Shown in pieces: positions 1-64,000 of a stretch of DNA of 64,000 bases. How positions within the stretch are numbered: position 1 is the stretch's first letter; each line of letters begins with the position of its first letter. Made by a program: the position numbers and the translations under genes. The notes beneath the pieces were generated by a model. The model was not told the DNA's origin and searched no databases. It saw nothing but the letters and a program-made list of their open reading frames with translations. This stretch comes from Rahnella victoriana (GTDB taxonomy: Bacteria > Pseudomonadota > Gammaproteobacteria > Enterobacterales > Enterobacteriaceae), in assembly GCF_004330295.1 (NCBI RefSeq), contig NZ_SJOJ01000001.1, positions 186,001 through 250,000 of the forward strand, written 5' to 3'.

Positions 1-1
1 C

Positions 2-166
2 CAGATTAATAACACCAATAAACCTGCCGATGAGGTGAATACCCAGACGGATACCACCAAACATCATATGAGCAAAACGCAGGAACATGAGAAAACCATG
101 TGCAAAGACGGACGCTGTCCAAACCAGACGCCGGGGACTTCCGAGTCTAAAGCCACCGGTAACTAA
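2..166 (+). CDS. ybgS: YbgS family protein, C-terminal fragment
   Basis: The window opens inside this reading frame, so only the last 54 residues and the TAA stop are present. The visible part is hydrophilic, rich in Asn, Thr and Lys, and carries the motif HEKTMCKDGRCPN, which corresponds to the conserved HKNTMCKDGRCPD of enterobacterial YbgS. In E. coli ybgS also lies directly upstream of zitB, so position supports the call. YbgS is a small secreted or periplasmic protein of unknown function; its signal peptide would lie outside the window. Confidence 0.8.
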   Translation, partial: QINNTNKPADEVNTQTDTTKHHMSKTQEHEKTMCKDGRCPNQTPGTSESKATGN

Positions 167-188
167 GCCCGTCATAAACTGCTCATTC

Positions 189-210
189 AGGAGGAACTTC
201 GGTTCCTCCT
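189..210 (+). terminator. UUCG-capped hairpin after ybgS
   Basis: Perfect 9-bp stem AGGAGGAAC/GTTCCTCCT around a TTCG tetraloop, 22 bases after the ybgS stop. The following T-run is poor (TCACGTTTAC), so it may be a weak or Rho-assisted terminator, or an mRNA-stabilising hairpin. Confidence 0.55.
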
Positions 211-291
211 TCACGTTTACGCCCCTTCTTGCAACGCCTCCTGATTACGCTATTGTGATCTTCTCTGTTCATCATTCTTGTGAATATAACT

Positions 292-1245
292 ATGTCTTCT
301 ACCCTGTTACCGCAGGATAAAAACAGCCGCCGGCTGCTGCTGGCCTTCCTTGTGACGGTCATTTTTATGGTTGCGGAAGTAATTGGCGGGCTGATCTCCG
401 GCTCGCTCGCCCTGCTGGCCGATGCCGGGCATATGCTCACCGACGCCGCAGCGTTGCTGGTTGCGCTGCTGGCGGTGCGTTTCGCGAAACGTAAACCCAA
501 CTCGCGGCATACCTTTGGTTATCTGCGTCTGACCACCCTGGCGGCATTTGTTAACGCCACGGCATTGCTGGTCATCGTGGTGCTGATTGTCTGGGAAGCC
601 ATCGCCCGTTTCGTCAATCCGCAGCCCGTCATGGGCACCACCATGCTGGTGATCGCCATCGCCGGTCTGTTTGCCAATATTCTGGCGTTCTGGCTGCTGC
701 ATCAGGGTGAAGAAAAAGCCAATATCAACGTGCGCGCCGCCGCCTTACATGTGCTTGGCGATTTGCTGGGTTCGATCGGTGCCGTCGCTGCCGCGCTGAT
801 TATCATGAACACCGGCTGGACACCCATCGACCCGATTTTGTCGGTACTGGTTTCCTGTCTCGTCCTGACCAATGCCTGGCGGTTGCTGCGGGAGAGCTTC
901 CACGAGTTGCTGGAAGGCACGCCGGAGGAAATTGATATCGATAAACTGCGCCGCGATTTATCCATGAGCATTCCGGAGGTGCGCAACGTACATCATGTGC
1001 ATGTCTGGCAGATTGGCGAGCAACGGTTGATGACCCTGCATGTGCAGGTGATACCGCCTCACGATCACGACGCGCTGCTGGAACGCATCCGGCATCATCT
1101 GCTGGAGAAATGCCGTATCGGGCACGCGACCATTCAGATGGAATATGGCAGGTGTGAAGCGCCGGATTGCGGCATCAATGATGTGCCCGTCGTCAGCGCA
1201 GGTCATGATCATCACGGCCACAGCCACGCGCACCATCATCACTGA
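292..1245 (+). CDS. zitB: Zinc exporter of the cation diffusion facilitator family (ZitB)
   Basis: Inner-membrane Zn(II)/proton antiporter that protects the cytoplasm from excess zinc. It has six hydrophobic segments in the first ~200 residues. The CDF metal-site motifs [11 protein letters not shown] in TM2 and [11 protein letters not shown] in TM5 are present, followed by a cytoplasmic domain ([11 protein letters not shown]) and a His-rich end ([13 protein letters not shown]). Compared with E. coli ZitB the His-rich stretch at the extreme N-terminus is missing. A GTG four codons upstream (280) is in frame; ATG at 292 gives the N-terminus MSSTLLPQ, which fits the family better, although neither has a strong ribosome site. 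Confidence 0.93.
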
Positions 1246-1270
1246 TCGCGCCGCCAGCGGCAGAAAGCAA

Positions 1271-1297
1271 AACGCCTCCGTCACGGAGGCGTTTTTG
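1271..1297. terminator. Bidirectional terminator between zitB and pnuC
   Basis: Stem AACGCCTCCG/CGGAGGCGTT with loop TCA, a T-run on the plus strand (TTTTT) and TTTT on the minus strand. It lies between the convergent genes zitB and pnuC and can serve both. Confidence 0.85.
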
Positions 1298-1308
1298 TCA
1301 GCGCAGCA

Positions 1309-2034
1309 TCACACTGTTTGTAGCGGCCGCGAGCCATTTTGCTTCGCGCTTTTGATCCACAGCCAGGAGCCGTTCAGCGCAATCAGCGTCAGCAGGACAT
1401 ATTCCAGCGCCATTGCATAAACGCCCTGATAGGCAAAGATCGCCACACTGATCACATCGATGATGACCCACAACAGCCAGTTCTCGACGTATTTACGGGT
1501 CATCAGCAGCATGGCGACAATCGACAGCACCATCATTGAGGAATCCCAGAACGGGAAAGCATCAGGCTGAAGTGCCGGCATCTGCACAGACAGGCCAAGC
1601 GCCTGCATCAGATTGACTGCCAGCAGCGTCAGCGCGGCAAAAACGCGGTCAATGTTAAATGTCATCAGCAGAATGCCCGCGATACACACCACGCCCCATA
1701 CCAGCGCTTTCGTGCGCGGTAACCAGCGGATTTGCAACTCAGCCTGCTGATCGGCCGTCTGTCGGCTCCATGCGTACCAGCCATAAATATTGGCGGCAAA
1801 GAAAAAGACCTGCAGCAGCAAACTGGCGTAAAGCTGGATCTGGAAAAAGATAACCGCAAACAGCGTGACGTTGATCAGACCGAAAGGATAGTTGATCAGT
1901 TTCTCTTTGCTGGCGAACCAGATACACAGCAAGCCAAATATCGTGCCGACGGCTTCAATCCATGACAGATCGTATCCGCCTTTTCCAATCGGAATATGAA
2001 CCAGAATGTTGCCGGTACTGAAAAAATCCATCAT
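1309..2034 (-). CDS. pnuC: Nicotinamide riboside transporter PnuC
   Basis: Integral membrane protein that takes up nicotinamide riboside for NAD salvage by facilitated diffusion coupled to phosphorylation. About seven hydrophobic segments are visible; family motifs include YGWYAWSRQ and the FPFWDS stretch. Near-colinear with E. coli PnuC (239 aa). The start is ambiguous: GTG 2037, ATG 2034 and ATG 2031 are consecutive in frame after an AAGGA site, and 2034 has the most typical spacing. It follows nadA by about 50 bases on the same strand, so the two likely form the NadR-controlled nadA-pnuC operon. Confidence 0.92.
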   Translation of the reverse strand: MMDFFSTGNILVHIPIGKGGYDLSWIEAVGTIFGLLCIWFASKEKLINYPFGLINVTLFAVIFFQIQLYASLLLQVFFFAANIYGWYAWSRQTADQQAELQIRWLPRTKALVWGVVCIAGILLMTFNIDRVFAALTLLAVNLMQALGLSVQMPALQPDAFPFWDSSMMVLSIVAMLLMTRKYVENWLLWVIIDVISVAIFAYQGVYAMALEYVLLTLIALNGSWLWIKSAKQNGSRPLQTV

Positions 2035-2088
2035 CACATGCGTTCCTTTTTGTCAGTCACAAAACCTTGCCGGTCATAAAAGAGGGGC

Positions 2089-3153
2089 TTACAGCGCCTT
2101 CGGTTGCGTACGCAATGTTAACTGCGCCGCGAAATCCAGCATACGGTTCAGCGGGATCAGCGATTTCACGCGTAACGCTTCATCCACCTCAATCGCATGT
2201 TCCGCTCCGCCATGTTCCAGTCCTTCCGCAATGGCTTTCAGGCCGTTCATCGCCATCCACGGACAATGCGCACAGGTGCGGCAACTTGCGCCCTCGCCTG
2301 CCGTCGGCGCTTCGAACAATTCTTTGTCCGGGCACGCCTGCTGCATTTTGTAGAAAATGCCGCGGTCAGTCGCCACAATCAGTTGCTGGTGCGGCAGGGT
2401 TTTCGCCGCCTGAATCAGCTGACTGGTGGAACCCACGGCATCCGCCATATCCACGATCGCCTGAGGAGACTCAGGATGCACCAGAACAGCGGCGTTCGGG
2501 TACAAACCTTTCATTCGGGTCAGGGCCTGCGTTTTAAACTCGTCATGGACGATACAGGCGCCCTGCCAGCACAATACATCCGCCCCCGTCTGCTTACGGA
2601 CGTAATTCCCAAGGTGGCGGTCCGGCGCCCAGATGATTTTTTCCCCCAGACTATCAAGGTGTTCAATCAGCTGCACCGCGATACTGGATGTCACTACCCA
2701 ATCGGCTCTGGCTTTTACGGCCGCGGAGGTATTAGCGTAGACCACAACGGTGCGGTCGGGGTGCTGATCACAAAAATCTGAGAACGCCTGTTCAGGACAG
2801 CCCAGATCCAGTGAGCATTCCGCATTCAGGGTCGGCATCAGCACGGTTTTTTCCGGGCTGAGAATTTTGGCTGTTTCGCCCATGAAACGCACGCCCGCAA
2901 CCAGCAAGGTCGAGGCAGGATGCTGACTGCCAAAACGCGCCATCTCGAGGGAATCCGCCACAATGCCCCCGGTTTCTTCGGCAAGCGCCTGAATCTCAGG
3001 ATCGGTGTAGTAATGCGCCACCATCACAGCATCACGTTCCTTCAGCAGTTTTTTAATCTTCTCTTTATAGAAAGATTTTTCATCTGCATTCAGAACGGCG
3101 GGTTTCGGAGGGAAAGGATAAACCGCCGCATTCAGATCCAATGTTTCGCTCAT
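2089..3153 (-). CDS. nadA: Quinolinate synthase NadA
   Basis: Condenses iminoaspartate (made by NadB) with dihydroxyacetone phosphate to give quinolinate, the second step of de novo NAD synthesis in the cytoplasm. It needs an oxygen-labile [4Fe-4S] cluster. The three family cysteine regions are present: [20 protein letters not shown] and [12 protein letters not shown]. The motif [13 protein letters not shown] near residue 40 and [17 protein letters not shown] are typical. An in-frame ATG three codons earlier (3162) is possible; 3153 gives the family-like N-terminus MSETLDLN. First gene of the operon with pnuC. Confidence 0.95.
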
Positions 3154-3228
3154 ACTCGTCATCTCATTCAGTCAGGCAGCATGCCCGGAAGGCCAGAAGC
3201 CACAACAAATTCCATCCGGAAATCTGTT

Positions 3229-3246
3229 GGTTTTGTATGCTAAACA
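3229..3246 (-). promoter_or_regulatory. Candidate NadR operator upstream of nadA
   Basis: The 18-mer GGTTTT-N6-TAAACA lies about 75 bases upstream of nadA. It matches 10 of 12 positions of the enterobacterial NadR consensus TGTTTA-N6-TAAACA. NadR represses nadA when NAD is plentiful. Assigned by eye from the consensus and position only. Confidence 0.5.
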
Positions 3247-3387
3247 AAATACCGCAAAATGTAGGGAAAGTCGTCCGGATATTAGCCATAAGGCTTAAAA
3301 TGTTTACTGCACTTAAAAGAGATGAGATTGCGCCGGATTGTGAGAAAGGATTTTATCGCTGCGGGGATATTTTGGGGTTCAGATGCG

Positions 3388-3411
3388 AAAAAAGCGCCAA
3401 AAGGCGCTTTT
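3388..3411 (-). terminator. Terminator of the tRNA-Lys operon
   Basis: Stem AAGCGCC/GGCGCTT with loop AAAA, followed on the minus strand by a run of six T. It lies downstream (leftward) of the last RtT-like element and is the first convincing terminator after the three tRNA genes. Confidence 0.75.
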
Positions 3412-3447
3412 CTCTGAATTCTGCAATTTAGATGGCTTCACTTAAAG

Positions 3448-3561
3448 TGGTGGGCCGTGCTGGATTGACTCGGTTTCACCTCGCCCTGCGGGCAACGCTT
3501 GCGCGTTGTCGTCTCGCTTCGCTCGGCTCGAACCCCTGGTTCTCATCCTGCACTGCTTCAC
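3448..3561 (-). ncRNA. RtT-like element, copy 1 (distal)
   Basis: Spacer RNA element read on the minus strand. It starts GTGAAGCAGTGCAGGATGAG, contains a GC-rich hairpin block (CAACGC GCAA GCGTTG) and ends with AATCCAGCACGGCCCACCA, identical to the last 19 nt of the upstream tRNA-Lys including CCA. The E. coli tyrT operon has a comparable design: 178-bp repeats carrying the terminal 19 bp of tRNA-Tyr, processed into rtT RNA. Assignment rests on that architecture; no covariance search was possible. Confidence 0.6.
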
Positions 3562-3581
3562 TACATTTTCCACTTTAAAAG

Positions 3582-3657
3582 TGGTGGGCCGTGCTGGATT
3601 CGAACCAGCGACCAATTGATTAAAAGTCAACTGCTCTACCAACTGAGCTAACGGCCC
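3582..3657 (-). tRNA. tRNA-Lys (anticodon TTT), copy 3
   Basis: A 76-nt cloverleaf on the minus strand, GGGCCGTTAGCTCAGTTGG to the genome-encoded CCA. Anticodon TTT lies in the loop CTTTTAA, the T-loop is GGTTCGAATCC and the acceptor pairs GGGCCGT/ACGGCCC. Identical to the two other copies. Most distal from the presumed promoter. Confidence 0.98.
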
Positions 3658-3715
3658 ATCTAAATGCTGGGTACTTGTGGCTTCACTAATTATTCAGGGC
3701 GCATCACTTTAAAAG

Positions 3716-3829
3716 TGGTGGGCCGTGCTGGATTGACTCGGTTTCACCTCGCCCTGCGGGCAACGCTTGCGCGTTGTCGTCTCGCTTCGCTCGGCTCGAA
3801 CCCCTGGTTCTCATCCTGCACTGCTTCAC
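3716..3829 (-). ncRNA. RtT-like element, copy 2
   Basis: Same element as at 3448-3561, shifted by 268 bp and almost identical. It lies between the second and third tRNA-Lys genes, so it must be removed when the polycistronic transcript is processed. It again ends in the 19-nt tRNA 3' copy with CCA, followed by ACTTTTAAAG as after the real tRNA. Confidence 0.6.
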
Positions 3830-3849
3830 TTCATTTTCCACTTTAAAAG

Positions 3850-3925
3850 TGGTGGGCCGTGCTGGATTCGAACCAGCGACCAATTGATTAAAAGTCAACT
3901 GCTCTACCAACTGAGCTAACGGCCC
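3850..3925 (-). tRNA. tRNA-Lys (anticodon TTT), copy 2
   Basis: Identical 76-nt tRNA-Lys with encoded CCA, the middle gene of the tandem array. Anticodon TTT reads AAA and AAG codons. Confidence 0.98.
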
Positions 3926-3983
3926 ATCTAAATGCTGGGTACTTGTGGCTTCACTAATTATTCAGGGCGCATCACTTTAAAAG

Positions 3984-4097
3984 TGGTGAGCCGTGCTGGA
4001 TTGACTCGGTTTCACCTCGCTCTGCGGGCAACGCTTGCGCGTTGTCGTCTCGCTTCGCTCGGCTCGAACCCCTGGTTCTCATCCTGCACTGCTTCAC
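3984..4097 (-). ncRNA. RtT-like element, copy 1 from the promoter
   Basis: Promoter-proximal copy of the spacer element. It carries small differences: its tRNA-end copy reads GGCTCACCA instead of GGCCCACCA, and the GC block reads AGAGCG rather than AGGGCG. These suggest relaxed selection on this copy or drift after duplication. Confidence 0.58.
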
Positions 4098-4117
4098 TTC
4101 ATTTTCCACTTTAAAAG

Positions 4118-4193
4118 TGGTGGGCCGTGCTGGATTCGAACCAGCGACCAATTGATTAAAAGTCAACTGCTCTACCAACTGAGCTAACGGCCC
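4118..4193 (-). tRNA. tRNA-Lys (anticodon TTT), copy 1
   Basis: First tRNA of the operon on the minus strand, 76 nt with encoded CCA and identical to the other two. The region to its right carries the promoter candidate at 4268-4295. Confidence 0.98.
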
Positions 4194-4267
4194 TTCTAAA
4201 CCTACTGCATATTGCCTAAATCTCTGACAGCGTTAGCCGTTTGGAGTTGTCTGGGCAACGGCGGCAT

Positions 4268-4295
4268 ATATTACTTATTTAACTTTTCAGTGCAA
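4268..4295 (-). promoter_or_regulatory. Candidate promoter of the tRNA-Lys operon
   Basis: On the minus strand TTGCAC, a 16-nt spacer, TAATAT, then the GC-rich stretch GCCGCC where the discriminator and start would lie. GC-rich discriminators are typical of stringently controlled stable-RNA promoters. Position is about 75 bases upstream of the first tRNA. Confidence 0.5.
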
Positions 4296-4390
4296 CTTTA
4301 ATTTTCAGAAAGAGTGCTAACTGATGGCGTTTCACACACTCAAGCCCAGAAAATGCACGATATGTACATTTTCCAGACCTGAATGAAGAA

Positions 4391-5185
4391 CTACTTTGCA
4401 GATAAACGTTTTTGAGCTTGTTTTGCCGCATCGGTATTTGGGTACTGTTTTACGACCTGCGAGAAGACGGCTTTGGCTTTATCAGCCTGACCTTTCTCCT
4501 GCATGATCACCCCAACCTTGTACATCGCGTCAGAACTTTTTGGGGACTTAGGATAATTTTTCACCACAACTGCAAAATAATACGCAGCGTCGTCTTTTTT
4601 ACCCTTGTTGTAATACAACTGTCCTAACCAGTAGTTGGCGTTAGGCTGATACGTTGAATCTGGATATTTTTTAACGAAACTCTGAAAAGCCGCAATGGCT
4701 TCATCATACTGTTTCTTTTCCAGCGCCAGTGAAACAGCAGCGTTGTAGTCGCTGTTCACATCGCCTGTGCTCGCAGGGGCTTGTGCAGCACCCGCATCAG
4801 GCGTTGTCGCAGCATCACCACCAGACGCATCACCGGTTGCTGCGGCAGCGCCCGTACTGGCGGCTCCGGCGGCACCCTGGCTAAGGCTGTCCATCTGGTT
4901 AAAGATCTGCTTCTGACGATCAGCAAGCTGACCCAACTGATACTGGTTCTCCTGGATTTGACCACGAAGCGTATCCATATCACGTTGGGAATCAGAAAGT
5001 TGCTGCTGGAGTTGAGTTAATAGCTGGCTGTGAGCGTTAGAAATACGCTCCAGAGAGGTGACCCGATCTTCAATCGAGCCTGAGCCGACATCACTGATTG
5101 GCGCTTGGGCAGTAGCGGCCCATGGGACCGCTACGCCAACCAGTAACGACAGACTCAACAGGTGAGTTCTGAAGTTACTGCTCAT
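4391..5185 (-). CDS. cpoB: Cell division coordinator CpoB (YbgF)
   Basis: Periplasmic Tol-Pal partner that links outer-membrane constriction to PBP1B-driven septal peptidoglycan synthesis. Sec signal peptide ~1-26 (cut near ATAQA), a trimerising coiled coil ~35-100 rich in Gln and Leu, an Ala/Gly/Thr-rich linker, then TPR repeats ~145-264 (DYNAAVSLALEKKQYDEAI, NYWLGQLYYNKGKKDDAAYY, YKVGVIMQEKG). Length 264 versus 263 in E. coli. Starts 9 nt after pal; last gene of the cluster before the tRNA-Lys array. Confidence 0.96.
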   Translation of the reverse strand: MSSNFRTHLLSLSLLVGVAVPWAATAQAPISDVGSGSIEDRVTSLERISNAHSQLLTQLQQQLSDSQRDMDTLRGQIQENQYQLGQLADRQKQIFNQMDSLSQGAAGAASTGAAAATGDASGGDAATTPDAGAAQAPASTGDVNSDYNAAVSLALEKKQYDEAIAAFQSFVKKYPDSTYQPNANYWLGQLYYNKGKKDDAAYYFAVVVKNYPKSPKSSDAMYKVGVIMQEKGQADKAKAVFSQVVKQYPNTDAAKQAQKRLSAK

Positions 5186-5194
5186 ACTATTCTC

Positions 5195-5704
5195 TTAGTA
5201 TACCAGTACGGCACGACGGTTTTTAGCGTAAGCCGCTTCGTCATGGCCCAGTACAGCTGGTTTTTCTTTACCGTAAGAAACGATAGAGATTTGGTCAGCA
5301 GAAACGCCTTTGCCTTGCAGGTACATTTTAACAGCAGTAGCACGACGTTCGCCCAGGGCGATGTTGTACTCTGGCGTACCACGTTCGTCAGCATGACCTT
5401 CTACAGTCACTTTGTAAGACGGGTTGCTACGCAGGAATGCTGCGTGCGCGTCTAACATCTGAGCGAATTCAGAAGACACATCGTATTTGTCCAGGCCAAA
5501 GTAAACGATGTTGTTTTTCTGCAGTTCTTGCATCTGCAGGCGAGCTTGCTCTTCTGAAGACATGTTAGCGTTTTCAGTGCCTGCGCCAGAGTTCAGACCC
5601 ATACCAGATTGGTCGTTGTCTGCGTTCTTGTGAGAACTACAAGCAGCTACTGCCAGTACAGGCAATGCCAGCATCAGCCCTTTCAGCACTTTGTTCAGTT
5701 GCAT
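5195..5704 (-). CDS. pal: Peptidoglycan-associated lipoprotein Pal
   Basis: Outer-membrane lipoprotein that binds peptidoglycan through an OmpA-like domain and is cycled by TolB. Lipoprotein signal with lipobox LAVAAC (Cys22), a short disordered linker rich in Asn and Gly, then the OmpA-like fold: [43 protein letters not shown] and [10 protein letters not shown]. The conserved Asp and Arg in NIALGERRA bind the diaminopimelate of peptidoglycan in the family. Downstream of tolB with 48 bases between them. Confidence 0.97.
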
Positions 5705-5752
5705 CTATTCGATCCTTTTATAATTTTTTGCCATACATAGTTTTTCTATGCA

Positions 5753-7045
5753 TTACAGATACGGCGACCAGGCAGGAAATTTGACCTGTCCATCAGTTGC
5801 CGGAAGACGCGCTTTGAAGCGCCCATCAGTCGATACCAACTGCAACACGGAACCCAGTCCCTGAGAGGAGCTGTAAATTACCATTGTGCCATTTGGTGCG
5901 AGGCTAGGCGTTTCATCCAGGAACGTGTCCGTCAATGTTTGAACGGCTCCCGTTGCCAGATCTTGTTTAGCGATGTGCTGTGTACTGCTGGCGCTGCTCA
6001 CCATCACCAGGAACTTGCCGTCAGTGCTGACGTCAGAGTCCTGATTTTGCGAGCCTTCCCAGGTCAGACGCTGAGGCGCACCGCCATTAATATTGACTTT
6101 ATAAACCTGTGGACGACCGCCCTGATCCGACGTGAAGGCCAGATTCTGGCTGTCCGGGTACCAGGTTGGTTCGGTGTTGTTGCTGCGTCCGTTTGTCACC
6201 TGACTGATCTGACCGGAAGCCAGATTCATCACGTACAGGTTCAGGCTGCCGTCTTTAGACAAGGCGAAGGCCAGTTTGCTGCCATCAGGTGAGAATGCCG
6301 GGGCACCGTTGTGGCGTGGGAAAGAAGCAATCTGTTTGATTGCGCCGTTTGCCAGCGTCTGCACAACCAGTGCTGAACGACCGCTTTCAAAGGTGACGTA
6401 AGCCAGTTTGCTGCCATCCGGAGACCAGGCTGGAGACATCAGAGGCTCAGGGGAACGGTGAACCACGAACTGGTTGTAACCGTCGTAATCCGCCACGCGC
6501 AGTTCATACGGGAATTTGCCGCCGTTGGTCTGCACGATATACGCGATACGGGTGCGGAATGCGCCTTTAATACCGGTCAGTTTTTCGAAGACTTCGTCAC
6601 TGGCGGTATGGGCGGAATAACGCAACCATTGTTTGGTCACTTTATACTGGTTTTGTGCCAGTACGGTGCCCGGCGCGCCAGAGGTGTCTACCAGCTGGTA
6701 AGAGACCACATAGCTGCCATCGGCGGCAGGCTGAACCTGGCCGATCACAACGGCATCGATACCCAGCGCGGTCCAGGCTGCAGGAGTGACTTCTGCGGCT
6801 GAGGTTGGCTGCTGAGGCATACGGGATGCATCAATAGGATTGAATTTACCGCTGTTACGTAAGTCAGCAGCAACGATACCACCCACATCTTCAGGTGGTG
6901 TACCCGGGCCAGCCCATTTGAATGGCACAACGCCAATCGGGCGAGCTGTGTCTACCCCTTGGGTAATTTCAATGCGAACTTCTGCATGTACTACAGATGC
7001 CCACATCATCAAAAGGCCGAACGCTACTCGAAATGCCTGCTTCAT
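5753..7045 (-). CDS. tolB: Tol-Pal system protein TolB
   Basis: Periplasmic protein that binds Pal and TolA and drives Pal mobilisation during division; also a colicin translocation partner in the family. Signal peptide ~1-21 (WASVVHA), an N-terminal alpha/beta domain, then a six-bladed beta-propeller with WD40-like PD40 motifs ([54 protein letters not shown]). 430 residues, as in E. coli. An in-frame codon 22 positions earlier would extend it but lacks sense as a signal peptide; ATG 7045 has a GGGAGA site. Confidence 0.97.
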
Positions 7046-7174
7046 TGTATCTCCCTTATCTGGACGTATCTGCCCGCGATAATTTAGCAGAATTTTAACA
7101 AACCAACGCACACAAAACTAGAATTACACCCTGCAAACCATCGTAAAAATCTGAAAAGTTATCATTTTCATCTT

Positions 7175-8410
7175 TTATTGAGGTTTGAAATCTATCGGAG
7201 CATTTTTAAACACTTCATAGACTGCTTCAGAAGGCGGTTTAGGGAACTTCGCCTGTCGGGCGGCGGCAAGCGCAGCCTGACAAAGTGCAGGATCCCCACC
7301 TTCAGCCGACACACTGATTAATGAGCCGTCAGGGTTCATTTTAATGCGCAACGAACAGGTTTTACCTGCATAAGATGACGCGTCATAGAATCTGCTCTCG
7401 ATGGCAGCCTGAATCTGGCTACCATAGTTCGCAATATCAGCACCGGATGCGCCCGCCTTTTTCTGAGTCCCCTTCCCTGACGGAGCAGAAGCGCCTCCAC
7501 CTGTTGAGCCTTTCGGCGCATTTTTGGAGTCGGCCAGGCCATCAAATAAGTTATTCGCATCAGCCGCTTCCTTGGCAGCCGCAGCGGCGGCAGCCTTTTT
7601 ATCTGCTGCCGCTTTCTTCGCGGCAGCAGCAGCTTCGGCTTTCTTCTCAGCAGCAGCGGCAGCTTTCGCATCAGCGGCGGCTTTGGCATCGGCATCAGCC
7701 TGGGCCTTCGCGTCAGCGGCGGCCTGAGCCTTCGCGTCAGCAGCAGCCTGCTTTTTGGCTTCTGCTGCCGCTTCTTTCTTAGCGTCAGCTTCAGCTTGTT
7801 TCTTCGCTGCGGCCGCAGCGGCAGCCGCTTCAGCCTCGGCTTGTTTTTTAGCATCCGCAGCGGCTTTTTTCTGTGCATCAGCCTGCGCTTTTGCAGCTTC
7901 TTTTGCCGCATCCGCTTTGGCCTGGGCCGCTGCTTTTGCCGCTTCCGCCTTGGCCTGCGCCGCGGCAGCTTCGGCCTGTTTCTGCTGTTCTTTCGCCTGC
8001 TCGGCGGCCTGTTCAGCTTGTTTCTGCTGCTGGGCCTGTTCCTGAGCCTGCTGCTTCGCATCTTCCTGCGCTTGCAGACGCTCTTTCTCAAGTTCTTTCA
8101 GGCGCTGCTGTTCTGCGGCCTGTTTCTGTTGCAGCTCTTCAGCCTGTTGCTCTGATTTTTTCTGACGCGCTGCGGCAGCACGTTGGGAATCAGCCTGTTG
8201 CTGTTGCTGACGGTTGTACTGATCGACCACCGCACTGGGATCAACCATTACGGCGGAGATATCGCTACCGCCACCGCCGCCACTCATGCTGGTATCTTCG
8301 TCCAGCGATCCCCAAATCAACAGGGCTATAATGATGATATGCAGAACGACCGAAACAATAACGGCGCGTTTGAGCTTATCGTTTTGTTCAGTTGCAGTTG
8401 CCTTTACCAA
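7175..8410 (-). CDS. tolA: Tol-Pal system protein TolA
   Basis: Inner-membrane anchored energy transducer. Domain I is a single membrane helix ~14-35 that includes the SVVLH motif needed for TolQR contact. Domain II (~65-300) is a very long helix of Ala, Lys, Gln and Glu with repeated AAADAKA-type units. Domain III (~320-411) is the compact globular domain that binds TolB, with IQAAIESRFYDASSYAGKTC. The low-complexity domain explains the many overlapping open frames on both strands here. 411 residues versus 421 in E. coli. Confidence 0.96.
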   Translation of the reverse strand: MVKATATEQNDKLKRAVIVSVVLHIIIIALLIWGSLDEDTSMSGGGGGSDISAVMVDPSAVVDQYNRQQQQQADSQRAAAARQKKSEQQAEELQQKQAAEQQRLKELEKERLQAQEDAKQQAQEQAQQQKQAEQAAEQAKEQQKQAEAAAAQAKAEAAKAAAQAKADAAKEAAKAQADAQKKAAADAKKQAEAEAAAAAAAAKKQAEADAKKEAAAEAKKQAAADAKAQAAADAKAQADADAKAAADAKAAAAAEKKAEAAAAAKKAAADKKAAAAAAAKEAADANNLFDGLADSKNAPKGSTGGGASAPSGKGTQKKAGASGADIANYGSQIQAAIESRFYDASSYAGKTCSLRIKMNPDGSLISVSAEGGDPALCQAALAAARQAKFPKPPSEAVYEVFKNAPIDFKPQ

Positions 8411-8524
8411 AATAGATTTCCCAAGACAGGATTACTAAAAACCCGGTTTCCTGCAGCCCTGTCGTACTCTTTTAGCAAGCCAGAAAATGCCGGGTTTCAA
8501 ATAAGTGTTACAAATTACCTATCC

Positions 8525-8956
8525 TCAGATAGGTTGTGTCATCAATCCGACAGACTTCACGCCAGCCTGATGCAGCATGTTCAGCGCCTTGATGATTTCA
8601 TCATAAGGCACATCTTTCGCGCCACCGATCAGGAATACCGTCTTCGGATTGGCCTGAATACGGCTGGTCGCTTCTGCGATAACCTGCTGTTCAGGCAGCT
8701 GTTCCATACGCTGATGATCCACCACAATGGTGTATTGACCGACGCCAGACACTTCAACAATCACTGGCGGGTTATCATCGCTGGATACCGTTTTAGAATC
8801 GGTTGCGTCAGGCAGATCGACTTCCACACTCTGGGTAATAATGGGTGCTGTTGCCATAAAAATCAGTAACAGAACCAGCAATACGTCCAGCAGCGGAACG
8901 ATGTTGATCTCAGACTTACCTTCGCGACGGTTACGACGACCTCGTGAACGAGCCAT
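8525..8956 (-). CDS. tolR: Tol-Pal system protein TolR (ExbD family)
   Basis: Inner-membrane stator subunit working with TolQ to turn proton motive force into TolA movement. A short basic cytoplasmic N-terminus (RSRGRRNRREGK) precedes one membrane helix, PLLDVLLVLLLIFMATAP, whose Asp is the proton-path residue of the ExbD/TolR family. The rest is periplasmic, with IQANPKTVFLIGGAKDVPYDEI. 143 residues, like E. coli (142). Follows tolQ by 11 nt. The 114-nt gap to tolA contains an 8-bp inverted repeat (AAACCCGG/CCGGGTTT). Confidence 0.96.
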   Translation of the reverse strand: MARSRGRRNRREGKSEINIVPLLDVLLVLLLIFMATAPIITQSVEVDLPDATDSKTVSSDDNPPVIVEVSGVGQYTIVVDHQRMEQLPEQQVIAEATSRIQANPKTVFLIGGAKDVPYDEIIKALNMLHQAGVKSVGLMTQPI

Positions 8957-8967
8957 ACTCTCCCCCT

Positions 8968-9657
8968 TTAGTTACTGCTGGTTTCGCGAGAGAAAGCCTG
9001 ACGGTGCAGGATAGCCGTGAATTCTTCCATGAAGTTATCGTAGTTTTGCTCAAGCTTGTTCACACGCTGATTCAGGCGGTTGTACGCCATAACAGCAGGG
9101 ATAGCGGCAAACAGACCGATCGCGGTGGCGATCAGTGCTTCTGCGATACCCGGAGCAACCATTTGCAGCGTTGCCTGTTTCACAGAACCTAAACCGATAA
9201 AGGCGTGCATGATCCCCCAGACTGTCCCGAACAGACCGATATACGGGCTGATAGAACCGACAGTGCCAAGGAACGGAATGTGTGTTTCCAGTGATTCGAG
9301 TTCACGGTTAAAAGAGATACGCATCGCACGCGAAGACCCTTCAATCACGGCTTCAGGCGCATGGCTGTTAGCACGATGAAGACGGGCAAACTCTTTAAAA
9401 CCGGAATGGAAAATTTGCTCTGCCCCGCTCAGGGTTTCGCGGCGGCCCTGGCTTTCCTGATACAGACGGGAAAGCTCAATACCGGACCAGAATTTATCTT
9501 CGAACGCTTCTGCCTCGCGGGTGGCGGCATTCAGCACCTTCGTGCGTTGAATGATGATCGCCCAGGACGCGATAGAGAAGCACACCAGGACAAGCATAAT
9601 CAGCTTGACCAGGATGCTGGCCTTCAAAAATAAATCAAGAATGTTCATGTCAGTCAC
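8968..9657 (-). CDS. tolQ: Tol-Pal system protein TolQ (ExbB/MotA family)
   Basis: Polytopic inner-membrane motor subunit that forms the proton channel with TolR. Three membrane segments: ~17-38, ~135-160 (the [19 protein letters not shown] region) and ~170-195 ([20 protein letters not shown]). The large cytoplasmic loop lies between helices 1 and 2. 229 residues versus 230 in E. coli. Its start overlaps the stop of ybgC (ATGA), so the two are translationally coupled. Confidence 0.97.
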
Positions 9658-10058
9658 TGCTTAAACTCCGCGACAATAGACTTAGGAAGCGCTCGGGGCT
9701 TCATTTGGTGTGGATCAATGCATGCGATCAACACTTCTGCATAACTCAGAAGGTTTCCATGCGAATCAAGAATTCGTTGTGCAAAAGTAAGAGAAGCTCC
9801 GCGAATGGACGTAATCTCACTCTGAACATCCAGCAGGTCATCTAAGCGAGCTGGTGCAAAGTATTCGACCGTCATGCGGCGGACAGCAAAAGCGACATGT
9901 TCTCCCAGCAACTGCTGCTGGTGAAAATTGCGTTGGCGCAACATCTCTGTGCGAGCCCTTTCAAAAAAGGCGACGTATCGGGCATGGTAGACCACGCCTC
10001 CCGCGTCTGTGTCTTCGTAGTAGACACGAACCGGCCATCGGAACAACGAATTACTCAC
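9654..10058 (-). CDS. ybgC: Acyl-CoA thioesterase YbgC, first gene of the tol operon
   Basis: Cytoplasmic hotdog-fold thioesterase of the 4-hydroxybenzoyl-CoA thioesterase family, acting on short and acyl-ACP-linked thioesters in E. coli. The catalytic-loop motif [17 protein letters not shown] is intact with its Asp. GTG at 10058, preceded by GGGATG, gives 134 residues exactly as in E. coli; longer in-frame extensions have no family support. Its role in the tol operon is unclear; a link to phospholipid metabolism at the cell pole has been proposed for the family. Confidence 0.93.
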
Positions 10059-10146
10059 TGTACATCCCGTAATGCAATTTGACGGCACTACTATACGCAA
10101 GAGAATTGGGGTTGGGAATGGGTAGCATTGCTGGAATGAAAATAAT

Positions 10147-10168
10147 TATGGGCCGCAGCGGCCCATAA
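10147..10168 (-). terminator. Terminator after ybgE
   Basis: Near-perfect palindrome ATGGGCCGC/GCGGCCCAT between ybgE and ybgC. On the minus strand it is followed by AATTATTTTCATT, a moderately T-rich tail. It would separate the cyd operon from the tol operon promoter. Confidence 0.6.
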
Positions 10169-10196
10169 GAAAATTACTGTAAATCTGTGTCTTTAT

Positions 10197-10490
10197 TCAG
10201 CTAAAAAAGTACAGAAGACCCGCAGCCAGCGCAATCATTGCAAGCAAAGGTGAAAAGAATGCCTTCCAGATTGTGCGCTGTGGGCGAAATCCGAGACCGT
10301 GGATCACGCCGCTGCAGACGGCCCAAATCAGAATGATCCCATGCCAGACTTCCAGCTGACTGGTCGATGAAGCAAACATGCCCGGTTTCCAGAACACGCA
10401 GCCCGCCATGACCAGTGACATCACAAGGGAAAGGGCCCGCAAGGGGCCCTTGTCTGTGATGGCGTAAAGTTTATCCGCGATCACACTCAT
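10197..10490 (-). CDS. ybgE: Cyd operon protein YbgE
   Basis: Small inner-membrane protein of unknown biochemical role at the end of the cydABX operon. Three hydrophobic segments (~18-34, ~48-66, ~78-97) and the motif WHGIILIWAVCSGVIHGLGFRPQ match E. coli YbgE, which has the same length (97). It starts 2 nt after the cydX stop, so it is translated as part of the oxidase operon. Confidence 0.93.
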   Translation of the reverse strand: MSVIADKLYAITDKGPLRALSLVMSLVMAGCVFWKPGMFASSTSQLEVWHGIILIWAVCSGVIHGLGFRPQRTIWKAFFSPLLAMIALAAGLLYFFS

Positions 10491-10492
10491 TA

Positions 10493-10606
10493 TTACTTCT
10501 CTTCTTTCGCCGCTTTATTGGCTTCGCTGTGTTCAAACGCCAGCGCGGTAATGATACCGAATGAGCAAGCCAGTAAGGTGCCGAGGATCCAGGCAAAATA
10601 CCACAT
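10493..10606 (-). CDS. cydX: Cytochrome bd-I oxidase small subunit CydX
   Basis: A 37-residue single-helix membrane protein that stabilises the haem centres of cytochrome bd-I. The sequence starts MWYFAWILGTLLACSFG and ends in a charged tail (KAAKEEK), near-identical to E. coli CydX in its first 24 residues. ATG at 10606 follows AAGGAGAAC. Lies 10 nt after cydB and 2 nt before ybgE. Confidence 0.95.
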   Translation of the reverse strand: MWYFAWILGTLLACSFGIITALAFEHSEANKAAKEEK

Positions 10607-10616
10607 GGTGTTCTCC

Positions 10617-11756
10617 TTAATACAACGAATGCTTGTTGTTCTCGATGTAGTGTTTATCGAGGCGCCCGAACATCTTGTAATACGCCCATGAGGTGTAAAT
10701 CAGGATGATTGGCACAAAGATGCAGGCTACAACGGTCATCACTCTCAGCGTCAGCAGTGTGGATGTCGCATCCCACATGGTGAGGCTGGCATTCGGTTCA
10801 GTGATGGAAGGCATCACGAACGGGAACATTGTGATACCAGCCGTCAGGATCACACAGGCGATAGTCAGTGAGTTACTGATAAACGCCAGTGCCGCTTTAT
10901 TCATGCGTGAGAACAGAATGGTCAGCAGCGGCAGGATCACGCCCAGTGCAGGGATTGCCCACAGACCCGGCATCTTATTGTAGTTAGCCAGCCATGCACC
11001 GGCTTCATGAGAAACCGTTTTGCGCAGCGGGTTAGACGGGCCAGCGTGATCCATCACGGAGGTCACGGTGAAACCATCAATCCCTTTCACTAACCAGATA
11101 CCTGCCAGCAGGAAGCACACCATCATCACCAGCGCAGAAATCTGCGACGCGGTGCGGGTACGCAGGTGCAGTTCACCCACAGTACGCATTTGCAGATAGG
11201 TCGCGCCCTGAGTAATCAGCATGGTCAGGCTGACCAGACCGGCCAGAATGCCGTACGGGTTCAGCAGGCCAAACAGGTTGCCGGTGTAGAACAGACGCAG
11301 GTCACCGTCGATATGGAACGGCACACCCAGCAGCAGGTTACCGAAGGCCACACCGAAGACCAGAGCCGGTACGAAGCTCCCGATGAAAATGCCCCAGTCC
11401 CACATGCCACGCCAGCGCGCGCTTTCCAGTTTTGAACGGTAGTCAAAGCCCAGCGGACGGAAGAACAAGGCGCACAGCACCAGCACCATCGCGGCATAGA
11501 AGCCGGAGAATGCCGCCGCGTAAACCATCGGCCAGGCAGCGAACAAGGCGCCACCGGCGGTGATCAGCCAGACCTGGTTACCGTCCCAGTGCGGGGCGAT
11601 GGCGTTGATCATCACACGGCGGTCAGTATCGGTTTTCCCGATAATGCGCACCAGAATGCCCACGCCCATATCAAATCCATCGGTGACCGCGAAGCCGATA
11701 AACAGCACGCCAATCAGCACCCACCAGATGAACCGTAAAACTTCATAATCAAACAT
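10617..11756 (-). CDS. cydB: Cytochrome bd-I ubiquinol oxidase subunit II
   Basis: Membrane subunit that pairs with CydA in the high-affinity quinol oxidase used at low oxygen. 379 residues, exactly the E. coli length, with eight to nine hydrophobic segments. Family motifs: FIWWVLIGVLFIGFAVTDGFDMG at the N-terminus, APHWDGNQVWLITAGGALFAAWP and RKTVSHEAGAWLANYNKMPGLW. Separated from cydA by 14 nt. Confidence 0.97.
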   Translation of the reverse strand: MFDYEVLRFIWWVLIGVLFIGFAVTDGFDMGVGILVRIIGKTDTDRRVMINAIAPHWDGNQVWLITAGGALFAAWPMVYAAAFSGFYAAMVLVLCALFFRPLGFDYRSKLESARWRGMWDWGIFIGSFVPALVFGVAFGNLLLGVPFHIDGDLRLFYTGNLFGLLNPYGILAGLVSLTMLITQGATYLQMRTVGELHLRTRTASQISALVMMVCFLLAGIWLVKGIDGFTVTSVMDHAGPSNPLRKTVSHEAGAWLANYNKMPGLWAIPALGVILPLLTILFSRMNKAALAFISNSLTIACVILTAGITMFPFVMPSITEPNASLTMWDATSTLLTLRVMTVVACIFVPIILIYTSWAYYKMFGRLDKHYIENNKHSLY

Positions 11757-11770
11757 AAGTGGACTCCCTA

Positions 11771-13339
11771 TTACCGAGCTTGCTCAAGTGGCGCTGAAGT
11801 TTGTTCATAATGATAACGACCCGTTTTCAGGCTGCTTGGCCCCAGGCGCGCATATTTGAACATCAGGAACATTTCAGCGACCAGGAACAGGGTATACAGG
11901 CCGCAGATGAGGATCATCGACGACAGTACATCACCCACTGTCAGTGAAGAGTGCGCAACCGCAGTCGGTAACACTTCACCAATCGCCCAGGGCTGACGAC
12001 CATATTCGGCCACGAACCAGCCCGCTTCGACAGCAATCCACGGCAATGGCAGACCGATGAATACCGCACGGTGCAGCCAGCGTTTCTGACCAATCTTGCC
12101 GCGCAGCACGGTGTAGAAGGACAACGCGATCAGAACGAACATCAGGATGCCGCAGGCCACCATGATACGGAAGGCGAAGTACAGCGGCAGAACGCGCGGG
12201 ATAGAATCTTTGGTGGCTTTCTGAATCTGTGCGTCAGTCGCACCCGCCGGGTTGTCGGTATAGCGTTTAAGCAACATACCGTAGCCCAGATCCTGTTTGC
12301 TGTTTTCGAAATCACTGCGGACTTTCGGGTCAGTGTTGCCCGAACGCAGTTCTTCCAGCAGGGTGTAGGCTTTCATACCGTTACGGATACGGACTTCGTG
12401 TTGCGCCATCAGGTCTTTCAGACCGGTCACCGGCGTATCCACAGAACGGGTCGCAATCAGACCCAGCAGGTAAGGAATTTGAATCGAGTATTCATTTTCC
12501 ATTTTGTCCTGATTTGGCATGCCGAACAGCGTGAAGCTGGCAGGCGCCGGTTGGGTATCCCACTCGGCTTCGATGGCAGCCAGTTTGGTTTTCTGCACGT
12601 CACCCATTTCGTAACCGGATTCATCACCCAGAACGATAACGGAGAGCACCGCAGCCAGACCAAAGCTTGCTGCGATAGCAAATGAACGCTTGGCAAAGCC
12701 AACGTCACGGCCTTTGAGCAGGTAGTAAGAGCTGATAGCCAGAATGAACATCGCGCCAGTCACATAACCGGACGCTACGGTGTGAACGAATTTAACCTGC
12801 GCAACCGGGTTCAGAACCAGCTCGGAGAAGCTGACCATTTCCATACGCATGGTTTCGTAGTTGAAGGTCGATGCAATCGGGTTTTGCATCCAGCCGTTCG
12901 CCACCAGGATCCACAATGCTGACAGGTTTGAGCCAAGGGCCACAAACCAGGTCACCGTCATGTGCTGAACTTTAGACAGGCGGTCCCAGCCAAAGAAGAA
13001 CAGACCGACTAACGTGGATTCCAGGAAGAACGCCATCAAACCTTCGATCGCCAGCGGCGCACCGAAGATGTCTCCCACGTAATGTGAGAAATATGACCAG
13101 TTAGTCCCGAACTGGAATTCCATGGTTAAACCGGTAGCAACACCCAGCGCAAAGTTAATTGCGAAGAGTTTGCCCCAGAATTTGGTCATATCTTTATAGA
13201 TTTGTTTGCCGGAAAGCACATAAACCGTTTCCATAATTGCCAGTAAAAACGCCATACCCAGCGTTAATGGGACAAATAGGAAATGGTACATGGCTGTTAA
13301 AGCAAACTGTAAACGCGACAGTTCAACGATATCAAACAT
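11771..13339 (-). CDS. cydA: Cytochrome bd-I ubiquinol oxidase subunit I
   Basis: Haem-bearing subunit (b558, b595, d) that oxidises ubiquinol at the periplasmic Q-loop. 522 residues, as in E. coli, when started at ATG 13339 ([22 protein letters not shown]), which has an AAGGGG site; a 24-residue upstream extension is not family-like. Conserved elements include the haem b595 ligand His19 region, [16 protein letters not shown], and the long hydrophilic Q-loop ~240-380 typical of the L-subfamily. First gene of the operon with cydB, cydX and ybgE. Confidence 0.97.
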
Positions 13340-13965
13340 CTTGACCCCTTGCTCCTCGGAGGAAGACCCCAAATTGCGATCTTTGACGAACCGGTTGCCG
13401 GAACGCCTCATGACTACCAGTATTCAAATGTGTGTAGAACAGAAATGTCAGCGTTCAGTTTGCGTAAAGCCGTCGACCAGACATTCTGAGCCCGGAAAAA
13501 GCGCGAGCAGCGGGCCTGTAACAGGCTGATGAACGGGCAAAATCACGGGGAAAAGTAAACATACAAAAAACGGATGTTACAGGACCAATATGTTACGCCA
13601 GTAATCCCACACATTAAATAGGTTTTTTAGTGACCCAAAGCGGATTTCCGTGTACAGGTCAATTTAAGACCAAAACAGCAAAAAAGCCTGTAATTGATCT
13701 GCCGCAATTTAAGCCTATCTCCTTGTTTATTTCTATAATATCCACATCAATTTCTGAAAAAATATTTCAGGATGTTAACCGTTGGTTTCACTGAGCTTTA
13801 ATGGTGGCCTTATTGTTAATTAATTGTGTTTTTATAGTTGTCACTAATATCCAATTTGCTACCTTCTAAAACCCAATTATTAACCTTTTATTTCCAATGA
13901 ACCTATCGTGCTGTGTTAATAAATATAGCTCAATTCAGCGAATGTTAAATATTTAGCTTAAAATA
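13340..13965. promoter_or_regulatory. cydA upstream control region (about 620 bp, no gene)
   Basis: Long AT-rich non-coding stretch upstream of cydA. It contains an ArcA-like core TGTTAATTAA at 13814-13823 and an FNR-like near-palindrome TTGAT-CTGC-CGCAA at 13694-13707. In E. coli cydAB is activated by ArcA and repressed by FNR from a similarly long leader with several promoters, so these sites are plausible, but they were assigned by eye. Confidence 0.5.
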
Positions 13966-14061
13966 AAAAAGGCCACCCGAAGGTGGCCAACATGTCGAAT
14001 CTTTTTCTTTTATAAACAGTCTTCACCCGCACCGAATTTCGCCGGTGCGGGAGGGTAAAAC
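13966..14061 (-). ncRNA. Candidate SdhX-type 3' UTR small RNA after sucD
   Basis: The ~95 nt following the sucD stop hold two hairpins: a 9-bp stem CCCGCACCG/CGGTGCGGG (14026-14051) and a terminal stem-loop with a long U-tail. Between them lies a mostly A-rich single-stranded segment. E. coli makes the Hfq-bound sRNA SdhX (RybD) by processing the 3' end of the same sdh-suc transcript. Layout and position agree; sequence identity to SdhX was not tested. Confidence 0.4.
13971..13988 (-). terminator. Terminator of the sdh-suc operon
   Basis: Stem GGCCACC/GGTGGCC with a four-base CGAA/TTCG loop; on the minus strand it is followed by TTTTTTATTTT. Strong intrinsic terminator at the end of the leftward TCA operon. 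Confidence 0.88.
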
Positions 14062-14934
14062 TTATTGCGGAAGCAATGATTTCACGGCTTCGCCGATATC
14101 GGCCAGGCTGCGAACGGTTTTCACACCCGCCGCTTCCAGCGCAGCGAATTTATCGTCAGCGGTACCTTTACCACCGGCAATGATGGCGCCTGCGTGGCCC
14201 ATACGTTTGCCTTTTGGCGCAGTCACACCCGCGATATAACCCACAACCGGTTTGGTCACATGGGCTTTGATGTAGGCCGCCGCTTCTTCTTCCGCGTTAC
14301 CGCCGATTTCACCGATCATCACGATCACTTCAGTCTGTGGATCTTCCTGGAACAGTTTCAGGATATCGATGAAGTTAGAGCCCGGGATCGGGTCGCCGCC
14401 GATACCGACGCAGGTAGACTGGCCGTAGCCGTAGTCGGTGGTCTGCTTAACGGCTTCATAGGTCAGCGTACCGGAACGGGAAACGATACCCACTTTGCCC
14501 GGCAGATGAATGTGACCCGGCATGATGCCGATTTTGCATTCGCCCGGGGTGATCACGCCCGGACAGTTTGGCCCGATCATCACCGCATCGCTTTGATCCA
14601 GTTTCACTTTAACCACCAGCATATCCAGCGTCGGGATGCCTTCAGTGATACAGATGATCAGTTTGATGCCTGCATCCAGCGCTTCCAGAATGGAATCTTT
14701 ACAGAACGGAGCCGGAACATAAATCACAGACGCGGTAGCGCCGGTGGTTTCAACCGCTTCACGTACGGTATTGAACACTGGCAGACCCAGATGTTCAGTG
14801 CCGCCTTTGCCCGGCGTGACGCCGCCGACCATTTTGGTACCGTAAGCAATGGCTTGTTCGGAGTGGAAAGTCCCCTGGCTACCGGTGAAACCCTGGCAGA
14901 TAACTTTGGTGTTCTTGTTGATTAAAATCGACAT
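14062..14934 (-). CDS. sucD: Succinyl-CoA synthetase subunit alpha
   Basis: Converts succinyl-CoA, ADP and phosphate to succinate, CoA and ATP with SucC. N-terminal CoA-binding Rossmann domain ([22 protein letters not shown]) and a ligase domain with the phosphorylated His247 in GHAGAII. 290 residues versus 289 in E. coli. Its ATG overlaps the sucC stop by one base (TAATG), indicating translational coupling for equal stoichiometry. Confidence 0.97.
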
Positions 14935-16100
14935 TATTTCCCCTCCACTGCCGCGACAACTTGTTGAGCCGCATTCGTCAGGCTGGTCGCTGCAATGATG
15001 TTCAAACCGCTGTCTGCCAGTTTTTTGGCACCCAGCTCAGCATTGTTACCTTCAAGACGCACCACAACCGGCACGCTGACGCCCACTTCTTCCACCGCAC
15101 CGATGATACCGTCGGCGATCAGATCGCAACGTACGATACCGCCGAAGATGTTGACGAAGACGGCTTTCACTTTTTCATCAGACAGGATGATTTTGAAGGC
15201 TTCGGTCACACGTTCTTTGGTTGCGCCACCGCCAACATCCAGGAAGTTAGCCGGTTCGCCACCGTGCAGTTTCACGATGTCCATGGTACCCATTGCCAGA
15301 CCGGCACCGTTCACCATGCAACCGATGTTACCGTCGAGGGCAACGTAGTTCAGTTCCCACTGCGCTGCCTGAGACTCACGGGCATCTTCCTGGCTGTAAT
15401 CGCGCATTTCACGCAATTCTGGCTGACGGAACAAGGCGTTGCCGTCCGCACCCAGTTTGCCGTCGAGGCAGATCAGGTCACCAGCGGTAGTCACTACCAG
15501 CGGGTTGATTTCGATCAGCGCCAGATCGCGCTCAAGGAAGATGTTCGCCAGACCCATGAAGATCTTAGTGAACTGCTGAACCTGCTTACCGGTCAGACCC
15601 AGTTTGAAAGCCAGTTCGCGACCCTGATACGGCTGCGGGCCTGCCAGCGGATCCAGTGCCACTTTGTGGATCAGGTGTGGCGTTTCTTCTGCCACTTTCT
15701 CAATTTCCACGCCGCCTTCTGTAGACGCCATGAACACCACGCGGCGGGAGCTGCGATCAACGACCGCGCCGAGATACAGTTCTTTATCAATGTCAGTCGC
15801 GGATTCAACCAGGATCTGGTTAACCGGCTGGCCACCGGCGTCTGTCTGGTAAGTCACCAGACGTTTGCCCAGCCAGTGCTCAGCAAAAGCGCGGATCTCT
15901 TCTTTGCTTTTCACCACTTTCACGCCACCCGCTTTACCGCGGCCACCGGCATGAACCTGACATTTCACCACCCACGGACCGGCACCGATTTTCGATGCAG
16001 CCTCTTCCGCTTCACGCGGGGTGGAACAGGCGAAGCCTGTTGGTGCTGGCAGGCCGTAGCGCAGGAAAAGCTGTTTCGCCTGATACTCGTGTAAATTCAT
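14934..16100 (-). CDS. sucC: Succinyl-CoA synthetase subunit beta
   Basis: ATP-grasp subunit that binds nucleotide and succinate. N-terminus [21 protein letters not shown]-grasp features [17 protein letters not shown], metal and phosphate residues in [10 protein letters not shown] and [19 protein letters not shown]-terminal [17 protein letters not shown]. 388 residues, as in E. coli. Starts 102 nt after sucB; that gap contains a 7-bp hairpin (GGCACAG/CTGTGCC, 16145-16164) that could be a processing or attenuation site. Confidence 0.97.
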
Positions 16101-16202
16101 GATGTTCTATCCATTCTTATTCGGTAAGTAGGAAGGCTTATCAGGGCACAGCGAGAACTGTGCCGCAGATTTTTCGATCTCTCATCTTTCGCTGTGCCGG
16201 GA

Positions 16203-17432
16203 CTAGACGTCCAGCAGCAGACGAGCCGGATCTTCCAGCATCTCTTTAATGGTCACCAGGAAGCCGACGGACTCGCGGCCATCCACCAGACGGTGATCGT
16301 AAGAGAGCGCCAGATACATCATTGGCAGGATCACAACCTGGCCATTCACCGCCATCGGACGATCTTTAATGGCATGCATGCCCAGGATCGCACTCTGTGG
16401 TGGGTTGATGATCGGGGTGGACATCAGGGAGCCGAAGACGCCGCCGTTGGTCACGGTAAAGTTACCGCCGGTCAGTTCTTCCACTTTCAGTTTGCCGTCA
16501 CGGCCTTTGATCGCCAGCTCTTTGATTTGCTTCTCGATATCCGCCATGCCCAGCGTATCCACATCACGCAGAACCGGGGTCACCAGACCGCGTGGCGTAG
16601 ACACCGCGATGCTGACATCAAAGTAGTTGTGGTAAACCACATCATCGCCATCGATAGAAGCATTCACTTCCGGGTAGCGTTTCAGCGCTTCAACCACGGC
16701 TTTCAGATAGAAAGACATGAAGCCCAGACGCACGCCGTGACGTTTTTCGAAACCATCACCGTACTGCTTACGCAGATCCATGATGGGCTTCATGTTGATT
16801 TCGTTGAAGGTGGTCAGCATCGCAGTGCTGTTTTTCGCTTCAAGCAGACGCTCAGCAACGCGTTTACGCAGACGGGTCATCGGTACGCGTTTTTCGCTGC
16901 GTGAACCCAGTGCCGGTGCAGCGCTGGTCGCGGCCGGAGCGGCGGCTGGCGCGGCGGCCGGTTTCGCGTCTTTGGCTTTCGCCAGGTGCTGTTCGATATC
17001 TTCACGGGTCAGACGACCGCCGACACCGCTGCCTTTGATCGCGCTGGCATCGAGAGAATGTTCAGCAATCAGACGGCGGATAGCCGGGCTGAGGGCGTCA
17101 TTGCTCTCTTCTTCCAGTGCTGCTGTGTGGCGTGCCGCAGGAGTCGCTTCTTTATCGGAGCTTTTCTCAGTGCTTGGCTTACCGGTGCTGTTACCCGGAC
17201 GGATACGCGCCAGGATCTGACGGGAAATGACCGTCGCACCTTCGTCTTCGATAATGCTGTCCAGAATACCGGCTTCACTTGCCGGGACTTCCAGAACCAC
17301 TTTATCGGTTTCAATTTCTACCAGTACATCGTCACGCTCAACACTGTCGCCCGGTTTTTTGTGCCAGGTGGCAACCGTCGCATCCGCAACGGATTCAGGA
17401 AGGTCAGGGACCAGAATATCTACGCTACTCAT
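16203..17432 (-). CDS. sucB: 2-oxoglutarate dehydrogenase E2, dihydrolipoyl succinyltransferase
   Basis: Core of the 2-oxoglutarate dehydrogenase complex; transfers succinyl from lipoate to CoA. Domains in order: lipoyl domain with Lys44 in ETDKVVLEV, an Ala/Pro/Ser-rich linker, a peripheral-subunit-binding domain ~112-148 ([21 protein letters not shown]), a second Ala/Pro linker, and the catalytic acyltransferase domain with [11 protein letters not shown]. 409 residues versus 405 in E. coli, the difference lying in linkers. 45 nt downstream of sucA. Confidence 0.97.
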
Positions 17433-17477
17433 TATAAATCCTTCTTATGTTCCATAGTGTTAACTCACGCCAACGCG

Positions 17478-20285
17478 TTATTTAACGTTCAGCGCATCGT
17501 TAACCAGATCTTGCTGTTGCTTCTGGTGAACGGACATGTAACCCACTGCCGGGGAAGCAGAGGCCGGACGTCCTGCGTAACGTAAAGAAGCCCCGAAAGG
17601 AATCACTTCACGGAAATTGTGCTGGCTGCAATACCACGCGCCTTGGTTCAGCGGCTCTTCCTGACACCAGACGAAATCATGAACGTGTGAGAATTTCTCA
17701 AGCACTTCCTGAATCGCTTTGTGCGGGAACGGGTACAGCTGCTCGATGCGGACAATCGCCACATCGGTTTGCTCGTTTTTGCGACGTTGTTCCAGCAGGT
17801 CGTAGTAAACCTTACCGGAGCACATCACCACGCGCTTAACCTGTTTCGGATCCAGCTCGTCAACTTCACCAATCGCGGGCAGGAAGCTGCCGTCGGCCAG
17901 TTCTTCCAGCGTAGAAACCGCCAGAGGATGTCGCAACAGTGACTTCGGTGACATCACGATCAGCGGACGGCGCATACCGCGCAGTGCCTGACGACGGATC
18001 ATGTGATAAACCTGCGCCGGAGTAGACGGGATACACACCTGCATGTTTTGCTCAGCGCAAAGTTGCAGATAACGTTCCAGACGCGCGGAGGAGTGCTCCG
18101 GCCCCTGCCCTTCGTAGCCGTGCGGCAGCAACATCACCAGACCACACATGCGGCCCCATTTCTGTTCGCCGGAACTGATGAACTGGTCGATCACCACCTG
18201 CGCACCGTTGGCGAAGTCACCGAACTGCGCTTCCCAGATGGTCAGGGTGCGCGGTTCAGCCGTGGCATAACCGTATTCAAAGGCCAGCACCGCTTCTTCG
18301 GAAAGCACGGAATCCCAGACGTTGAATTCGCCCTGACTGTTATGAATATTGGCCAGCGGCACGTACACGGAACCGTTTTTCTGGTTGTGGATCACGGCAT
18401 GGCGGTGGAAGAAGGTGCCGCGACCGGTATCTTCACCGGACAGACGGATCGGAATCCCTTCGTCTACCAGCGTGGCGTACGCCAGATTTTCTGCGCCGCC
18501 CCAGTCGAATTTCTTGTTCCCTTCGGCCATCTCGTTACGGTCGCCATAAATCTTGGCAACGCGTGACTGCATTTCGATCGCATCCGGCACATGGCTGACG
18601 CGACGCGCCAGTTCCTGCAGACGTTTCAGCTCGACCTTGTTCGGGTAAGGCTCGTCCCACTCATGATTCAGATACGGTGACCAGGTGAAAGTGTGCATGT
18701 CATTCTGACGCCACTCTTCCACCACGCATTCACCGGCATCCAGCGCATCGCGGTACAGGTTGACCATTTCCGTGGCATCTTCGAGGCTGGCAACGTTCTG
18801 CTCAGTCAGGACATCAGCGTAGATTTTGCGTGGCGTCGGGTGTTTCTTGATCTTGGTATACATCAGTGGCTGGGTTGCGCTTGGTTCGTCGGCCTCGTTA
18901 TGGCCGTGGCGACGATAGCAAACCAGATCGATCATGACGTCACGTTTAAAGGTGTTACGGAAATCCAATGCCAGGCGGGTCACGAAAGCCACCGCTTCAG
19001 GGTCATCGGCATTGACGTGGAAAATCGGTGCCTGCACCATTTTCGCAATATCGGTACAGTAATCGGTGGAACGCGCATCTTTCGGATTCGAGGTAGTAAA
19101 ACCTACCTGGTTATTGATGACGATACGCACGGTACCGCCCACTTCATAACCGCGTGCCAGCGACATGTTCAGGGTTTCCTGCACCACACCCTGACCGGTA
19201 ATCGCCGCATCACCGTGAATGGTGATAGGCAGAACCATGTTGCTGCGCGCTTCGTCCAGACGATCACGACGGGCACGCACAGAACCGATCACCACCGGGC
19301 TGACGATTTCCAGGTGCGACGGGTTAAACGCCAGCGCCAGGTGAACCATCCCGCCTTCGGTTTCCACATCAGACGAATAGCCCATGTGGTATTTCACGTC
19401 ACCGGTTCCGAGATGTTCTTTATGCTTGCCGGAGAATTCGTCGAACAGATCCTGAGGCTTTTTGCCCAGCACGTTGATCAGCACGTTCAGACGGCCACGG
19501 TGCGCCATACCCAGCACCACTTCGCGCGTACCGTTTTTGCCGGCATGACGGATCATGTCTTTCAGCATCGGCACCAGCGCATCGCCACCTTCCAGCGAGA
19601 AGCGTTTGGCGCCTGGGAATTTCGCGCCCAGATAACGCTCCAGACCTTCGGCTGCGGTCAGTTCTTTCAGGAACGTTTTCTTCTCATCATTGGTGAAGTT
19701 CGCACGACCGGCCACGGATTCGATACGCTGTTGGATCCAGCGTTTCTCTTCGGTGTTGGTGATGTGCATGTATTCCGCACCAATGGAACCGCAATAGGTT
19801 TGCTTCAGGGCTTTATACAGCTCGCCGAGCTGCATGGTTTCCTTGCCAATGGCAAATGAACCGACATTGAAGGTTTCCTGGAAATCAGCTTCGGTCAGAT
19901 GATGGAACGCCGGATCCAGATCAGGCACATCGTCCAGTTTCCACAGGCCGAGGGGATCAAGGTTCGCGTTCTGATGACCACGGAAGCGGAAGGCGTTGAT
20001 TAACTGCAACACCTTAACTTGCTTGGCATCCGTTTCCGGATCGCTGATGGAGGAATTATAACGTGACGCGTCTTTCGCCAGACGGCGGAAGTAGTCTCGT
20101 GTTTGAGAATGGAGTTGCTCTGGTTTCACACCCACTGTTGGTAGCTGTTTAAAAATCGAACGCCAGCTATCGTCAACGGAACCAGGATCGGTTAAGTAGT
20201 CTTCATAGAGTTGCTCTATGTAAGACTGGTTTGCACCCGCCAGATAGGAGGAATCCAGCCAGGCCTTCATTGCGCCGTTCTGCAT
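17478..20285 (-). CDS. sucA: 2-oxoglutarate dehydrogenase E1 component
   Basis: Thiamine-diphosphate-dependent decarboxylase of the 2-oxoglutarate dehydrogenase complex. N-terminal E2-binding segment (MQNGAMKAWLDSSYLAGANQSYIEQLYEDYL), ThDP and substrate motifs RFSLEGGDALVPMLKDMI, VVLGMAHRGRLNVLINVLGK and HGDAAITGQGVVQETLNMS, and the transketolase-like C-terminal half. 935 residues versus 933. The gene is strongly biased, producing a 388-codon open frame on the opposite strand that is a shadow. Follows sdhB after ~400 nt. Confidence 0.98.
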   Translation of the reverse strand: MQNGAMKAWLDSSYLAGANQSYIEQLYEDYLTDPGSVDDSWRSIFKQLPTVGVKPEQLHSQTRDYFRRLAKDASRYNSSISDPETDAKQVKVLQLINAFRFRGHQNANLDPLGLWKLDDVPDLDPAFHHLTEADFQETFNVGSFAIGKETMQLGELYKALKQTYCGSIGAEYMHITNTEEKRWIQQRIESVAGRANFTNDEKKTFLKELTAAEGLERYLGAKFPGAKRFSLEGGDALVPMLKDMIRHAGKNGTREVVLGMAHRGRLNVLINVLGKKPQDLFDEFSGKHKEHLGTGDVKYHMGYSSDVETEGGMVHLALAFNPSHLEIVSPVVIGSVRARRDRLDEARSNMVLPITIHGDAAITGQGVVQETLNMSLARGYEVGGTVRIVINNQVGFTTSNPKDARSTDYCTDIAKMVQAPIFHVNADDPEAVAFVTRLALDFRNTFKRDVMIDLVCYRRHGHNEADEPSATQPLMYTKIKKHPTPRKIYADVLTEQNVASLEDATEMVNLYRDALDAGECVVEEWRQNDMHTFTWSPYLNHEWDEPYPNKVELKRLQELARRVSHVPDAIEMQSRVAKIYGDRNEMAEGNKKFDWGGAENLAYATLVDEGIPIRLSGEDTGRGTFFHRHAVIHNQKNGSVYVPLANIHNSQGEFNVWDSVLSEEAVLAFEYGYATAEPRTLTIWEAQFGDFANGAQVVIDQFISSGEQKWGRMCGLVMLLPHGYEGQGPEHSSARLERYLQLCAEQNMQVCIPSTPAQVYHMIRRQALRGMRRPLIVMSPKSLLRHPLAVSTLEELADGSFLPAIGEVDELDPKQVKRVVMCSGKVYYDLLEQRRKNEQTDVAIVRIEQLYPFPHKAIQEVLEKFSHVHDFVWCQEEPLNQGAWYCSQHNFREVIPFGASLRYAGRPASASPAVGYMSVHQKQQQDLVNDALNVK

Positions 20286-20647
20286 CGTGATCCCTTAAGC
20301 TTTGAAGCTTTAGTTTTCGCCGTGGTTAATAATATTGACCGTGATACACCGCGGTAAAACGGTTTTCCATACTAAAACAGTTCGTTGGTTGAGCGGTTGG
20401 CTCTTCAAGGAACCTTCAGAAATCCGCCAGATGCGTGACTGATTTTTGAAGTTACCCTGCCTGTTTCTGCTGCCTTTCCGGGGTGTGTTTATCTCCCTGA
20501 TTTTGACCCGGCTATCTTACTCCAGTCAGGCGCAACTTTGTTGCACTTGTTGCTACTTTGTTATTAAAAATTTAATTATTTGCTATCACTGCCTCAGTTA
20601 CCACATTTGTAACTAAAGAAAGCGCAAAGCCGGTGGTATCGAAATAA
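20286..20647. other. sdhB-sucA intergenic region, no gene
   Basis: About 360 bp without a coding frame, AT-rich in its right half. In E. coli the equivalent gap holds a weak suc promoter, and most sucA transcription is read-through from sdhC. No convincing sigma-70 promoter was seen here by eye. The gap is of moderate length and should be part of the sdhCDAB-sucABCD message. Confidence 0.5.
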
Positions 20648-20671
20648 CAGCGGGAACCTGAGTTCCCGCTG
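20648..20671 (-). terminator. Hairpin after sdhB (partial terminator or attenuator)
   Basis: Perfect 10-bp stem CAGCGGGAAC/GTTCCCGCTG with loop CTGA. On the minus strand it is followed by TTATTTCG, a weak T-run. Because sucA downstream is expected to be co-transcribed, it probably acts as a partial terminator or as 3'-end protection of sdh mRNA. Confidence 0.6.
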
Positions 20672-20686
20672 TGCGTGGCTTATCAA

Positions 20687-21403
20687 TCAGGCACCGCGTT
20701 GTAGCAGCATCGATTTGATATGGCCGATAGCCTTGGTCGGGTTCAGTCCCTTCGGACATACACTCACACAGTTCATGATGCTGTGGCAGCGGAATACGCT
20801 GAAAGCATCGTTCAGATCGTCGAGGCGCGATTGTGTTTCGGTATCGCGGCTGTCGATCAGGAAACGGTAAGCGGCCAGAAGGCCCGCCGGGCCGACAAAC
20901 TTGTCCGGATTCCACCAGAAAGACGGACAGGACGTCGAACAGCAGGCGCAGAGAATACATTCGTACAATCCGTCCAGCTTTTCGCGGTCATCCGGCATTT
21001 GTAAATGTTCACGCGCCGGAGGATTTTTCCCATCATTCAACAAGTAAGGCTTAATCTTCTCATACTGCTTATAGAATTGTCCCATGTCTACAACAAGGTC
21101 ACGGACAACCGGTAACCCGGGCAACGGACGGATAACAATTTTCTTGCTGCCGTTACGCAGTGTCGACACTGGCGTGATACAGGCCAGACCGTTTTTACCG
21201 TTCATGTTGACGCCATCGGACCCGCAAACGCCTTCACGGCAGGAGCGGCGGAACGCCAGCGTCGGATCCTGTTCTTTCAGCAAAATCAGCGCGTCGAGCA
21301 ACATCATGTCGCGCCCTTCTTTGGCTTCCAGCACATAATCTTTCATGTACGGCACGTCATCGACGTCCGGGTTGTAGCGATAAATCGAAAATTCAATTTT
21401 CAT
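20687..21403 (-). CDS. sdhB: Succinate dehydrogenase iron-sulfur subunit
   Basis: Carries the [2Fe-2S], [4Fe-4S] and [3Fe-4S] clusters that pass electrons from FAD to ubiquinone. The ferredoxin-type cysteines CREGVCGSDGVNMNGKNGLAC, then CILCACCSTSCP and CHSIMNCVSVCPKG, are all present. 238 residues, identical in length to E. coli. 19 nt downstream of sdhA; membrane-peripheral on the cytoplasmic face. Confidence 0.98.
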   Translation of the reverse strand: MKIEFSIYRYNPDVDDVPYMKDYVLEAKEGRDMMLLDALILLKEQDPTLAFRRSCREGVCGSDGVNMNGKNGLACITPVSTLRNGSKKIVIRPLPGLPVVRDLVVDMGQFYKQYEKIKPYLLNDGKNPPAREHLQMPDDREKLDGLYECILCACCSTSCPSFWWNPDKFVGPAGLLAAYRFLIDSRDTETQSRLDDLNDAFSVFRCHSIMNCVSVCPKGLNPTKAIGHIKSMLLQRGA

Positions 21404-21422
21404 AATCTGTCTCCGCTCCGCC

Positions 21423-23189
21423 CTAGTAAGTACGCGCTTTCGGCGGGAACGCCGCGCGAAGCTTAGGCTGCATGTTCACCTCACGGCGGGTCATGCTTTC
21501 TGTTTCCGGCTGATACAGCGTGTGGCACAGCCAGTTCGCATCATCACGCTCAGGGAAGTCGAAGCGGCTGTGTGCGCCACGGCTTTCAGTGCGGTAGTTT
21601 GCGGAGACAGCGGTAGAGAACGCGGTTTCCATCAGGTTATCCAGCTCCAGACACTCAACGCGCTGGGTATTGAATTCTGATGACGTATCGTCCAGACGGG
21701 CAGATTTCAGACGCTCGCGGATCACTTTCAGTTCTTCCAGACCTTTCGCCATCGCATCACCTTCACGGAAGACCGAGAAGTTGTTCTGCATGCACGATTG
21801 CAGGTCTTTACGGATAGCCACCGGATCTTCACCTGAACGGGTGTTGTTCCAGCGGTTCAGACGTTCCAGAGACACGTCGATGTCATCCTGAGACGCTTCA
21901 CGGCTTTCGCCCTGCTCGGTAATGGATTCCTGCAGATGCATGCCCGCCGCACGGCCAAACACCACCAGATCCAGCAGCGAGTTACCGCCAAGGCGGTTAG
22001 CGCCATGAACGGATACGCAGGCGATTTCGCCGACCGCGAACAGACCCGGGATCACTTCATCCTGACCCTGTGCGTTCACACGCAGCGCCTGACCGGTCAC
22101 TTTGGTCGGAATACCGCCCATCATGTAGTGGCAGGTTGGGATAACAGGAATTGGCTCTTTCACCGGATCGACGTGTGCGAAGGTACGCGACAGTTCAAGA
22201 ATACCCGGCAGGCGGGATTCCAGAACGTCTTTACCCAGATGATCAAGTTTCAGTTTGGCGTGCGGACCCCACGGACCTTCACAGCCACGGCCTTCACGGA
22301 TTTCGATCATAATGGAACGCGCCACCACGTCTCGACCCGCCAGGTCTTTCGCATTCGGCGCATAACGTTCCATGAAACGCTCGCCGTCTTTATTCAGCAG
22401 ATAACCGCCTTCACCACGGCAGCCTTCTGTCACCAGCACCCCTGCACCGGCGATACCGGTCGGGTGGAACTGCCACATTTCCATGTCCTGTACCGGCACG
22501 CCGGCACGCAGCGCCATGCCGACACCGTCACCGGTATTAATGTGGGCGTTGGTGGTGGACTGATAAATACGCCCTGCACCGCCGGTTGCCAGCACGGTGG
22601 CTTTGGCTTTGAAGTACACCACTTCACCGGTTTCGATACAGATAGCCGTACAGCCGACGATGGCGCCGTCCTGGTTTTTCACTAAATCCAGTGAATACCA
22701 TTCGGAGAAAATCGTGGTGCCGTTTTTCAGGTTCTGCTGATACAGCGTGTGCAGTAACGCGTGACCGGTACGGTCAGCCGCTGCGGCAGTTCGTGCCGCC
22801 TGCTCGCCGCCGAAGTTTTTCGACTGGCCACCAAACGGACGCTGATAGATACGACCGTCTTCAAGACGGGAGAAAGGCAGCCCCATGTGTTCGAGTTCCA
22901 GAATCGCTTCCGGCCCGGTTTTACACATATATTCAATGGCGTCCTGGTCACCGATATAGTCGGAACCTTTTACGGTGTCGTACATATGCCATTCCCAGTC
23001 ATCCTCATGGGTGTTACCCAGCGCGACGGTGATACCACCCTGCGCTGACACCGTATGGGAGCGGGTCGGGAAGACTTTAGAAATCAGGGCACAAGACAGC
23101 CCCATTTGTGAAATTTGTAACGCGGCACGCATACCGGCGCCACCTGCACCGATAACGACAGCATCAAACTCTCTGACTGGCAGATTCAT
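21423..23189 (-). CDS. sdhA: Succinate dehydrogenase flavoprotein subunit
   Basis: Catalytic subunit oxidising succinate to fumarate. N-terminal FAD-binding motif [15 protein letters not shown], covalent FAD site His45 in [12 protein letters not shown], active-site regions [21 protein letters not shown] and [10 protein letters not shown], and the Arg region near [18 protein letters not shown]. 588 residues as in E. coli. Three nt separate it from sdhD, consistent with coupling. Confidence 0.98.
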
Positions 23190-23192
23190 TTA

Positions 23193-23540
23193 CTACGCTC
23201 CCCAAACAACAATTGTTCCGTAAAGTAGGTAAACCACTAATGTCACGACAATGGCCAGTTGCAGCACAAGCCGGACAGCTACCGGTTTCACATAGTCCGT
23301 TAACACCTGCCACATGCCGATCCACGCATGGATCAGAATCGACAGCAGCGCCAGCAGTGTGAATACTTTGGTGATGGAGGAAGAGAAGAAGCCATGCCAG
23401 ACATCAAATGTCAGTTCCTGAGCCAGAACCACGAAGCCCAGAATATAGAGGATGTACAGGGTGAGGATGATGGCGGAAGCACGCAGTAACAGCCAGTCGT
23501 GCACACCATTGCGCCCTAACGCAGAAACGTTGCTTACCAT
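23193..23540 (-). CDS. sdhD: Succinate dehydrogenase membrane anchor SdhD
   Basis: 115-residue anchor with three membrane helices; with SdhC binds haem b and ubiquinone. N-terminus [21 protein letters not shown], quinone-site region [16 protein letters not shown] with the family's conserved Trp, Asp and Tyr. A longer in-frame opening upstream lies inside sdhC and is not family-like; ATG 23540 gives the exact E. coli length. Overlaps the end of sdhC by 7 nt. Confidence 0.96.
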
Positions 23541-23923
23541 ACGAGGACTCCAGCCAGAATTGACAGCACGACGGTCAGACCGATTGCCACCTGGGCAGAA
23601 CGGGTACCGGCAGCCAAACTCTCTTCGATATAGCCAAAATCCATCAGCAGATGGCGGATGCCACCGCAAACGTGATAGGCCAGCGCAGTGAGTATTCCCC
23701 AAAAGATGAATTTGACGAAGAAGCTATTCATGATGGCGGCAGCATGTGCAAACCCTTCAGGAGAAGAGAGAGACAGGCCTAACAGCCAGAGGAGGATACC
23801 GACGGCGACGAAGGTAATTACGCCAGAGACTCGGTGTAAGATGGACGCTATCGCAGTAACAGGAAACCGGATCGTTTGCAGATCCAGATTGACAGGTCTT
23901 TGTTTTTTCACGGTTTTGCCCAC
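23534..23923 (-). CDS. sdhC: Succinate dehydrogenase cytochrome b556 subunit
   Basis: First gene of the sdh operon; 129 residues with three membrane helices. [25 protein letters not shown] holds the conserved quinone-site Ser and Arg; haem ligand His84 lies in [12 protein letters not shown]. It starts with GTG at 23923 ([14 protein letters not shown]). The mRNA leader before it is long (over 300 nt from the predicted promoter) and contains an ERIC element; in E. coli this leader is the target of several sRNAs. Confidence 0.96.
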
Positions 23924-23984
23924 ACAGCTCTTATTATTTTACTTCCTCCGGCCCGGAGCAGTATGTCAGACAGCACCCTTTCCT

Positions 23985-24110
23985 TCGTTCTTGTCGCTGT
24001 GGGTGCGTTGGCTGCGCGCGCTCACCCTAATCACTGACCTATGTCAGCTCATAGGGATTCGGTTGCTTGCCGTCTTCCCACAACACCAATAACTTTGGAA
24101 AGCTGAGCTA
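23985..24110. repeat. ERIC-type palindromic repeat in the sdhC leader
   Basis: The central stretch TCACCCTAATCACTGACC followed by TATGTCAGCTCATAGGGATTC aligns at most positions with the core of the enterobacterial repetitive intergenic consensus (CCCAGTCACTTACTTATGTAAG, then CTCCTGGGGATTC). The left flank GCGTTGGCTGC and right flank CTTGCCGTCTTC also match ERIC flanks. Boundaries are approximate. It lies inside the predicted sdhC 5' leader, so it would be transcribed. Confidence 0.68.
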
Positions 24111-24253
24111 AAAGCTCATCAGTTTTCGCGCTCAAAGGACGACATCCAGTGTGCTTAAAAGGCGCGATAAACGTATTTTCGTAGCCGTAACGTAAAGGGC
24201 GAAGAAAATGATGCTGGGTGCTCCTACTTCGGATTGCCCGGAGACCTTGTAGG

Positions 24254-24282
24254 AGTATAGGTTGATCACATTCTTATTACAA
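24254..24282 (-). promoter_or_regulatory. Predicted sdhC promoter
   Basis: On the minus strand TTGTAA, 17 nt, TATACT. The start would be near 24247, giving a 5' leader of ~325 nt to sdhC. The spacer contains TGTGATCAA, a possible CRP or FNR half-site. The E. coli leader is about 219 nt, so the ERIC insertion accounts for much of the excess. Confidence 0.6.
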
Positions 24283-24798
24283 TTGCCCTACAAATGCTTT
24301 ATTCACATTTCTCCGAAACAGTGAGTTAGCTCTCACTTTCCATAAAAGACACAAAATAAATTATCGAGTTTGACATTTGATCAACATTTCCATTACAAAT
24401 GAGCTATCCCTATAGGACTGTGATTCTGAGCACATACCGGCTTTGCCCTCTCGCACCAAAATGGTGAAAGTTTCTGAAGAATCAGTGGATCACACAATCA
24501 ACATACGGGGTCTTCCCTGATGGCCCAAGTTATGCAAAAGTGGTGATTGTGTAAATCCTCATACTCTTCACAGGTACTGAGCGACAGAACAGTAATGATT
24601 TACCGAATCGTTAACAACGATGAAACGCCGCTTGTTTGTCACAGAGCAGTCTGAGACTGCACTTCGACTCAGCTCTACGTTCCCTTCCCATTCGATCGCA
24701 GAGCTAAGGCTGACAATAATAATGACCTTACAAGGCGTCGCTTCCAGGCATTTCTGTTGTTACTGATTTTTAAAAATAAGGCGCTAAGGAGACTGTAA
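24283..24798 (+). promoter_or_regulatory. gltA upstream control region
   Basis: About 515 bp of AT-rich DNA between the divergent sdhC and gltA promoters without a gene. A candidate gltA promoter is TTGACA (24370-24375), 18 nt, TACAAA (24394-24399), which would give a ~390-nt leader, comparable with the far upstream gltA promoter of E. coli. ArcA and CRP control is known for this region in E. coli; no single binding site here is strong enough by eye to name. Confidence 0.45.
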
Positions 24799-26082
24799 AT
24801 GGCTGATAAGAAAGCGACACTTACCCTACAAGGTCACGACCCGATTGAACTAAACGTGCTGTCCGGCACACTGGGCCAGGATGAAGTGGATATCCGCACC
24901 CTCGGTTCTAAAGGTCTTTTCACCTATGACCCCGGTTTCACCTCTACTGCATCCTGCGAATCCAAAATCACCTATATCGACGGTGAAGAAGGCATTCTGT
25001 TGCACCGTGGTTTCCCGATTGACCAGCTGGCACAAGAATCCACGTTCCTTGAAGTGAGCTATCTGCTGCTGAACGGCGAAGTGCCGACGCAGAAACAGTT
25101 TGACGAATTCAAGACCAATGTCACCCGTCACACCATGGTGCATGAGCAAATTACCCGTCTGTTCCACGGCTTCCGTCGCGACTCTCACCCGATGGCGGTG
25201 TTGTGTGGCGTGACCGGCGCACTGGCCGCGTTTTATCACGACTCCATCGACGTCGAAAACGAACGTCACCGTGAAATCGCCGCTTACCGTCTGCTGTCCA
25301 AAATGCCGACCGTGGCCGCCATGTGTTACAAATATTCTATCGGTCAGCCGTTTGTGTATCCGCGCAACGACCTGTCTTATGCCGGTAACTTCCTGCACAT
25401 GATGTTCTCCACGCCGTGTGAAGAATATAAAGTGAACCCGATTCTGGAACGCGCCATGGATCGTATCCTGATCCTGCACGCTGACCACGAGCAAAACGCG
25501 TCAACATCCACCGTGCGTACCGCCGGTTCTTCCGGCGCGAACCCGTTCGCCTGTATCGCTGCGGGCATTGCGTCCCTGTGGGGACCGGCTCACGGCGGTG
25601 CCAACGAAGCGGCGCTGAAAATGCTGGAAGAAATCAGCAGCGTGGATCACATCCCTGCTTTCGTGAAACGCGCGAAAGATAAAAATGATTCCTTCCGCCT
25701 AATGGGCTTCGGTCACCGTGTTTATAAAAACTATGACCCGCGCGCCACCGTGATGCGTGAAACCTGTCATGAAGTGCTGAAAGAGCTGGATCTGAAAGAC
25801 AACCTGCTGGAAGTGGCGATGGAGCTTGAGCACATCGCGCTGAACGACCCGTACTTCATCGAGAAGAAACTGTACCCGAACGTCGATTTCTACTCCGGCA
25901 TCATCCTGAAAGCGATGGGCATTCCGTCTTCCATGTTCACCGTGATCTTCGCGATGGCCCGTACCGTAGGCTGGATTGCACACTGGAGCGAAATGCATCA
26001 GGAAGGCATCAAAATCGCCCGTCCTCGTCAGCTGTATACCGGCTACGACAAACGCGATTTCCATTCTCAGCTGAAAAAATAA
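24799..26082 (+). CDS. gltA: Citrate synthase, type II (NADH-sensitive)
   Basis: Condenses acetyl-CoA with oxaloacetate, the entry to the TCA cycle. 427 residues as in E. coli, with the N-terminal beta-rich domain of the hexameric NADH-inhibited type. Catalytic residues His265 ([10 protein letters not shown]), His306 ([13 protein letters not shown]) and Asp363 (NVDFYSG) are all present. ATG follows AAGGAGACTGTAA. Divergent from sdhCDAB, the standard enterobacterial arrangement allowing coordinated ArcA/CRP control. Confidence 0.98.
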
Positions 26083-26098
26083 GTCCTCCGTAATATAT

Positions 26099-26129
26099 AA
26101 GGCCGATGAATAACTCATCGGCCTTTTTT
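26099..26129 (+). terminator. gltA terminator
   Basis: 11-bp stem AAGGCCGATGA/TCATCGGCCTT, loop ATAAC, then a T-run. Strong intrinsic terminator 16 nt after the gltA stop. Confidence 0.93.
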
Positions 26130-26360
26130 ATTTACCATCTCCACGAATTCTTAATCGTATATTCAGACTTCTTAATAAGACTGAATATTAACACCATTAA
26201 TTGACGCTTTACATTTCGTGATATATCCTCCCCAGAAATTTGTCATGTAATAAAAACGATGAGTCATTATTATGATTCCATATTAACTCGTTAGATAAAA
26301 AAACGATTAACTGGAACAGGTAATATAAACACGCCATTATTCAACACAGGACATTCTGAC

Positions 26361-29300
26361 ATGGAAGAAAATCGGAACAGCTCGCGTTCGTTTAAAAAAA
26401 CATTATTATCGAGTGCTATATTAAGTCTTTTATTGCCTTCATTTTCAGCATTGGCAACCGCGACATACGCTGGCGGTGATTATGAATTTCCAAGTATTAA
26501 TTCTTCCTCGACACCTGGTAATGACGGCATTGCCTATATCATCACCGATGCAGGAACAAAAGTCACCGTGGCCGGAGAAATGGCCCTTCCGGGTATTCCT
26601 GCTCCTATTCCTCTTAAATCCGTCGTTTCAACCACCGGCAACGAAGCCTATGCCTTCAATATTATTAATCAAGGTAAGCTGATACTTAACTATGCTGACG
26701 TGAGCACAACAAACTCCAGTAAGACATTTAACATAAAAAGTGGCGGCTCCGCCGAAATTTATAACGCAGATATTAGTTCAGGGAAAAATGGCAGCAGCGT
26801 TATTTATGTTTCAGATAACAATTCCACCTTGCTCGGTGATGATATTCGAATAAGTAGTGACGCGACTCAGGCGGTAGGGATTGATATTCGCGCAGGTGCT
26901 CGTGCGAATATCAGCAATGTAAATATTGAATTATTAGTTGACGGAAAAAGAGCAGTCTCTGTTGAAGAAGCATCTGCTTATATTAACGGACTCACTGTTA
27001 ATCAGCAATCTTCGGGATCTCCCGAAAGTCAAAGTGCTATTTATGCCTTAGGAGGAAAAAATACCGTCATTGCTGACGTCACCATCATTGATGGCAACGT
27101 TCAATTAACAGGCACCAACAGTTCCATCGTCGATGCAAATGCCTACAGTAAGGTCAGGTTAGACGGCGGCATTTATGAGGCAAATGGCAATAATACCAGC
27201 GGATTTAACATTGCGGCGTCCAGCGCAACGTTAACAGCAAGTAACCTGCAACTGACGACACACGGCGCAAATTCCGAAGCAATAAATGCACGTGGAGATA
27301 CCGGGTTAGACCATGTCACCGTCACGACTACAGGTGACAGTTCCTATGCGTTATACGTCGATTCTGGCGAATTATCAGATACACCCAATGCGCAACCGGT
27401 GACCTTGACCGGCAAAGATATGCACATCATCACAACAGGCGTCAGTTCAGCCGCGGTGGTCGCTGCCCGTACAGGGATTATGGATCTTGATGGTGCTGAG
27501 ATTACAACCAGCGGAAGAAACAGTAATCTGCTGGTTGCGATGAATGATTCTACCCTTGAAGCCAACGCGGTTAAGGGGAATTCAACCGGCGAAGGTGCGT
27601 CCGCTATCCGTTCCTATGCCAACAGCCAGATGACCATCAGCAACAGCGAGTTATCGACCACCGGTGCATTAGCAAATGGCATTTATGCGCAGGGTTTTAA
27701 TGCAGACCATCAGGCCGTCGTGACGCTGGATAAAAGCGTTGTCAGCAGTGCCACCAGTGAGGGAATACTCGCCGAAGGGGCAAATACTCAGATAAATGTG
27801 AATAACGGATCAACCGTGCAAAGCGGAAACGGCGTGCTGCTGAAAGCCAGGAGTTATACCAGTACCAGCACCGGTGTTACCACACAAAGCCAGATCAACT
27901 TGTCGGCCAGTGACTCTCACATGGAAGGCGAAATCATTGCCGATACCGGCAGTGTTGTGGATGTGTATCTTAACAGCGGTTCGGAATGGGAAGGGGTGAC
28001 GGGCAGTACCCACAGCGTCAACATCGACGACTCCAGTCAGTGGACTGTAACGGGTGATTCCACGATTTCGCAGATGAACTCCGGCGGTACTACCCTCTTC
28101 ACTCACAGCGGTAATGATTACTCTGAGCTCACCGTGAACGGCGATATGACCGGCGACGGCGTTTATCGCATCAATACTTATCTGGATGACAGTAACTCGC
28201 CGACAGACCAAATCCATGTCACTGGCGACGTGACGGGAAAGAATACCCTGTATGTCACCAGCACCGGCGGGAGCGGTAACTATACGCTGGGCAACGGTAT
28301 CGAAGTGATCACCGTAGCAGGCACCAATATTCAGGGAACGGATGCCTTCGCGCTGGGTAATTCTGTTTCAGCTAACGCCTTCAACTATGGTCTGCGTAAA
28401 GGTGATATCACCACCGGTGAGGGCGAAAACTGGTACCTGAGCACCTGCACGAATTATGATTGCACCACACCGATCCCGGATCCTGATCCTATCCCTGACC
28501 CGACACCGGATGACAATCCCGACGATAATCCTGACGATGTCCCTGACGATGTTCCGGACGATATCCCTGACGATGTTCCGGATGACAACCCGGATGTGAA
28601 CCCAACCCCGACGCCAACCGATGATAATCTGCCATGGCGCGAGGAAGTGCCGGGGTATATCGCCGCACCGGTGCTGAACATGCAGTACGGCTTCGATGCC
28701 ATCGGCACTTATCACCAGCGTACCGGCGGCGATGTGCTGCATAAAGACGGCGCATGGGGCCGGATTGTCGGCACGCACACCGAAAATGACGCAGGCCGTT
28801 TCAGCTATGACACCGATACCTGGTTCGCGCAGTTGGGTATGGATCTGATGTGGGATAAAGACGCAGAAAACACCGAACGCAGCGCCGGTATTCTCATGAC
28901 ACTTGGACGCCAGAATACTGACGCGCAAGACAGTCTTCGCAACAACAACCCGCTGTATTCCGTACAAACCGGCAGTATAGACAGTGACATCTACAGCTTC
29001 GGCGGTTACTACACGCTGAAAGCGCAGGATGGCGGCTACATTGACGCGGTGGGCATGGGCAGCTGGTATAAAAACAGCTATGACAGCACGCATGATGCGG
29101 ATCAGGACGGATATGGCATTGCCTTATCGGTCGAAGCGGGCAAGCCTTTTACCTTGCATGAAAATCTGAAAATTGAACCGCAGGCGCAGGTGATCTATCA
29201 GTATCTGAATCTGGACGATTTCAGCGATGGCATCAGCCATGTTTCCGGCGTCTCCACCAGCAATGCGCAGGCGCGCGGCGGTGTGCGTTTATTCCTGGAT

Positions 29301-29546
29301 AATCCGACCTGGACGCCATACCTGACGCTGGATGCCGTCACCACGATCGGCAATGAACCGGATGTGCAAATCGCCGACAGACGCCTGAAAGCCGAATTCA
29401 GCGACAGCTGGTGGCAGAGTGGCGCAGGTCTGGCGGGTAAACTTGGTGAAAACACCACAATTTACACCGACATCCGCTACCAGAAAGGTTTCGATTCGGA
29501 TATGGAAGGCTACAGCGGCAATCTGGGTGTGAAAGTCAATTTCTGA
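26361..29546 (+). CDS. Type Va autotransporter, pertactin/AIDA-like
   Basis: A 1061-residue outer-membrane autotransporter, probably surface-exposed. A long signal peptide of ~35 residues (basic NRNSSRSFKK, then hydrophobic ILSLLLPSFSALA) precedes a passenger (~40-700) of Asn-, Ser-, Thr- and Gly-rich beta-strand repeats typical of a parallel beta-helix. Residues ~704-755 form a PDD/PDP linker (runs of Asp-Pro with Val, Ile or Asn). The C-terminal ~305 residues are a beta-barrel domain ending VKVNF, with the terminal Phe used for BAM recognition. No RGD, protease triad or lipase motif was seen, so the passenger function is unknown. Its 5' third is AT-richer than neighbours. It is absent from E. 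coli between gltA and nei, which suggests lineage-specific gain. Confidence 0.88.
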   Translation: MEENRNSSRSFKKTLLSSAILSLLLPSFSALATATYAGGDYEFPSINSSSTPGNDGIAYIITDAGTKVTVAGEMALPGIPAPIPLKSVVSTTGNEAYAFNIINQGKLILNYADVSTTNSSKTFNIKSGGSAEIYNADISSGKNGSSVIYVSDNNSTLLGDDIRISSDATQAVGIDIRAGARANISNVNIELLVDGKRAVSVEEASAYINGLTVNQQSSGSPESQSAIYALGGKNTVIADVTIIDGNVQLTGTNSSIVDANAYSKVRLDGGIYEANGNNTSGFNIAASSATLTASNLQLTTHGANSEAINARGDTGLDHVTVTTTGDSSYALYVDSGELSDTPNAQPVTLTGKDMHIITTGVSSAAVVAARTGIMDLDGAEITTSGRNSNLLVAMNDSTLEANAVKGNSTGEGASAIRSYANSQMTISNSELSTTGALANGIYAQGFNADHQAVVTLDKSVVSSATSEGILAEGANTQINVNNGSTVQSGNGVLLKARSYTSTSTGVTTQSQINLSASDSHMEGEIIADTGSVVDVYLNSGSEWEGVTGSTHSVNIDDSSQWTVTGDSTISQMNSGGTTLFTHSGNDYSELTVNGDMTGDGVYRINTYLDDSNSPTDQIHVTGDVTGKNTLYVTSTGGSGNYTLGNGIEVITVAGTNIQGTDAFALGNSVSANAFNYGLRKGDITTGEGENWYLSTCTNYDCTTPIPDPDPIPDPTPDDNPDDNPDDVPDDVPDDIPDDVPDDNPDVNPTPTPTDDNLPWREEVPGYIAAPVLNMQYGFDAIGTYHQRTGGDVLHKDGAWGRIVGTHTENDAGRFSYDTDTWFAQLGMDLMWDKDAENTERSAGILMTLGRQNTDAQDSLRNNNPLYSVQTGSIDSDIYSFGGYYTLKAQDGGYIDAVGMGSWYKNSYDSTHDADQDGYGIALSVEAGKPFTLHENLKIEPQAQVIYQYLNLDDFSDGISHVSGVSTSNAQARGGVRLFLDNPTWTPYLTLDAVTTIGNEPDVQIADRRLKAEFSDSWWQSGAGLAGKLGENTTIYTDIRYQKGFDSDMEGYSGNLGVKVNF

Positions 29547-29563
29547 CCCTGCTCTCCTTTCTT

Positions 29564-29588
29564 AAGGGCACTCCGGTGCCCTTTTCTT
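29564..29588 (+). terminator. Autotransporter terminator
   Basis: Stem AAGGGCAC/GTGCCCTT with a short loop and TTTTCTTTTT on the plus strand, 18 nt after the autotransporter stop. On the minus strand no T-run follows, so it seems not to serve nei. Confidence 0.8.
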
Positions 29589-29596
29589 TTTATCCG

Positions 29597-30391
29597 CTAC
29601 ACCTGACACACCGGGCACCAGAAAAACGGTCGCGATGACACACTGGTTTTCATGATCGGATCACCGCAACGTTCACACGGCAGGCCCGTCCGGCCAAACA
29701 CCTTAAAACGAAACAGCGCACCGTGATGCACATTTTCATCCATCGTGCCGCGTGTGGCATAGGATAATCGCGCAACCGACAAACAGGCATCCGCCAGCGC
29801 ATCCAGTTCCGTTTCATTCAGTTCTTTGGGTTTATGTTCCGGCAGCAGCTTCGCCAGCCAGAGAATTTCCGCCCGCAGATAATTACCCAGCCCCGCCAGA
29901 AACGCCTGATCCAGCAGCATTCCGCCTAACTGACGGTTGCGGAATTTTGGCGAGAGTAACCGCTCACGAACCTGCGCGACCGTCAGACGCTCATCCAGCA
30001 CATCCGGCCCGATACGTTGCAGGAAAGGATGCCTTTCGATATCCACCGTATCGTAAATGCCAATCTCCGACGCGCTGTAAAGCAGGATCGCCGCGTCGGT
30101 GGTTTGCAGTTTCACCCGCAGCGACCGTTTGGTTTCTTTCGCCACTTCACCGGCATTCAGTACCCGCCAGACACCGTAAAGCTGATTGTGGCTGTACAAC
30201 GTCAGGCCATTGGAGAAGTGCGTCAGCAGGGCTTTTCCGCGTGTTTCAATGGCGGTGATGGTGGTTCCGCGCAACGCAGACTGATAGGGTTTCAGTGCCG
30301 GAAACGCAAACCAGGCTTCCGTCAGGGGCTTATTCACCACCGCTTCTGACAGCAAATCAGCCGCGCGCCGGATTTCAGGACCTTCTGGCAT
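29597..30391 (-). CDS. nei: Endonuclease VIII (Nei), DNA glycosylase/AP lyase
   Basis: Base-excision repair enzyme that removes oxidised pyrimidines. The N-terminal PEGPEIRRA supplies the catalytic Pro and Glu after Met removal; the helix-two-turn-helix region is [15 protein letters not shown], and the C-terminal zinc finger is CERCGDP...FWCPVCQ. 264 residues versus 263. Its ATG overlaps the pcp stop (TGATG), placing it last in the pxpBCA-pcp-nei operon, like the pxp-nei linkage in E. coli. Confidence 0.95.
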
Positions 30392-31041
30392 CAGTGAGTC
30401 GCACCCTCTGCAATTTTCAAATCTTGTTCCGTGTGCAGCGCGATGGCGATAGTCAGCTCAAGGGCGTTGAGGACAGTGTGTACTGACATACTTGGCGCGC
30501 CGGGATGTTGCGCAGCCTGTTCCGGCAGATAAGGAATATGGATAAAACCGCCCTTCACCACGTTGCAGGCCGGTTGCGCCAGACGGTGCATCAGGCCGTA
30601 CATCACATGATTACAGACGTAGGTGCCTGCGGTCTGCGACACGGAAGCCGGAATACCCGACTCGCGCAATCCGCTGACGATGGTCTTGAGCGGCAGGGTG
30701 GAAAAATACGCCGCCGGACCGTCTGCGACAATGGGTTCGTCTACCGGCTGATGGCCGTCGTTGTCTGCAATACGCGCATCATCGACGTTAATCGCCACAC
30801 GTTCGAGGCTGAAATCACATCGCCCGCCCGCCTGACCGACGCAAATCACCATTTCCGGCAGCACGTCATCAATCGCCGCATTCAGCGCATCAATCGCTTT
30901 ACCAAATACGCACGGCAACTGACGGACCACAATCTGCGCACCGGATAATTCCAGATCGCCCAGTTGTTTCACCACTTCCCATGAAGGATTGACACGTTCG
31001 CCGCCAAAAGGCTCAAAACCGGTAACTAACACTTTACGCAT
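30391..31041 (-). CDS. pcp: Pyrrolidone-carboxylate (pyroglutamyl) peptidase I
   Basis: Cytoplasmic cysteine peptidase (C15) that removes N-terminal pyroglutamate from peptides. Start [21 protein letters not shown]; the catalytic Glu lies in the [17 protein letters not shown] region, the nucleophile Cys in [14 protein letters not shown], and the His in [13 protein letters not shown]. 216 residues when started at ATG 31041. It sits 25 nt after pxpA and overlaps nei by one base. Its product 5-oxoproline is the substrate of PxpABC encoded upstream, so context supports function. Confidence 0.95.
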
Positions 31042-31066
31042 AGGGACTCCCCGGAAACTGCAAAAA

Positions 31067-31804
31067 TCAGCCTGCGCTGACCTGAATAGCCTGCTCATTA
31101 AACGCCGCACGCAGACGACGCGCAAAGGTCAGCGCGTGCTCACCATCACCGTGAAGGCAGACGGTATCGGCGTTAACCGGCACCCAGACGCCTTCGCGGC
31201 TGAGCACTTTTTTCTGCTGTACCATCGCCAGCGTCTGATCCAGCGCCAGTTCGTCGCTTTCGATCATCGCATCCGGCTGACTGCGCGGCACCAGCGTGCC
31301 GTTGTGCTGATAACGCCGGTCGGCAAACACTTCCTCGCGGGTGGTCAGTCCGAGACGCTCACCGGCGCGGATAAGCTCACTGCCCGCCAGCCCGACCAGA
31401 CGCAATGCGGGATCGACGTCATACACCGCGCGGGCGATGGCATCCGCCAGCACGGCATCGGTCGCAGCCTGGTTGTACAGCATGCCATGTGGCTTCACAT
31501 GCACCATCATTCCGCCCTGCGCACGGGTGATGGCGGCCAGCGCCCCCAGCTGATACACCACCTGCGCATACACCGTTTCGGCAGGCAGTTGCATGGCGGT
31601 GCGGCCAAAGTTTTCCCGGTCAGGGAACCCGGGGTGCGCGCCAATTGCCACGCCGTATTTCATCGCCCAGCGAACCGATTGCTGCATGGTCTGCGCGTCA
31701 CCGGCGTGAAATCCGCAGGCGATATTGGCGGAGCTGACCAGTTGCAACAGCGCCTCGTCATGGGCACAGCCTTCGCCCAGATCGGCATTGAGATCAACGA
31801 TCAT
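31067..31804 (-). CDS. pxpA: 5-oxoprolinase subunit PxpA (LamB/YcsF family)
   Basis: Subunit of the ATP-dependent bacterial 5-oxoprolinase that opens 5-oxo-L-proline to glutamate. LamB/YcsF signature [17 protein letters not shown] at the N-terminus and [12 protein letters not shown] with metal-type His residues. [10 protein letters not shown] and [17 protein letters not shown] are also conserved. 245 residues from ATG 31804 versus 244 in E. coli YbgL. Its start overlaps the end of pxpC by 11 nt. Confidence 0.95.
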
Positions 31805-32723
31805 ACAACCCCCGTTTAATCTGTTCGATAAAGAGTGACTGCTCACGCAGTGCTTTCTGCGCCTCTTCCGGCGTGCATTTTACAAAGTGAACCGGCTCGC
31901 CAAGGCGGATCTGCGCCAGATTGTACAAATCGGCTTCGATGACGCAGGCGATACGCGGATAGCCGCCGGTGGTCTGGGCATCGGCCATCAGCACAATCGG
32001 CTGGCCGCCATGCGGCACCTGCACCACGCCGGGCAATAAGCCGTGCGAGAGCATTTCGCGGTCGGTTTCGCGTTTCAGGGTGTGGCCGTGCAGACGGTAA
32101 CCCATGCGGTTACTTTGCGGGCTAAGCTGCCACGATGCGCGCCAGAATTCTTCCCGCGACTGCGCACTGAATTCCTGATATTCCGGCCCCGGCAGCGCAC
32201 GGATGCGGTTACCGAACAGCAGCTGTTTGATGCCACCGGCAATTTTCGGATGATGGAAAGTATCGCCGGTCGGCAACATATCGCCGTCCTGCAACGGACG
32301 CCCGTGGAAGCCGCCGAAACGGGCTTTCAGATCGGTGCTGCGCGATCCCATCACTTCCGGCACATCAATGCCGCCGGAAATCGCCAGATAGCTGCGCATC
32401 CCGCGCACCGGCGTTTTCAGGGTCAGTACCTGGCCCGGCCTGACCGCATAGCGCCAGCCGGTCCAGACGTCTTTGCCGTCAAGCTGCGCGTGACAGCCCG
32501 CACCGGTCAGTGCGATCCAGCCTTCGCGGTGAAACTCGGCACTGAATTGTCCGAGGGTGATTTCCAGCCCGGCGGCATTTTCATCGTTGCCGACCAGCAG
32601 GTTAGCGATACGCAACGCCGGTGTATCCAGCGCACCGGACTGACTGACGCCCTGCTGGCGATAACCGTTGCGTCCCATATCCTGCACCGTGGTGAACATC
32701 CCGGCGCGTAAAACCTTCAGCAT
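31794..32723 (-). CDS. pxpC: 5-oxoprolinase subunit PxpC (KipA-like carboxyltransferase domain)
   Basis: Second 5-oxoprolinase subunit, homologous to the C-terminal part of allophanate hydrolase subunit 2. N-terminus [33 protein letters not shown], then [22 protein letters not shown] and the C-terminal [22 protein letters not shown] signature. 309 residues versus 310 in E. coli YbgK. Overlaps pxpB by 7 nt and pxpA by 11 nt, so the complex is translationally coupled. Confidence 0.95.
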
Positions 32724-33382
32724 ACGCCCTCCTTTTGCGGCACGAAACGCACGCTGTCACCCGGTAACAGCAAGGTCGGCGTCGCACGCAGCGGATCAAA
32801 CATCGCCAGCGGCGTCTGCCCGATCAGCTGCCAGCCACCCGGCGTCGCCAGCGGATAAATCCCAGTCTGACTGCCGCCGATCCCAACCGAACCGGCAGGC
32901 ACCGACAATCGCGGTTCGCCATGGCGCGGCGTCGCCAGCGTTTCCGGCAGACCGCCGAGATAAGGAAAACCGGGCTGGAAACCGAGAAAATACACGGTGT
33001 AAGCCGTCCCGGCATGGCATTCCACCACCTGACGCGGCGTCATGCCGGTATGGTGCGCCACGTTGTCCAGATCCGGCCCCTGCACACCGCCGTAAATCAC
33101 CGGAATTTCGATCAGCCGCGATTCCGGCTCAATGGCCTCACTTTCTTCCCACCAGTTTTGCAGACGCTCGATGGCATCCAGCGCGGAACTTTGCGCCTCG
33201 GTGAGTAATACCGTCAGATTATTCATACCGGGAATGACTTCGCGTACGCCCGGATAGGTGGCGCGATCCTGTAAACGTTGCGCCAGCCCCCAAATTCGCT
33301 GCTGGCTTGTCAGCGACACCGGCGGTTCCAGCTCCAGCACTACCGCGCGTTCACCCAGCAGGTAACATCGTGCTCGTTGCAC
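32717..33382 (-). CDS. pxpB: 5-oxoprolinase subunit PxpB (KipI-like)
   Basis: First gene of the pxpB-pxpC-pxpA-pcp-nei operon. KipI/allophanate hydrolase subunit-1 fold: [21 protein letters not shown] at the N-terminus, GYPFLG-type motif [23 protein letters not shown], and [24 protein letters not shown]. 221 residues versus 218. ybgI, which precedes it in E. coli, has here been separated by a divergent MFS gene. Confidence 0.95.
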
Positions 33383-33607
33383 TCAGACACTCCTCAAAGA
33401 AGGGTTGTGGATCATCGGGTTATTCATCAAATCAATAGCGTGAGATTTGTTATCAGTTATGCGGGAAACAGAGTGCTGATGTCAACTCATCTGCCCGTTT
33501 GCACGGGACACTGAGGTTTCGCCCGCCGCCTGCACCTGCTACTCTCAGAAATGTTGCTGTTTTTTTAGCGTTTGGATAACGCCTTCGTTACACAATAGGG
33601 ATGGCCT

Positions 33608-35050
33608 GTGAGAAAACCATTAGCACTCTTTTTTCCGCTCTATACCACGACATTACTGATGCTGCTGGGTTCCGGCCTGCTGACGACTTATATTTCCCTG
33701 CGTCTTTCGGCGGTTCACGTCAGCGGCGCGATGATCGGGGCAATCATTGCGGCCAACTACATCGGGCTGGTGATCGGCGGCAAAGTCGGCCACATCCTGA
33801 TCGCCCGCGTCGGTCACATCCGCGCTTACGTTTCCTGTTCCGGGATCATCACTGCCGCCGTGCTGGGTCACGGCCTGACGGACATCATTCCTGTCTGGGT
33901 GGTGCTGCGCCTGATCATCGGCTTATGCATGATGGTGCAATATATGGTGCTGGAAAGCTGGCTTAATGATCAGGCGGAGGCCAACCAGCGCGGCGTGGTA
34001 TTCGGCTTTTATATGGTGGCGTCTTATCTCGGCATGGCGCTCGGCCAGGTGGTGCTGATGCTCAACAGCGATTTAGGCGTCAGTACGCTGATCGTTATCG
34101 CGTTATGTTTCGCGTTGTGTCTGGTGCCGATTGCGCTGACGACGCGCACCAACGTCGGCCATATGTCTCCGGCGCCGATGGAACTGAAATTCTTTATTGG
34201 CGCGATCCCCAAAGTGCTGGCGATCACGCTGTTAATCGGCATGGTCGTCGGTTCGTTCTACGGACTCGCGCCGATTTACACCAGCCAGCAGGCACTGAGC
34301 ACGCAGCAAACCGGCCTGTTTATGGCGCTGGCGATTTTCGCCGGGCTGCTGGCCCAGTTTCCGCTCAGCTGGTTGTCGGATCGCTATAACCGCAACATGC
34401 TGATGCGCATTAACGCCATTCTGCTGGCAGTGGCTGCCCTGCCGCTGGCGCTGGTCAGCCACATTTCGTTTCCGCTGCTGCTCGGTATTGGCTTTGTCGT
34501 CAGCCTGATGCAGTTCACGCTGTACCCGCTGGTCGTCGCACTGGCGAATGACATGATTGAACCGGAACGCCGCGTGTCGCTTTCCGCTTGTCTGCTGATG
34601 GCCTTTGGCGTCGGTGCCTGTATCGGCCCGCTGGCGGTTGGCGCGCTGATCCAGCCATTAGGCGGCAATATCCTTTACGCCTTTTTCGCCCTGTGTGGGG
34701 CCGGAATTGTGGCGCTGAGCCGGACGTCGAAGAAAGAAGAAGAAACCCAGATGGCCGTCGATGCGCCGGTGCCGCACATCGCCATGCCGGACAGCCTGAG
34801 CAGTTCTCCGCTCTCCCCTGCACTGAACCCGGCGTTTGACGAACAGATGATTCAGGAGACCATGCCCGCCCCGGAAAACGTGGTGGAACCGCAGGTTGAG
34901 GAAAGCGAAAACGTGGAGGAAGAAGAAGAGGAAAGCAAGTATCCACCGCAGGGCGCAGACCCTGAAGTGGATACCGGATTACAGCGGGCGTTTACCCTGC
35001 TGGAAGACAGCGTGTCTGATGAGTCATCGGATAAAATGTCTCAGAAGTGA
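33608..35050 (+). CDS. MFS transporter, YcaD-like, with long acidic C-terminal tail
   Basis: Twelve predicted membrane helices in residues ~1-372; the loop between helices 2 and 3 (GKVGHILIARVGHIRAY) and SDRYNRNMLMRINA after helix 8 match the MFS pattern, and overall layout resembles the YcaD group, whose substrate is unknown. Residues ~375-480 form a hydrophilic tail with runs of Glu (EESENVEEEEEES) and many Pro, absent from YcaD. GTG start at 33608 follows AGGG. Divergent from pxpB with a 225-bp gap, so regulation by or transport for the oxoproline operon is possible but not shown. Confidence 0.8.
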   Translation: MRKPLALFFPLYTTTLLMLLGSGLLTTYISLRLSAVHVSGAMIGAIIAANYIGLVIGGKVGHILIARVGHIRAYVSCSGIITAAVLGHGLTDIIPVWVVLRLIIGLCMMVQYMVLESWLNDQAEANQRGVVFGFYMVASYLGMALGQVVLMLNSDLGVSTLIVIALCFALCLVPIALTTRTNVGHMSPAPMELKFFIGAIPKVLAITLLIGMVVGSFYGLAPIYTSQQALSTQQTGLFMALAIFAGLLAQFPLSWLSDRYNRNMLMRINAILLAVAALPLALVSHISFPLLLGIGFVVSLMQFTLYPLVVALANDMIEPERRVSLSACLLMAFGVGACIGPLAVGALIQPLGGNILYAFFALCGAGIVALSRTSKKEEETQMAVDAPVPHIAMPDSLSSSPLSPALNPAFDEQMIQETMPAPENVVEPQVEESENVEEEEEESKYPPQGADPEVDTGLQRAFTLLEDSVSDESSDKMSQK

Positions 35051-35051
35051 G

Positions 35052-35166
35052 GGGCGTAATCGTTGCAGTCAGTTTGGATCCGGCCAGCGCACAGGGACAG
35101 GAGCGTACAGTGAGTACGTGACTGGCACGCGCACTGCCCGGATTCAAAATGGCAAAAAAGATAGCC
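35052..35166. repeat. ERIC-like imperfect palindrome
   Basis: A ~115-bp palindromic element in the convergent gap between the MFS gene and ybgI. Ends GGGGC/GCCCC, inner arms TTTGGATCCGGCCAGCGC and GCGCACTGCCCGGATTC, centre CAGGAGCGTACAGTGAGTACGTGACTGG. The centre resembles the ERIC core AGGAGCTTACATAAGTAAG-TGACTGG. It could also work as a bidirectional terminator hairpin for the two convergent genes. Confidence 0.55.
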
Positions 35167-35167
35167 C

Positions 35168-35911
35168 CTAGGCTGGGTTATCGATGTCGATAAACATAAC
35201 GTCCAACCCATGTTCTGCCTGAAGCCATTCACCCAGTGCTTTCACGCCATAACGTTCGGTGGCGTGATGGCCTGCGGCGAAGAAATGCAGCCCCATTTCG
35301 CGGGCGATGTGTATGGTTTGTTCGGACACTTCACCGCTGATGAAGGCATCGACGCCAAATTCCGCCGCTTTCTGAATATAGCCCTGACCGCCGCCGGAAC
35401 ACCATGCCACGCGGCGGATTTCAGCCGGGGCATTCTGTGAGCTGTGCAGCACGTTGCGATCCAGCGTGACTTCAATCCGCTGGCGGAATTCCTCACCGGT
35501 CAGCGGTTTTTCCAGCTCACCGTAGGGCAGCAAAATAGCGATTTCACCCTGCACGGTGATACCGAACAGTTTTGCCAGTTGCGCGTTATTGCCGAGTTCC
35601 GGATGTCCGTCCAGCGGCAGGTGGTAGGCGTACATATTGGTGTCTGTCGCCAGCAGGGTTTTGAGACGGTTGCGTTTCATGCCACGGATTTCCGTCGGCT
35701 CGTCTTTCCAGAAATAACCGTGATGCACCAGCACCGCGTCCGCTTCAACGGCTATCGCGGCATCCAGCAGATCCTGCGACGCCGTCACGCCGGTGACCAC
35801 GCGCTGTACTTCGCGACGTCCTTCGACCTGCAATCCGTTCGGTGCGTAATCTTTGTAATTGCTGATATCCAGTTTCTGGTTAATCAGCTGTTCAAGCTGG
35901 AGGTTGTTCAT
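35168..35911 (-). CDS. ybgI: NIF3/DUF34 family metal-binding protein YbgI
   Basis: Toroidal hexameric protein with a dinuclear metal site, of unknown reaction; some family members act as GTP cyclohydrolase I-type 2. Metal-ligand motifs: AVLVHHGYFWK near residue 65, HLPLDGHPELGNNAQ near residue 100, and AGHHATERYG near residue 218. 247 residues from ATG 35911, as in E. coli; an extension to 35968 lacks family support. In E. coli it precedes pxpB in one operon; here it is separate. Confidence 0.93.
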   Translation of the reverse strand: MNNLQLEQLINQKLDISNYKDYAPNGLQVEGRREVQRVVTGVTASQDLLDAAIAVEADAVLVHHGYFWKDEPTEIRGMKRNRLKTLLATDTNMYAYHLPLDGHPELGNNAQLAKLFGITVQGEIAILLPYGELEKPLTGEEFRQRIEVTLDRNVLHSSQNAPAEIRRVAWCSGGGQGYIQKAAEFGVDAFISGEVSEQTIHIAREMGLHFFAAGHHATERYGVKALGEWLQAEHGLDVMFIDIDNPA

Positions 35912-35983
35912 GGCGTTCCACTCTTCATTAAATATCGCCAGAGGATAACGCAAGCGGCGGCCCGACAACAGCCACCGGGCCGG

Positions 35984-36496
35984 TTAGTTAAACCATTTTC
36001 CGGCTTTAATTTCCTGCGCCTTGCCTTCACTGATCATCTTCGCCTGACTGCCCTGTGACAAATTGCGGTTAGCATCCGCCTGAGACTGGGTGACATCCGT
36101 CTGTGCAGCCTGCTGTTTGAGATCCTGCGCAATAAACTCATTTTCATGCGCGGTACGCGCCTGCAGTTGCTGCAATTCCAGTTTCTTTTTATCCACATTT
36201 AACTGTCGTAGCTGATCTTCATAATTCTGATCGCGGTGTTTATCTTTTAACCGCTCGGCTTCCCGCGCTCTGGCGCGTGCATTGGCGGCGGCAATCCGTT
36301 TATTACGCTCGGCCTCACGGTAACGGTAATAAGCCTCTTCGCGGGCCTGATAATCATCCCATCGTGCCTGCTCTTCCGCCTGCCCCTGATTTTCTGCCTG
36401 CGCGACATTCGATAATTGTTGCTGTAAATCGGCTGAAAAAACGGCAGCCGGAGACACTGAAAGGAATAACATCAGTAATACAATTTTATTTTTCAT
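35984..36496 (-). CDS. Small periplasmic coiled-coil protein (DUF5384-like)
   Basis: Hypothetical 170-residue protein with a Sec signal peptide (~1-21, MKNKIVLLMLFLSVSPAAVFS). The remainder is highly charged and Gln-rich, with a continuous heptad-like helix ~25-125 (RYREAERNKRIAAANARARARE, DKKKLELQQLQARTA). No cysteine or enzymatic motif. It resembles proteins annotated DUF5384 in related genera, from memory only. It starts 12 nt after the glycine-zipper lipoprotein gene, so the two probably form an envelope-related pair. Confidence 0.75.
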   Translation of the reverse strand: MKNKIVLLMLFLSVSPAAVFSADLQQQLSNVAQAENQGQAEEQARWDDYQAREEAYYRYREAERNKRIAAANARARAREAERLKDKHRDQNYEDQLRQLNVDKKKLELQQLQARTAHENEFIAQDLKQQAAQTDVTQSQADANRNLSQGSQAKMISEGKAQEIKAGKWFN

Positions 36497-36508
36497 GATA
36501 TCCCTTGT

Positions 36509-37018
36509 TTATTTTCCAGCCGGACAAGTGCTGTTTGGCTGAATACGGGTTTCATTCTTTTGCGTCATAAAGACTACCGCCAGCCCGTTAGTAAACTGGC
36601 AGGCGCGCCCGACCTGAACCGAAGTATATATTTTCGTATCATCTTTATAACTGAGGCTGACCCCTTCCACCGTATTACGGCTGTTCACCGCAGAGCCGGT
36701 GACGCCGCCAAGCGTAGCCCCGCCCACCGCGCCACCGACCGCCGCCAGATCACCGCCATGCCCCAGCGCATAGCCCGCGACACCGCCGGCGATAGCGCCC
36801 AGAACCGAGCCTACCAGCGTAGCGGTATTCCGGTTATCCTGATTATTGACCGTTATTTTGGCGGGTAAGACTGAAAGTATATTGACCGTACGCGTTTCCT
36901 GTCGCGTATTTAACTGGTCAGTGGTAAAGGTATCCGCAGCATATTGATCGGCATTAGACTGACAGCCGGTTAATAAAGCCATTAACACGAAAGATGAAAC
37001 CGCTATTTTTGTTTTCAC
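36509..37018 (-). CDS. Glycine-zipper outer-membrane-type lipoprotein
   Basis: 169-residue lipoprotein: signal with lipobox LLTGC (Cys19), then Gln and Ser, which does not contain the Asp at +2 that retains proteins in the inner membrane. Residues ~68-112 are a glycine zipper with repeated GxxxG (GSVLGAIAGGVAGYALGHGG, VGGAVGGATLGGVTG), as in SlyB/Rick_17kDa-type proteins. The C-terminal ~55 residues form a small beta-rich domain with two Cys. GTG start with AGGG site. Precedes the coiled-coil gene. Function unknown; possible envelope-stress or membrane-integrity role is inference from family type. Confidence 0.78.
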   Translation of the reverse strand: MKTKIAVSSFVLMALLTGCQSNADQYAADTFTTDQLNTRQETRTVNILSVLPAKITVNNQDNRNTATLVGSVLGAIAGGVAGYALGHGGDLAAVGGAVGGATLGGVTGSAVNSRNTVEGVSLSYKDDTKIYTSVQVGRACQFTNGLAVVFMTQKNETRIQPNSTCPAGK

Positions 37019-37241
37019 AATTATTCCCTGTGGTTTATGTTCTTTATTATCAGAACACCTTGCGGGAATAATACGGCGGAGAATTTTTACCTGCTGTCAG
37101 GATTTGTCTTTCGTCATGACGAATTCTTTACACTTAATCCATAATTCATGTTCCGAAGCCCGTTGCAGAGTTTTCATTTCTCCACAATTGACTCGGAACA
37201 ATCTTAATTAAAAATCAGGCCAGAATAAGGGGGGTAACGCA

Positions 37242-38222
37242 TCAGAATTTCAGCCGTTCACCCTGCTGCATCCGCACAAACTTCACCCCCAGATTATTGC
37301 CTTTTTCCAGCTGCGCCATGATGGCTTTTTCAGGATCGGCACCGGCCTGCAGGGTCGGTTTAACGTGGCTGATGATCACGGTCAGGTCTTTCAGTGACCC
37401 CTCGCCGCCCGCAGAGTTTTGCAGATGCGTCAGTTCTTTTAACAGCCAGTCAGGGGTGAGGTGCCCGAACAGTTTGCTGTCAGGCACACCGTCGGGATAA
37501 GAGGTTTCGATAATGATGCCTTTCAGGCGTTTGGCTTTGATTTCGTCGCCCAATACGCGCCAGACGGTATCGAGATTTTTGGATTTCTCGACCTCATCCG
37601 GGCCGGTGTCGCCGAAGAAAGCAAACGACGCATTATTGCGGCTGATCAGGATCATGCTGGAAGGCGTGCCGCCATGACTAAGCGGATAAAGGGTGCCATC
37701 CAGACCGGTCAGGCCGAGGGAGAATCGCTGTGCCGGACGCTGCTGATTCAGGCGATAGGTGCCGATGCGAAAACCGCTGCCGGAGTCGGTGAAATTCGGC
37801 CAGACGCGGCCATTGAAGTAATGCTGGCGCAGCGTGCCGATGGTATCCGCCGTGCCGTAAATCGGTTTTTTACTGTCTTCCGGCGAGCTGATGATCAGCC
37901 CCGCCAGATGGTCGAGATGGCCGTGGCTGATAAAGTATCCGCCAATCAGATTGCGGAACACCGCACCCTGCGGCGTCAGCGGCGCAGCGTTTTCTGCGGT
38001 CACCTCAGGAAAACTGCCTTTGGCCAGTCCCTGGCTGATGCCCGGCAATACCGAACCGGCATCCAGCCCGAGATACAATTTCTGATCGTCACTTTTAATC
38101 AGATACGAGGTCAGATTGCCCTCTTCCACCCCGCCGTTCACGCCCAGCGCCACCACATCGAACGCCGCAGTGGCCTGTCCCGCCCAGCACGCCAGCATCA
38201 GCGCCAGCAGGTATTTTTTCAT
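37242..38222 (-). CDS. cpdP: Periplasmic class II 3',5'-cyclic-nucleotide phosphodiesterase (CpdP-like)
   Basis: Metallo-beta-lactamase-fold enzyme of the PDE1/CpdP family, expected to hydrolyse cAMP or cGMP to nucleoside 5'-monophosphate. Signal peptide ~1-19 (LALMLACWAGQATA) sends it to the periplasm, as in Vibrio fischeri CpdP. Metal motif His100-Gly-His102-Leu-Asp104-His105 (ISHGHLDHLAG), further ligands in SHGGTPSSMILIS, FFGDTGPDEVE and IIETSYPDGV, and VIISHVKPT. 326 residues from ATG 38222. It begins 33 nt after phr; E. coli does not have it at this site. Confidence 0.87.
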   Translation of the reverse strand: MKKYLLALMLACWAGQATAAFDVVALGVNGGVEEGNLTSYLIKSDDQKLYLGLDAGSVLPGISQGLAKGSFPEVTAENAAPLTPQGAVFRNLIGGYFISHGHLDHLAGLIISSPEDSKKPIYGTADTIGTLRQHYFNGRVWPNFTDSGSGFRIGTYRLNQQRPAQRFSLGLTGLDGTLYPLSHGGTPSSMILISRNNASFAFFGDTGPDEVEKSKNLDTVWRVLGDEIKAKRLKGIIIETSYPDGVPDSKLFGHLTPDWLLKELTHLQNSAGGEGSLKDLTVIISHVKPTLQAGADPEKAIMAQLEKGNNLGVKFVRMQQGERLKF

Positions 38223-38255
38223 CACATCGCTCCTTGTCGTGGTGAGAGACAAACG

Positions 38256-39686
38256 TCAGTCTGCCCGGTTTTTCGCGGCCTCAAAGGCGGCAAGCGTGTC
38301 TTTTCGCGCCCGCGCGTGATCAATCACCGGCAGCGGATAGTCTAGCACGCGATGATGTTTTTCTGCCCAGCGATGCGGGGTGTGAATGTCTTTTTCCGGC
38401 ACATCCGACAATTCTGGCAACCAGGCCTTGATAAAACGTCCGGCTTTATCAAAGCGTTCGCCCTGCGTCGTCGGGTTGAAAATGCGGAAATACGGCGCGG
38501 CATCGGTACCGGTGGACGCGCCCCATTGCCAGCCGCCGTTGTTTGCGGCCAGATCGCCATCCAGCAGTTGCGACATAAAATAGCGTTCGCCTTCACGCCA
38601 GTTGATCAGCAAATCTTTCACCAGAAAACTGGCGACAATCATGCGCAGACGGTTATGCATCCAGCCGGTTTGATTGAGCTGACGCATTGCCGCATCGACG
38701 ATGGGATAACCGGTTTTGCCCTCTTTCCATGCCTGCAAATCATCCGGCGCATGACGCCAGCGCACGTTGTCAGTCCACGCAACAAACGGCTGATGTTTGC
38801 AAAGCTTCGGCCAGGCGACGATCAGATGACGGTAAAACTCCCGCCACACCAGTTCATTCAGCCAGCCGAACGCGCCGCCGTCGGTTTTCTCCAGAACGTG
38901 CGGGCATTCCGTGCGCACACGGTTCAGACACTGGCGCGGCGACAGCACACCAATCGCCAGATACGGCGACAGCGAACTGGTGCCGTCAACGGCGGGTAAA
39001 TCGCGCTGTTCGAGATAATCCTGTACCTGTTCACGACAAAAACTCCGCAGCTGATGTCGCGCGGCGTCCTCGCCAATCGCGAAGTCTTCACCGATATCTG
39101 CCAGCGGATAATCAAAGGGCATCAGCCGGTGCATCACTACTTTTCCCTGATGTTCGCGGGCTTGCGGCGCAGGCAGAGAGCGGCTGTCCGATTCGGTCAG
39201 ACGGGATAAAAAGGCCCGGCGAAACGGCGTGTAAACCTTGTACATTTCATTGTTGCCGGTGGTCACGGAACCCGGCGGCAACAGCAGACTGTCGTCAAAC
39301 GCATGGCAGGTGACGGATCCGCCCACGGCCATTTCTGCCGCGTCATCCCGCTGACGCTCGTTGATTTCATACTGTTTGTTGTAAAACAGCGCATCGACAT
39401 TTTCGGTTTTACAGAAATCCTTCAGCCAGTCCACGCTGCCCGCAAAATCATTGCACTGATGGTAATGCAGCGGGATACCGCGTTCCGCCAGCGCATGTTG
39501 CAGTGCCTGAAGATGCTGATAAATGAACATCGCCTGCCGTGGCGCCATTTCATGCTGCTTCCACTGATCCGGCGTGGCAATAAAAACAGCAATTACGCGG
39601 GCATGCGGATCTTCACAGGCAGCATGTAACGCGCGGTTGTCGGTTATCCGCAGATCATTACGGAACCAGACTAAATGCGTGGTCAT
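38256..39686 (-). CDS. phrB: Deoxyribodipyrimidine photolyase
   Basis: Light-driven repair of cyclobutane pyrimidine dimers. N-terminal antenna (MTHF) domain with HLVWFRNDLRITDNRAL, C-terminal FAD domain with ELVWREFYRHL, DAAMRQLNQTGWMHNRLRM and DGDLAANNGGWQWGASTGTDAAPYFRIFNP, the class I CPD photolyase signature. 476 residues versus 472 in E. coli. 10 nt downstream of ybgA, the same ybgA-phr pair as in E. coli. Confidence 0.96.
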   Translation of the reverse strand: MTTHLVWFRNDLRITDNRALHAACEDPHARVIAVFIATPDQWKQHEMAPRQAMFIYQHLQALQHALAERGIPLHYHQCNDFAGSVDWLKDFCKTENVDALFYNKQYEINERQRDDAAEMAVGGSVTCHAFDDSLLLPPGSVTTGNNEMYKVYTPFRRAFLSRLTESDSRSLPAPQAREHQGKVVMHRLMPFDYPLADIGEDFAIGEDAARHQLRSFCREQVQDYLEQRDLPAVDGTSSLSPYLAIGVLSPRQCLNRVRTECPHVLEKTDGGAFGWLNELVWREFYRHLIVAWPKLCKHQPFVAWTDNVRWRHAPDDLQAWKEGKTGYPIVDAAMRQLNQTGWMHNRLRMIVASFLVKDLLINWREGERYFMSQLLDGDLAANNGGWQWGASTGTDAAPYFRIFNPTTQGERFDKAGRFIKAWLPELSDVPEKDIHTPHRWAEKHHRVLDYPLPVIDHARARKDTLAAFEAAKNRAD

Positions 39687-39696
39687 AATTTTCCTT

Positions 39697-40650
39697 TTAA
39701 TGTCCGTATCGAAGTTTTAAGGCTTCCGGGTAAGGCTCGAAATAACGCTGATCAGCCAGATAAGCATCCGGATATTCCGACATGTAATGTTTGAGCAACG
39801 TGATGGGCGCCAGCAGCGGCTGCACGCCCTGACGGTAGCGGTCGATCAGGCCCGCCAGCTCCTGACGCTGTGGCGAACTCAGCTGTTTACGGAAATATCC
39901 CTGCACATGCATCAGCACATTGGTGTGATTACGGCGCGTGGCTTTGTGACGCAGCAGGTTCATCAGCCGCAGGCGGTATTCGTCAAAGTATTCCTCGAGG
40001 GATCCCCACTCTGCCATCGCGGCGACAAAGCGCCCCAGTTCACGGTATTCCGGCTGAGAGTGGGCCAGCAACGTCAGTTTATAACGGCTGTGAAACGCCA
40101 TCAGTTTGCCGCGCGTCAGGCCGCTTTCCCGCAACTGATTCAGTTCGAAAAGCGTAAAGACCCGTTCGACAAAATTCTCGCGCAGCACCGGATCGTTGAG
40201 GCGACCATCTTCTTCCACCGGCAGCCACGGATGCTGTTTCATCAGCTCAGCGGTATAAATCCCGACACCGGCTTTTTTGGCGTCTTTACCGTTGGCGCTG
40301 TACACCCGCACCCGCTCCATCCCGCAGCTCGGGGATTTCGCGCAGACGATGTAGCCGCAAAGACCGGCCAGCGGCGCCACACGTTTTTCCGCGTATTGCT
40401 GCATTTTTTCAGTAATGTCGATGCTCTCGTCATTACTGAAGCGCATCACCACACTGTCGTTCATCTTCACCAGCCGCAGCGCCGGACGCGGCGTCGGTAA
40501 GCCGATCGCCATTTCCGGGCAGACCGGTTCAAACCGCACATACGGCGCGAGTTGCTCCACCGCAAACGCCAGACGTTTATGCCCGCCATCGAAGCGGACA
40601 TTTTCACCCAGCAGGCATGCACTGATACCTATCGGAATTGTTTTCATCAT
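39697..40650 (-). CDS. ybgA: YbgA-family protein with fused DUF523 and DUF1722 domains
   Basis: 317 residues: an N-terminal DUF523 domain (~1-150; IGISACLLGENVRFDGGHKR, CPEMAIGLPTPRPALRL, CAKSPSCGMERV, with several conserved Cys) and a C-terminal DUF1722 domain (~190-310; FHSRYKLTLLAHSQPEYRELGRFV, HVQGYFRKQLSSPQRQEL). E. coli YbgA is shorter (about 169 aa) and carries only DUF1722. DUF523 cysteines suggest metal or Fe-S binding, but no reaction is known. First gene of the ybgA-phrB-cpdP run. Confidence 0.88.
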   Translation of the reverse strand: MMKTIPIGISACLLGENVRFDGGHKRLAFAVEQLAPYVRFEPVCPEMAIGLPTPRPALRLVKMNDSVVMRFSNDESIDITEKMQQYAEKRVAPLAGLCGYIVCAKSPSCGMERVRVYSANGKDAKKAGVGIYTAELMKQHPWLPVEEDGRLNDPVLRENFVERVFTLFELNQLRESGLTRGKLMAFHSRYKLTLLAHSQPEYRELGRFVAAMAEWGSLEEYFDEYRLRLMNLLRHKATRRNHTNVLMHVQGYFRKQLSSPQRQELAGLIDRYRQGVQPLLAPITLLKHYMSEYPDAYLADQRYFEPYPEALKLRYGH

Positions 40651-40769
40651 TGTCTGCGCCTTGCGTTGGAAGAAGAAAAGGAAGGCGGCATTAACTCATC
40701 ACCTTCACGTATAACCTTAGCACAAGTTATACATAAAAATAATGTTGTACAGGTTTATCGACAGGCAAT

Positions 40770-40797
40770 AAAAAACCCCGTCGGGAAAACGGGGTTT
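40770..40797 (-). terminator. ybfA terminator
   Basis: Stem AAACCCCG/CGGGGTTT with a nine-base loop; the minus strand continues TTTTTTATTG. It lies left of ybfA beyond the palindromic repeat and fits leftward transcription. Confidence 0.7.
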
Positions 40798-40799
40798 CT

Positions 40800-40930
40800 G
40801 GCCCCTCCCCCTGCGAAGGGGGAGGATGGGAGGGGGTTTAGCAGACCGAACAACGGCTTACGCAGACTTCAAATCGTGTGTTTGACCTTAATACCCCACC
40901 TCAACCCTCCCCTTCGCAGGGGAGGGAGCT
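40800..40930. repeat. Palindromic repeat with C/G-rich inverted ends
   Basis: A ~130-bp element whose ends are imperfect inverted repeats of ~40 nt: GCCCCTCCCCCTGCGAAG on the left, and on the right the complementary-type CCTCCCCTTCGCAGGGGAGG. Each end is itself a hairpin with a TGCGAA or TTCGCA loop, and ~60 nt of unlike sequence lies between. This is the layout of a MITE or REP/BIME-type element. It lies directly 3' of ybfA. Confidence 0.7.
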
Positions 40931-40933
40931 GAA

Positions 40934-41140
40934 TTAATAAAAATCTTGTGTCGCCATCTCAGCGTGACTCAGCCACACCGGCTTATCGCTGGTTTTCATC
41001 CAGACGCGGTGTAAATAGCTGTAAAAACGGGCGCGGTCAGCGCGGAACAGCATGACCGGCAGTGCCAGAACACCGGCAGCAATAACAAAAGCGCGGCGGG
41101 CCAGTATGCGGGTCATGGTATATGGCGTGTATTCATTCAT
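40934..41140 (-). CDS. ybfA: Small membrane protein YbfA (DUF2517)
   Basis: 68 residues with one hydrophobic helix (~17-34, [14 protein letters not shown]). The C-terminal half [21 protein letters not shown] is nearly identical to E. coli YbfA, which has the same length and also lies next to kdpF, divergent from it. Function unknown. Upstream of it lies the shared kdp control region. Confidence 0.92.
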
Positions 41141-41443
41141 CGCGTTGCTCCTGTGAAATTTGGAAAGTTTTCGGAAACTGTAAGTTGCGAAAAATATACC
41201 GCAATTGATGAAATTTTACTACTCATCTGACCACTTAAAAGTGTAAATTTTCGCCAAATTCACCCTATTACTGTAATTGAGTTACAGAATGGTTAAATAA
41301 ATACGCATTTTGAGTTTCTTTTGAGTTTCATTTTTGGTTATTTTTATACTTTTTTTACACGCACGAACCCTTTCTTTTCAGGATCTTTTCCCGCCTTTCC
41401 CTATTCTCGCCACAACATAAAAACACACCTGTGGAGGTGGATT
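41141..41443 (+). promoter_or_regulatory. ybfA-kdpF divergent control region
   Basis: A 303-bp AT-rich gap between the divergent ybfA and kdpF with no gene. It contains the KdpE site listed separately, ~85 nt upstream of kdpF, and the kdp promoter would overlap the TTTCAGGATCTTTTCCCGCC and CTATTCTCG segment just downstream. The remainder shows AT tracts only. Confidence 0.6.
41341..41360 (+). promoter_or_regulatory. KdpE operator
   Basis: TTTTTATACTTTTTTTACAC matches the E. coli KdpE binding site (TTTATAC then TTTTTTTACA), which is a direct-repeat-like element just upstream of the kdpFABC promoter. It supports regulation by the KdpD/KdpE pair encoded at the end of this operon. Confidence 0.85.
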
Positions 41444-41533
41444 GTGAGTGTTGGCGTAATCTGCGGCGCATTACTGGTTCTTCTGCTGCTCGGCTATCTG
41501 GTTTATGCCCTGCTGAATGCGGAGGATTTTTAA
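41444..41533 (+). CDS. kdpF: K+-transporting ATPase small subunit KdpF
   Basis: 29-residue single-helix peptide that stabilises the KdpFABC complex in the membrane. Sequence ALLVLLLLGYLVYALLNAEDF matches the E. coli KdpF end NAEAF. GTG start at 41444 after GGAGGTGGATT. Directly abuts kdpA with no gap. Confidence 0.94.
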   Translation: MSVGVICGALLVLLLLGYLVYALLNAEDF

Positions 41534-43222
41534 ATGGCTGCGACCGGTTTCTTACTGATTGCCAGTTTTATGCTGGTGCTTTTGCTGCTGGCAAAACCAC
41601 TGGGACACTTTATTGCTCAACTGATTGAAGGACAGCCCGGCGCATTTTTACAGCGCATTGAGAACGGCGTTTTACGTACCTCTGGCAGCAGCACGGCTGA
41701 AATGAACTGGTGGCAGTACGCGCTGGCGATCATGGTATTCAACATTTTGGGCATTATCGTGCTGACGGCCCTGCTGATGGCGCAGGGCGTATTGCCGATG
41801 AACCCGCAGCATTTTAGCGGGTTGTCCTGGGATCTGGCGTTCAACACCGCTGTCAGTTTCGTGACCAACACCAACTGGCAGGCGTACAGCGGCGAAAGCA
41901 CGCTGAGTTATCTCAGCCAGATGGCCGGATTAACGGTGCAAAACTTCCTCTCCGCCGCCACCGGTATCGCCGTTGCCTTTGCGCTGATCCGGGCATTTGC
42001 GCGTCCTTCGGCGCAAACCATCGGGAACGCCTGGACGGATTTATGGCGCATTACGCTGTATCTGCTTTTGCCGGTCGCGTTTCTGCTGGCGCTGTTTTTC
42101 GTCAGTCAGGGCGTGCTGCAAAACTTCGAAGCCTATCAGCACATCACCACGCTGGAAGGCCTGCAACAGACGTTGCCGATGGGGCCGGTGGCCTCGCAGG
42201 AAGCGATCAAAATGCTCGGCACCAACGGGGGAGGCTTCTTTGGCGCTAACTCCGCGCATCCGTTTGAGAACCCGACCGCTCTGACCAACATGGTGCAGAT
42301 GCTGGCGATTTTCATCATCCCGTGCGCGCTGTGTTTTGCGTTTGGCCGTGTGGTCGGCGACAACCGTCAGGGTCACGCGCTGGTCTGGGCAATGTCGGTG
42401 ATTTTTGTGGTGTCCGTGGTGGTGGTGATGTACGCCGAACTCAAAGGCAATCCGCACTTCACCGCGCCTGGCGTCAGCAGCAATTTCAATATGGAAGGCA
42501 AGGAAAGCCGCTTCGGCATTCTGGCTTCGGCGATGTATGCGGTCGTGACGACAGCGGCCTCGTGCGGCGCAGTCAACGCCATGCACGATTCCTTTACCGC
42601 GCTCGGCGGCATGGTGCCGATGTGGCTGATGCAGATTGGTGAAGTGGTGTTCGGCGGCGTGGGTTCCGGCCTGTACGGCATGCTGCTGTTCGTCTTGCTG
42701 ACGGTGTTTATTGCCGGGCTGATGATAGGCCGCACACCGGAATATCTCGGTAAGAAAATCGACGTTTACGACATGAAGATGACGGCGCTGGCGATCCTGG
42801 TCACGCCGACGCTGGTGCTGCTCGGCACCGCACTGGCGCTGGTCACCGATGCCGGTCGTGCAGGGATTTTAAACCCCGGCGCACACGGTTTCAGTGAAGT
42901 GCTGTACGCCGTATCTTCCGCCGCCAATAACAACGGCAGTGCTTTTGCCGGGCTGAGCGTCAACACACCGTTCTACAACCTGCTGCTGGCAGCCTGCATG
43001 TTCTTCGGCCGCTTCGGGGTGATTATTCCGGTGCTGGCGATTGCCGGTTCACTGGTGGTGAAAAAGCGCCAGCAGGCAGGCAACGGCACCCTGCCCACCT
43101 CCGGCCCGCTGTTTATCGGTCTGCTGGTCGGCACCGTGTTGCTGGTCGGCGCGCTGACCTTTATTCCGGCGCTGGCGCTGGGACCGGTCGCGGAACATTT
43201 GCAGGTCTGGTCCGCACAGTAA
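41534..43222 (+). CDS. kdpA: K+-transporting ATPase subunit A (channel-like)
   Basis: Potassium-binding, channel-like subunit of the high-affinity Kdp pump. 562 residues with ten membrane helices and four pore loops derived from K+ channels: [33 protein letters not shown] (selectivity Gly), [20 protein letters not shown] and [22 protein letters not shown]. coli KdpA is 557 residues. Lies between kdpF and kdpB in a complete operon. Confidence 0.97.
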
Positions 43223-43265
43223 TGCTGCGTAACCCGTTGAACTGATGAATATAGAGACGAAAAAA

Positions 43266-45332
43266 ATGAGTCGTAAACAACGTGCGTTATTCGAACCTCG
43301 CCTGATCCGCACTGCCCTGCTGGATTCGGTGAAAAAGCTGGATCCCCGCGTTCAGTGGCGTAATCCGGTGATGTTCGTGGTGTATCTGGGCAGTATCCTG
43401 ACCACGCTGATCTGGCTGGCGATCCTGATGCATCGCACTGACGGCAGCGCGGCGTTTACCGGCAGCGTGTCGCTGTGGCTGTGGTTCACCGTGCTGTTTG
43501 CCAACTTTGCCGAAGCCCTGGCGGAAGGCCGCAGCAAGGCGCAGGCGCAGAGCCTGAAAGGCGTGCAGAAAACCAGCTGGGCGAAAAAAATCTACGAACC
43601 GCGCCCTGAATCACCGGTGATCAAAGTCGCCGCCGATACGCTGCGCAAAGGCGATTACGTGCTGATCGAAGCGGGCGATACCGTGCCGTGCGACGGTGAA
43701 GTGCTGATCGGCGGTGCATCGGTGGACGAAAGCGCCATTACCGGCGAATCCGCGCCAGTGATCCGCGAATCCGGCGGCGACTTCTCCTCGGTCACCGGCG
43801 GGACGCGCGTGTTGTCCGACTGGCTGGTGGTTGAGTGTTCAGCCAACCCCGGCGATACCTTCCTTGACCGTATGATTGCGATGGTCGAAGGCGCGAAACG
43901 CCGCAAGACGCCAAACGAAGTGGCACTGACCATTTTGCTGGTCGCCCTGACGCTGGTGTTCGTACTGGCGACGGCCACGCTGTATCCGTTCTCGCTGTTC
44001 AGCGTTAACGCCAGCCACGCCGGTATTCCGGTCACCATTACCGTACTGGTGGCGCTGCTGGTGTGTCTGATCCCGACCACCATCGGGGGCTTGCTGTCGG
44101 CCATCGGCGTGGCAGGCATGAGCCGTATGCTGGAAGCCAACGTCATCGCCACCAGTGGCCGCGCGGTGGAAGCCGCCGGTGATGTGGATGTGTTGCTGCT
44201 CGACAAAACCGGCACCATCACGCTCGGTAACCGTCAGGCATCGCAGTTCCTGCCCGCGCCTCAGGTGACGGAACAGGAACTGGCCGATGCCGCGCAGTTA
44301 TCGTCGCTGGCCGATGAAACGCCGGAAGGCCGCAGTATCGTGGTGCTGGCGAAGCAGCGTTTTAACCTGCGCGAACGCGATATTCATTCGCTGAATGCGA
44401 CTTTCGTCCCCTTCTCCGCGCAGACCCGCATGAGCGGCGTCAACGTCGGTGAGCGCAGCATCCGTAAAGGTGCGGTGGACGCCATCCGCCGCCATGTGGA
44501 ATCCAACGGCGGTACCTTCCCGAAAGCCGTCGATGGGCTGGTGGAAACCGTGGCGCGTAAAGGCGGCACGCCGCTGGTGGTCGCTGAGGGCGCGAAAGTG
44601 CTGGGCGTGGTCGAGCTGAAAGATATCGTCAAAGGCGGCACCAAGGAACGTTTCGCCGAGCTGCGCAAAATGGGCATCAAAACGGTGATGATCACCGGGG
44701 ATAACCGGCTGACCGCTGCCGCCATCGCCGCCGAAGCGGGCGTCGATGATTTTCTGGCAGAAGCCACGCCGGAGGCCAAACTGGCGTTAATTCGTCAGTA
44801 TCAGTCGGAAGGTCGGCTGGTCGCCATGACCGGCGACGGCACCAACGATGCGCCCGCACTGGCGCAGGCCGATGTGGCGGTGGCGATGAACTCGGGGACA
44901 CAGGCGGCGAAGGAAGCCGGGAACATGGTCGATCTCGATTCCAACCCGACCAAGCTGATTGAAGTGGTACATATCGGTAAACAGATGCTGATGACGCGCG
45001 GATCGCTGACCACTTTCAGTATCGCCAACGACGTGGCGAAGTATTTCGCCATTATTCCGGCGGCGTTTGCGGCGACCTATCCGCAACTGAATGCGCTGAA
45101 CGTGATGCATCTGACGTCGCCGTCGTCGGCCATTATGTCGGCGGTCATTTTCAACGCCCTGGTGATTGTGTTCCTGATCCCGCTGGCGCTGAAAGGCGTG
45201 AGCTATAAAGCCATGAGTGCCGCCGCGCTGTTGCGCCGCAACCTGTGGATTTATGGTGCAGGCGGTCTGCTGGTGCCGTTTGCCGGTATCAAGCTGATCG
45301 ACGTGATCCTGACCGTTTTACATCTGAGCTGA
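43266..45332 (+). CDS. kdpB: K+-transporting ATPase subunit B (P-type ATPase)
   Basis: Catalytic P-type ATPase subunit. Phosphorylated Asp313 in [13 protein letters not shown], actuator motif [21 protein letters not shown] with TGES, nucleotide-domain region and hinge [32 protein letters not shown], and [27 protein letters not shown]. 688 residues from ATG 43266 (AGAGACG site), close to the 682 of E. coli; an ATG at 43245 has no ribosome site. Confidence 0.97.
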
Positions 45333-45350
45333 TTGTTGAGGAAGACCATT

Positions 45351-45944
45351 ATGTCCGTTAAAAAAATGTCCTATGTGCGTCCGGCTCTGGTGATGACGGT
45401 GCTGCTGACGCTGGCAACCGGCGTGGTGTATCCGCTGCTGACCACCGGCGTGTCTGAGCTGGTGTTCCGCCCGCAGGCAATGGGGTCGCTGATCAAAGAC
45501 AGCGGCAATAAGGTGATTGGCTCTGAGCTGATCGGGCAGAACTTTACCCGCAATGAGTATTTCCAGGGACGCCCGTCCGTTACCGCCGATTCACCGTATA
45601 ACCCGCTGGCATCGGCGGGGAGCAATCTGGCAGCCAGTAATCCGGCATTGGATCAGGCGGTAAAAGACCGCGTGGCGGCGCTGCGCAAAGCCAATCCGCA
45701 AAGCCCGGCGACAGTGCCGGTGGATCTGGTGACCGCCAGCGGCAGCGGGCTGGATCCGCAGATTTCCGTTGACGCGGCGCAATGGCAGGCACCGCGCATT
45801 GCAGCCGCGCGCGGTCTGCCACTGGCGCAAGTGAATAAATTGATTGATGATAATACATCATCGCCGCTGATTGGTTTCCTCGGCCCGGACGTGGTTAACG
45901 TGCTCGGGCTGAATCTGGCGCTGGATGAACTGAAAGCTCAATAA
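45351..45944 (+). CDS. kdpC: K+-transporting ATPase subunit C
   Basis: Single-span membrane subunit with a periplasmic domain that raises ATP affinity of the complex. One helix ~14-34 ([19 protein letters not shown]), then [46 protein letters not shown] and [13 protein letters not shown]. 197 residues from ATG 45351 with a GAGGAAG site; a start 18 nt earlier is possible but less likely. 18 nt after kdpB. Confidence 0.95.
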
Positions 45945-45951
45945 GGATGAT

Positions 45952-48648
45952 ATGACTGACGATCGCCCCGATCCGGACAGCCTGCTGGCGCTGGCTAATG
46001 AGAAGCCCCGCGGGCAACTAAAAGTCTTTTTCGGCGCCTGTGCGGGCGTCGGGAAAACTTTTGCCATGTTGCAGGAAGCACAGCGTCTGCGCGCCACCGG
46101 CCTTGACGTGCTGGTCGGCGTGGTGGAAACCCACGGAAGGCAGGAAACGCAGGCGCTGCTGCCGGGGCTTTCTCTGTTACCGCCGAAACGCATACACCAC
46201 CGTGGCCGTCAGGTGCAGGAGTTTGACCTCGACGCCGCGCTGGCCCGCCGCCCTGCCCTGATCCTGATGGATGAACTGGCGCACAGCAATGCCGCCGGTT
46301 CGCGCCATCCGAAACGCTGGCAGGACGTCGAAGAGTTACTCGATGCCGGTATCGACGTGTTTACCACCGTGAATGTTCAGCATCTGGAAAGCCTGAACGA
46401 TGTGGTCAGCGGCGTCACCGGCATCATTATTCGCGAAACCGTTCCCGACCGTCTGTTTGATGACGCCAGCGAAGTGGTGCTGGTGGATTTACCGCCGGAC
46501 TCCCTGCGTCAGCGCCTGAAAGAGGGCAAAGTTTACATCCCCGGTCAGGCTGAACGCGCCATCGAACATTTCTTCCGTAAAGGCAATCTGATTGCCCTTC
46601 GCGAACTTTCCCTGCGCCGCACCGCCGACCGGGTTGACGACCAGATGCGCGAATACCGTGACGATCAGGGCGTTAACCGCGTCTGGCATACCCGCGACGC
46701 GCTGTTGCTGTGTATCGGTCACGGCAGCGGTAACGAAAAACTGGTTCGCGTCGCCGCACGGCTTGCCGCGCGTCTCGGCTGCGTCTGGCACGCGGTATAT
46801 GTGGAAACTCCGCGTCTGCACCGTCTGCCGGAAGGCCAGCGCCGCGCCATTTTGCATTCGCTGAAACTGGCGCAGGAACTGGGCGCGGAAACCGCCACGT
46901 TATCCGACCCGCAGGAAGAACAGGCGATTTTGCGCTACGCCCGTGAACATCGTCTGGGCAAAATCATGACCGGCCGCCGCCGTGAAAAACGCTGGAAATT
47001 CAGCGCCAGTTTTGCCGATAAACTGGCGGATATCGCGCCGGATCTCGATCTGATCGTTGTCGGACTGGAAGATGCGCCGGTGACATCGCCGCGCAAAGAA
47101 CAGGACTCCCGCACCTTCGCCGACCGTTTCAGCCGTCAGTTGTGGGGGTGTGCGCTGGCCGTGGCGCTGTGTGCGGTGATCACCGTGATGTCGCAATGGC
47201 TGGTGCCAACTTTCGATCAGGCCAATCTGGTGATGGTGTATCTGCTCGGCGTGGTGATCGTTGCGCTGTTTTATGGCCGCTGGCCGTCGGTGCTGGCGGC
47301 GGTGATTAACGTCGTCAGCTTTGATCTGTTTTTCGTGCAGCCACGCGGCTCGCTGGCAGTAACAGACGCGCAATATCTGGTGACCTTCGGCGTGATGCTG
47401 ATTGTCGGCATTCTGATCGGCAATCTGACCGCCGGGGTACGTTATCAGGCGCGCATCGCCCGTCACCGTGAAAAACGCGCACAGCATCTGTATGAAATGT
47501 CCAAAGGGCTGAGCCAGTCGCTGACGCCGGAAGCCATCGCGCAAACCAGCCGTCACTTTATTTCTTCCAGCCTGAATGCCAAAACCGCCATTTTGCTGCC
47601 GCAGGAAAACGGCGAGCTGGCGCAACCTGCCGGTGAAATCACGGCGATTGTGGTGGATGACGCCATCGCCCGCTGGAGTTTCGATAAGAAACTGCCTGCC
47701 GGTGCGGGCACCGATACCCTGCCCGGCGTGCCGTATCAGCTGCTGCCGCTGGTGGCGTCGGGAGAGTCGCGCGGCCTGCTGGCGGTCGAACCGCCAAATA
47801 TCCGCCAGTTGCTGGTGCCGGAACAACAACGCCTGTTGCAGACCTTTACCGTGCTGATTGCCAATGCGCTGGAGCGTCTGCATCTGGCCGCCCGCGCAGA
47901 AACGGCGCGGCTGGAAACCGAGCGCGAGCAACTGCGTAACTCGCTGCTCTCCGCGCTGTCGCACGATTTACGCACGCCGCTGACGGTGCTGTTCGGGCAG
48001 GCGGAAATCCTGACGCTGGATCTGGCATCGGAAGGCTCGAAGCACGCGCCGCAGGCCAGTCAGATCCGCCAGCAGGTGCTGAGCACCACGCGGCTGGTGA
48101 ACAATTTGCTGGATATGGCGCGCATTCAGTCCGGCGGATTTAACCTGCGCAAGGAGTGGCAGTCGGTGGAAGAAATCACCGGCAGCGCGCTGCGGATGCT
48201 GGAACCGGTGCTGGCGCATGACAATATTCAGATCGATTTGCCGAAAGAAATGGTGCTGGTCAATTGCGATGCCAGTCTGATCGAACGGGTGCTGATCAAT
48301 CTGCTGGAAAATGCCCATAAATATGCCGGTACCGGCGCGACGATTGGCATCAAAGCCATTCCGCTGGATGAGTGGCTGGAGATTGAAGTCTGGGATAACG
48401 GCCCCGGTATTCCGGCCGGTGCTGAACAGACTATTTTTGAAAAATTCGCCCGTGGCAATAAAGAATCCGCCATTCCCGGCGTGGGGTTGGGATTAGCGAT
48501 TTGTCGTGCCATTATTGAGGTGCACGACGGACGGATCTGGGCGGAAAATGGCCCCGACGGCGGTGCGCGTTTTCGTTTCAGGTTGCCGCTCGAGGCATTG
48601 CCGGAGATGGAAAGTGACATGGAATCAGACATCAACGAGGCATCGTGA
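45952..48648 (+). CDS. kdpD: Sensor histidine kinase KdpD
   Basis: Turgor- and K+-responsive kinase/phosphatase for KdpE. N-terminal KdpD domain with Walker A GACAGVGKTF and ILMDELAHSNAAGSRHPKRWQD, a Usp-like domain ~250-370, four membrane helices ~395-500, a GAF-like segment ~520-640, HisKA with His671 in LSALSHDLRTPLTV, and HATPase_c motifs LLENAHKYAG, WDNGPGIP and GVGLGLAICRAII. 898 residues versus 894. 7 nt after kdpC; its end overlaps kdpE by 4 nt. Confidence 0.96.
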   Translation: MTDDRPDPDSLLALANEKPRGQLKVFFGACAGVGKTFAMLQEAQRLRATGLDVLVGVVETHGRQETQALLPGLSLLPPKRIHHRGRQVQEFDLDAALARRPALILMDELAHSNAAGSRHPKRWQDVEELLDAGIDVFTTVNVQHLESLNDVVSGVTGIIIRETVPDRLFDDASEVVLVDLPPDSLRQRLKEGKVYIPGQAERAIEHFFRKGNLIALRELSLRRTADRVDDQMREYRDDQGVNRVWHTRDALLLCIGHGSGNEKLVRVAARLAARLGCVWHAVYVETPRLHRLPEGQRRAILHSLKLAQELGAETATLSDPQEEQAILRYAREHRLGKIMTGRRREKRWKFSASFADKLADIAPDLDLIVVGLEDAPVTSPRKEQDSRTFADRFSRQLWGCALAVALCAVITVMSQWLVPTFDQANLVMVYLLGVVIVALFYGRWPSVLAAVINVVSFDLFFVQPRGSLAVTDAQYLVTFGVMLIVGILIGNLTAGVRYQARIARHREKRAQHLYEMSKGLSQSLTPEAIAQTSRHFISSSLNAKTAILLPQENGELAQPAGEITAIVVDDAIARWSFDKKLPAGAGTDTLPGVPYQLLPLVASGESRGLLAVEPPNIRQLLVPEQQRLLQTFTVLIANALERLHLAARAETARLETEREQLRNSLLSALSHDLRTPLTVLFGQAEILTLDLASEGSKHAPQASQIRQQVLSTTRLVNNLLDMARIQSGGFNLRKEWQSVEEITGSALRMLEPVLAHDNIQIDLPKEMVLVNCDASLIERVLINLLENAHKYAGTGATIGIKAIPLDEWLEIEVWDNGPGIPAGAEQTIFEKFARGNKESAIPGVGLGLAICRAIIEVHDGRIWAENGPDGGARFRFRLPLEALPEMESDMESDINEAS

Positions 48649-49334
48649 GCGCATCCCCGGTAAATATTTTAATTGTTGAAGATGAAAAAGAAATCCGCCG
48701 CTTTGTGCGCACGGCACTGGAGGCGGAAGGCTTGCGGGTGTTTGAAAGCGAGACGCTGCAACGCGGGCTGATTGAGGCCGGAACCCGTAAACCGGATCTG
48801 ATTATTCTCGATCTCGGTTTACCGGACGGTGACGGCCTGACGTATATCCGCGATTTGCGCCACTGGAGCGCCATCCCGATCATTGTGTTGTCGGCACGCA
48901 CCCGCGAGGAAGACAAGATTGCTGCGCTGGATGCCGGTGCCGATGATTTTCTCACCAAGCCGTTTGGCGTCGGTGAACTGCTGGCGCGGGTTCGCGTGGC
49001 GCTGCGCCGTCATGCGGGCAGTTCACAGGAAAGCCCGCTGGTGACGTTTGCGGATGTGACGGTGGATTTGATCAACCGGCGCGTACAGCGGAACGGGGAA
49101 GATTGTCATCTGACGCCGATTGAATTTCGCCTGCTGGCCGAACTGCTGGCAAACAGCGGCAAGGTCATTACTCAGCGTCAGTTACTGAGCCACGTCTGGG
49201 GCCCGAACTATGTCGAACACAGCCATTATCTGCGCATTTACATGGGGCATCTGCGTCAGAAGCTGGAGGCCGACGCCACCCGGCCGCGTCATTTACTGAC
49301 GGAAACCGGCGTGGGCTATCGTTTTATGCCTTAG
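48645..49334 (+). CDS. kdpE: Response regulator KdpE (OmpR family)
   Basis: Activates kdpFABC when phosphorylated by KdpD. Receiver domain with acidic pocket VEDEKE, phosphorylated Asp56 in LIILDLGLPDGDG, switch Ser in IVLSARTREEDKI and Lys in DFLTKPFGVGELLARV; C-terminal winged helix LTPIEFRLLAELLANSGKVITQRQLLSHVWG...HYLRIYMGHLRQKLE. GTG start overlapping kdpD by 4 nt. 229 residues. Its last 11 nt overlap the end of the convergent PadR gene. Confidence 0.96.
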   Translation: MSASPVNILIVEDEKEIRRFVRTALEAEGLRVFESETLQRGLIEAGTRKPDLIILDLGLPDGDGLTYIRDLRHWSAIPIIVLSARTREEDKIAALDAGADDFLTKPFGVGELLARVRVALRRHAGSSQESPLVTFADVTVDLINRRVQRNGEDCHLTPIEFRLLAELLANSGKVITQRQLLSHVWGPNYVEHSHYLRIYMGHLRQKLEADATRPRHLLTETGVGYRFMP

Positions 49335-50040
49335 GTTCGTCAGCTTCCGCTCTGGCTTCGCCAAATTCGGCTTCCAGGCTTTCAGCCGCCTGCTGCAAAA
49401 TCGCATTCACACGCACCACCTGCTCCGGCGTTAAATCCGCACGCATCATGTTGCCGCGCAGGGCGTGGCGCAGGCGATGCATGGATTCATGGATGCCTTC
49501 CGCCAGGTTGTTTTCACGCGGACGCTGAGCGCCGGCCAGACGGGCAAAAATCACATCGACCGCCGCCTGATGCTGCGCCAGTTCCACTTTGCCCGCTTCG
49601 GTGATTTGATAACTTTTGCGGCCATTGCCGGTGGCGACAGGCTCAAGGAAATCCTGTTCTTCCAGCAGCGTCAGCGTCGGGTAAATCACGCCCGGACTCG
49701 GTACATACAGACCGGAAGAGGCTTCTTCGATGGCTTTGATCAGCTCATAACCGTGGCTCGGTTTTTTCGCCACCAGCGCCAGCAGTACGCGGCGTAAATC
49801 ACCGTGTTCAAACAGACGATGTACACCCCGCTCACCGCGCCCGCCACGGCGACCTTCGCCACGTCCGCGACGTTCGCGCCCTTCTTCTCCCCGTTCTTCA
49901 CCGCGATGACGGCCGTCACGACGTAACGCATGGCGCTCGCTGTGATCACCAACATCAGATTCATGACGGCAATGACCGCGATGCCCTTCTTCCCGGCTAC
50001 CGTGACCGCGATGGCGGCCTTCAAACATTTTGCTAAACAT
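49324..50040 (-). CDS. PadR-family regulator, YqjI-like, with His/Arg-rich N-terminus
   Basis: 238 residues. The first ~72 are low complexity, rich in His, Arg, Gly and Glu (GRHRGHGSREEGHRGHCRHES) and probably bind metal. Residues ~76-150 are a PadR winged helix: LRRVLLALVAKKPSHGYELIKAIEEASSGLYVPSPGVIYPTLTLLEEQ. The C-terminal part is helical, for dimerisation. This layout is that of E. coli YqjI, a Ni- and Fe-responsive repressor, though that one is Cys-richer. It carries a perfect palindrome at its start, consistent with autorepression. Convergent with kdpE. Confidence 0.85.
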   Translation of the reverse strand: MFSKMFEGRHRGHGSREEGHRGHCRHESDVGDHSERHALRRDGRHRGEERGEEGRERRGRGEGRRGGRGERGVHRLFEHGDLRRVLLALVAKKPSHGYELIKAIEEASSGLYVPSPGVIYPTLTLLEEQDFLEPVATGNGRKSYQITEAGKVELAQHQAAVDVIFARLAGAQRPRENNLAEGIHESMHRLRHALRGNMMRADLTPEQVVRVNAILQQAAESLEAEFGEARAEADEPKA

Positions 50041-50053
50041 ATTGTATGCCCTA

Positions 50054-50087
50054 TTTAGATATATCGAATTATTTCGATATATCTAAA
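50054..50087 (-). promoter_or_regulatory. Perfect palindromic operator of the PadR regulator
   Basis: Arms TTTAGATATATCGAA and TTCGATATATCTAAA are perfect inverted repeats of 15 bp separated by TTAT. The right arm ends 47 nt upstream of the start codon at 50040 and would overlap the promoter. The GATATATC core is repeated within each arm. Confidence 0.8.
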
Positions 50088-50125
50088 GTAGATCGGTTTT
50101 CAGAAACTGGCAAGCGGAAAAACGC

Positions 50126-50141
50126 ATTTAGATATATCTTT
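50126..50141 (-). promoter_or_regulatory. Second copy of the PadR operator half-site
   Basis: ATTTAGATATATCTTT shares TTTAGATATATC with the main palindrome, ~40 bp further upstream, roughly four helical turns. It may be an auxiliary binding site allowing cooperative repression. Confidence 0.55.
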
Positions 50142-50173
50142 ATTAACATCTGAACTTCCGGCAAGAAACGGGC

Positions 50174-50204
50174 AAAAAAAAAAGCGCTGAATAATCAGCG
50201 CCTT
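50174..50204 (-). terminator. pgm terminator
   Basis: Stem GCGCTGA/TCAGCGC with loop ATAA, followed on the minus strand by a run of ten T. Strong intrinsic terminator 22 nt after the pgm stop. Confidence 0.93.
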
Positions 50205-50225
50205 TGATGAGAAGCAGAGAACGGC

Positions 50226-51869
50226 TTATTTAGCGTCGGCAAGAACCTTGCTGACGATTTCTACCGCTTCTTTCTCGATTTGTTCACGGTGTTCAGCACC
50301 GAGGAAGCTTTCACAATAGATTTTGTAGGCTTCTTCTGTGCCGGACGGACGTGCCGCAAACCAGCCGTTTTTGGTCATCACTTTCAGACCGCCAATGGAC
50401 GCACCGTTACCCGGCGCGTTGGTCAGGCGGGCGGTGATCGGGTCACCGGCCAGGGTGTCTGCTTTCACCTGTTCAGGAGAAAGTTTAGACAGCGCGGCTT
50501 TCTGTGCGTGCGTCGCAGGCGCCTGAATACGGTTGTAGCTTGGTGCGCCAAAGCGGGCCGCCAGCTCGTTGTAATGTTCCTGCGGATTCTTGCCGGTGAC
50601 GGCGGTGATTTCCGCGGCCAGCAGACACATGATGATGCCGTCTTTGTCGGTTGACCACGGTGTGCCGTCGAAACGCAGGAATGAAGCCCCGGCACTTTCT
50701 TCGCCACCAAAACCGAAGCTGCCGTCAAACAGACCGTCAACGAACCATTTGAAACCGACCGGCACTTCCACCAGCTTACGGCCCAAATCTTCCACCACGC
50801 GGTCGATCATCGCACTGGAAACCAGCGTCTTACCGACGGCAACGTCTTTGCCCCACTGCGGACGGTGCTGGAACAGGTACTGAATCGCCACCGCCAGATA
50901 ATGGTTCGGGTTCATCAGACCGGCAGGTGTCACGATACCGTGGCGGTCGTAATCCGGGTCGTTAGCGAAGGCCAGATCGAACTTATCACGCAGGGCCAGC
51001 AGACCGGCCATCGCCGATTCAGACGAGCAGTCCATGCGGATCACGCCGTCGTGGTCGAGATGCATGAAACGGAAAGTCTGATCGACTTCATCGTTTACCA
51101 GCGTCAGATCCAGTTTGTAATGTTCCGCGATACGCTTCCAGTATTCGATACCGGAACCGCCGAGCGGATCCACACCCAGTTTCAGGCCGGCTTTCTGAAT
51201 CGCGGCCATATCCACGATATCGGTCAGCCCTTCGATAAATGGCTGCACCAGATCTTTCGCCACCAGATGACCGCTTTTCCACGCCTGATCGAGAGACTGA
51301 CGTTTCACACCGGAAAGCTTAGCCGCCAGCAGTGCGTTAGCACGCTTCTCAATTACCGAGGTCAGATTGGTATCTGCCGGGCCGCCGTTGGTCGGGTTAT
51401 ATTTGATGCCGCCATCTTCCGGCGGGTTGTGCGAAGGCGTGATGACGATGCCATCTGCCAGCGCGCCGCCGTTGCGGTTGTGGGTCAGGATGGCGTGAGA
51501 CACGGCCGGTGTCGGCGTGAATCCGTTGTCTTCCTGAACAATGACATCCACGCCATTGGCGGTCAGCACTTCCAGCACAGAGATAAATGCCGGTTCGGAC
51601 AGCGCATGGGTATCTTTACCCACGTAGCACGGGCCGGTGGTGCCCTGCTCTTTACGCACTTCAGCAATTGCCTGAGCAATCGCCAAGATGTGCGCTTCAT
51701 TAAAGCTGTGACGCAACGAACTACCGCGATGGCCGGACGTGCCGAATTTCACCGCGTGTGCAGTGTTAGCCGGATCCGGTTGCAGAACGTAATACTGTGA
51801 CGTTAACTGCGCCACATTGATCAAATCGCTTTGCTGAGCAGGTTGCCCTGCACGGGGGTGATTAGCCAC
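50226..51869 (-). CDS. pgm: Phosphoglucomutase (alpha-D-glucose specific)
   Basis: Interconverts glucose 1-phosphate and glucose 6-phosphate, linking glycolysis to glycogen, UDP-glucose and envelope sugar synthesis. Phosphoserine loop [27 protein letters not shown] near residue 145, metal loop [13 protein letters not shown], sugar loop [10 protein letters not shown] and phosphate-binding C-terminus [15 protein letters not shown]. 547 residues versus 546. Follows seqA by 25 nt, the conserved seqA-pgm operon. Confidence 0.97.
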
Positions 51870-51894
51870 TGGCGCTTCTCCCTTACGCTGAAAT

Positions 51895-52449
51895 TTAGAG
51901 GGTGCCGCACACTTTGTCAGTCAGTTCCGCCGGGAACTGCATGAGCTGCATGATGTGTTCGATCATGCTGCGTTTGCGACCTGTGTTGGTATTCGTAATA
52001 ACCCAATACGGCGTTCCGGGAACGTGTTTAGGCTTGGTATGAATGCCGTTTTGCAGCAGGGTTTGCTGGTCACCGGCAAAATAGGTCCGCGTGCGGCCGG
52101 TCAGAGAGTCGGTCGCCGTCGCAAATTCTTTCGGGTTGAGGGTATACAAGGTCGACAGGATCAGCATAAAGCGGTTCACCGCTTTGCTTTGTTCTGCGTA
52201 TTCATCGGACAGCAGCAGTTCACGGACGGCGCGGACTTTATCACGCGACGTCGGGGCTGCGGCGGCGGCAGGTTTTTCCTGCGCGACAGTGCCGGCGATA
52301 ACAGAAGGGGTCACTGGCGCGGCAGGAGCGGTCTGACCGGCAGTAAACTTCAACATACGGCGTAAAATATCAGACGCGCTTTCACCGATTGCTTGCGTAT
52401 GGCTGGCAATATAGCGGTAGAGTTCTTCGTCAACCTCAATAGTTTTCAT
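51895..52449 (-). CDS. seqA: Negative modulator of replication initiation SeqA
   Basis: Binds hemimethylated GATC sites, sequesters oriC and organises new DNA. N-terminal oligomerisation domain [33 protein letters not shown], an Ala/Pro-rich linker ~50-70, and a C-terminal DNA-binding domain with [27 protein letters not shown]. 184 residues versus 181; the linker is the variable part. First gene of seqA-pgm. Confidence 0.96.
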
Positions 52450-52702
52450 CTTTATCCAGTACTGTTTTTCTACTTAATTCATTCAAAAGGATTATACAAA
52501 TTTCTACGCAGTAACAAACAGAGGAATTGCGCCGCGAAGCAAAATCCAGACAACTTCCCGATTTTGCTGCATGCTGACATCAACCCGCCGGCTTCCTGAT
52601 AGACAAATCCCGCTCTGGCATCTGGCAGACACTTTCTGTTTTCAAAAATTATCCGCAAGTCATGATAACCTAATGAGATTGTTTATCTGTATGAACTTCG
52701 CT

Positions 52703-53473
52703 ATGAAATTACATTATCGCCTGCAAGAAGCTGACGTCGCTGGCAGCACCGCCCTGCCGGTTTTACTGATCCACGGCCTGTTCGGCACCCTCGATAATCT
52801 GGGCATTCTGGCCCGCGACCTGAAAAAACAGCATAACGTGTTACAGGTCGATTTGCGTAATCACGGTCAGTCAGGACGCGCCGGCGAGATGTCTTATGCC
52901 GCCATGGCGCAGGATTTAGTGGAAACGCTGGATGAGGTGGGTTTCCAAAAAATCATCGTTATCGGTCACTCAATGGGCGGAAAAGCGGCAATGGCGCTGA
53001 CGGCGCTGATCCCTGATCGCATCGAAAGGCTGATCGCCATTGATGTCGCGCCGGTGGATTACCACGTGCGCCGTCATGATGAGATTTTTGCGGCAATTAA
53101 CGCGGTAACCGACGCCGGACTCCGCGACCGCACCTCGGCCACTGAGTGTATGCGTGAGTATATAAAGGAAGACGGCGTGATCCAGTTCCTGCTGAAATCG
53201 TTCCAGCAGGGAGAATGGCGTTTCAACGTGCCGGTGCTGCTGAGCGAATACGACACCATTACCGGCTGGGAAGAGGTGCCGCCGTGGGATCATCCGGCGC
53301 TGTTTATCCGTGGCGGTTTATCGCCGTATGTGCAGGATGAATATCGCGATGCGATTGCCCGCCAGTTCCCGCAGGCCAAAGCGCATGTGGTGGCGGGAGC
53401 GGGTCATTGGGTGCACGCCGAAAAACCCGATGCGGTGCTGCGCGCTGTGCATCGTTTCATCGATGCAGCCTGA
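52703..53473 (+). CDS. ybfF: Alpha/beta-hydrolase esterase YbfF
   Basis: Cytoplasmic esterase hydrolysing short-chain acyl esters or acyl-CoAs in E. coli. Oxyanion-hole LLIHGLFGTLDNLG, nucleophile elbow GHSMGGKAAMALTAL, catalytic His in GAGHWVHAEKPDAVL, and IAIDVAPVDYHVRRHDEIFAAINAV. 256 residues from ATG 52703, compared with 254 in E. coli; in-frame ATGs at 52691 and 52673 exist, none with a clear ribosome site, so the exact start is open. Divergent from seqA, as in E. coli. Confidence 0.92.
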   Translation: MKLHYRLQEADVAGSTALPVLLIHGLFGTLDNLGILARDLKKQHNVLQVDLRNHGQSGRAGEMSYAAMAQDLVETLDEVGFQKIIVIGHSMGGKAAMALTALIPDRIERLIAIDVAPVDYHVRRHDEIFAAINAVTDAGLRDRTSATECMREYIKEDGVIQFLLKSFQQGEWRFNVPVLLSEYDTITGWEEVPPWDHPALFIRGGLSPYVQDEYRDAIARQFPQAKAHVVAGAGHWVHAEKPDAVLRAVHRFIDAA

Positions 53474-53735
53474 GGTTTAACATCCTGGGGATAAATTGTG
53501 CAAAAAGTCTGCACAACTTAGGAAGTTATCATGAAATCAGGGCAATCAGGCGTTGTGAACCCCAGGCGCGCCAGTGTATGATTGCGCGCTATAATTTTGC
53601 CACCCCGTTTTACTCACTGTGAGTCGCGGGGGGTAAATTGGGTCAGGGTTTCTTAGCCCGAAATGTGTGAAACGCTCGTCAGGAACCGGCTTGCCGTTTT
53701 CCGATGTAAAAACTTCCCTGGTTGTACCGCTACCT

Positions 53736-54017
53736 ATGGCAAAAGAACAACTGGATCGCACGACGATTGATCTGTTCGCAGATGACCGCCGTCCTGGGCG
53801 TCCAAAAACAAATCCGCTATCCCGTGATGAACAGCTCAGGATCAATAAGCGCAACCAGTTACGCCGCGATAAAGCGAGCGGCCTGCGTCGCGTGGAGCTG
53901 AAAATGAACGCCGATGCTGTTGATATGCTCAATAAGCTGGCAGAAGAACGCAATATCAGTCGTAGCGAATTGATTGAAGAGATGCTGCTGTCGCATCTTA
54001 ACGGTCATGAAGGCTGA
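53736..54017 (+). CDS. ybfE: YbfE family ribbon-helix-helix-type protein
   Basis: Small basic protein of 93 residues beginning MAKEQLDRTTIDLFADDRRPGRPKTNPLSRDEQLRINKRNQLRRDK; the C-terminal half VELKMNADAVDMLNKLAEERNISRSELIEEML has the pattern of a ribbon-helix-helix (MetJ/Arc) DNA-binding fold. Closely matches E. coli YbfE, a LexA-controlled gene of unknown role upstream of fldA. No CTGT-N8-ACAG LexA box was recognised upstream here. An upstream in-frame extension to 53667 is less family-like. Confidence 0.88.
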   Translation: MAKEQLDRTTIDLFADDRRPGRPKTNPLSRDEQLRINKRNQLRRDKASGLRRVELKMNADAVDMLNKLAEERNISRSELIEEMLLSHLNGHEG

Positions 54018-54021
54018 TTGA

Positions 54022-54057
54022 AAACGGGTAACCCTCTCAGGCTACCCGTTTGTTTTT
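54022..54057 (+). terminator. ybfE terminator
   Basis: Stem AAACGGGTA/TACCCGTTT with a 12-nt loop, followed by GTTTTTTC. 4 nt after the ybfE stop on the plus strand. Confidence 0.85.
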
Positions 54058-54092
54058 TCTTAACTATTCCACGCTAACGCTTTTCTTCCCCC

Positions 54093-55757
54093 TCAGAACG
54101 TTTCCCAGTTTTCAGCACTTTTCGCCGAAAGCATGCCGGTATCCGGACGCAGTAATGGCGCGGAAATTGACTTCGCCGGACGCGATCCGACGCTGGTCAC
54201 GCTGTCTTTCAGCTTGAACGTGGCGACGGCGTTGTTCAGCAATGACGCCTGTTCTTCCAGCGAAACCGCAGCCTGCGATGCCTGTTCCACCAGCGCGGCG
54301 TTCTGCTGCGTCACGCTGTCCATTTCAGTGACGGCCACCGCCACCTGGCTGATGCCTTTGCTTTGTTCATCAGACGCAGACGCGATTTCCGCCATGATAT
54401 CGGTGACGTGCGTAATGGAACGCACCACTTCATTCATGGTCTGACCGGCGTTTTCAACCAGCCGCGAACCGCTGTCGACGCGGGAAACCGATTCGCTGAT
54501 CAGCTGCTCGATTTCCTTCGCCGCCTGCGCACTGCGCTGTGCCAGATTGCGCACTTCGCTGGCGACCACCGCAAAACCCCGTCCCTGCTCGCCCGCACGC
54601 GCGGCTTCAACCGCGGCGTTCAGCGCCAGAATGTTGGTCTGGAAAGCGATGCTGTTAATGACCGACGTGATTTCGGCAATTTTCTTCGAGCTGCCGGAGA
54701 TGTCTTTCATGGTGCTGACCACATCCGCGACGATATTCCCGCCGCGCTGCGCGGTACCGGAGGCTTCAATCACCAGCTGGCTGGCGTGATGCGCGTTATC
54801 GGCATTGTGTTTCACGGTAGCGGTCAGTTCTTCCATGCTGGCGGCGGTTTCTTCCAGCGCCGAGGCCTGTTCTTCTGTACGGGAAGACAGATCGTTGTTA
54901 CCGGCTGAAATCTCTGACGCGCCCTGATAAATGTGGTTGGTACAGTTACGGATGGTTTGGACGGTATTCACCAGACTCAGCTGCATTAAGTTCAGCAACG
55001 GGATCAGCTTACCGGCACAGTTTTTACCGAACTCTTCCAGATAATGCGTCAGGTCGCCGCTGGCGATCACCGCGAAATGGTCGCGGATTTGATCCAGTGG
55101 TCTCACCAGCGCCATCACCAGATAACGGTCGGTCAGGAGTAAAATCACCAGCCCGATACCAAACGCCGTCAGCAAAATCACTTTGCCGATGGAGGTCAGA
55201 TGGGTCGATTGACGTTGCGCCGCATCGAAATCAACGGCGATCTGGCCGCTGACGTTTTCCATGGACGCGCCAAAGCTGCGGCTCAGCGCAGGGACGGTTG
55301 AATTGGCGAGCTGGTTATAAGTCCCGATATCCTTGCTGCTCGCGGCGGCAAATAACGGCGTGACGCCCTGCGTGATCAGGTTGTCCCAGTTAGTGCTCAG
55401 TTCCTGAACGGCGGCTTCTTCCAGACCTGGATGCGGCGCTGTTTTAAAACTGGCCAGCGCCTGCGTCAGTCCGTCGAGGGATTGTTTCGCGGTATCAAAA
55501 ATTTCCGGCCCTTTTGATGGGTCGGCCTGAAGCTGTGCGACGGCGCGGCTCAGGCGCGTCACGGTACGAAAATACTGATCATTACCTTTGTTGATCAGCG
55601 CCATATTGTTGACCAGCTCGGTACTGTTTTTGGTATTTTGCGTCAGCGTGTCAAGTGAGGAGACGGTGTAAAGGGAAACACCGGCCCACATGACGCAGAA
55701 GATGCCAAGAATCGTTAATAATGCGGCCCTGATGGTGATATTTTTTAAAAACTGCAC
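54093..55757 (-). CDS. Methyl-accepting chemotaxis protein
   Basis: 554-residue transmembrane chemoreceptor. N-terminal TM1 ~10-32, periplasmic four-helix ligand domain ~33-187 of the Tar/Tsr type, TM2 ~190-212, HAMP ~213-265, and a signalling domain with the hairpin tip [34 protein letters not shown]. Methylation helices carry [17 protein letters not shown]. It ends in NWETF, the CheR/CheB-docking pentapeptide of high-abundance receptors such as Tar and Tsr. Ligand unknown: the Tar Arg-type aspartate motif was not confirmed. It is absent from this spot in E. coli, between ybfE and fldA. Confidence 0.92.
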
Positions 55758-56178
55758 GATATGCCTCTCTCGAAACAGGACTGTTTCTGGTCTGAGGATT
55801 GACGGGGATGCGGAGAATCAAGACAGGTAACCAGCAGGCAAGTGCCCCAGGACATGTTTGAACACCTCTCCGGGCATCGATTTCTTTATTATGTTGAGAT
55901 TGCTCTCGCATCATCTATCGGCGGGATGTGCTCGAAATTTAGTATTGTGTCGACTTATTTCTCAAGTTTGCTTTTAACCTCAATAAGTTTGAGGTTTATT
56001 GGCGTTTTTGGAAAACACACAAAGGCGATAACACTTTAAAATATTGCCCGATAAACTTATTTCCCAGTCAAGAAGGCGGCCGGAAGCATATTCTCCGCCT
56101 CGCGAGTTTGCTATCATCTGCATTATTATTGCCTGCGATGCAGGGCACTTCATTTAGAACAAGAGGTTAGGTAATCTT
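55758..56178. other. Intergenic region between the chemoreceptor gene and fldA
   Basis: A 421-bp gap between divergent genes with no coding frame. It contains a small hairpin CCTCAA/TTGAGG near 55979-55995 and an AT-rich stretch before fldA. TATCATCTGCATTATTATTG at 56111-56130 resembles a degenerate Fur-type array but is too weak to name. No sigma-28 promoter (TAAAGTTT-N11-GCCGATAA) for the receptor gene was recognised. Confidence 0.4.
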
Positions 56179-56706
56179 ATGGCCGTTGTAGGTATCTTCT
56201 TTGGATCCGATACAGGTAACACCGAAAACATCGCAAAAATGATCCAGAAGCAATTGGGTAAAGATGTTGCAGAGGTGCATGACATTGCGAAGAGCAGCAA
56301 AGAGGATCTGGAAAAATTCGATATTTTGCTGATCGGCATTCCAACCTGGTATTACGGTGAAGCGCAGTGTGACTGGGACGACTTTTTCCCAACGCTGGAA
56401 GAGATAGATTTCGAAGGTAAGTTGGTCGCGCTGTTTGGTTGTGGCGATCAGGAAGACTATGCCGAATATTTCTGCGATGCACTGGGTACCGTGCGCGACA
56501 TCATTGAGCCACGCGGCGCGGTGATTGTCGGTCACTGGCCAACCGAAGGTTACCACTTCGAAGCATCCAAAGGCCTGGCAGACGATAAGCACTTCATTGG
56601 GCTGGCAATTGACGAAGACCGTCAGCCAGAACTGACCAACGAACGTGTTGATGCCTGGGTAAAACAGATCACAGAAGAACTCAGCCTTTCTGAAATTATT
56701 GGCTAA
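56179..56706 (+). CDS. fldA: Flavodoxin 1
   Basis: FMN-binding electron carrier for biotin synthase, methionine synthase reactivation, IspG/H and ribonucleotide reductase activation. FMN phosphate loop GSDTGNTENIAKMIQ at residues ~9-23; isoalloxazine loops with IPTWYYGEAQCDWDDF and GCGDQEDYAEYFCDA. 175 residues versus 176 in E. coli, long-chain type. Start ATG with AAGAGG. Upstream of fur, the conserved fldA-fur pair. Confidence 0.97.
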   Translation: MAVVGIFFGSDTGNTENIAKMIQKQLGKDVAEVHDIAKSSKEDLEKFDILLIGIPTWYYGEAQCDWDDFFPTLEEIDFEGKLVALFGCGDQEDYAEYFCDALGTVRDIIEPRGAVIVGHWPTEGYHFEASKGLADDKHFIGLAIDEDRQPELTNERVDAWVKQITEELSLSEIIG

Positions 56707-57019
56707 AAACCCTGTTGGCCCTGAGGATTTATTCTACAATTGAAGGGCCAAACTATTACTGAAATTAACAATTTAACTGCTACAAAATTGTAACTTTCAG
56801 TCGTATCAAGGTACACTGAGTTCATCTGTTTTTTCTATCGATCAAGTCGTTGCATTCCAAATGTGACCGGCACTTTGTGATCTTTATTAACAGGCTGTCG
56901 TTGACGAGAATTGGCACATTTGCGTTAAACGAAGAGACTATACGAATAATTTTGTGCCGCCGATGCCACAGGCTGCATGCCTCAACTTGATTAGCACATA
57001 GTAACAGGACTGAATCCGC
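56707..57019 (+). promoter_or_regulatory. fldA-fur intergenic region and fur leader
   Basis: A 313-bp gap. It begins with a hairpin TTGGCCCT/AGGGCCAA (56714-56751), possibly the fldA 3' end or a weak terminator. The remainder should hold the fur promoter. A frame equivalent to E. coli uof, whose translation controls fur, was looked for: the frame ending in the overlapping GCATGA has only nine codons after a stop and no ATG, so a canonical uof was not found. Confidence 0.5.
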
Positions 57020-57475
57020 ATGACTGACAACAACACCGCACTGAAGAAAGCCGGCTTAAAAGTCACGCTTCCGCGCCTCAAAATCCTGGAAGTGCTGCAA
57101 GCGCCGGAAGGTCATCACGTTAGTGCGGAAGATCTTTACAAGCAACTGATTGATATGGGTGAAGAAATTGGCCTGGCGACGGTTTACCGCGTTCTGAACC
57201 AGTTTGACGACGCCGGTATTGTCACCCGTCATAACTTCGAAGGCGGCAAGTCCGTATTCGAACTGACCCAGCAACATCACCATGACCACCTGATCTGTCT
57301 GGATTGTGGCCGTGTGATTGAATTCCGTGACGAATATATTGAAGGTCGTCAGCGTGAGATTGCTAAGAAACATGGCATCAAACTGACCAACCACAGTCTG
57401 TATTTGTACGGCCACTGTGAAGCAGGCGACTGCCGTGAAGATGACTCTTTGCATAACGATAAACCTGCGCTGTAA
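57020..57475 (+). CDS. fur: Ferric uptake regulator Fur
   Basis: Fe(II)-dependent repressor of iron uptake and activator through sRNA RyhB. N-terminal winged helix TALKKAGLKVTLPRLKILEVLQ...ATVYRVLNQF, metal sites HHHDHLICLDCG with Cys93 and Cys96, and the C-terminal CEAGDC pair. 151 residues versus 148. Start ATG; an AGGA lies ~13 nt upstream. Confidence 0.97.
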   Translation: MTDNNTALKKAGLKVTLPRLKILEVLQAPEGHHVSAEDLYKQLIDMGEEIGLATVYRVLNQFDDAGIVTRHNFEGGKSVFELTQQHHHDHLICLDCGRVIEFRDEYIEGRQREIAKKHGIKLTNHSLYLYGHCEAGDCREDDSLHNDKPAL

Positions 57476-57498
57476 TCTGCACGGGCTTTGACTAAATT

Positions 57499-57521
57499 AA
57501 CCGCTGAAAAGCGGTTTTTTT
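57499..57521 (+). terminator. fur terminator
   Basis: 7-bp stem AACCGCT/AGCGGTT, loop GAAA, then seven T, 23 nt after the fur stop. Confidence 0.9.
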
Positions 57522-57552
57522 ATGTCTGCAATCTGGCAGAGGGCAGAGGCAA

Positions 57553-57576
57553 AAAACCCCGGCAAGCCGGGGTTTT
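57553..57576. terminator. Bidirectional hairpin between fur and chiQ
   Basis: 11-bp stem AAAACCCCGGC/GCCGGGGTTTT with a two-base loop. The minus strand continues in T6 and serves the chiPQ operon; the plus strand also has T4 and backs up fur. Confidence 0.85.
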
Positions 57577-57605
57577 GATTTCTGCATCCGTGTTCTGGTG
57601 TTGAG

Positions 57606-57947
57606 TTACTTTTCCGGTGCGTTATTCGCTCTGATTTCCTGCCAGATTTTCCCGCAATCGGCGGCAAAGGCCTGACCGTTTCCGGTTTTACGGGCGGTAA
57701 GGCAGCGCTGATAATCCACCACGCGCACTGTCTCCTGTTCTGCAAATTGCTGGTGTGCTTTTTCCTGTTTCAGCTTGTTGAGCATCACCTGACAGGATGC
57801 CAGTTTGTCCGCATCGCCTTCCGCCGTATTGATACAGGTCCGGTAATCTTCCCGCGTTTTGGAGATTTCTGCCTGATCAGCGGTAGGTGCACAACCGGCC
57901 AGAAGCACGGACGACATCACAATCATCAGTAATTTATTCATCGACAT
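57606..57947 (-). CDS. chiQ: ChiQ-like small lipoprotein
   Basis: 113-residue lipoprotein with lipobox LLAGC (MNKLLMIVMSSVLLAGC), then a charged helical domain with four further Cys, including CINTAEGDADKLASCQ and CLTARKTGNGQAFAADC, which could form two disulfides in the periplasm. In E. coli the lipoprotein gene chiQ (ybfN) follows chiP in one operon; position and class agree, but sequence recall is not firm. ATG 57947 has a GAGG site 5 nt upstream. Begins 7 nt after chiP. Confidence 0.72.
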   Translation of the reverse strand: MSMNKLLMIVMSSVLLAGCAPTADQAEISKTREDYRTCINTAEGDADKLASCQVMLNKLKQEKAHQQFAEQETVRVVDYQRCLTARKTGNGQAFAADCGKIWQEIRANNAPEK

Positions 57948-57954
57948 AACGACC

Positions 57955-59376
57955 TCAGAAAATAGTGAATGGAGCGATGACAATGAATTTCACGTCTTTT
58001 TCATCCTGGAATATGTTGCCGTACCCGCCACTCCAGCTCGGAAGATCAGAGTGGTTGTCGTATTGGGTGTAATGCAGTTTGAACAGCGTCCCTTTGGCGC
58101 GCCCTTCCTGAATGGTATACAGCGCATCCAGACTCCAGGCGCTTTCTTTCAGGCGCTGGCTCTGATCGTAGGCCGCATTGGTGCTCGGTTTGGCATCCCA
58201 CGCATAGACGTACGAACCACCGACCGCGAAGCCCGGCAGATCCCATTTCGCCAGATCATAAAGCACGCCGGCATACACGGCTTTCTCACCGTTGGCGTTG
58301 AAGTCAGAACGGTTATCCCACCACACGTCAAGACGACCGTTTGAAGAGGAATAGGTCGGGGTCATACGTTGCAGGAAGTAACCCTGATTCCCTTCGGCCT
58401 TCACCATCGTCCCTTCCAGACGCCAGTTAAACTGACCGGTGGTATAGCCGAAAGTCAGCGCCTGCAGCCATGCCAGTCCGTCATACAGACTGTTCGGATC
58501 ATTCTTGTCACTGATGCGATCTTCTGCACCATAGAACTGATAGCTGGTGGTCAGCGGATTGCCCATCAGATCAATTTTGTAAGAGGCCTTGGCAAAGTAC
58601 TGATCAACATAACTTTCAGCCTGACCAAATGCGCCTTCCAGCACGAAATCATTTTTAAAATCGTATTTCGCCCCGACCGAGTGAAGATAAGAAACGCCGG
58701 TCTTTTTGTCATTCTGGCGGAAATCATCCATTTCCAGATGCCACGGGGATTTGTATTCGTCGGTCCACATGTAGGAGAAGCTCAGCTCACCCGGATCACC
58801 GAAATCATGTTTATATCCGGCTTCCGCACCGCGATAGGTTCCGGGCATAAAGCTCCAGTGTGGCGCGATCAGCGTTTGTCCGGTGGGCTGAATGTAACCC
58901 GCATGTCCCCAGAATCCGCCGTATTTGAATTTACCGGCGGCCTTATACAGGCTGATGCCGCTTTTATCGCCGGAATAATCTTCGTCGTACGCGCGGTTGC
59001 TGTTGGAGAAGGCGATTTCGTTGGGGTGTCCGCTCTCGCTGCTTTCGGCCATTTCAATTGCCGTGAAAGCGGCGATATCAATACCAAACATGTCCCAGGC
59101 ATAGCCGGAAGAAAAGTCGAGGTTCAGGTTAGCGGTAGAATGGGAAAGGTTGGTTGTATAGTCTTTGTAGCTGTCACTCGCCGGATCCATGTCCTTGCGG
59201 TCACGTTGACGCTGCCAGTAATACACGCCGCCGGTCAGCGTTGAATCATCAATAAAACCTGCCGCGTTGGCATCTTCAGCGAACATCATTCCGCCACCCA
59301 GTAAGGTGCCGGCCAGGGAATATATCGCAGGTTTCAGGTAAGCCGATCCTCTGCCCCTGTTACGGTGCTTGTGCAT
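57955..59376 (-). CDS. chiP: Chitoporin ChiP (OprD-like porin for chitooligosaccharides)
   Basis: Outer-membrane porin for uptake of chitobiose and longer chitosugars, feeding the nag pathway. Signal peptide ~1-39 with a long basic start ([15 protein letters not shown]), then [48 protein letters not shown] and terminal [10 protein letters not shown]. 473 residues versus 468 in E. coli. The leader of ~100 nt has a GAGGAATCT site. In E. coli chiP is NagC-repressed and silenced by ChiX sRNA; a NagC-like site lies upstream (59469-59493). Confidence 0.95.
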
Positions 59377-59750
59377 AGAGATTCCTCATGTTGACTAAAA
59401 AAACGAGCAAAACCCAAACGGGTATAAAAAGCGGCCGCCAGAGGCGTAACCGTATAAAACAGGTTTAGAATATTTTTCGCGACGCGAATTATCAATGAGT
59501 AATTCATCATTGATCGCCGAAATATGACAAAGTGCACATAAAGATGAAAAAGTGTTACAGAGGGTCTCAGGAAAGAATTAAAGCAGTGGATTAACTGAAT
59601 AAATAACTAAAACAAGCAATTAAATAAAATAACCCTACAGTTTAAACGTTTCAGCAATACAACAGCTCGCGCCGTATCGTTTAAAAAGCAAGCATAGGAA
59701 ATACATTAATTCGCGACGAGAAACAAAACCCATTACGATTATCACAGGCA
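59377..59750 (-). promoter_or_regulatory. chiP upstream region
   Basis: A ~375-bp gap between chiP and the glnS terminator, without a gene. Holds the ribosome site GAGGAATCT, a hairpin-prone leader (GGGTTTTGCTCGTTTT), the NagC-like site listed separately, and an AT-rich stretch to the right. A ChiX pairing site would be expected around the ribosome site, but pairing was not tested. Confidence 0.45.
59469..59493 (-). promoter_or_regulatory. Candidate NagC operator of chiP
   Basis: AATATTTTTCGCGACGCGAA followed by TTATC: symmetric TTCGCG/CGCGAA flanked by AT-rich arms, the pattern of NagC/Mlc sites (TTTCG...CGAAA). ~95-120 nt upstream of the chiP start. Supports coupling of chitosugar uptake to GlcNAc-6P, but it is a by-eye assignment. 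Confidence 0.45.
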
Positions 59751-59778
59751 AAAAAAAACGCAGCCGGAGCTGCGTTTT
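59751..59778 (-). terminator. glnS terminator
   Basis: Stem AAAACGCAGC/GCTGCGTTTT, loop CGGA, followed on the minus strand by a T8 run. 20 nt after the glnS stop. Confidence 0.93.
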
Positions 59779-59797
59779 ATCATCTGACACTGAAGGC

Positions 59798-61468
59798 TTA
59801 CACGACGGGTTTGCTTTCCCAGGTATCGCGCAGGCCAACGGTACGGTTAAACACCAGATGTTCAGCGCTTGAGTAGCGGCTGTCGGCGCAGAAGTAACCT
59901 TCACGCTCGAACTGCAGGCTGATTTCAGCCTGTGCAGCCACCAGTGATGGCTCCACGAAACCGTGGGAAATCACCAGAGATTCCGGGTTGATGGTGGTCA
60001 GGAAATCTTCTGCCTGACCCGGGTTGGCGACGCTGAACAGACGGTCATACAGGCGGAACTCCGCCGGTTTGCCTTCTGACGCCGAAACCCAGTGGATCAC
60101 GCCTTTCACCTTGCGGCCATCGGCAGGATCTTTGCTCAGTGTATCGATATCGTAAGAACAGAAGATCGTGGTGATATTGCCTTCTGCATCTTTCTCGATA
60201 CGTTCTGCTTTGATCACATACGCATTGCGCAGACGCACTTCTTTGCCGAGCACCAGACGCTTGTATTGCTTGTTCGCTTCTTCGCGGAAATCTGCCTGAT
60301 CGATATAAATCTCACGGGTAAATGGCACTTCGCGGGTGCCCATTTCCGGTTTGCTCGGGTGGTTCGGCATTTTCACCCTCTGCACGTCATCACCGGTAAA
60401 GTTTTCAATGATCACTTTAACCGGGTTGATCACCGCCATGGCGCGCGGTGCATTTTCGTTCAGATCGTCACGGATACAGGATTCCAGCGCCATCATTTCG
60501 ACGTTGTTGTCTTGCTTGGTGACGCCGATACGACGGCAGAATTCACGGATAGACGCGGCGGTGTAACCACGACGACGCAGACCTGAAACAGTCGGCATAC
60601 GCGGGTCGTCCCAGCCTTCCACAATCTTCTCGGTCACCAGCTGGTTCAGCTTACGCTTAGACATGATGGAGTACTCGAGATTCAGACGGGAGAACTCGTA
60701 CTGACGCGGGTGGCATGGAATGGAGATGTTATCCAGAACCCAGTCGTACAGACGGCGGTTGTCCTGGAATTCCAGCGTACACAGCGAATGGGTGATCCCT
60801 TCCAGCGCATCGGAAATGCAGTGGGTGAAATCGTACATCGGATAGATGCACCATTTTTTGCCGGTCTGGTGGTGTTCTGCAAACTTAATGCGGTACAGAA
60901 CCGGATCGCGCATCACGAAGAAAGGCGACGCCATATCGATTTTTGCACGCAGACAGGCAGCGCCTTCGGCAAATTCACCGTTACGCATTTTCTCAAACAG
61001 CGCGATGTTCTCTTCCACTGAACGGTCACGGTACGGGCTGTTTTTGCCCGGAGACGTCAGCGAGCCGCGGTATTCACGGATCTGATCCGGTGACAGTTCG
61101 TCAACGTACGCCAGACCTTTGTTGATCAGTTCCAGCGCATAAGCGTGCAGTTGATCAAAATAGTCTGAAGAGTAGTGAATATCACCGCTCCAGTCGAAAC
61201 CTAACCACTGGACGTCGTGTTTGATCGACTCAACGAATTCGATGTCTTCTTTTGCCGGGTTGGTATCGTCAAAACGCAGGTTGCACTGCCCCTGATAGTC
61301 TTGCGCAATGCCGAAGTTCAGGCAGATAGATTTCGCATGACCGATATGCAGATAGCCATTTGGCTCAGGCGGGAAACGGGTATGAACGGTATTGTGTTTC
61401 CCGGTCGCCAGATCTTCATCAATAATCTGACGGATAAAATTTGTTGGGCGGGCTTCAGCCTCACTCAT
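59798..61468 (-). CDS. glnS: Glutaminyl-tRNA synthetase
   Basis: Class I aminoacyl-tRNA synthetase charging tRNA-Gln. HIGH-type motif [16 protein letters not shown] near residue 35 and KMSKS-type motif [10 protein letters not shown] near residue 270; C-terminal two beta-barrels recognise the anticodon ([32 protein letters not shown] type). 556 residues versus 554. A stand-alone GlnRS is typical of gamma-proteobacteria. Lies between chiP and nagE as in E. coli. Confidence 0.97.
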
Positions 61469-61594
61469 TGTGCAATTCCTCTACGCAACATTGACTCTAC
61501 GGATAACCGCTTATGTTCCAACAAGCCACGTCGGGAAACAACCGTTAGTTGCATAAAATCGTGGTTATCTCTGTGCCGTCTGTTCTGAAACAAT

Positions 61595-61624
61595 AAAAAA
61601 CGGGAAGAGATCGCTCTCTTCCCG
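61595..61624 (-). terminator. nagE terminator
   Basis: Stem CGGGAAGAG/CTCTTCCCG, loop ATCGCT, and T6 on the minus strand. 35 nt after the nagE stop. Confidence 0.9.
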
Positions 61625-61659
61625 TCAGGGGACTTTTCACTGTCAGCCGTTCAGAGACG

Positions 61660-63699
61660 TTATTTGCCCTGAATGTCGAACAGTTTGCTCTGACCGGCGA
61701 CCACAGAACCGCTGGCCAGCGCAGTCACACCGGTGTAATCATCAATATTGCTGACCACAACAGGGCTGATCATTGAGCGCGCGTGAGCGTTCAGGTAATC
61801 CAGATCCAGCTCGAGAACAGGTTGTCCGGCAGTGACCGTGGCCCCTTCTTCGACCAGGCGGGTAAAGCCCTGACCGTTCAGCGCAACAGTATCAATCCCC
61901 ATATGCACCACGATTTCAGCACCGGAAGTGGTTTCCAGGCAGAACGCGTGATTGGTATTGAAGATTTTCACCACGGTACCGGCAGCAGGCGCTACCACGA
62001 TTTTATCCGTCGGACGAATGGCCACGCCATCACCCACCGCTTTGCTGGCAAAGGCTTCATCAGGGACCTGATCCAGCGCCACGATGTCACCGGTGACCGG
62101 CGATACCAGCGTTTCTACCACGGTTTTCACGCTGTTGGGTACAGCCTGAGGCTTGATTTCAGACACTGGCGCAGCCGGCGTCGCCGTAGCCGCAGCAATC
62201 GGGCCTGCATTCAGTGCCGTGCGCATCGCACCGGCAATGATTTCAGCACGGGTACCGACAATCACCTGCACGCTTTGCTTGTTCAGGCGGATAACCCCTG
62301 AAGCACCCAGACGTTTTGCCAACCCGTCATTCACCAGCGCGGAGTCTTTCACGTTCAGGCGCAGGCGGGTGATACAGGCATCAATACCGGTGAGGTTTTC
62401 TGAACCGCCGATGGCACTGATATAACGACGTGCCAGAGCAACCGTTTCGTCGCCTTTATTGCCCGCAGATTCCACATCAACGTCATAACCGTCAGTTTCG
62501 TCACCGGCAACCGCCAGCTCACGACCCGGCGTCAGCAGGTTGAATTTCTGAATGGTGAAACGGAACACCACATAGTAAATCACGAAGAACACCAGACCCT
62601 GAGGGATCAGCATGTACCAGTGAGTCGCCAGCGGGTTACGGGAAGACAGCACCATATCCACCAAACCTGCGCTGAAGCCGAAACCGGCAATCCAGTGCAT
62701 GCTTGCGGCGATGAAGACCGAAATACCGGTCAGCACGGCGTGGATAACATACAGAACCGGCGCAACGAACATGAAGGAGAATTCCAGCGGTTCGGTGATA
62801 CCCGTGAAGAAGGAAGCGAAAGCGGCAGCCATCATGATACCGGCAACTTTTGCCTTGTTTTCAGGACGTGCGCAGTGGTAAATCGCCAGCGCCGCACCCG
62901 GAAGACCGAACATCATGATCGGGAAGAAGCCCGCCTGATAACGACCGGTGATACCCACAACCGCTTTACCTGCCTGGATAGATTCCTGGCCGCCAAGGAA
63001 GTTAGGGATGTCGTTAATGCCTGCCACGTCAAACCAGAACACGGAGTTCAGGGCGTGATGCAGACCGACCGGGATCAGTAAACGGTTGAAGAAAGCATAG
63101 ATACCGGCACCGGCAGAACCGAGTTGCTGGATGTGCTCACCGAAGGTCACCAGACCGTTGAAGATCAGAGGCCAGACATACATCAGAATGAAGGCAACGA
63201 TGATCATCAGGAAAGAGGTGAGGATCGGCACCAGACGACGACCGCTGAAGAAAGACAACGCTTTCGGCAACTCAACGTGGCTGAAGCGGTTGTACAACTC
63301 AGCGGAAATGATACCGACTAAGATACCGACGAACTGGTTATTGATTTTACCAAATGCCGCCGGCACCTGGTCTAACGGGATCTTCTGAATCATTGACACG
63401 GCTGCTGGCGAACACAGCGTGGTCAGCACCAGGAAACCGACAAAACCGGTCAGTGCAGCCGCACCGTCTTTGTCTTTGGACATGCCATACGCCACACCGA
63501 TCGCAAACAGTACGGACATGTTTTCGATGATAGCGGAACCCGATTTAATGAAAAATGCCGCCAGTGCATTGTCTCCACCCCAGCCCACAGGGTCGATCCA
63601 ATAACCGACACCCATAAGAATGGCGGCGGCTGGCAACGTAGCGACTGGCACCATCAATGCCCGGCCAATCTTTTGTAAATAACTCAGTATATTCAACAT
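61660..63699 (-). CDS. nagE: PTS N-acetylglucosamine transporter, fused EIICBA
   Basis: Takes up and phosphorylates GlcNAc. IIC membrane domain ~1-380 with GFFPIMMFGLPGAALA and NRLLIPVGLHHALN; IIB with Cys442 in IDACITRLRL; IIA with active His599 in VVHMGIDTVALNGQGF. 679 residues versus 648 in E. coli; the extra length is near the N-terminus (an added helix segment YWIDPVGWGGDNAL) and in the IIC-IIB linker. Start MLNILSYLQKIGRAL. Divergent from the presumed nagB just outside the window. Confidence 0.96.
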   Translation of the reverse strand: MLNILSYLQKIGRALMVPVATLPAAAILMGVGYWIDPVGWGGDNALAAFFIKSGSAIIENMSVLFAIGVAYGMSKDKDGAAALTGFVGFLVLTTLCSPAAVSMIQKIPLDQVPAAFGKINNQFVGILVGIISAELYNRFSHVELPKALSFFSGRRLVPILTSFLMIIVAFILMYVWPLIFNGLVTFGEHIQQLGSAGAGIYAFFNRLLIPVGLHHALNSVFWFDVAGINDIPNFLGGQESIQAGKAVVGITGRYQAGFFPIMMFGLPGAALAIYHCARPENKAKVAGIMMAAAFASFFTGITEPLEFSFMFVAPVLYVIHAVLTGISVFIAASMHWIAGFGFSAGLVDMVLSSRNPLATHWYMLIPQGLVFFVIYYVVFRFTIQKFNLLTPGRELAVAGDETDGYDVDVESAGNKGDETVALARRYISAIGGSENLTGIDACITRLRLNVKDSALVNDGLAKRLGASGVIRLNKQSVQVIVGTRAEIIAGAMRTALNAGPIAAATATPAAPVSEIKPQAVPNSVKTVVETLVSPVTGDIVALDQVPDEAFASKAVGDGVAIRPTDKIVVAPAAGTVVKIFNTNHAFCLETTSGAEIVVHMGIDTVALNGQGFTRLVEEGATVTAGQPVLELDLDYLNAHARSMISPVVVSNIDDYTGVTALASGSVVAGQSKLFDIQGK

Positions 63700-63809
63700 T
63701 CCCCCTACTCGCCCGTAAGCGAATCACCTAAGTAGTTTAATTAGTATGTTTACTACCTTTTACATTTACCGTTCCGATTTAACCAACTGCGATTGCGAGT
63801 GTAAAAAGA

Positions 63810-63830
63810 TTATTTCGTATCGCAAATTAA
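63810..63830 (-). promoter_or_regulatory. NagC box 1 (nagE-proximal)
   Basis: TTATTTCGTATCGCAAATTA matches the NagC pattern, with AT-rich outer arms and inner TTTCG/CGCAAA. Positioned to overlap the nagE promoter, ~110-130 nt upstream of the nagE start. Confidence 0.75.
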
Positions 63831-63842
63831 AACCTCTCTTTT

Positions 63843-63858
63843 TGTGAGAATCGTCACC
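63843..63858 (-). promoter_or_regulatory. CRP site between the NagC boxes
   Basis: TGTGA-GAATCG-TCACC is a near-perfect match to the CRP consensus TGTGA-N6-TCACA. In E. coli the nagE/nagB region has the same NagC-CRP-NagC arrangement. Confidence 0.8.
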
Positions 63859-63903
63859 AAAAAGAGGTCATAACATGCCATTACACTGGTCAAGACACCA
63901 AAC

Positions 63904-63924
63904 TTATTTTATCATTAAAAAAAT
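63904..63924 (-). promoter_or_regulatory. NagC box 2 (nagB-proximal)
   Basis: TTATTTTATCATTAAAAAAA resembles the E. coli nagE/nagB NagC operator with its T-rich and A-rich arms around ATCATT. Centred ~94 bp from box 1, about nine helical turns, which allows DNA looping. Confidence 0.7.
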
Positions 63925-64000
63925 CCAGACGGCATTGTGCCAGTCATAAACCGCTGCGGTGGTTTACGCTTAACAAGACCGCCTTTGAACCGACGAACTT

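Follow-up and report, generated by a model that had tools for sequence, protein, structure and literature searches.

The window analysed here is a 64-kb stretch of DNA (64,000 nt) from Rahnella victoriana that carries, on its minus strand, three tRNA-Lys(UUU) genes that are identical across 76 nt and recur with a period of exactly 268 bp (ARAGORN and sequence comparison), as the initial annotation had reported. In transcription order, these genes are located at 4118–4193 (copy 1; 78.3 bits), 3850–3925 (copy 2), and 3582–3657 (copy 3), each called by ARAGORN and by the Rfam tRNA model. All three are followed by a match to the Rfam model of the RtT RNA (RF00391), on the minus strand as well: unit 1 at 3984–4103 (66.5 bits), unit 2 at 3716–3835 (68.0 bits), and unit 3 at 3448–3567 (69.2 bits), giving a same-strand tRNA upstream of RtT in three out of three cases. 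These scores exceed the model cut-off of 45, with E-values of 3.3e-12 to 1.5e-11 for the 12 kb searched. The RtT RNA of the E. coli tyrT operon reportedly goes back to Bosl and Kersten in 1991, and a comparison with it had already been drawn from the sequence alone; since the core matches the RtT model, the resemblance is one of homology, and the convergent origin that had been proposed alongside it is ruled out.

At the end of every unit, the final 19 nt of the tRNA are repeated, and this copy stops 134 nt past each tRNA-Lys gene. Two out of three copies are exact (3716–3734 and 3448–3466), and one has a single mismatch to the tRNA (3984–4002, where GGCTCACCA replaces GGCCCACCA). The spacers had been said to end in this tail and to continue each time into the same flank; a 19-nt copy does follow each gene, but one copy is imperfect, two spacers run on for a further 58 nt between the tail and the next tRNA-Lys, and the flank reads CTTTTAAAGTG in two units and CTTTAAGTG in the last. 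This last unit lies past the final tRNA-Lys and leads into a terminator-like hairpin with a T-run (3386–3412, minus strand, read from the sequence by eye). Searching the 19-mer on both strands of the whole 64-kb window, with up to 2 mismatches, gave no matches beyond the three tRNAs and the three copies. Array units 1 and 2 are the same except at 2 of their 268 positions, in keeping with the recent amplification that had been suggested, and unit 3 resembles both (one to three single-base changes) until just beyond the tail, where the flank differs. The window array is a real tandem array of tRNA-Lys plus RtT, a new member of the RtT family that has been amplified together with its tRNA. Adjoining it on the minus strand is a CpoB_ybgF thermometer RNA (RF02782; 5156–5294; score 135.8 bits, cut-off 51). 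Elsewhere in the window, at 7617–8075 and 28506–28594, are tandem repeats of short period that may be coding.

Between tRNA and tail copy, each unit has two further parts, whose coordinates were counted by hand on the sequence. The 5′ arm (3804–3821 in unit 2, minus strand; 4072–4089 in unit 1 and 3536–3553 in unit 3) is antisense to the T-arm of the tRNA (GUGCAGGAUGAGAACCAG). The hairpin cassette, or core, lies between GGGUUCGA and AAUCC (3735–3795 in unit 2, minus strand; 4003–4063 in unit 1 and 3467–3527 in unit 3). It consists of a string of short hairpins between GGTTCGA and AATCC, 61 nt long in the window and roughly 60–80 nt elsewhere (by eye), and its position corresponds to the T-loop, GGTTCGA^A, of a partial tRNA copy.

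The genome of the window holds seven RF00391 matches: the three of the array, one downstream of a tRNA-Tyr gene, one downstream of a Val-Val-Lys cluster, and two after tRNA-Arg that score below the cut-off. At all of them, the tail is a copy of the neighbouring tRNA's own. The same slot between cpoB and nadA was compared in one E. coli genome, KLY (L260), which has five tRNA-Lys genes, each followed by a unit with its own tail (98, 98, 99, 100, and 156 nt). The earlier statement that this slot holds Lys and Val tRNAs in E. coli, without such an array, is wrong in substance, because all five tRNA-Lys genes of KLY carry an own-tail unit. In the RefSeq table of this lys operon (L260:1509–2607), the label 'RtT sRNA' is attached to the last unit only, and the four short-form units are unannotated. 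Neither is RtT peculiar to this tRNA or this genome: RF00391 matches were found with other tRNAs and in many genomes of the family, the order, and the class. Matches with an E-value of 0.001 or better occur in 14/14 genomes of the genus (13 over the curated cut-off), 84/149 of the family (82 over), 85/394 of the order (65 over), 66/369 of the gammaproteobacteria (24 over), and 39/299 of a phylum sample (25 over), where samples of more than 40 genomes were searched with stricter filters that lose weak matches. Among 14 control genomes, E. coli is the only one with a match. In the class survey, the RtT-model matches (E-value 0.001 or better) span 50 families (counted by hand). In the phylum sample, 24 of the 39 matching genomes belong to one family outside the class (also counted by hand), with exact own-tail copies at both loci inspected. 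The Lys unit was also sought on mobile genetic elements, giving matches in 1 of 50,697 phage and 2 of 72,556 plasmid records, all of them weak or partial, and carriage by phages or plasmids was rejected.

Across 259 loci (overlapping ones included), we collected 316 own-tail units, defined by last 18 nt with at most 3 mismatches to the preceding tRNA. The upstream tRNA is Tyr, Lys, Pro, Ser, Arg, or Gln, and in single cases Glu and Val. RtT is treated here as an element found after the tRNAs of eight amino acids (two of them once each), rather than a curiosity of one tRNA-Tyr operon. At three loci (L207, L251, and L259), RtT lies beside apparent degenerate tRNA remnants with no intact tRNA (by eye).

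How strictly the tail follows its neighbour was also judged from 108 class-survey matches, a subset picked from the match table and unselected for the tail beyond the scoring by the RtT model itself. A same-strand tRNA lies upstream of 88 of these; the remaining 20 have no recognised tRNA upstream and include contig ends, degenerate tRNAs, and interrupted tRNAs. Over the last 18 nt, the 88 tails differ from the upstream tRNA at no position in 63 cases, at two or fewer in 72, and at three or more in 16. In 41 of these unselected matches, the tRNA is a minority one, whose tail is not the commonest of its isoacceptor: the RtT tail agrees with its own tRNA in 32 of the 41, with the common variant in none, and with neither in 9. 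Among tail-selected units, the own tRNA is copied exactly in 68/75 minority cases and the common variant in 0/75, and the acceptor-strand part of the tail tracks its own tRNA in 53/58. For a profile along the element, we reduced the 316 units to 224 distinct ones: the most distal of each array was taken if its tRNA has a CCA end, its tail no more than 2 mismatches, and its flank sufficient length, and duplicates were then removed. Identity is 0.95–1.0 over 18 nt, 0.61 at position −19, and 0.01–0.02 at −20 to −23, and the own tail beats the tails of all other amino acids in 224/224 units, a result that is partly guaranteed by the selection. The core-likeness, arm, selected minority-tail, and fold sets were all drawn from these 224 tail-selected units, so their tail figures are biased upward.

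This agreement allows more than one explanation. RtT could be a functional structured RNA, in which the trailer is cut at the second CCA to give a regulatory rtT RNA (acting in the stringent response, as a sponge, or in tRNA maturation), and selection keeps tail and arm. In the tail-selected units, tail identity stops at CCA and the flank has diverged in many of them, which suggests selection; the acceptor-strand part of the tail, which by eye is partnerless inside RtT, tracks the tRNA in the 53/58 minority cases given above. The arm, too, co-varies with tRNA identity along with the tail. Read by eye, the 5′ portion of RtT runs antisense to its own tRNA's T-arm, with GGAUGAGAACC set against the GGUUCGAAUCC complement and further bases, specific to the tRNA, prolonging the match. 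In an anchored test of 5 variable positions, restricted to the 77 units with a recognisable arm motif, the own tail pairs at 3.86 positions and tails belonging to other amino acids at 2.35; the highest value in 2000 shuffles was 2.91. A free alignment, applied to 179 units (one per genome and tRNA type), gives a weaker contrast, with 8.40 of 10 for the own tail against 7.32 for foreign tails, and in 133/179 units the own tail outranks most foreign ones. From the literature, Northern signals of two RtT RNAs mentioned for A. pleuropneumoniae (in a portion of PMC4986893) and a helix that frames a tandem-GA motif and is supported by covariation (in portions of PMC7657543 and PMC8250186) count in the same direction. 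Pointing the other way are a terminator-like hairpin ahead of RtT in 48/179 units (by a simple rule) and the modest stability of the window RtT folded alone (z −1.69, with 10/200 shuffles at least as stable). An RttR row in a table of an E. coli sRNA screen, showing 97% and dashes under columns that are unlabelled in the excerpt (PMC4606813), was counted against function as well. On balance, we regard a selected regulatory RNA as an unlikely account of the element.

A second functional possibility arises from the folds. In the predicted fold of the window unit, the T-arm of the tRNA pairs with the 5′ arm of RtT, and RtT could act as a strand-swap switch in which the arm captures the T-arm while the RtT tail takes over the 5′ acceptor strand, with a trapped, inactive precursor tuning tRNA yield. 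Such a swap appears in the minimum-energy fold of the window tRNA plus RtT (z −4.2), and it would explain why the acceptor strand has to match. Among the 136 units left by length and N filters, the joint fold is favoured by a mean of 9.05 kcal/mol (5.0 when the middles are shuffled), and pairing of the middle with 9 or more of the 12 T3/acceptor bases is seen in 68/136 units, against 49/272. The acceptor swap itself, however, is unspecific, occurring in 129/136 natural units and in 368/408 controls with shuffled middles and kept tails. Folding moreover ignores modification, tertiary contacts, and kinetics, and the tRNA is expected to fold fast. Since shuffled controls show the swap too, we rejected the fold as proof of a switch, and we think it improbable that RtT would work in this way.

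The core also lies inside longer tRNA copies and, in places, outside tRNAs. At eight loci, the core interrupts a near-complete tRNA copy in its T-loop, with some copies degenerate: tRNA-Gln at L233 (3 copies), tRNA-Ser at L239, L247, L188, and L223, and tRNA-Tyr at L050, L052, and L062. The tRNA-Ser copy at L188 contains two cores, one in the D-loop after GGCTGA and one in the T-loop after GGTTCGA. What is said of families, interrupted tRNA copies, inserts in the D-loop, and short forms relies throughout on counts or readings made by eye. In the genus, RF00391 also finds a tail-less core inside a dispersed repeat. This intergenic repeat (L091:1050–1480 and related sequences) is present in 14/14 genus genomes, with at least 17 matches in the genome of the window, and occurs with and without the core. 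Among the matches listed, alignments of the repeat often split exactly around the core. Ten aligned coreless copies continue from CTCGA into A in nine cases and into C in one, and three copies with the same flanks hold a 63-nt core, the counterpart of the window cassette, exactly at this CTCGA point, so the cassette is present or absent at one exact position outside any tRNA. In eleven more filled copies, the flanks have diverged further. Instead of insertion, the occurrence of repeats with and without the core might stem from loss or from the amplification of two subfamilies, and simple insertion leaves the antisense arm unexplained. None of the 259 loci has a tail copy that lacks a cassette, which gives no direct view of insertion into an existing tail, and coreless tail hairpins were dismissed as insertion targets. 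Nor was a mobilising enzyme for the cassette identified: the Y1 transposase (PF01797) has 0 matches in the genome of the window (G000), where it is thus unsupported as the current mobiliser, and the same search was positive in 5/14 control genomes.

The opposite end of the tRNA is copied as well. In the surroundings of 434 distinct tRNA genes, the first 18 nt of the tRNA recur 25 times on the upstream side, in 18 genome/tRNA pairs, and never on the downstream side; for tail copies the counts are 371 downstream and 61 upstream, the latter probably stemming from arrays of like tRNAs. Antisense copies number 0 upstream for heads and 4 downstream for tails. The loci were all picked for their RtT matches, so the head counts are not genome-wide rates, and the 25 include near-complete interrupted copies as well as places counted twice beside two tRNAs; by eye, distinct heads amount to 13 truncated ones in 10 loci and 9 near-complete ones. 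Heads at L258, L218, L210, and L188 have an RtT-like cassette in the D-loop, and those at L191, L227, and L230 an insert near the anticodon loop (both by eye). Together with L141, L158, and L176, these heads with hairpin inserts form a mirror image of RtT. The L141 head comes in three tandem copies at 127-bp spacing. Because heads lack a CCA end, a function of the CCA end would not explain them, which also speaks against the regulatory RNA discussed above.

RtT units can also be present or absent as a whole. At the Tyr locus, 6 of 14 genus genomes are filled, 7 are empty, with the flank directly after the tRNA, and 1 has a truncated remnant. Compared with empty relatives, the unit in the genome of the window is bounded by a 27-bp direct repeat (18 nt of tail and 9 of flank). 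Filled and empty genomes interleave in the flank tree (for G001 and G009, the upstream half only), a pattern that, judged from these sequences, would best be explained by loss through recombination between tails. Missing from this locus in half of the related species, RtT is dispensable there, again at odds with a selected RNA. For 102 units, the nearest core belongs to the same amino acid in another genome in 83 cases, to another amino acid in another genome in 13, and to a different amino acid within the unit's own genome in 6; most copies therefore look inherited rather than newly moved. In one genome, the cores of a Gln and a Val element are 95% identical over the 75 nt compared, and their arms and tails differ. 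In a purely neutral reading, RtT would be the remnant of a partial tandem duplication of a tRNA followed by unequal crossing-over, with junk hairpins as core and a tail kept identical by recent homogenisation. The near identity of the window units, the gradual drop in identity past CCA in the 224 distal units (0.86 falling to about 0.55), of the kind that exchange tracts would be expected to leave, and the RtT copy number reported to differ between two S. Paratyphi A strains (in a portion of PMC2658671) all agree with it. Against it count the spread of matches over 50 families, the exact point at which the cassette is either present or missing, and the covariation of the arm, features that a pure remnant would not be expected to retain in diverged genomes; core likeness by locus partly suggests, in addition, that core and arm are conserved over long times without homogenisation. 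We accordingly give this reading little credence.

The explanation we lean towards, and consider modestly probable, is a composite one, in which RtT is a tolerated cassette within a partial tRNA copy, its copy number changes by recombination, its tail is kept by exchange or selection, and rtT RNA is a by-product. The 3′ end of RtT repeats the last 18–19 nt of the preceding tRNA, from the end of the T-loop to CCA, and the arm complementary to the T-arm closes the structure. The cassette presumably inserts, or once inserted, at YGA^A, with tRNA loops as common targets, and it may survive next to an intact copy of the tRNA. Recombination between the repeated tails and between whole units would alter the copy number, leading to arrays such as the 268-bp one and to precise losses elsewhere. 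The tail may stay equal to the tRNA by exchange (concerted evolution), by selection, or by both, and rtT RNA would be a processed by-product that some hosts possibly use. The idea of a mobile tRNA-tail element, put forward in the initial annotation, finds partial support in the filled and empty sites and the interrupted tRNA copies. More tentatively, since here we remain on the doubtful side, RtT may be one half of a widespread, undescribed class of multi-hairpin inserts of about 60–80 nt that enter copies of tRNA genes at YGA^A sites, whether of the D-loop or of the T-loop, that leave tails downstream (RtT) and mirror-image heads upstream, and that are moved by a mechanism which also hits non-tRNA hairpins.

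RtT is already known but barely understood, and the comparison prompted by the array weighs more than the array alone. It yields a testable rule (the tail is that of the neighbouring tRNA) and a separable cassette whose sites occur filled or empty, offering a way into how bacterial tRNA genes get interrupted, amplified, and repaired. In the literature, we recognised no paper on tails matched to several tRNAs, on T-loop cassettes, or on head copies, and as far as this search reaches, a hairpin cassette in tRNA loops with tail and head forms is new.

Several known systems resemble parts of this picture. The Tyr-locus unit of the window's genome resembles tRNA-targeting integrative elements in that the tRNA 3′ end is directly repeated on either side of it; unlike such elements, the array unit, measuring 134 nt between the end of the tRNA and that of the tail, is too short to encode an integrase. 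BIME/REP and MITE-like cassettes are likewise short, hairpin-rich, and partly dispersed, with filled and empty sites. A passage of PMC2965389 describes a BIME cluster upstream of gatY, rbfA, and cvpA as resembling rtT, and a table in PMC12306157 lists rttR as REP-containing. The RtT cassette differs in sitting in a tRNA loop or at a TCGA^A site, and in residing in a genome without Y1 transposase. Another counterpart of the window array is that of E. coli KLY, which we take to be lysT-lysQ: it occupies the same cpoB-nadA slot and has an own-tail unit after each tRNA-Lys, but 4 of its 5 units are shorter, without the inner hairpin (by eye) and unannotated, and Val tRNAs are interspersed. Finally, the window units share with the RtT of the E. 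coli tyrT operon (RF00391) the core, the place after a tRNA, the 3′ end copied from the tail, and the tandem repetition, and they differ from it in following tRNA-Lys, in being repeated with this tRNA as a 268-bp unit, and in having a Lys-specific tail and arm.
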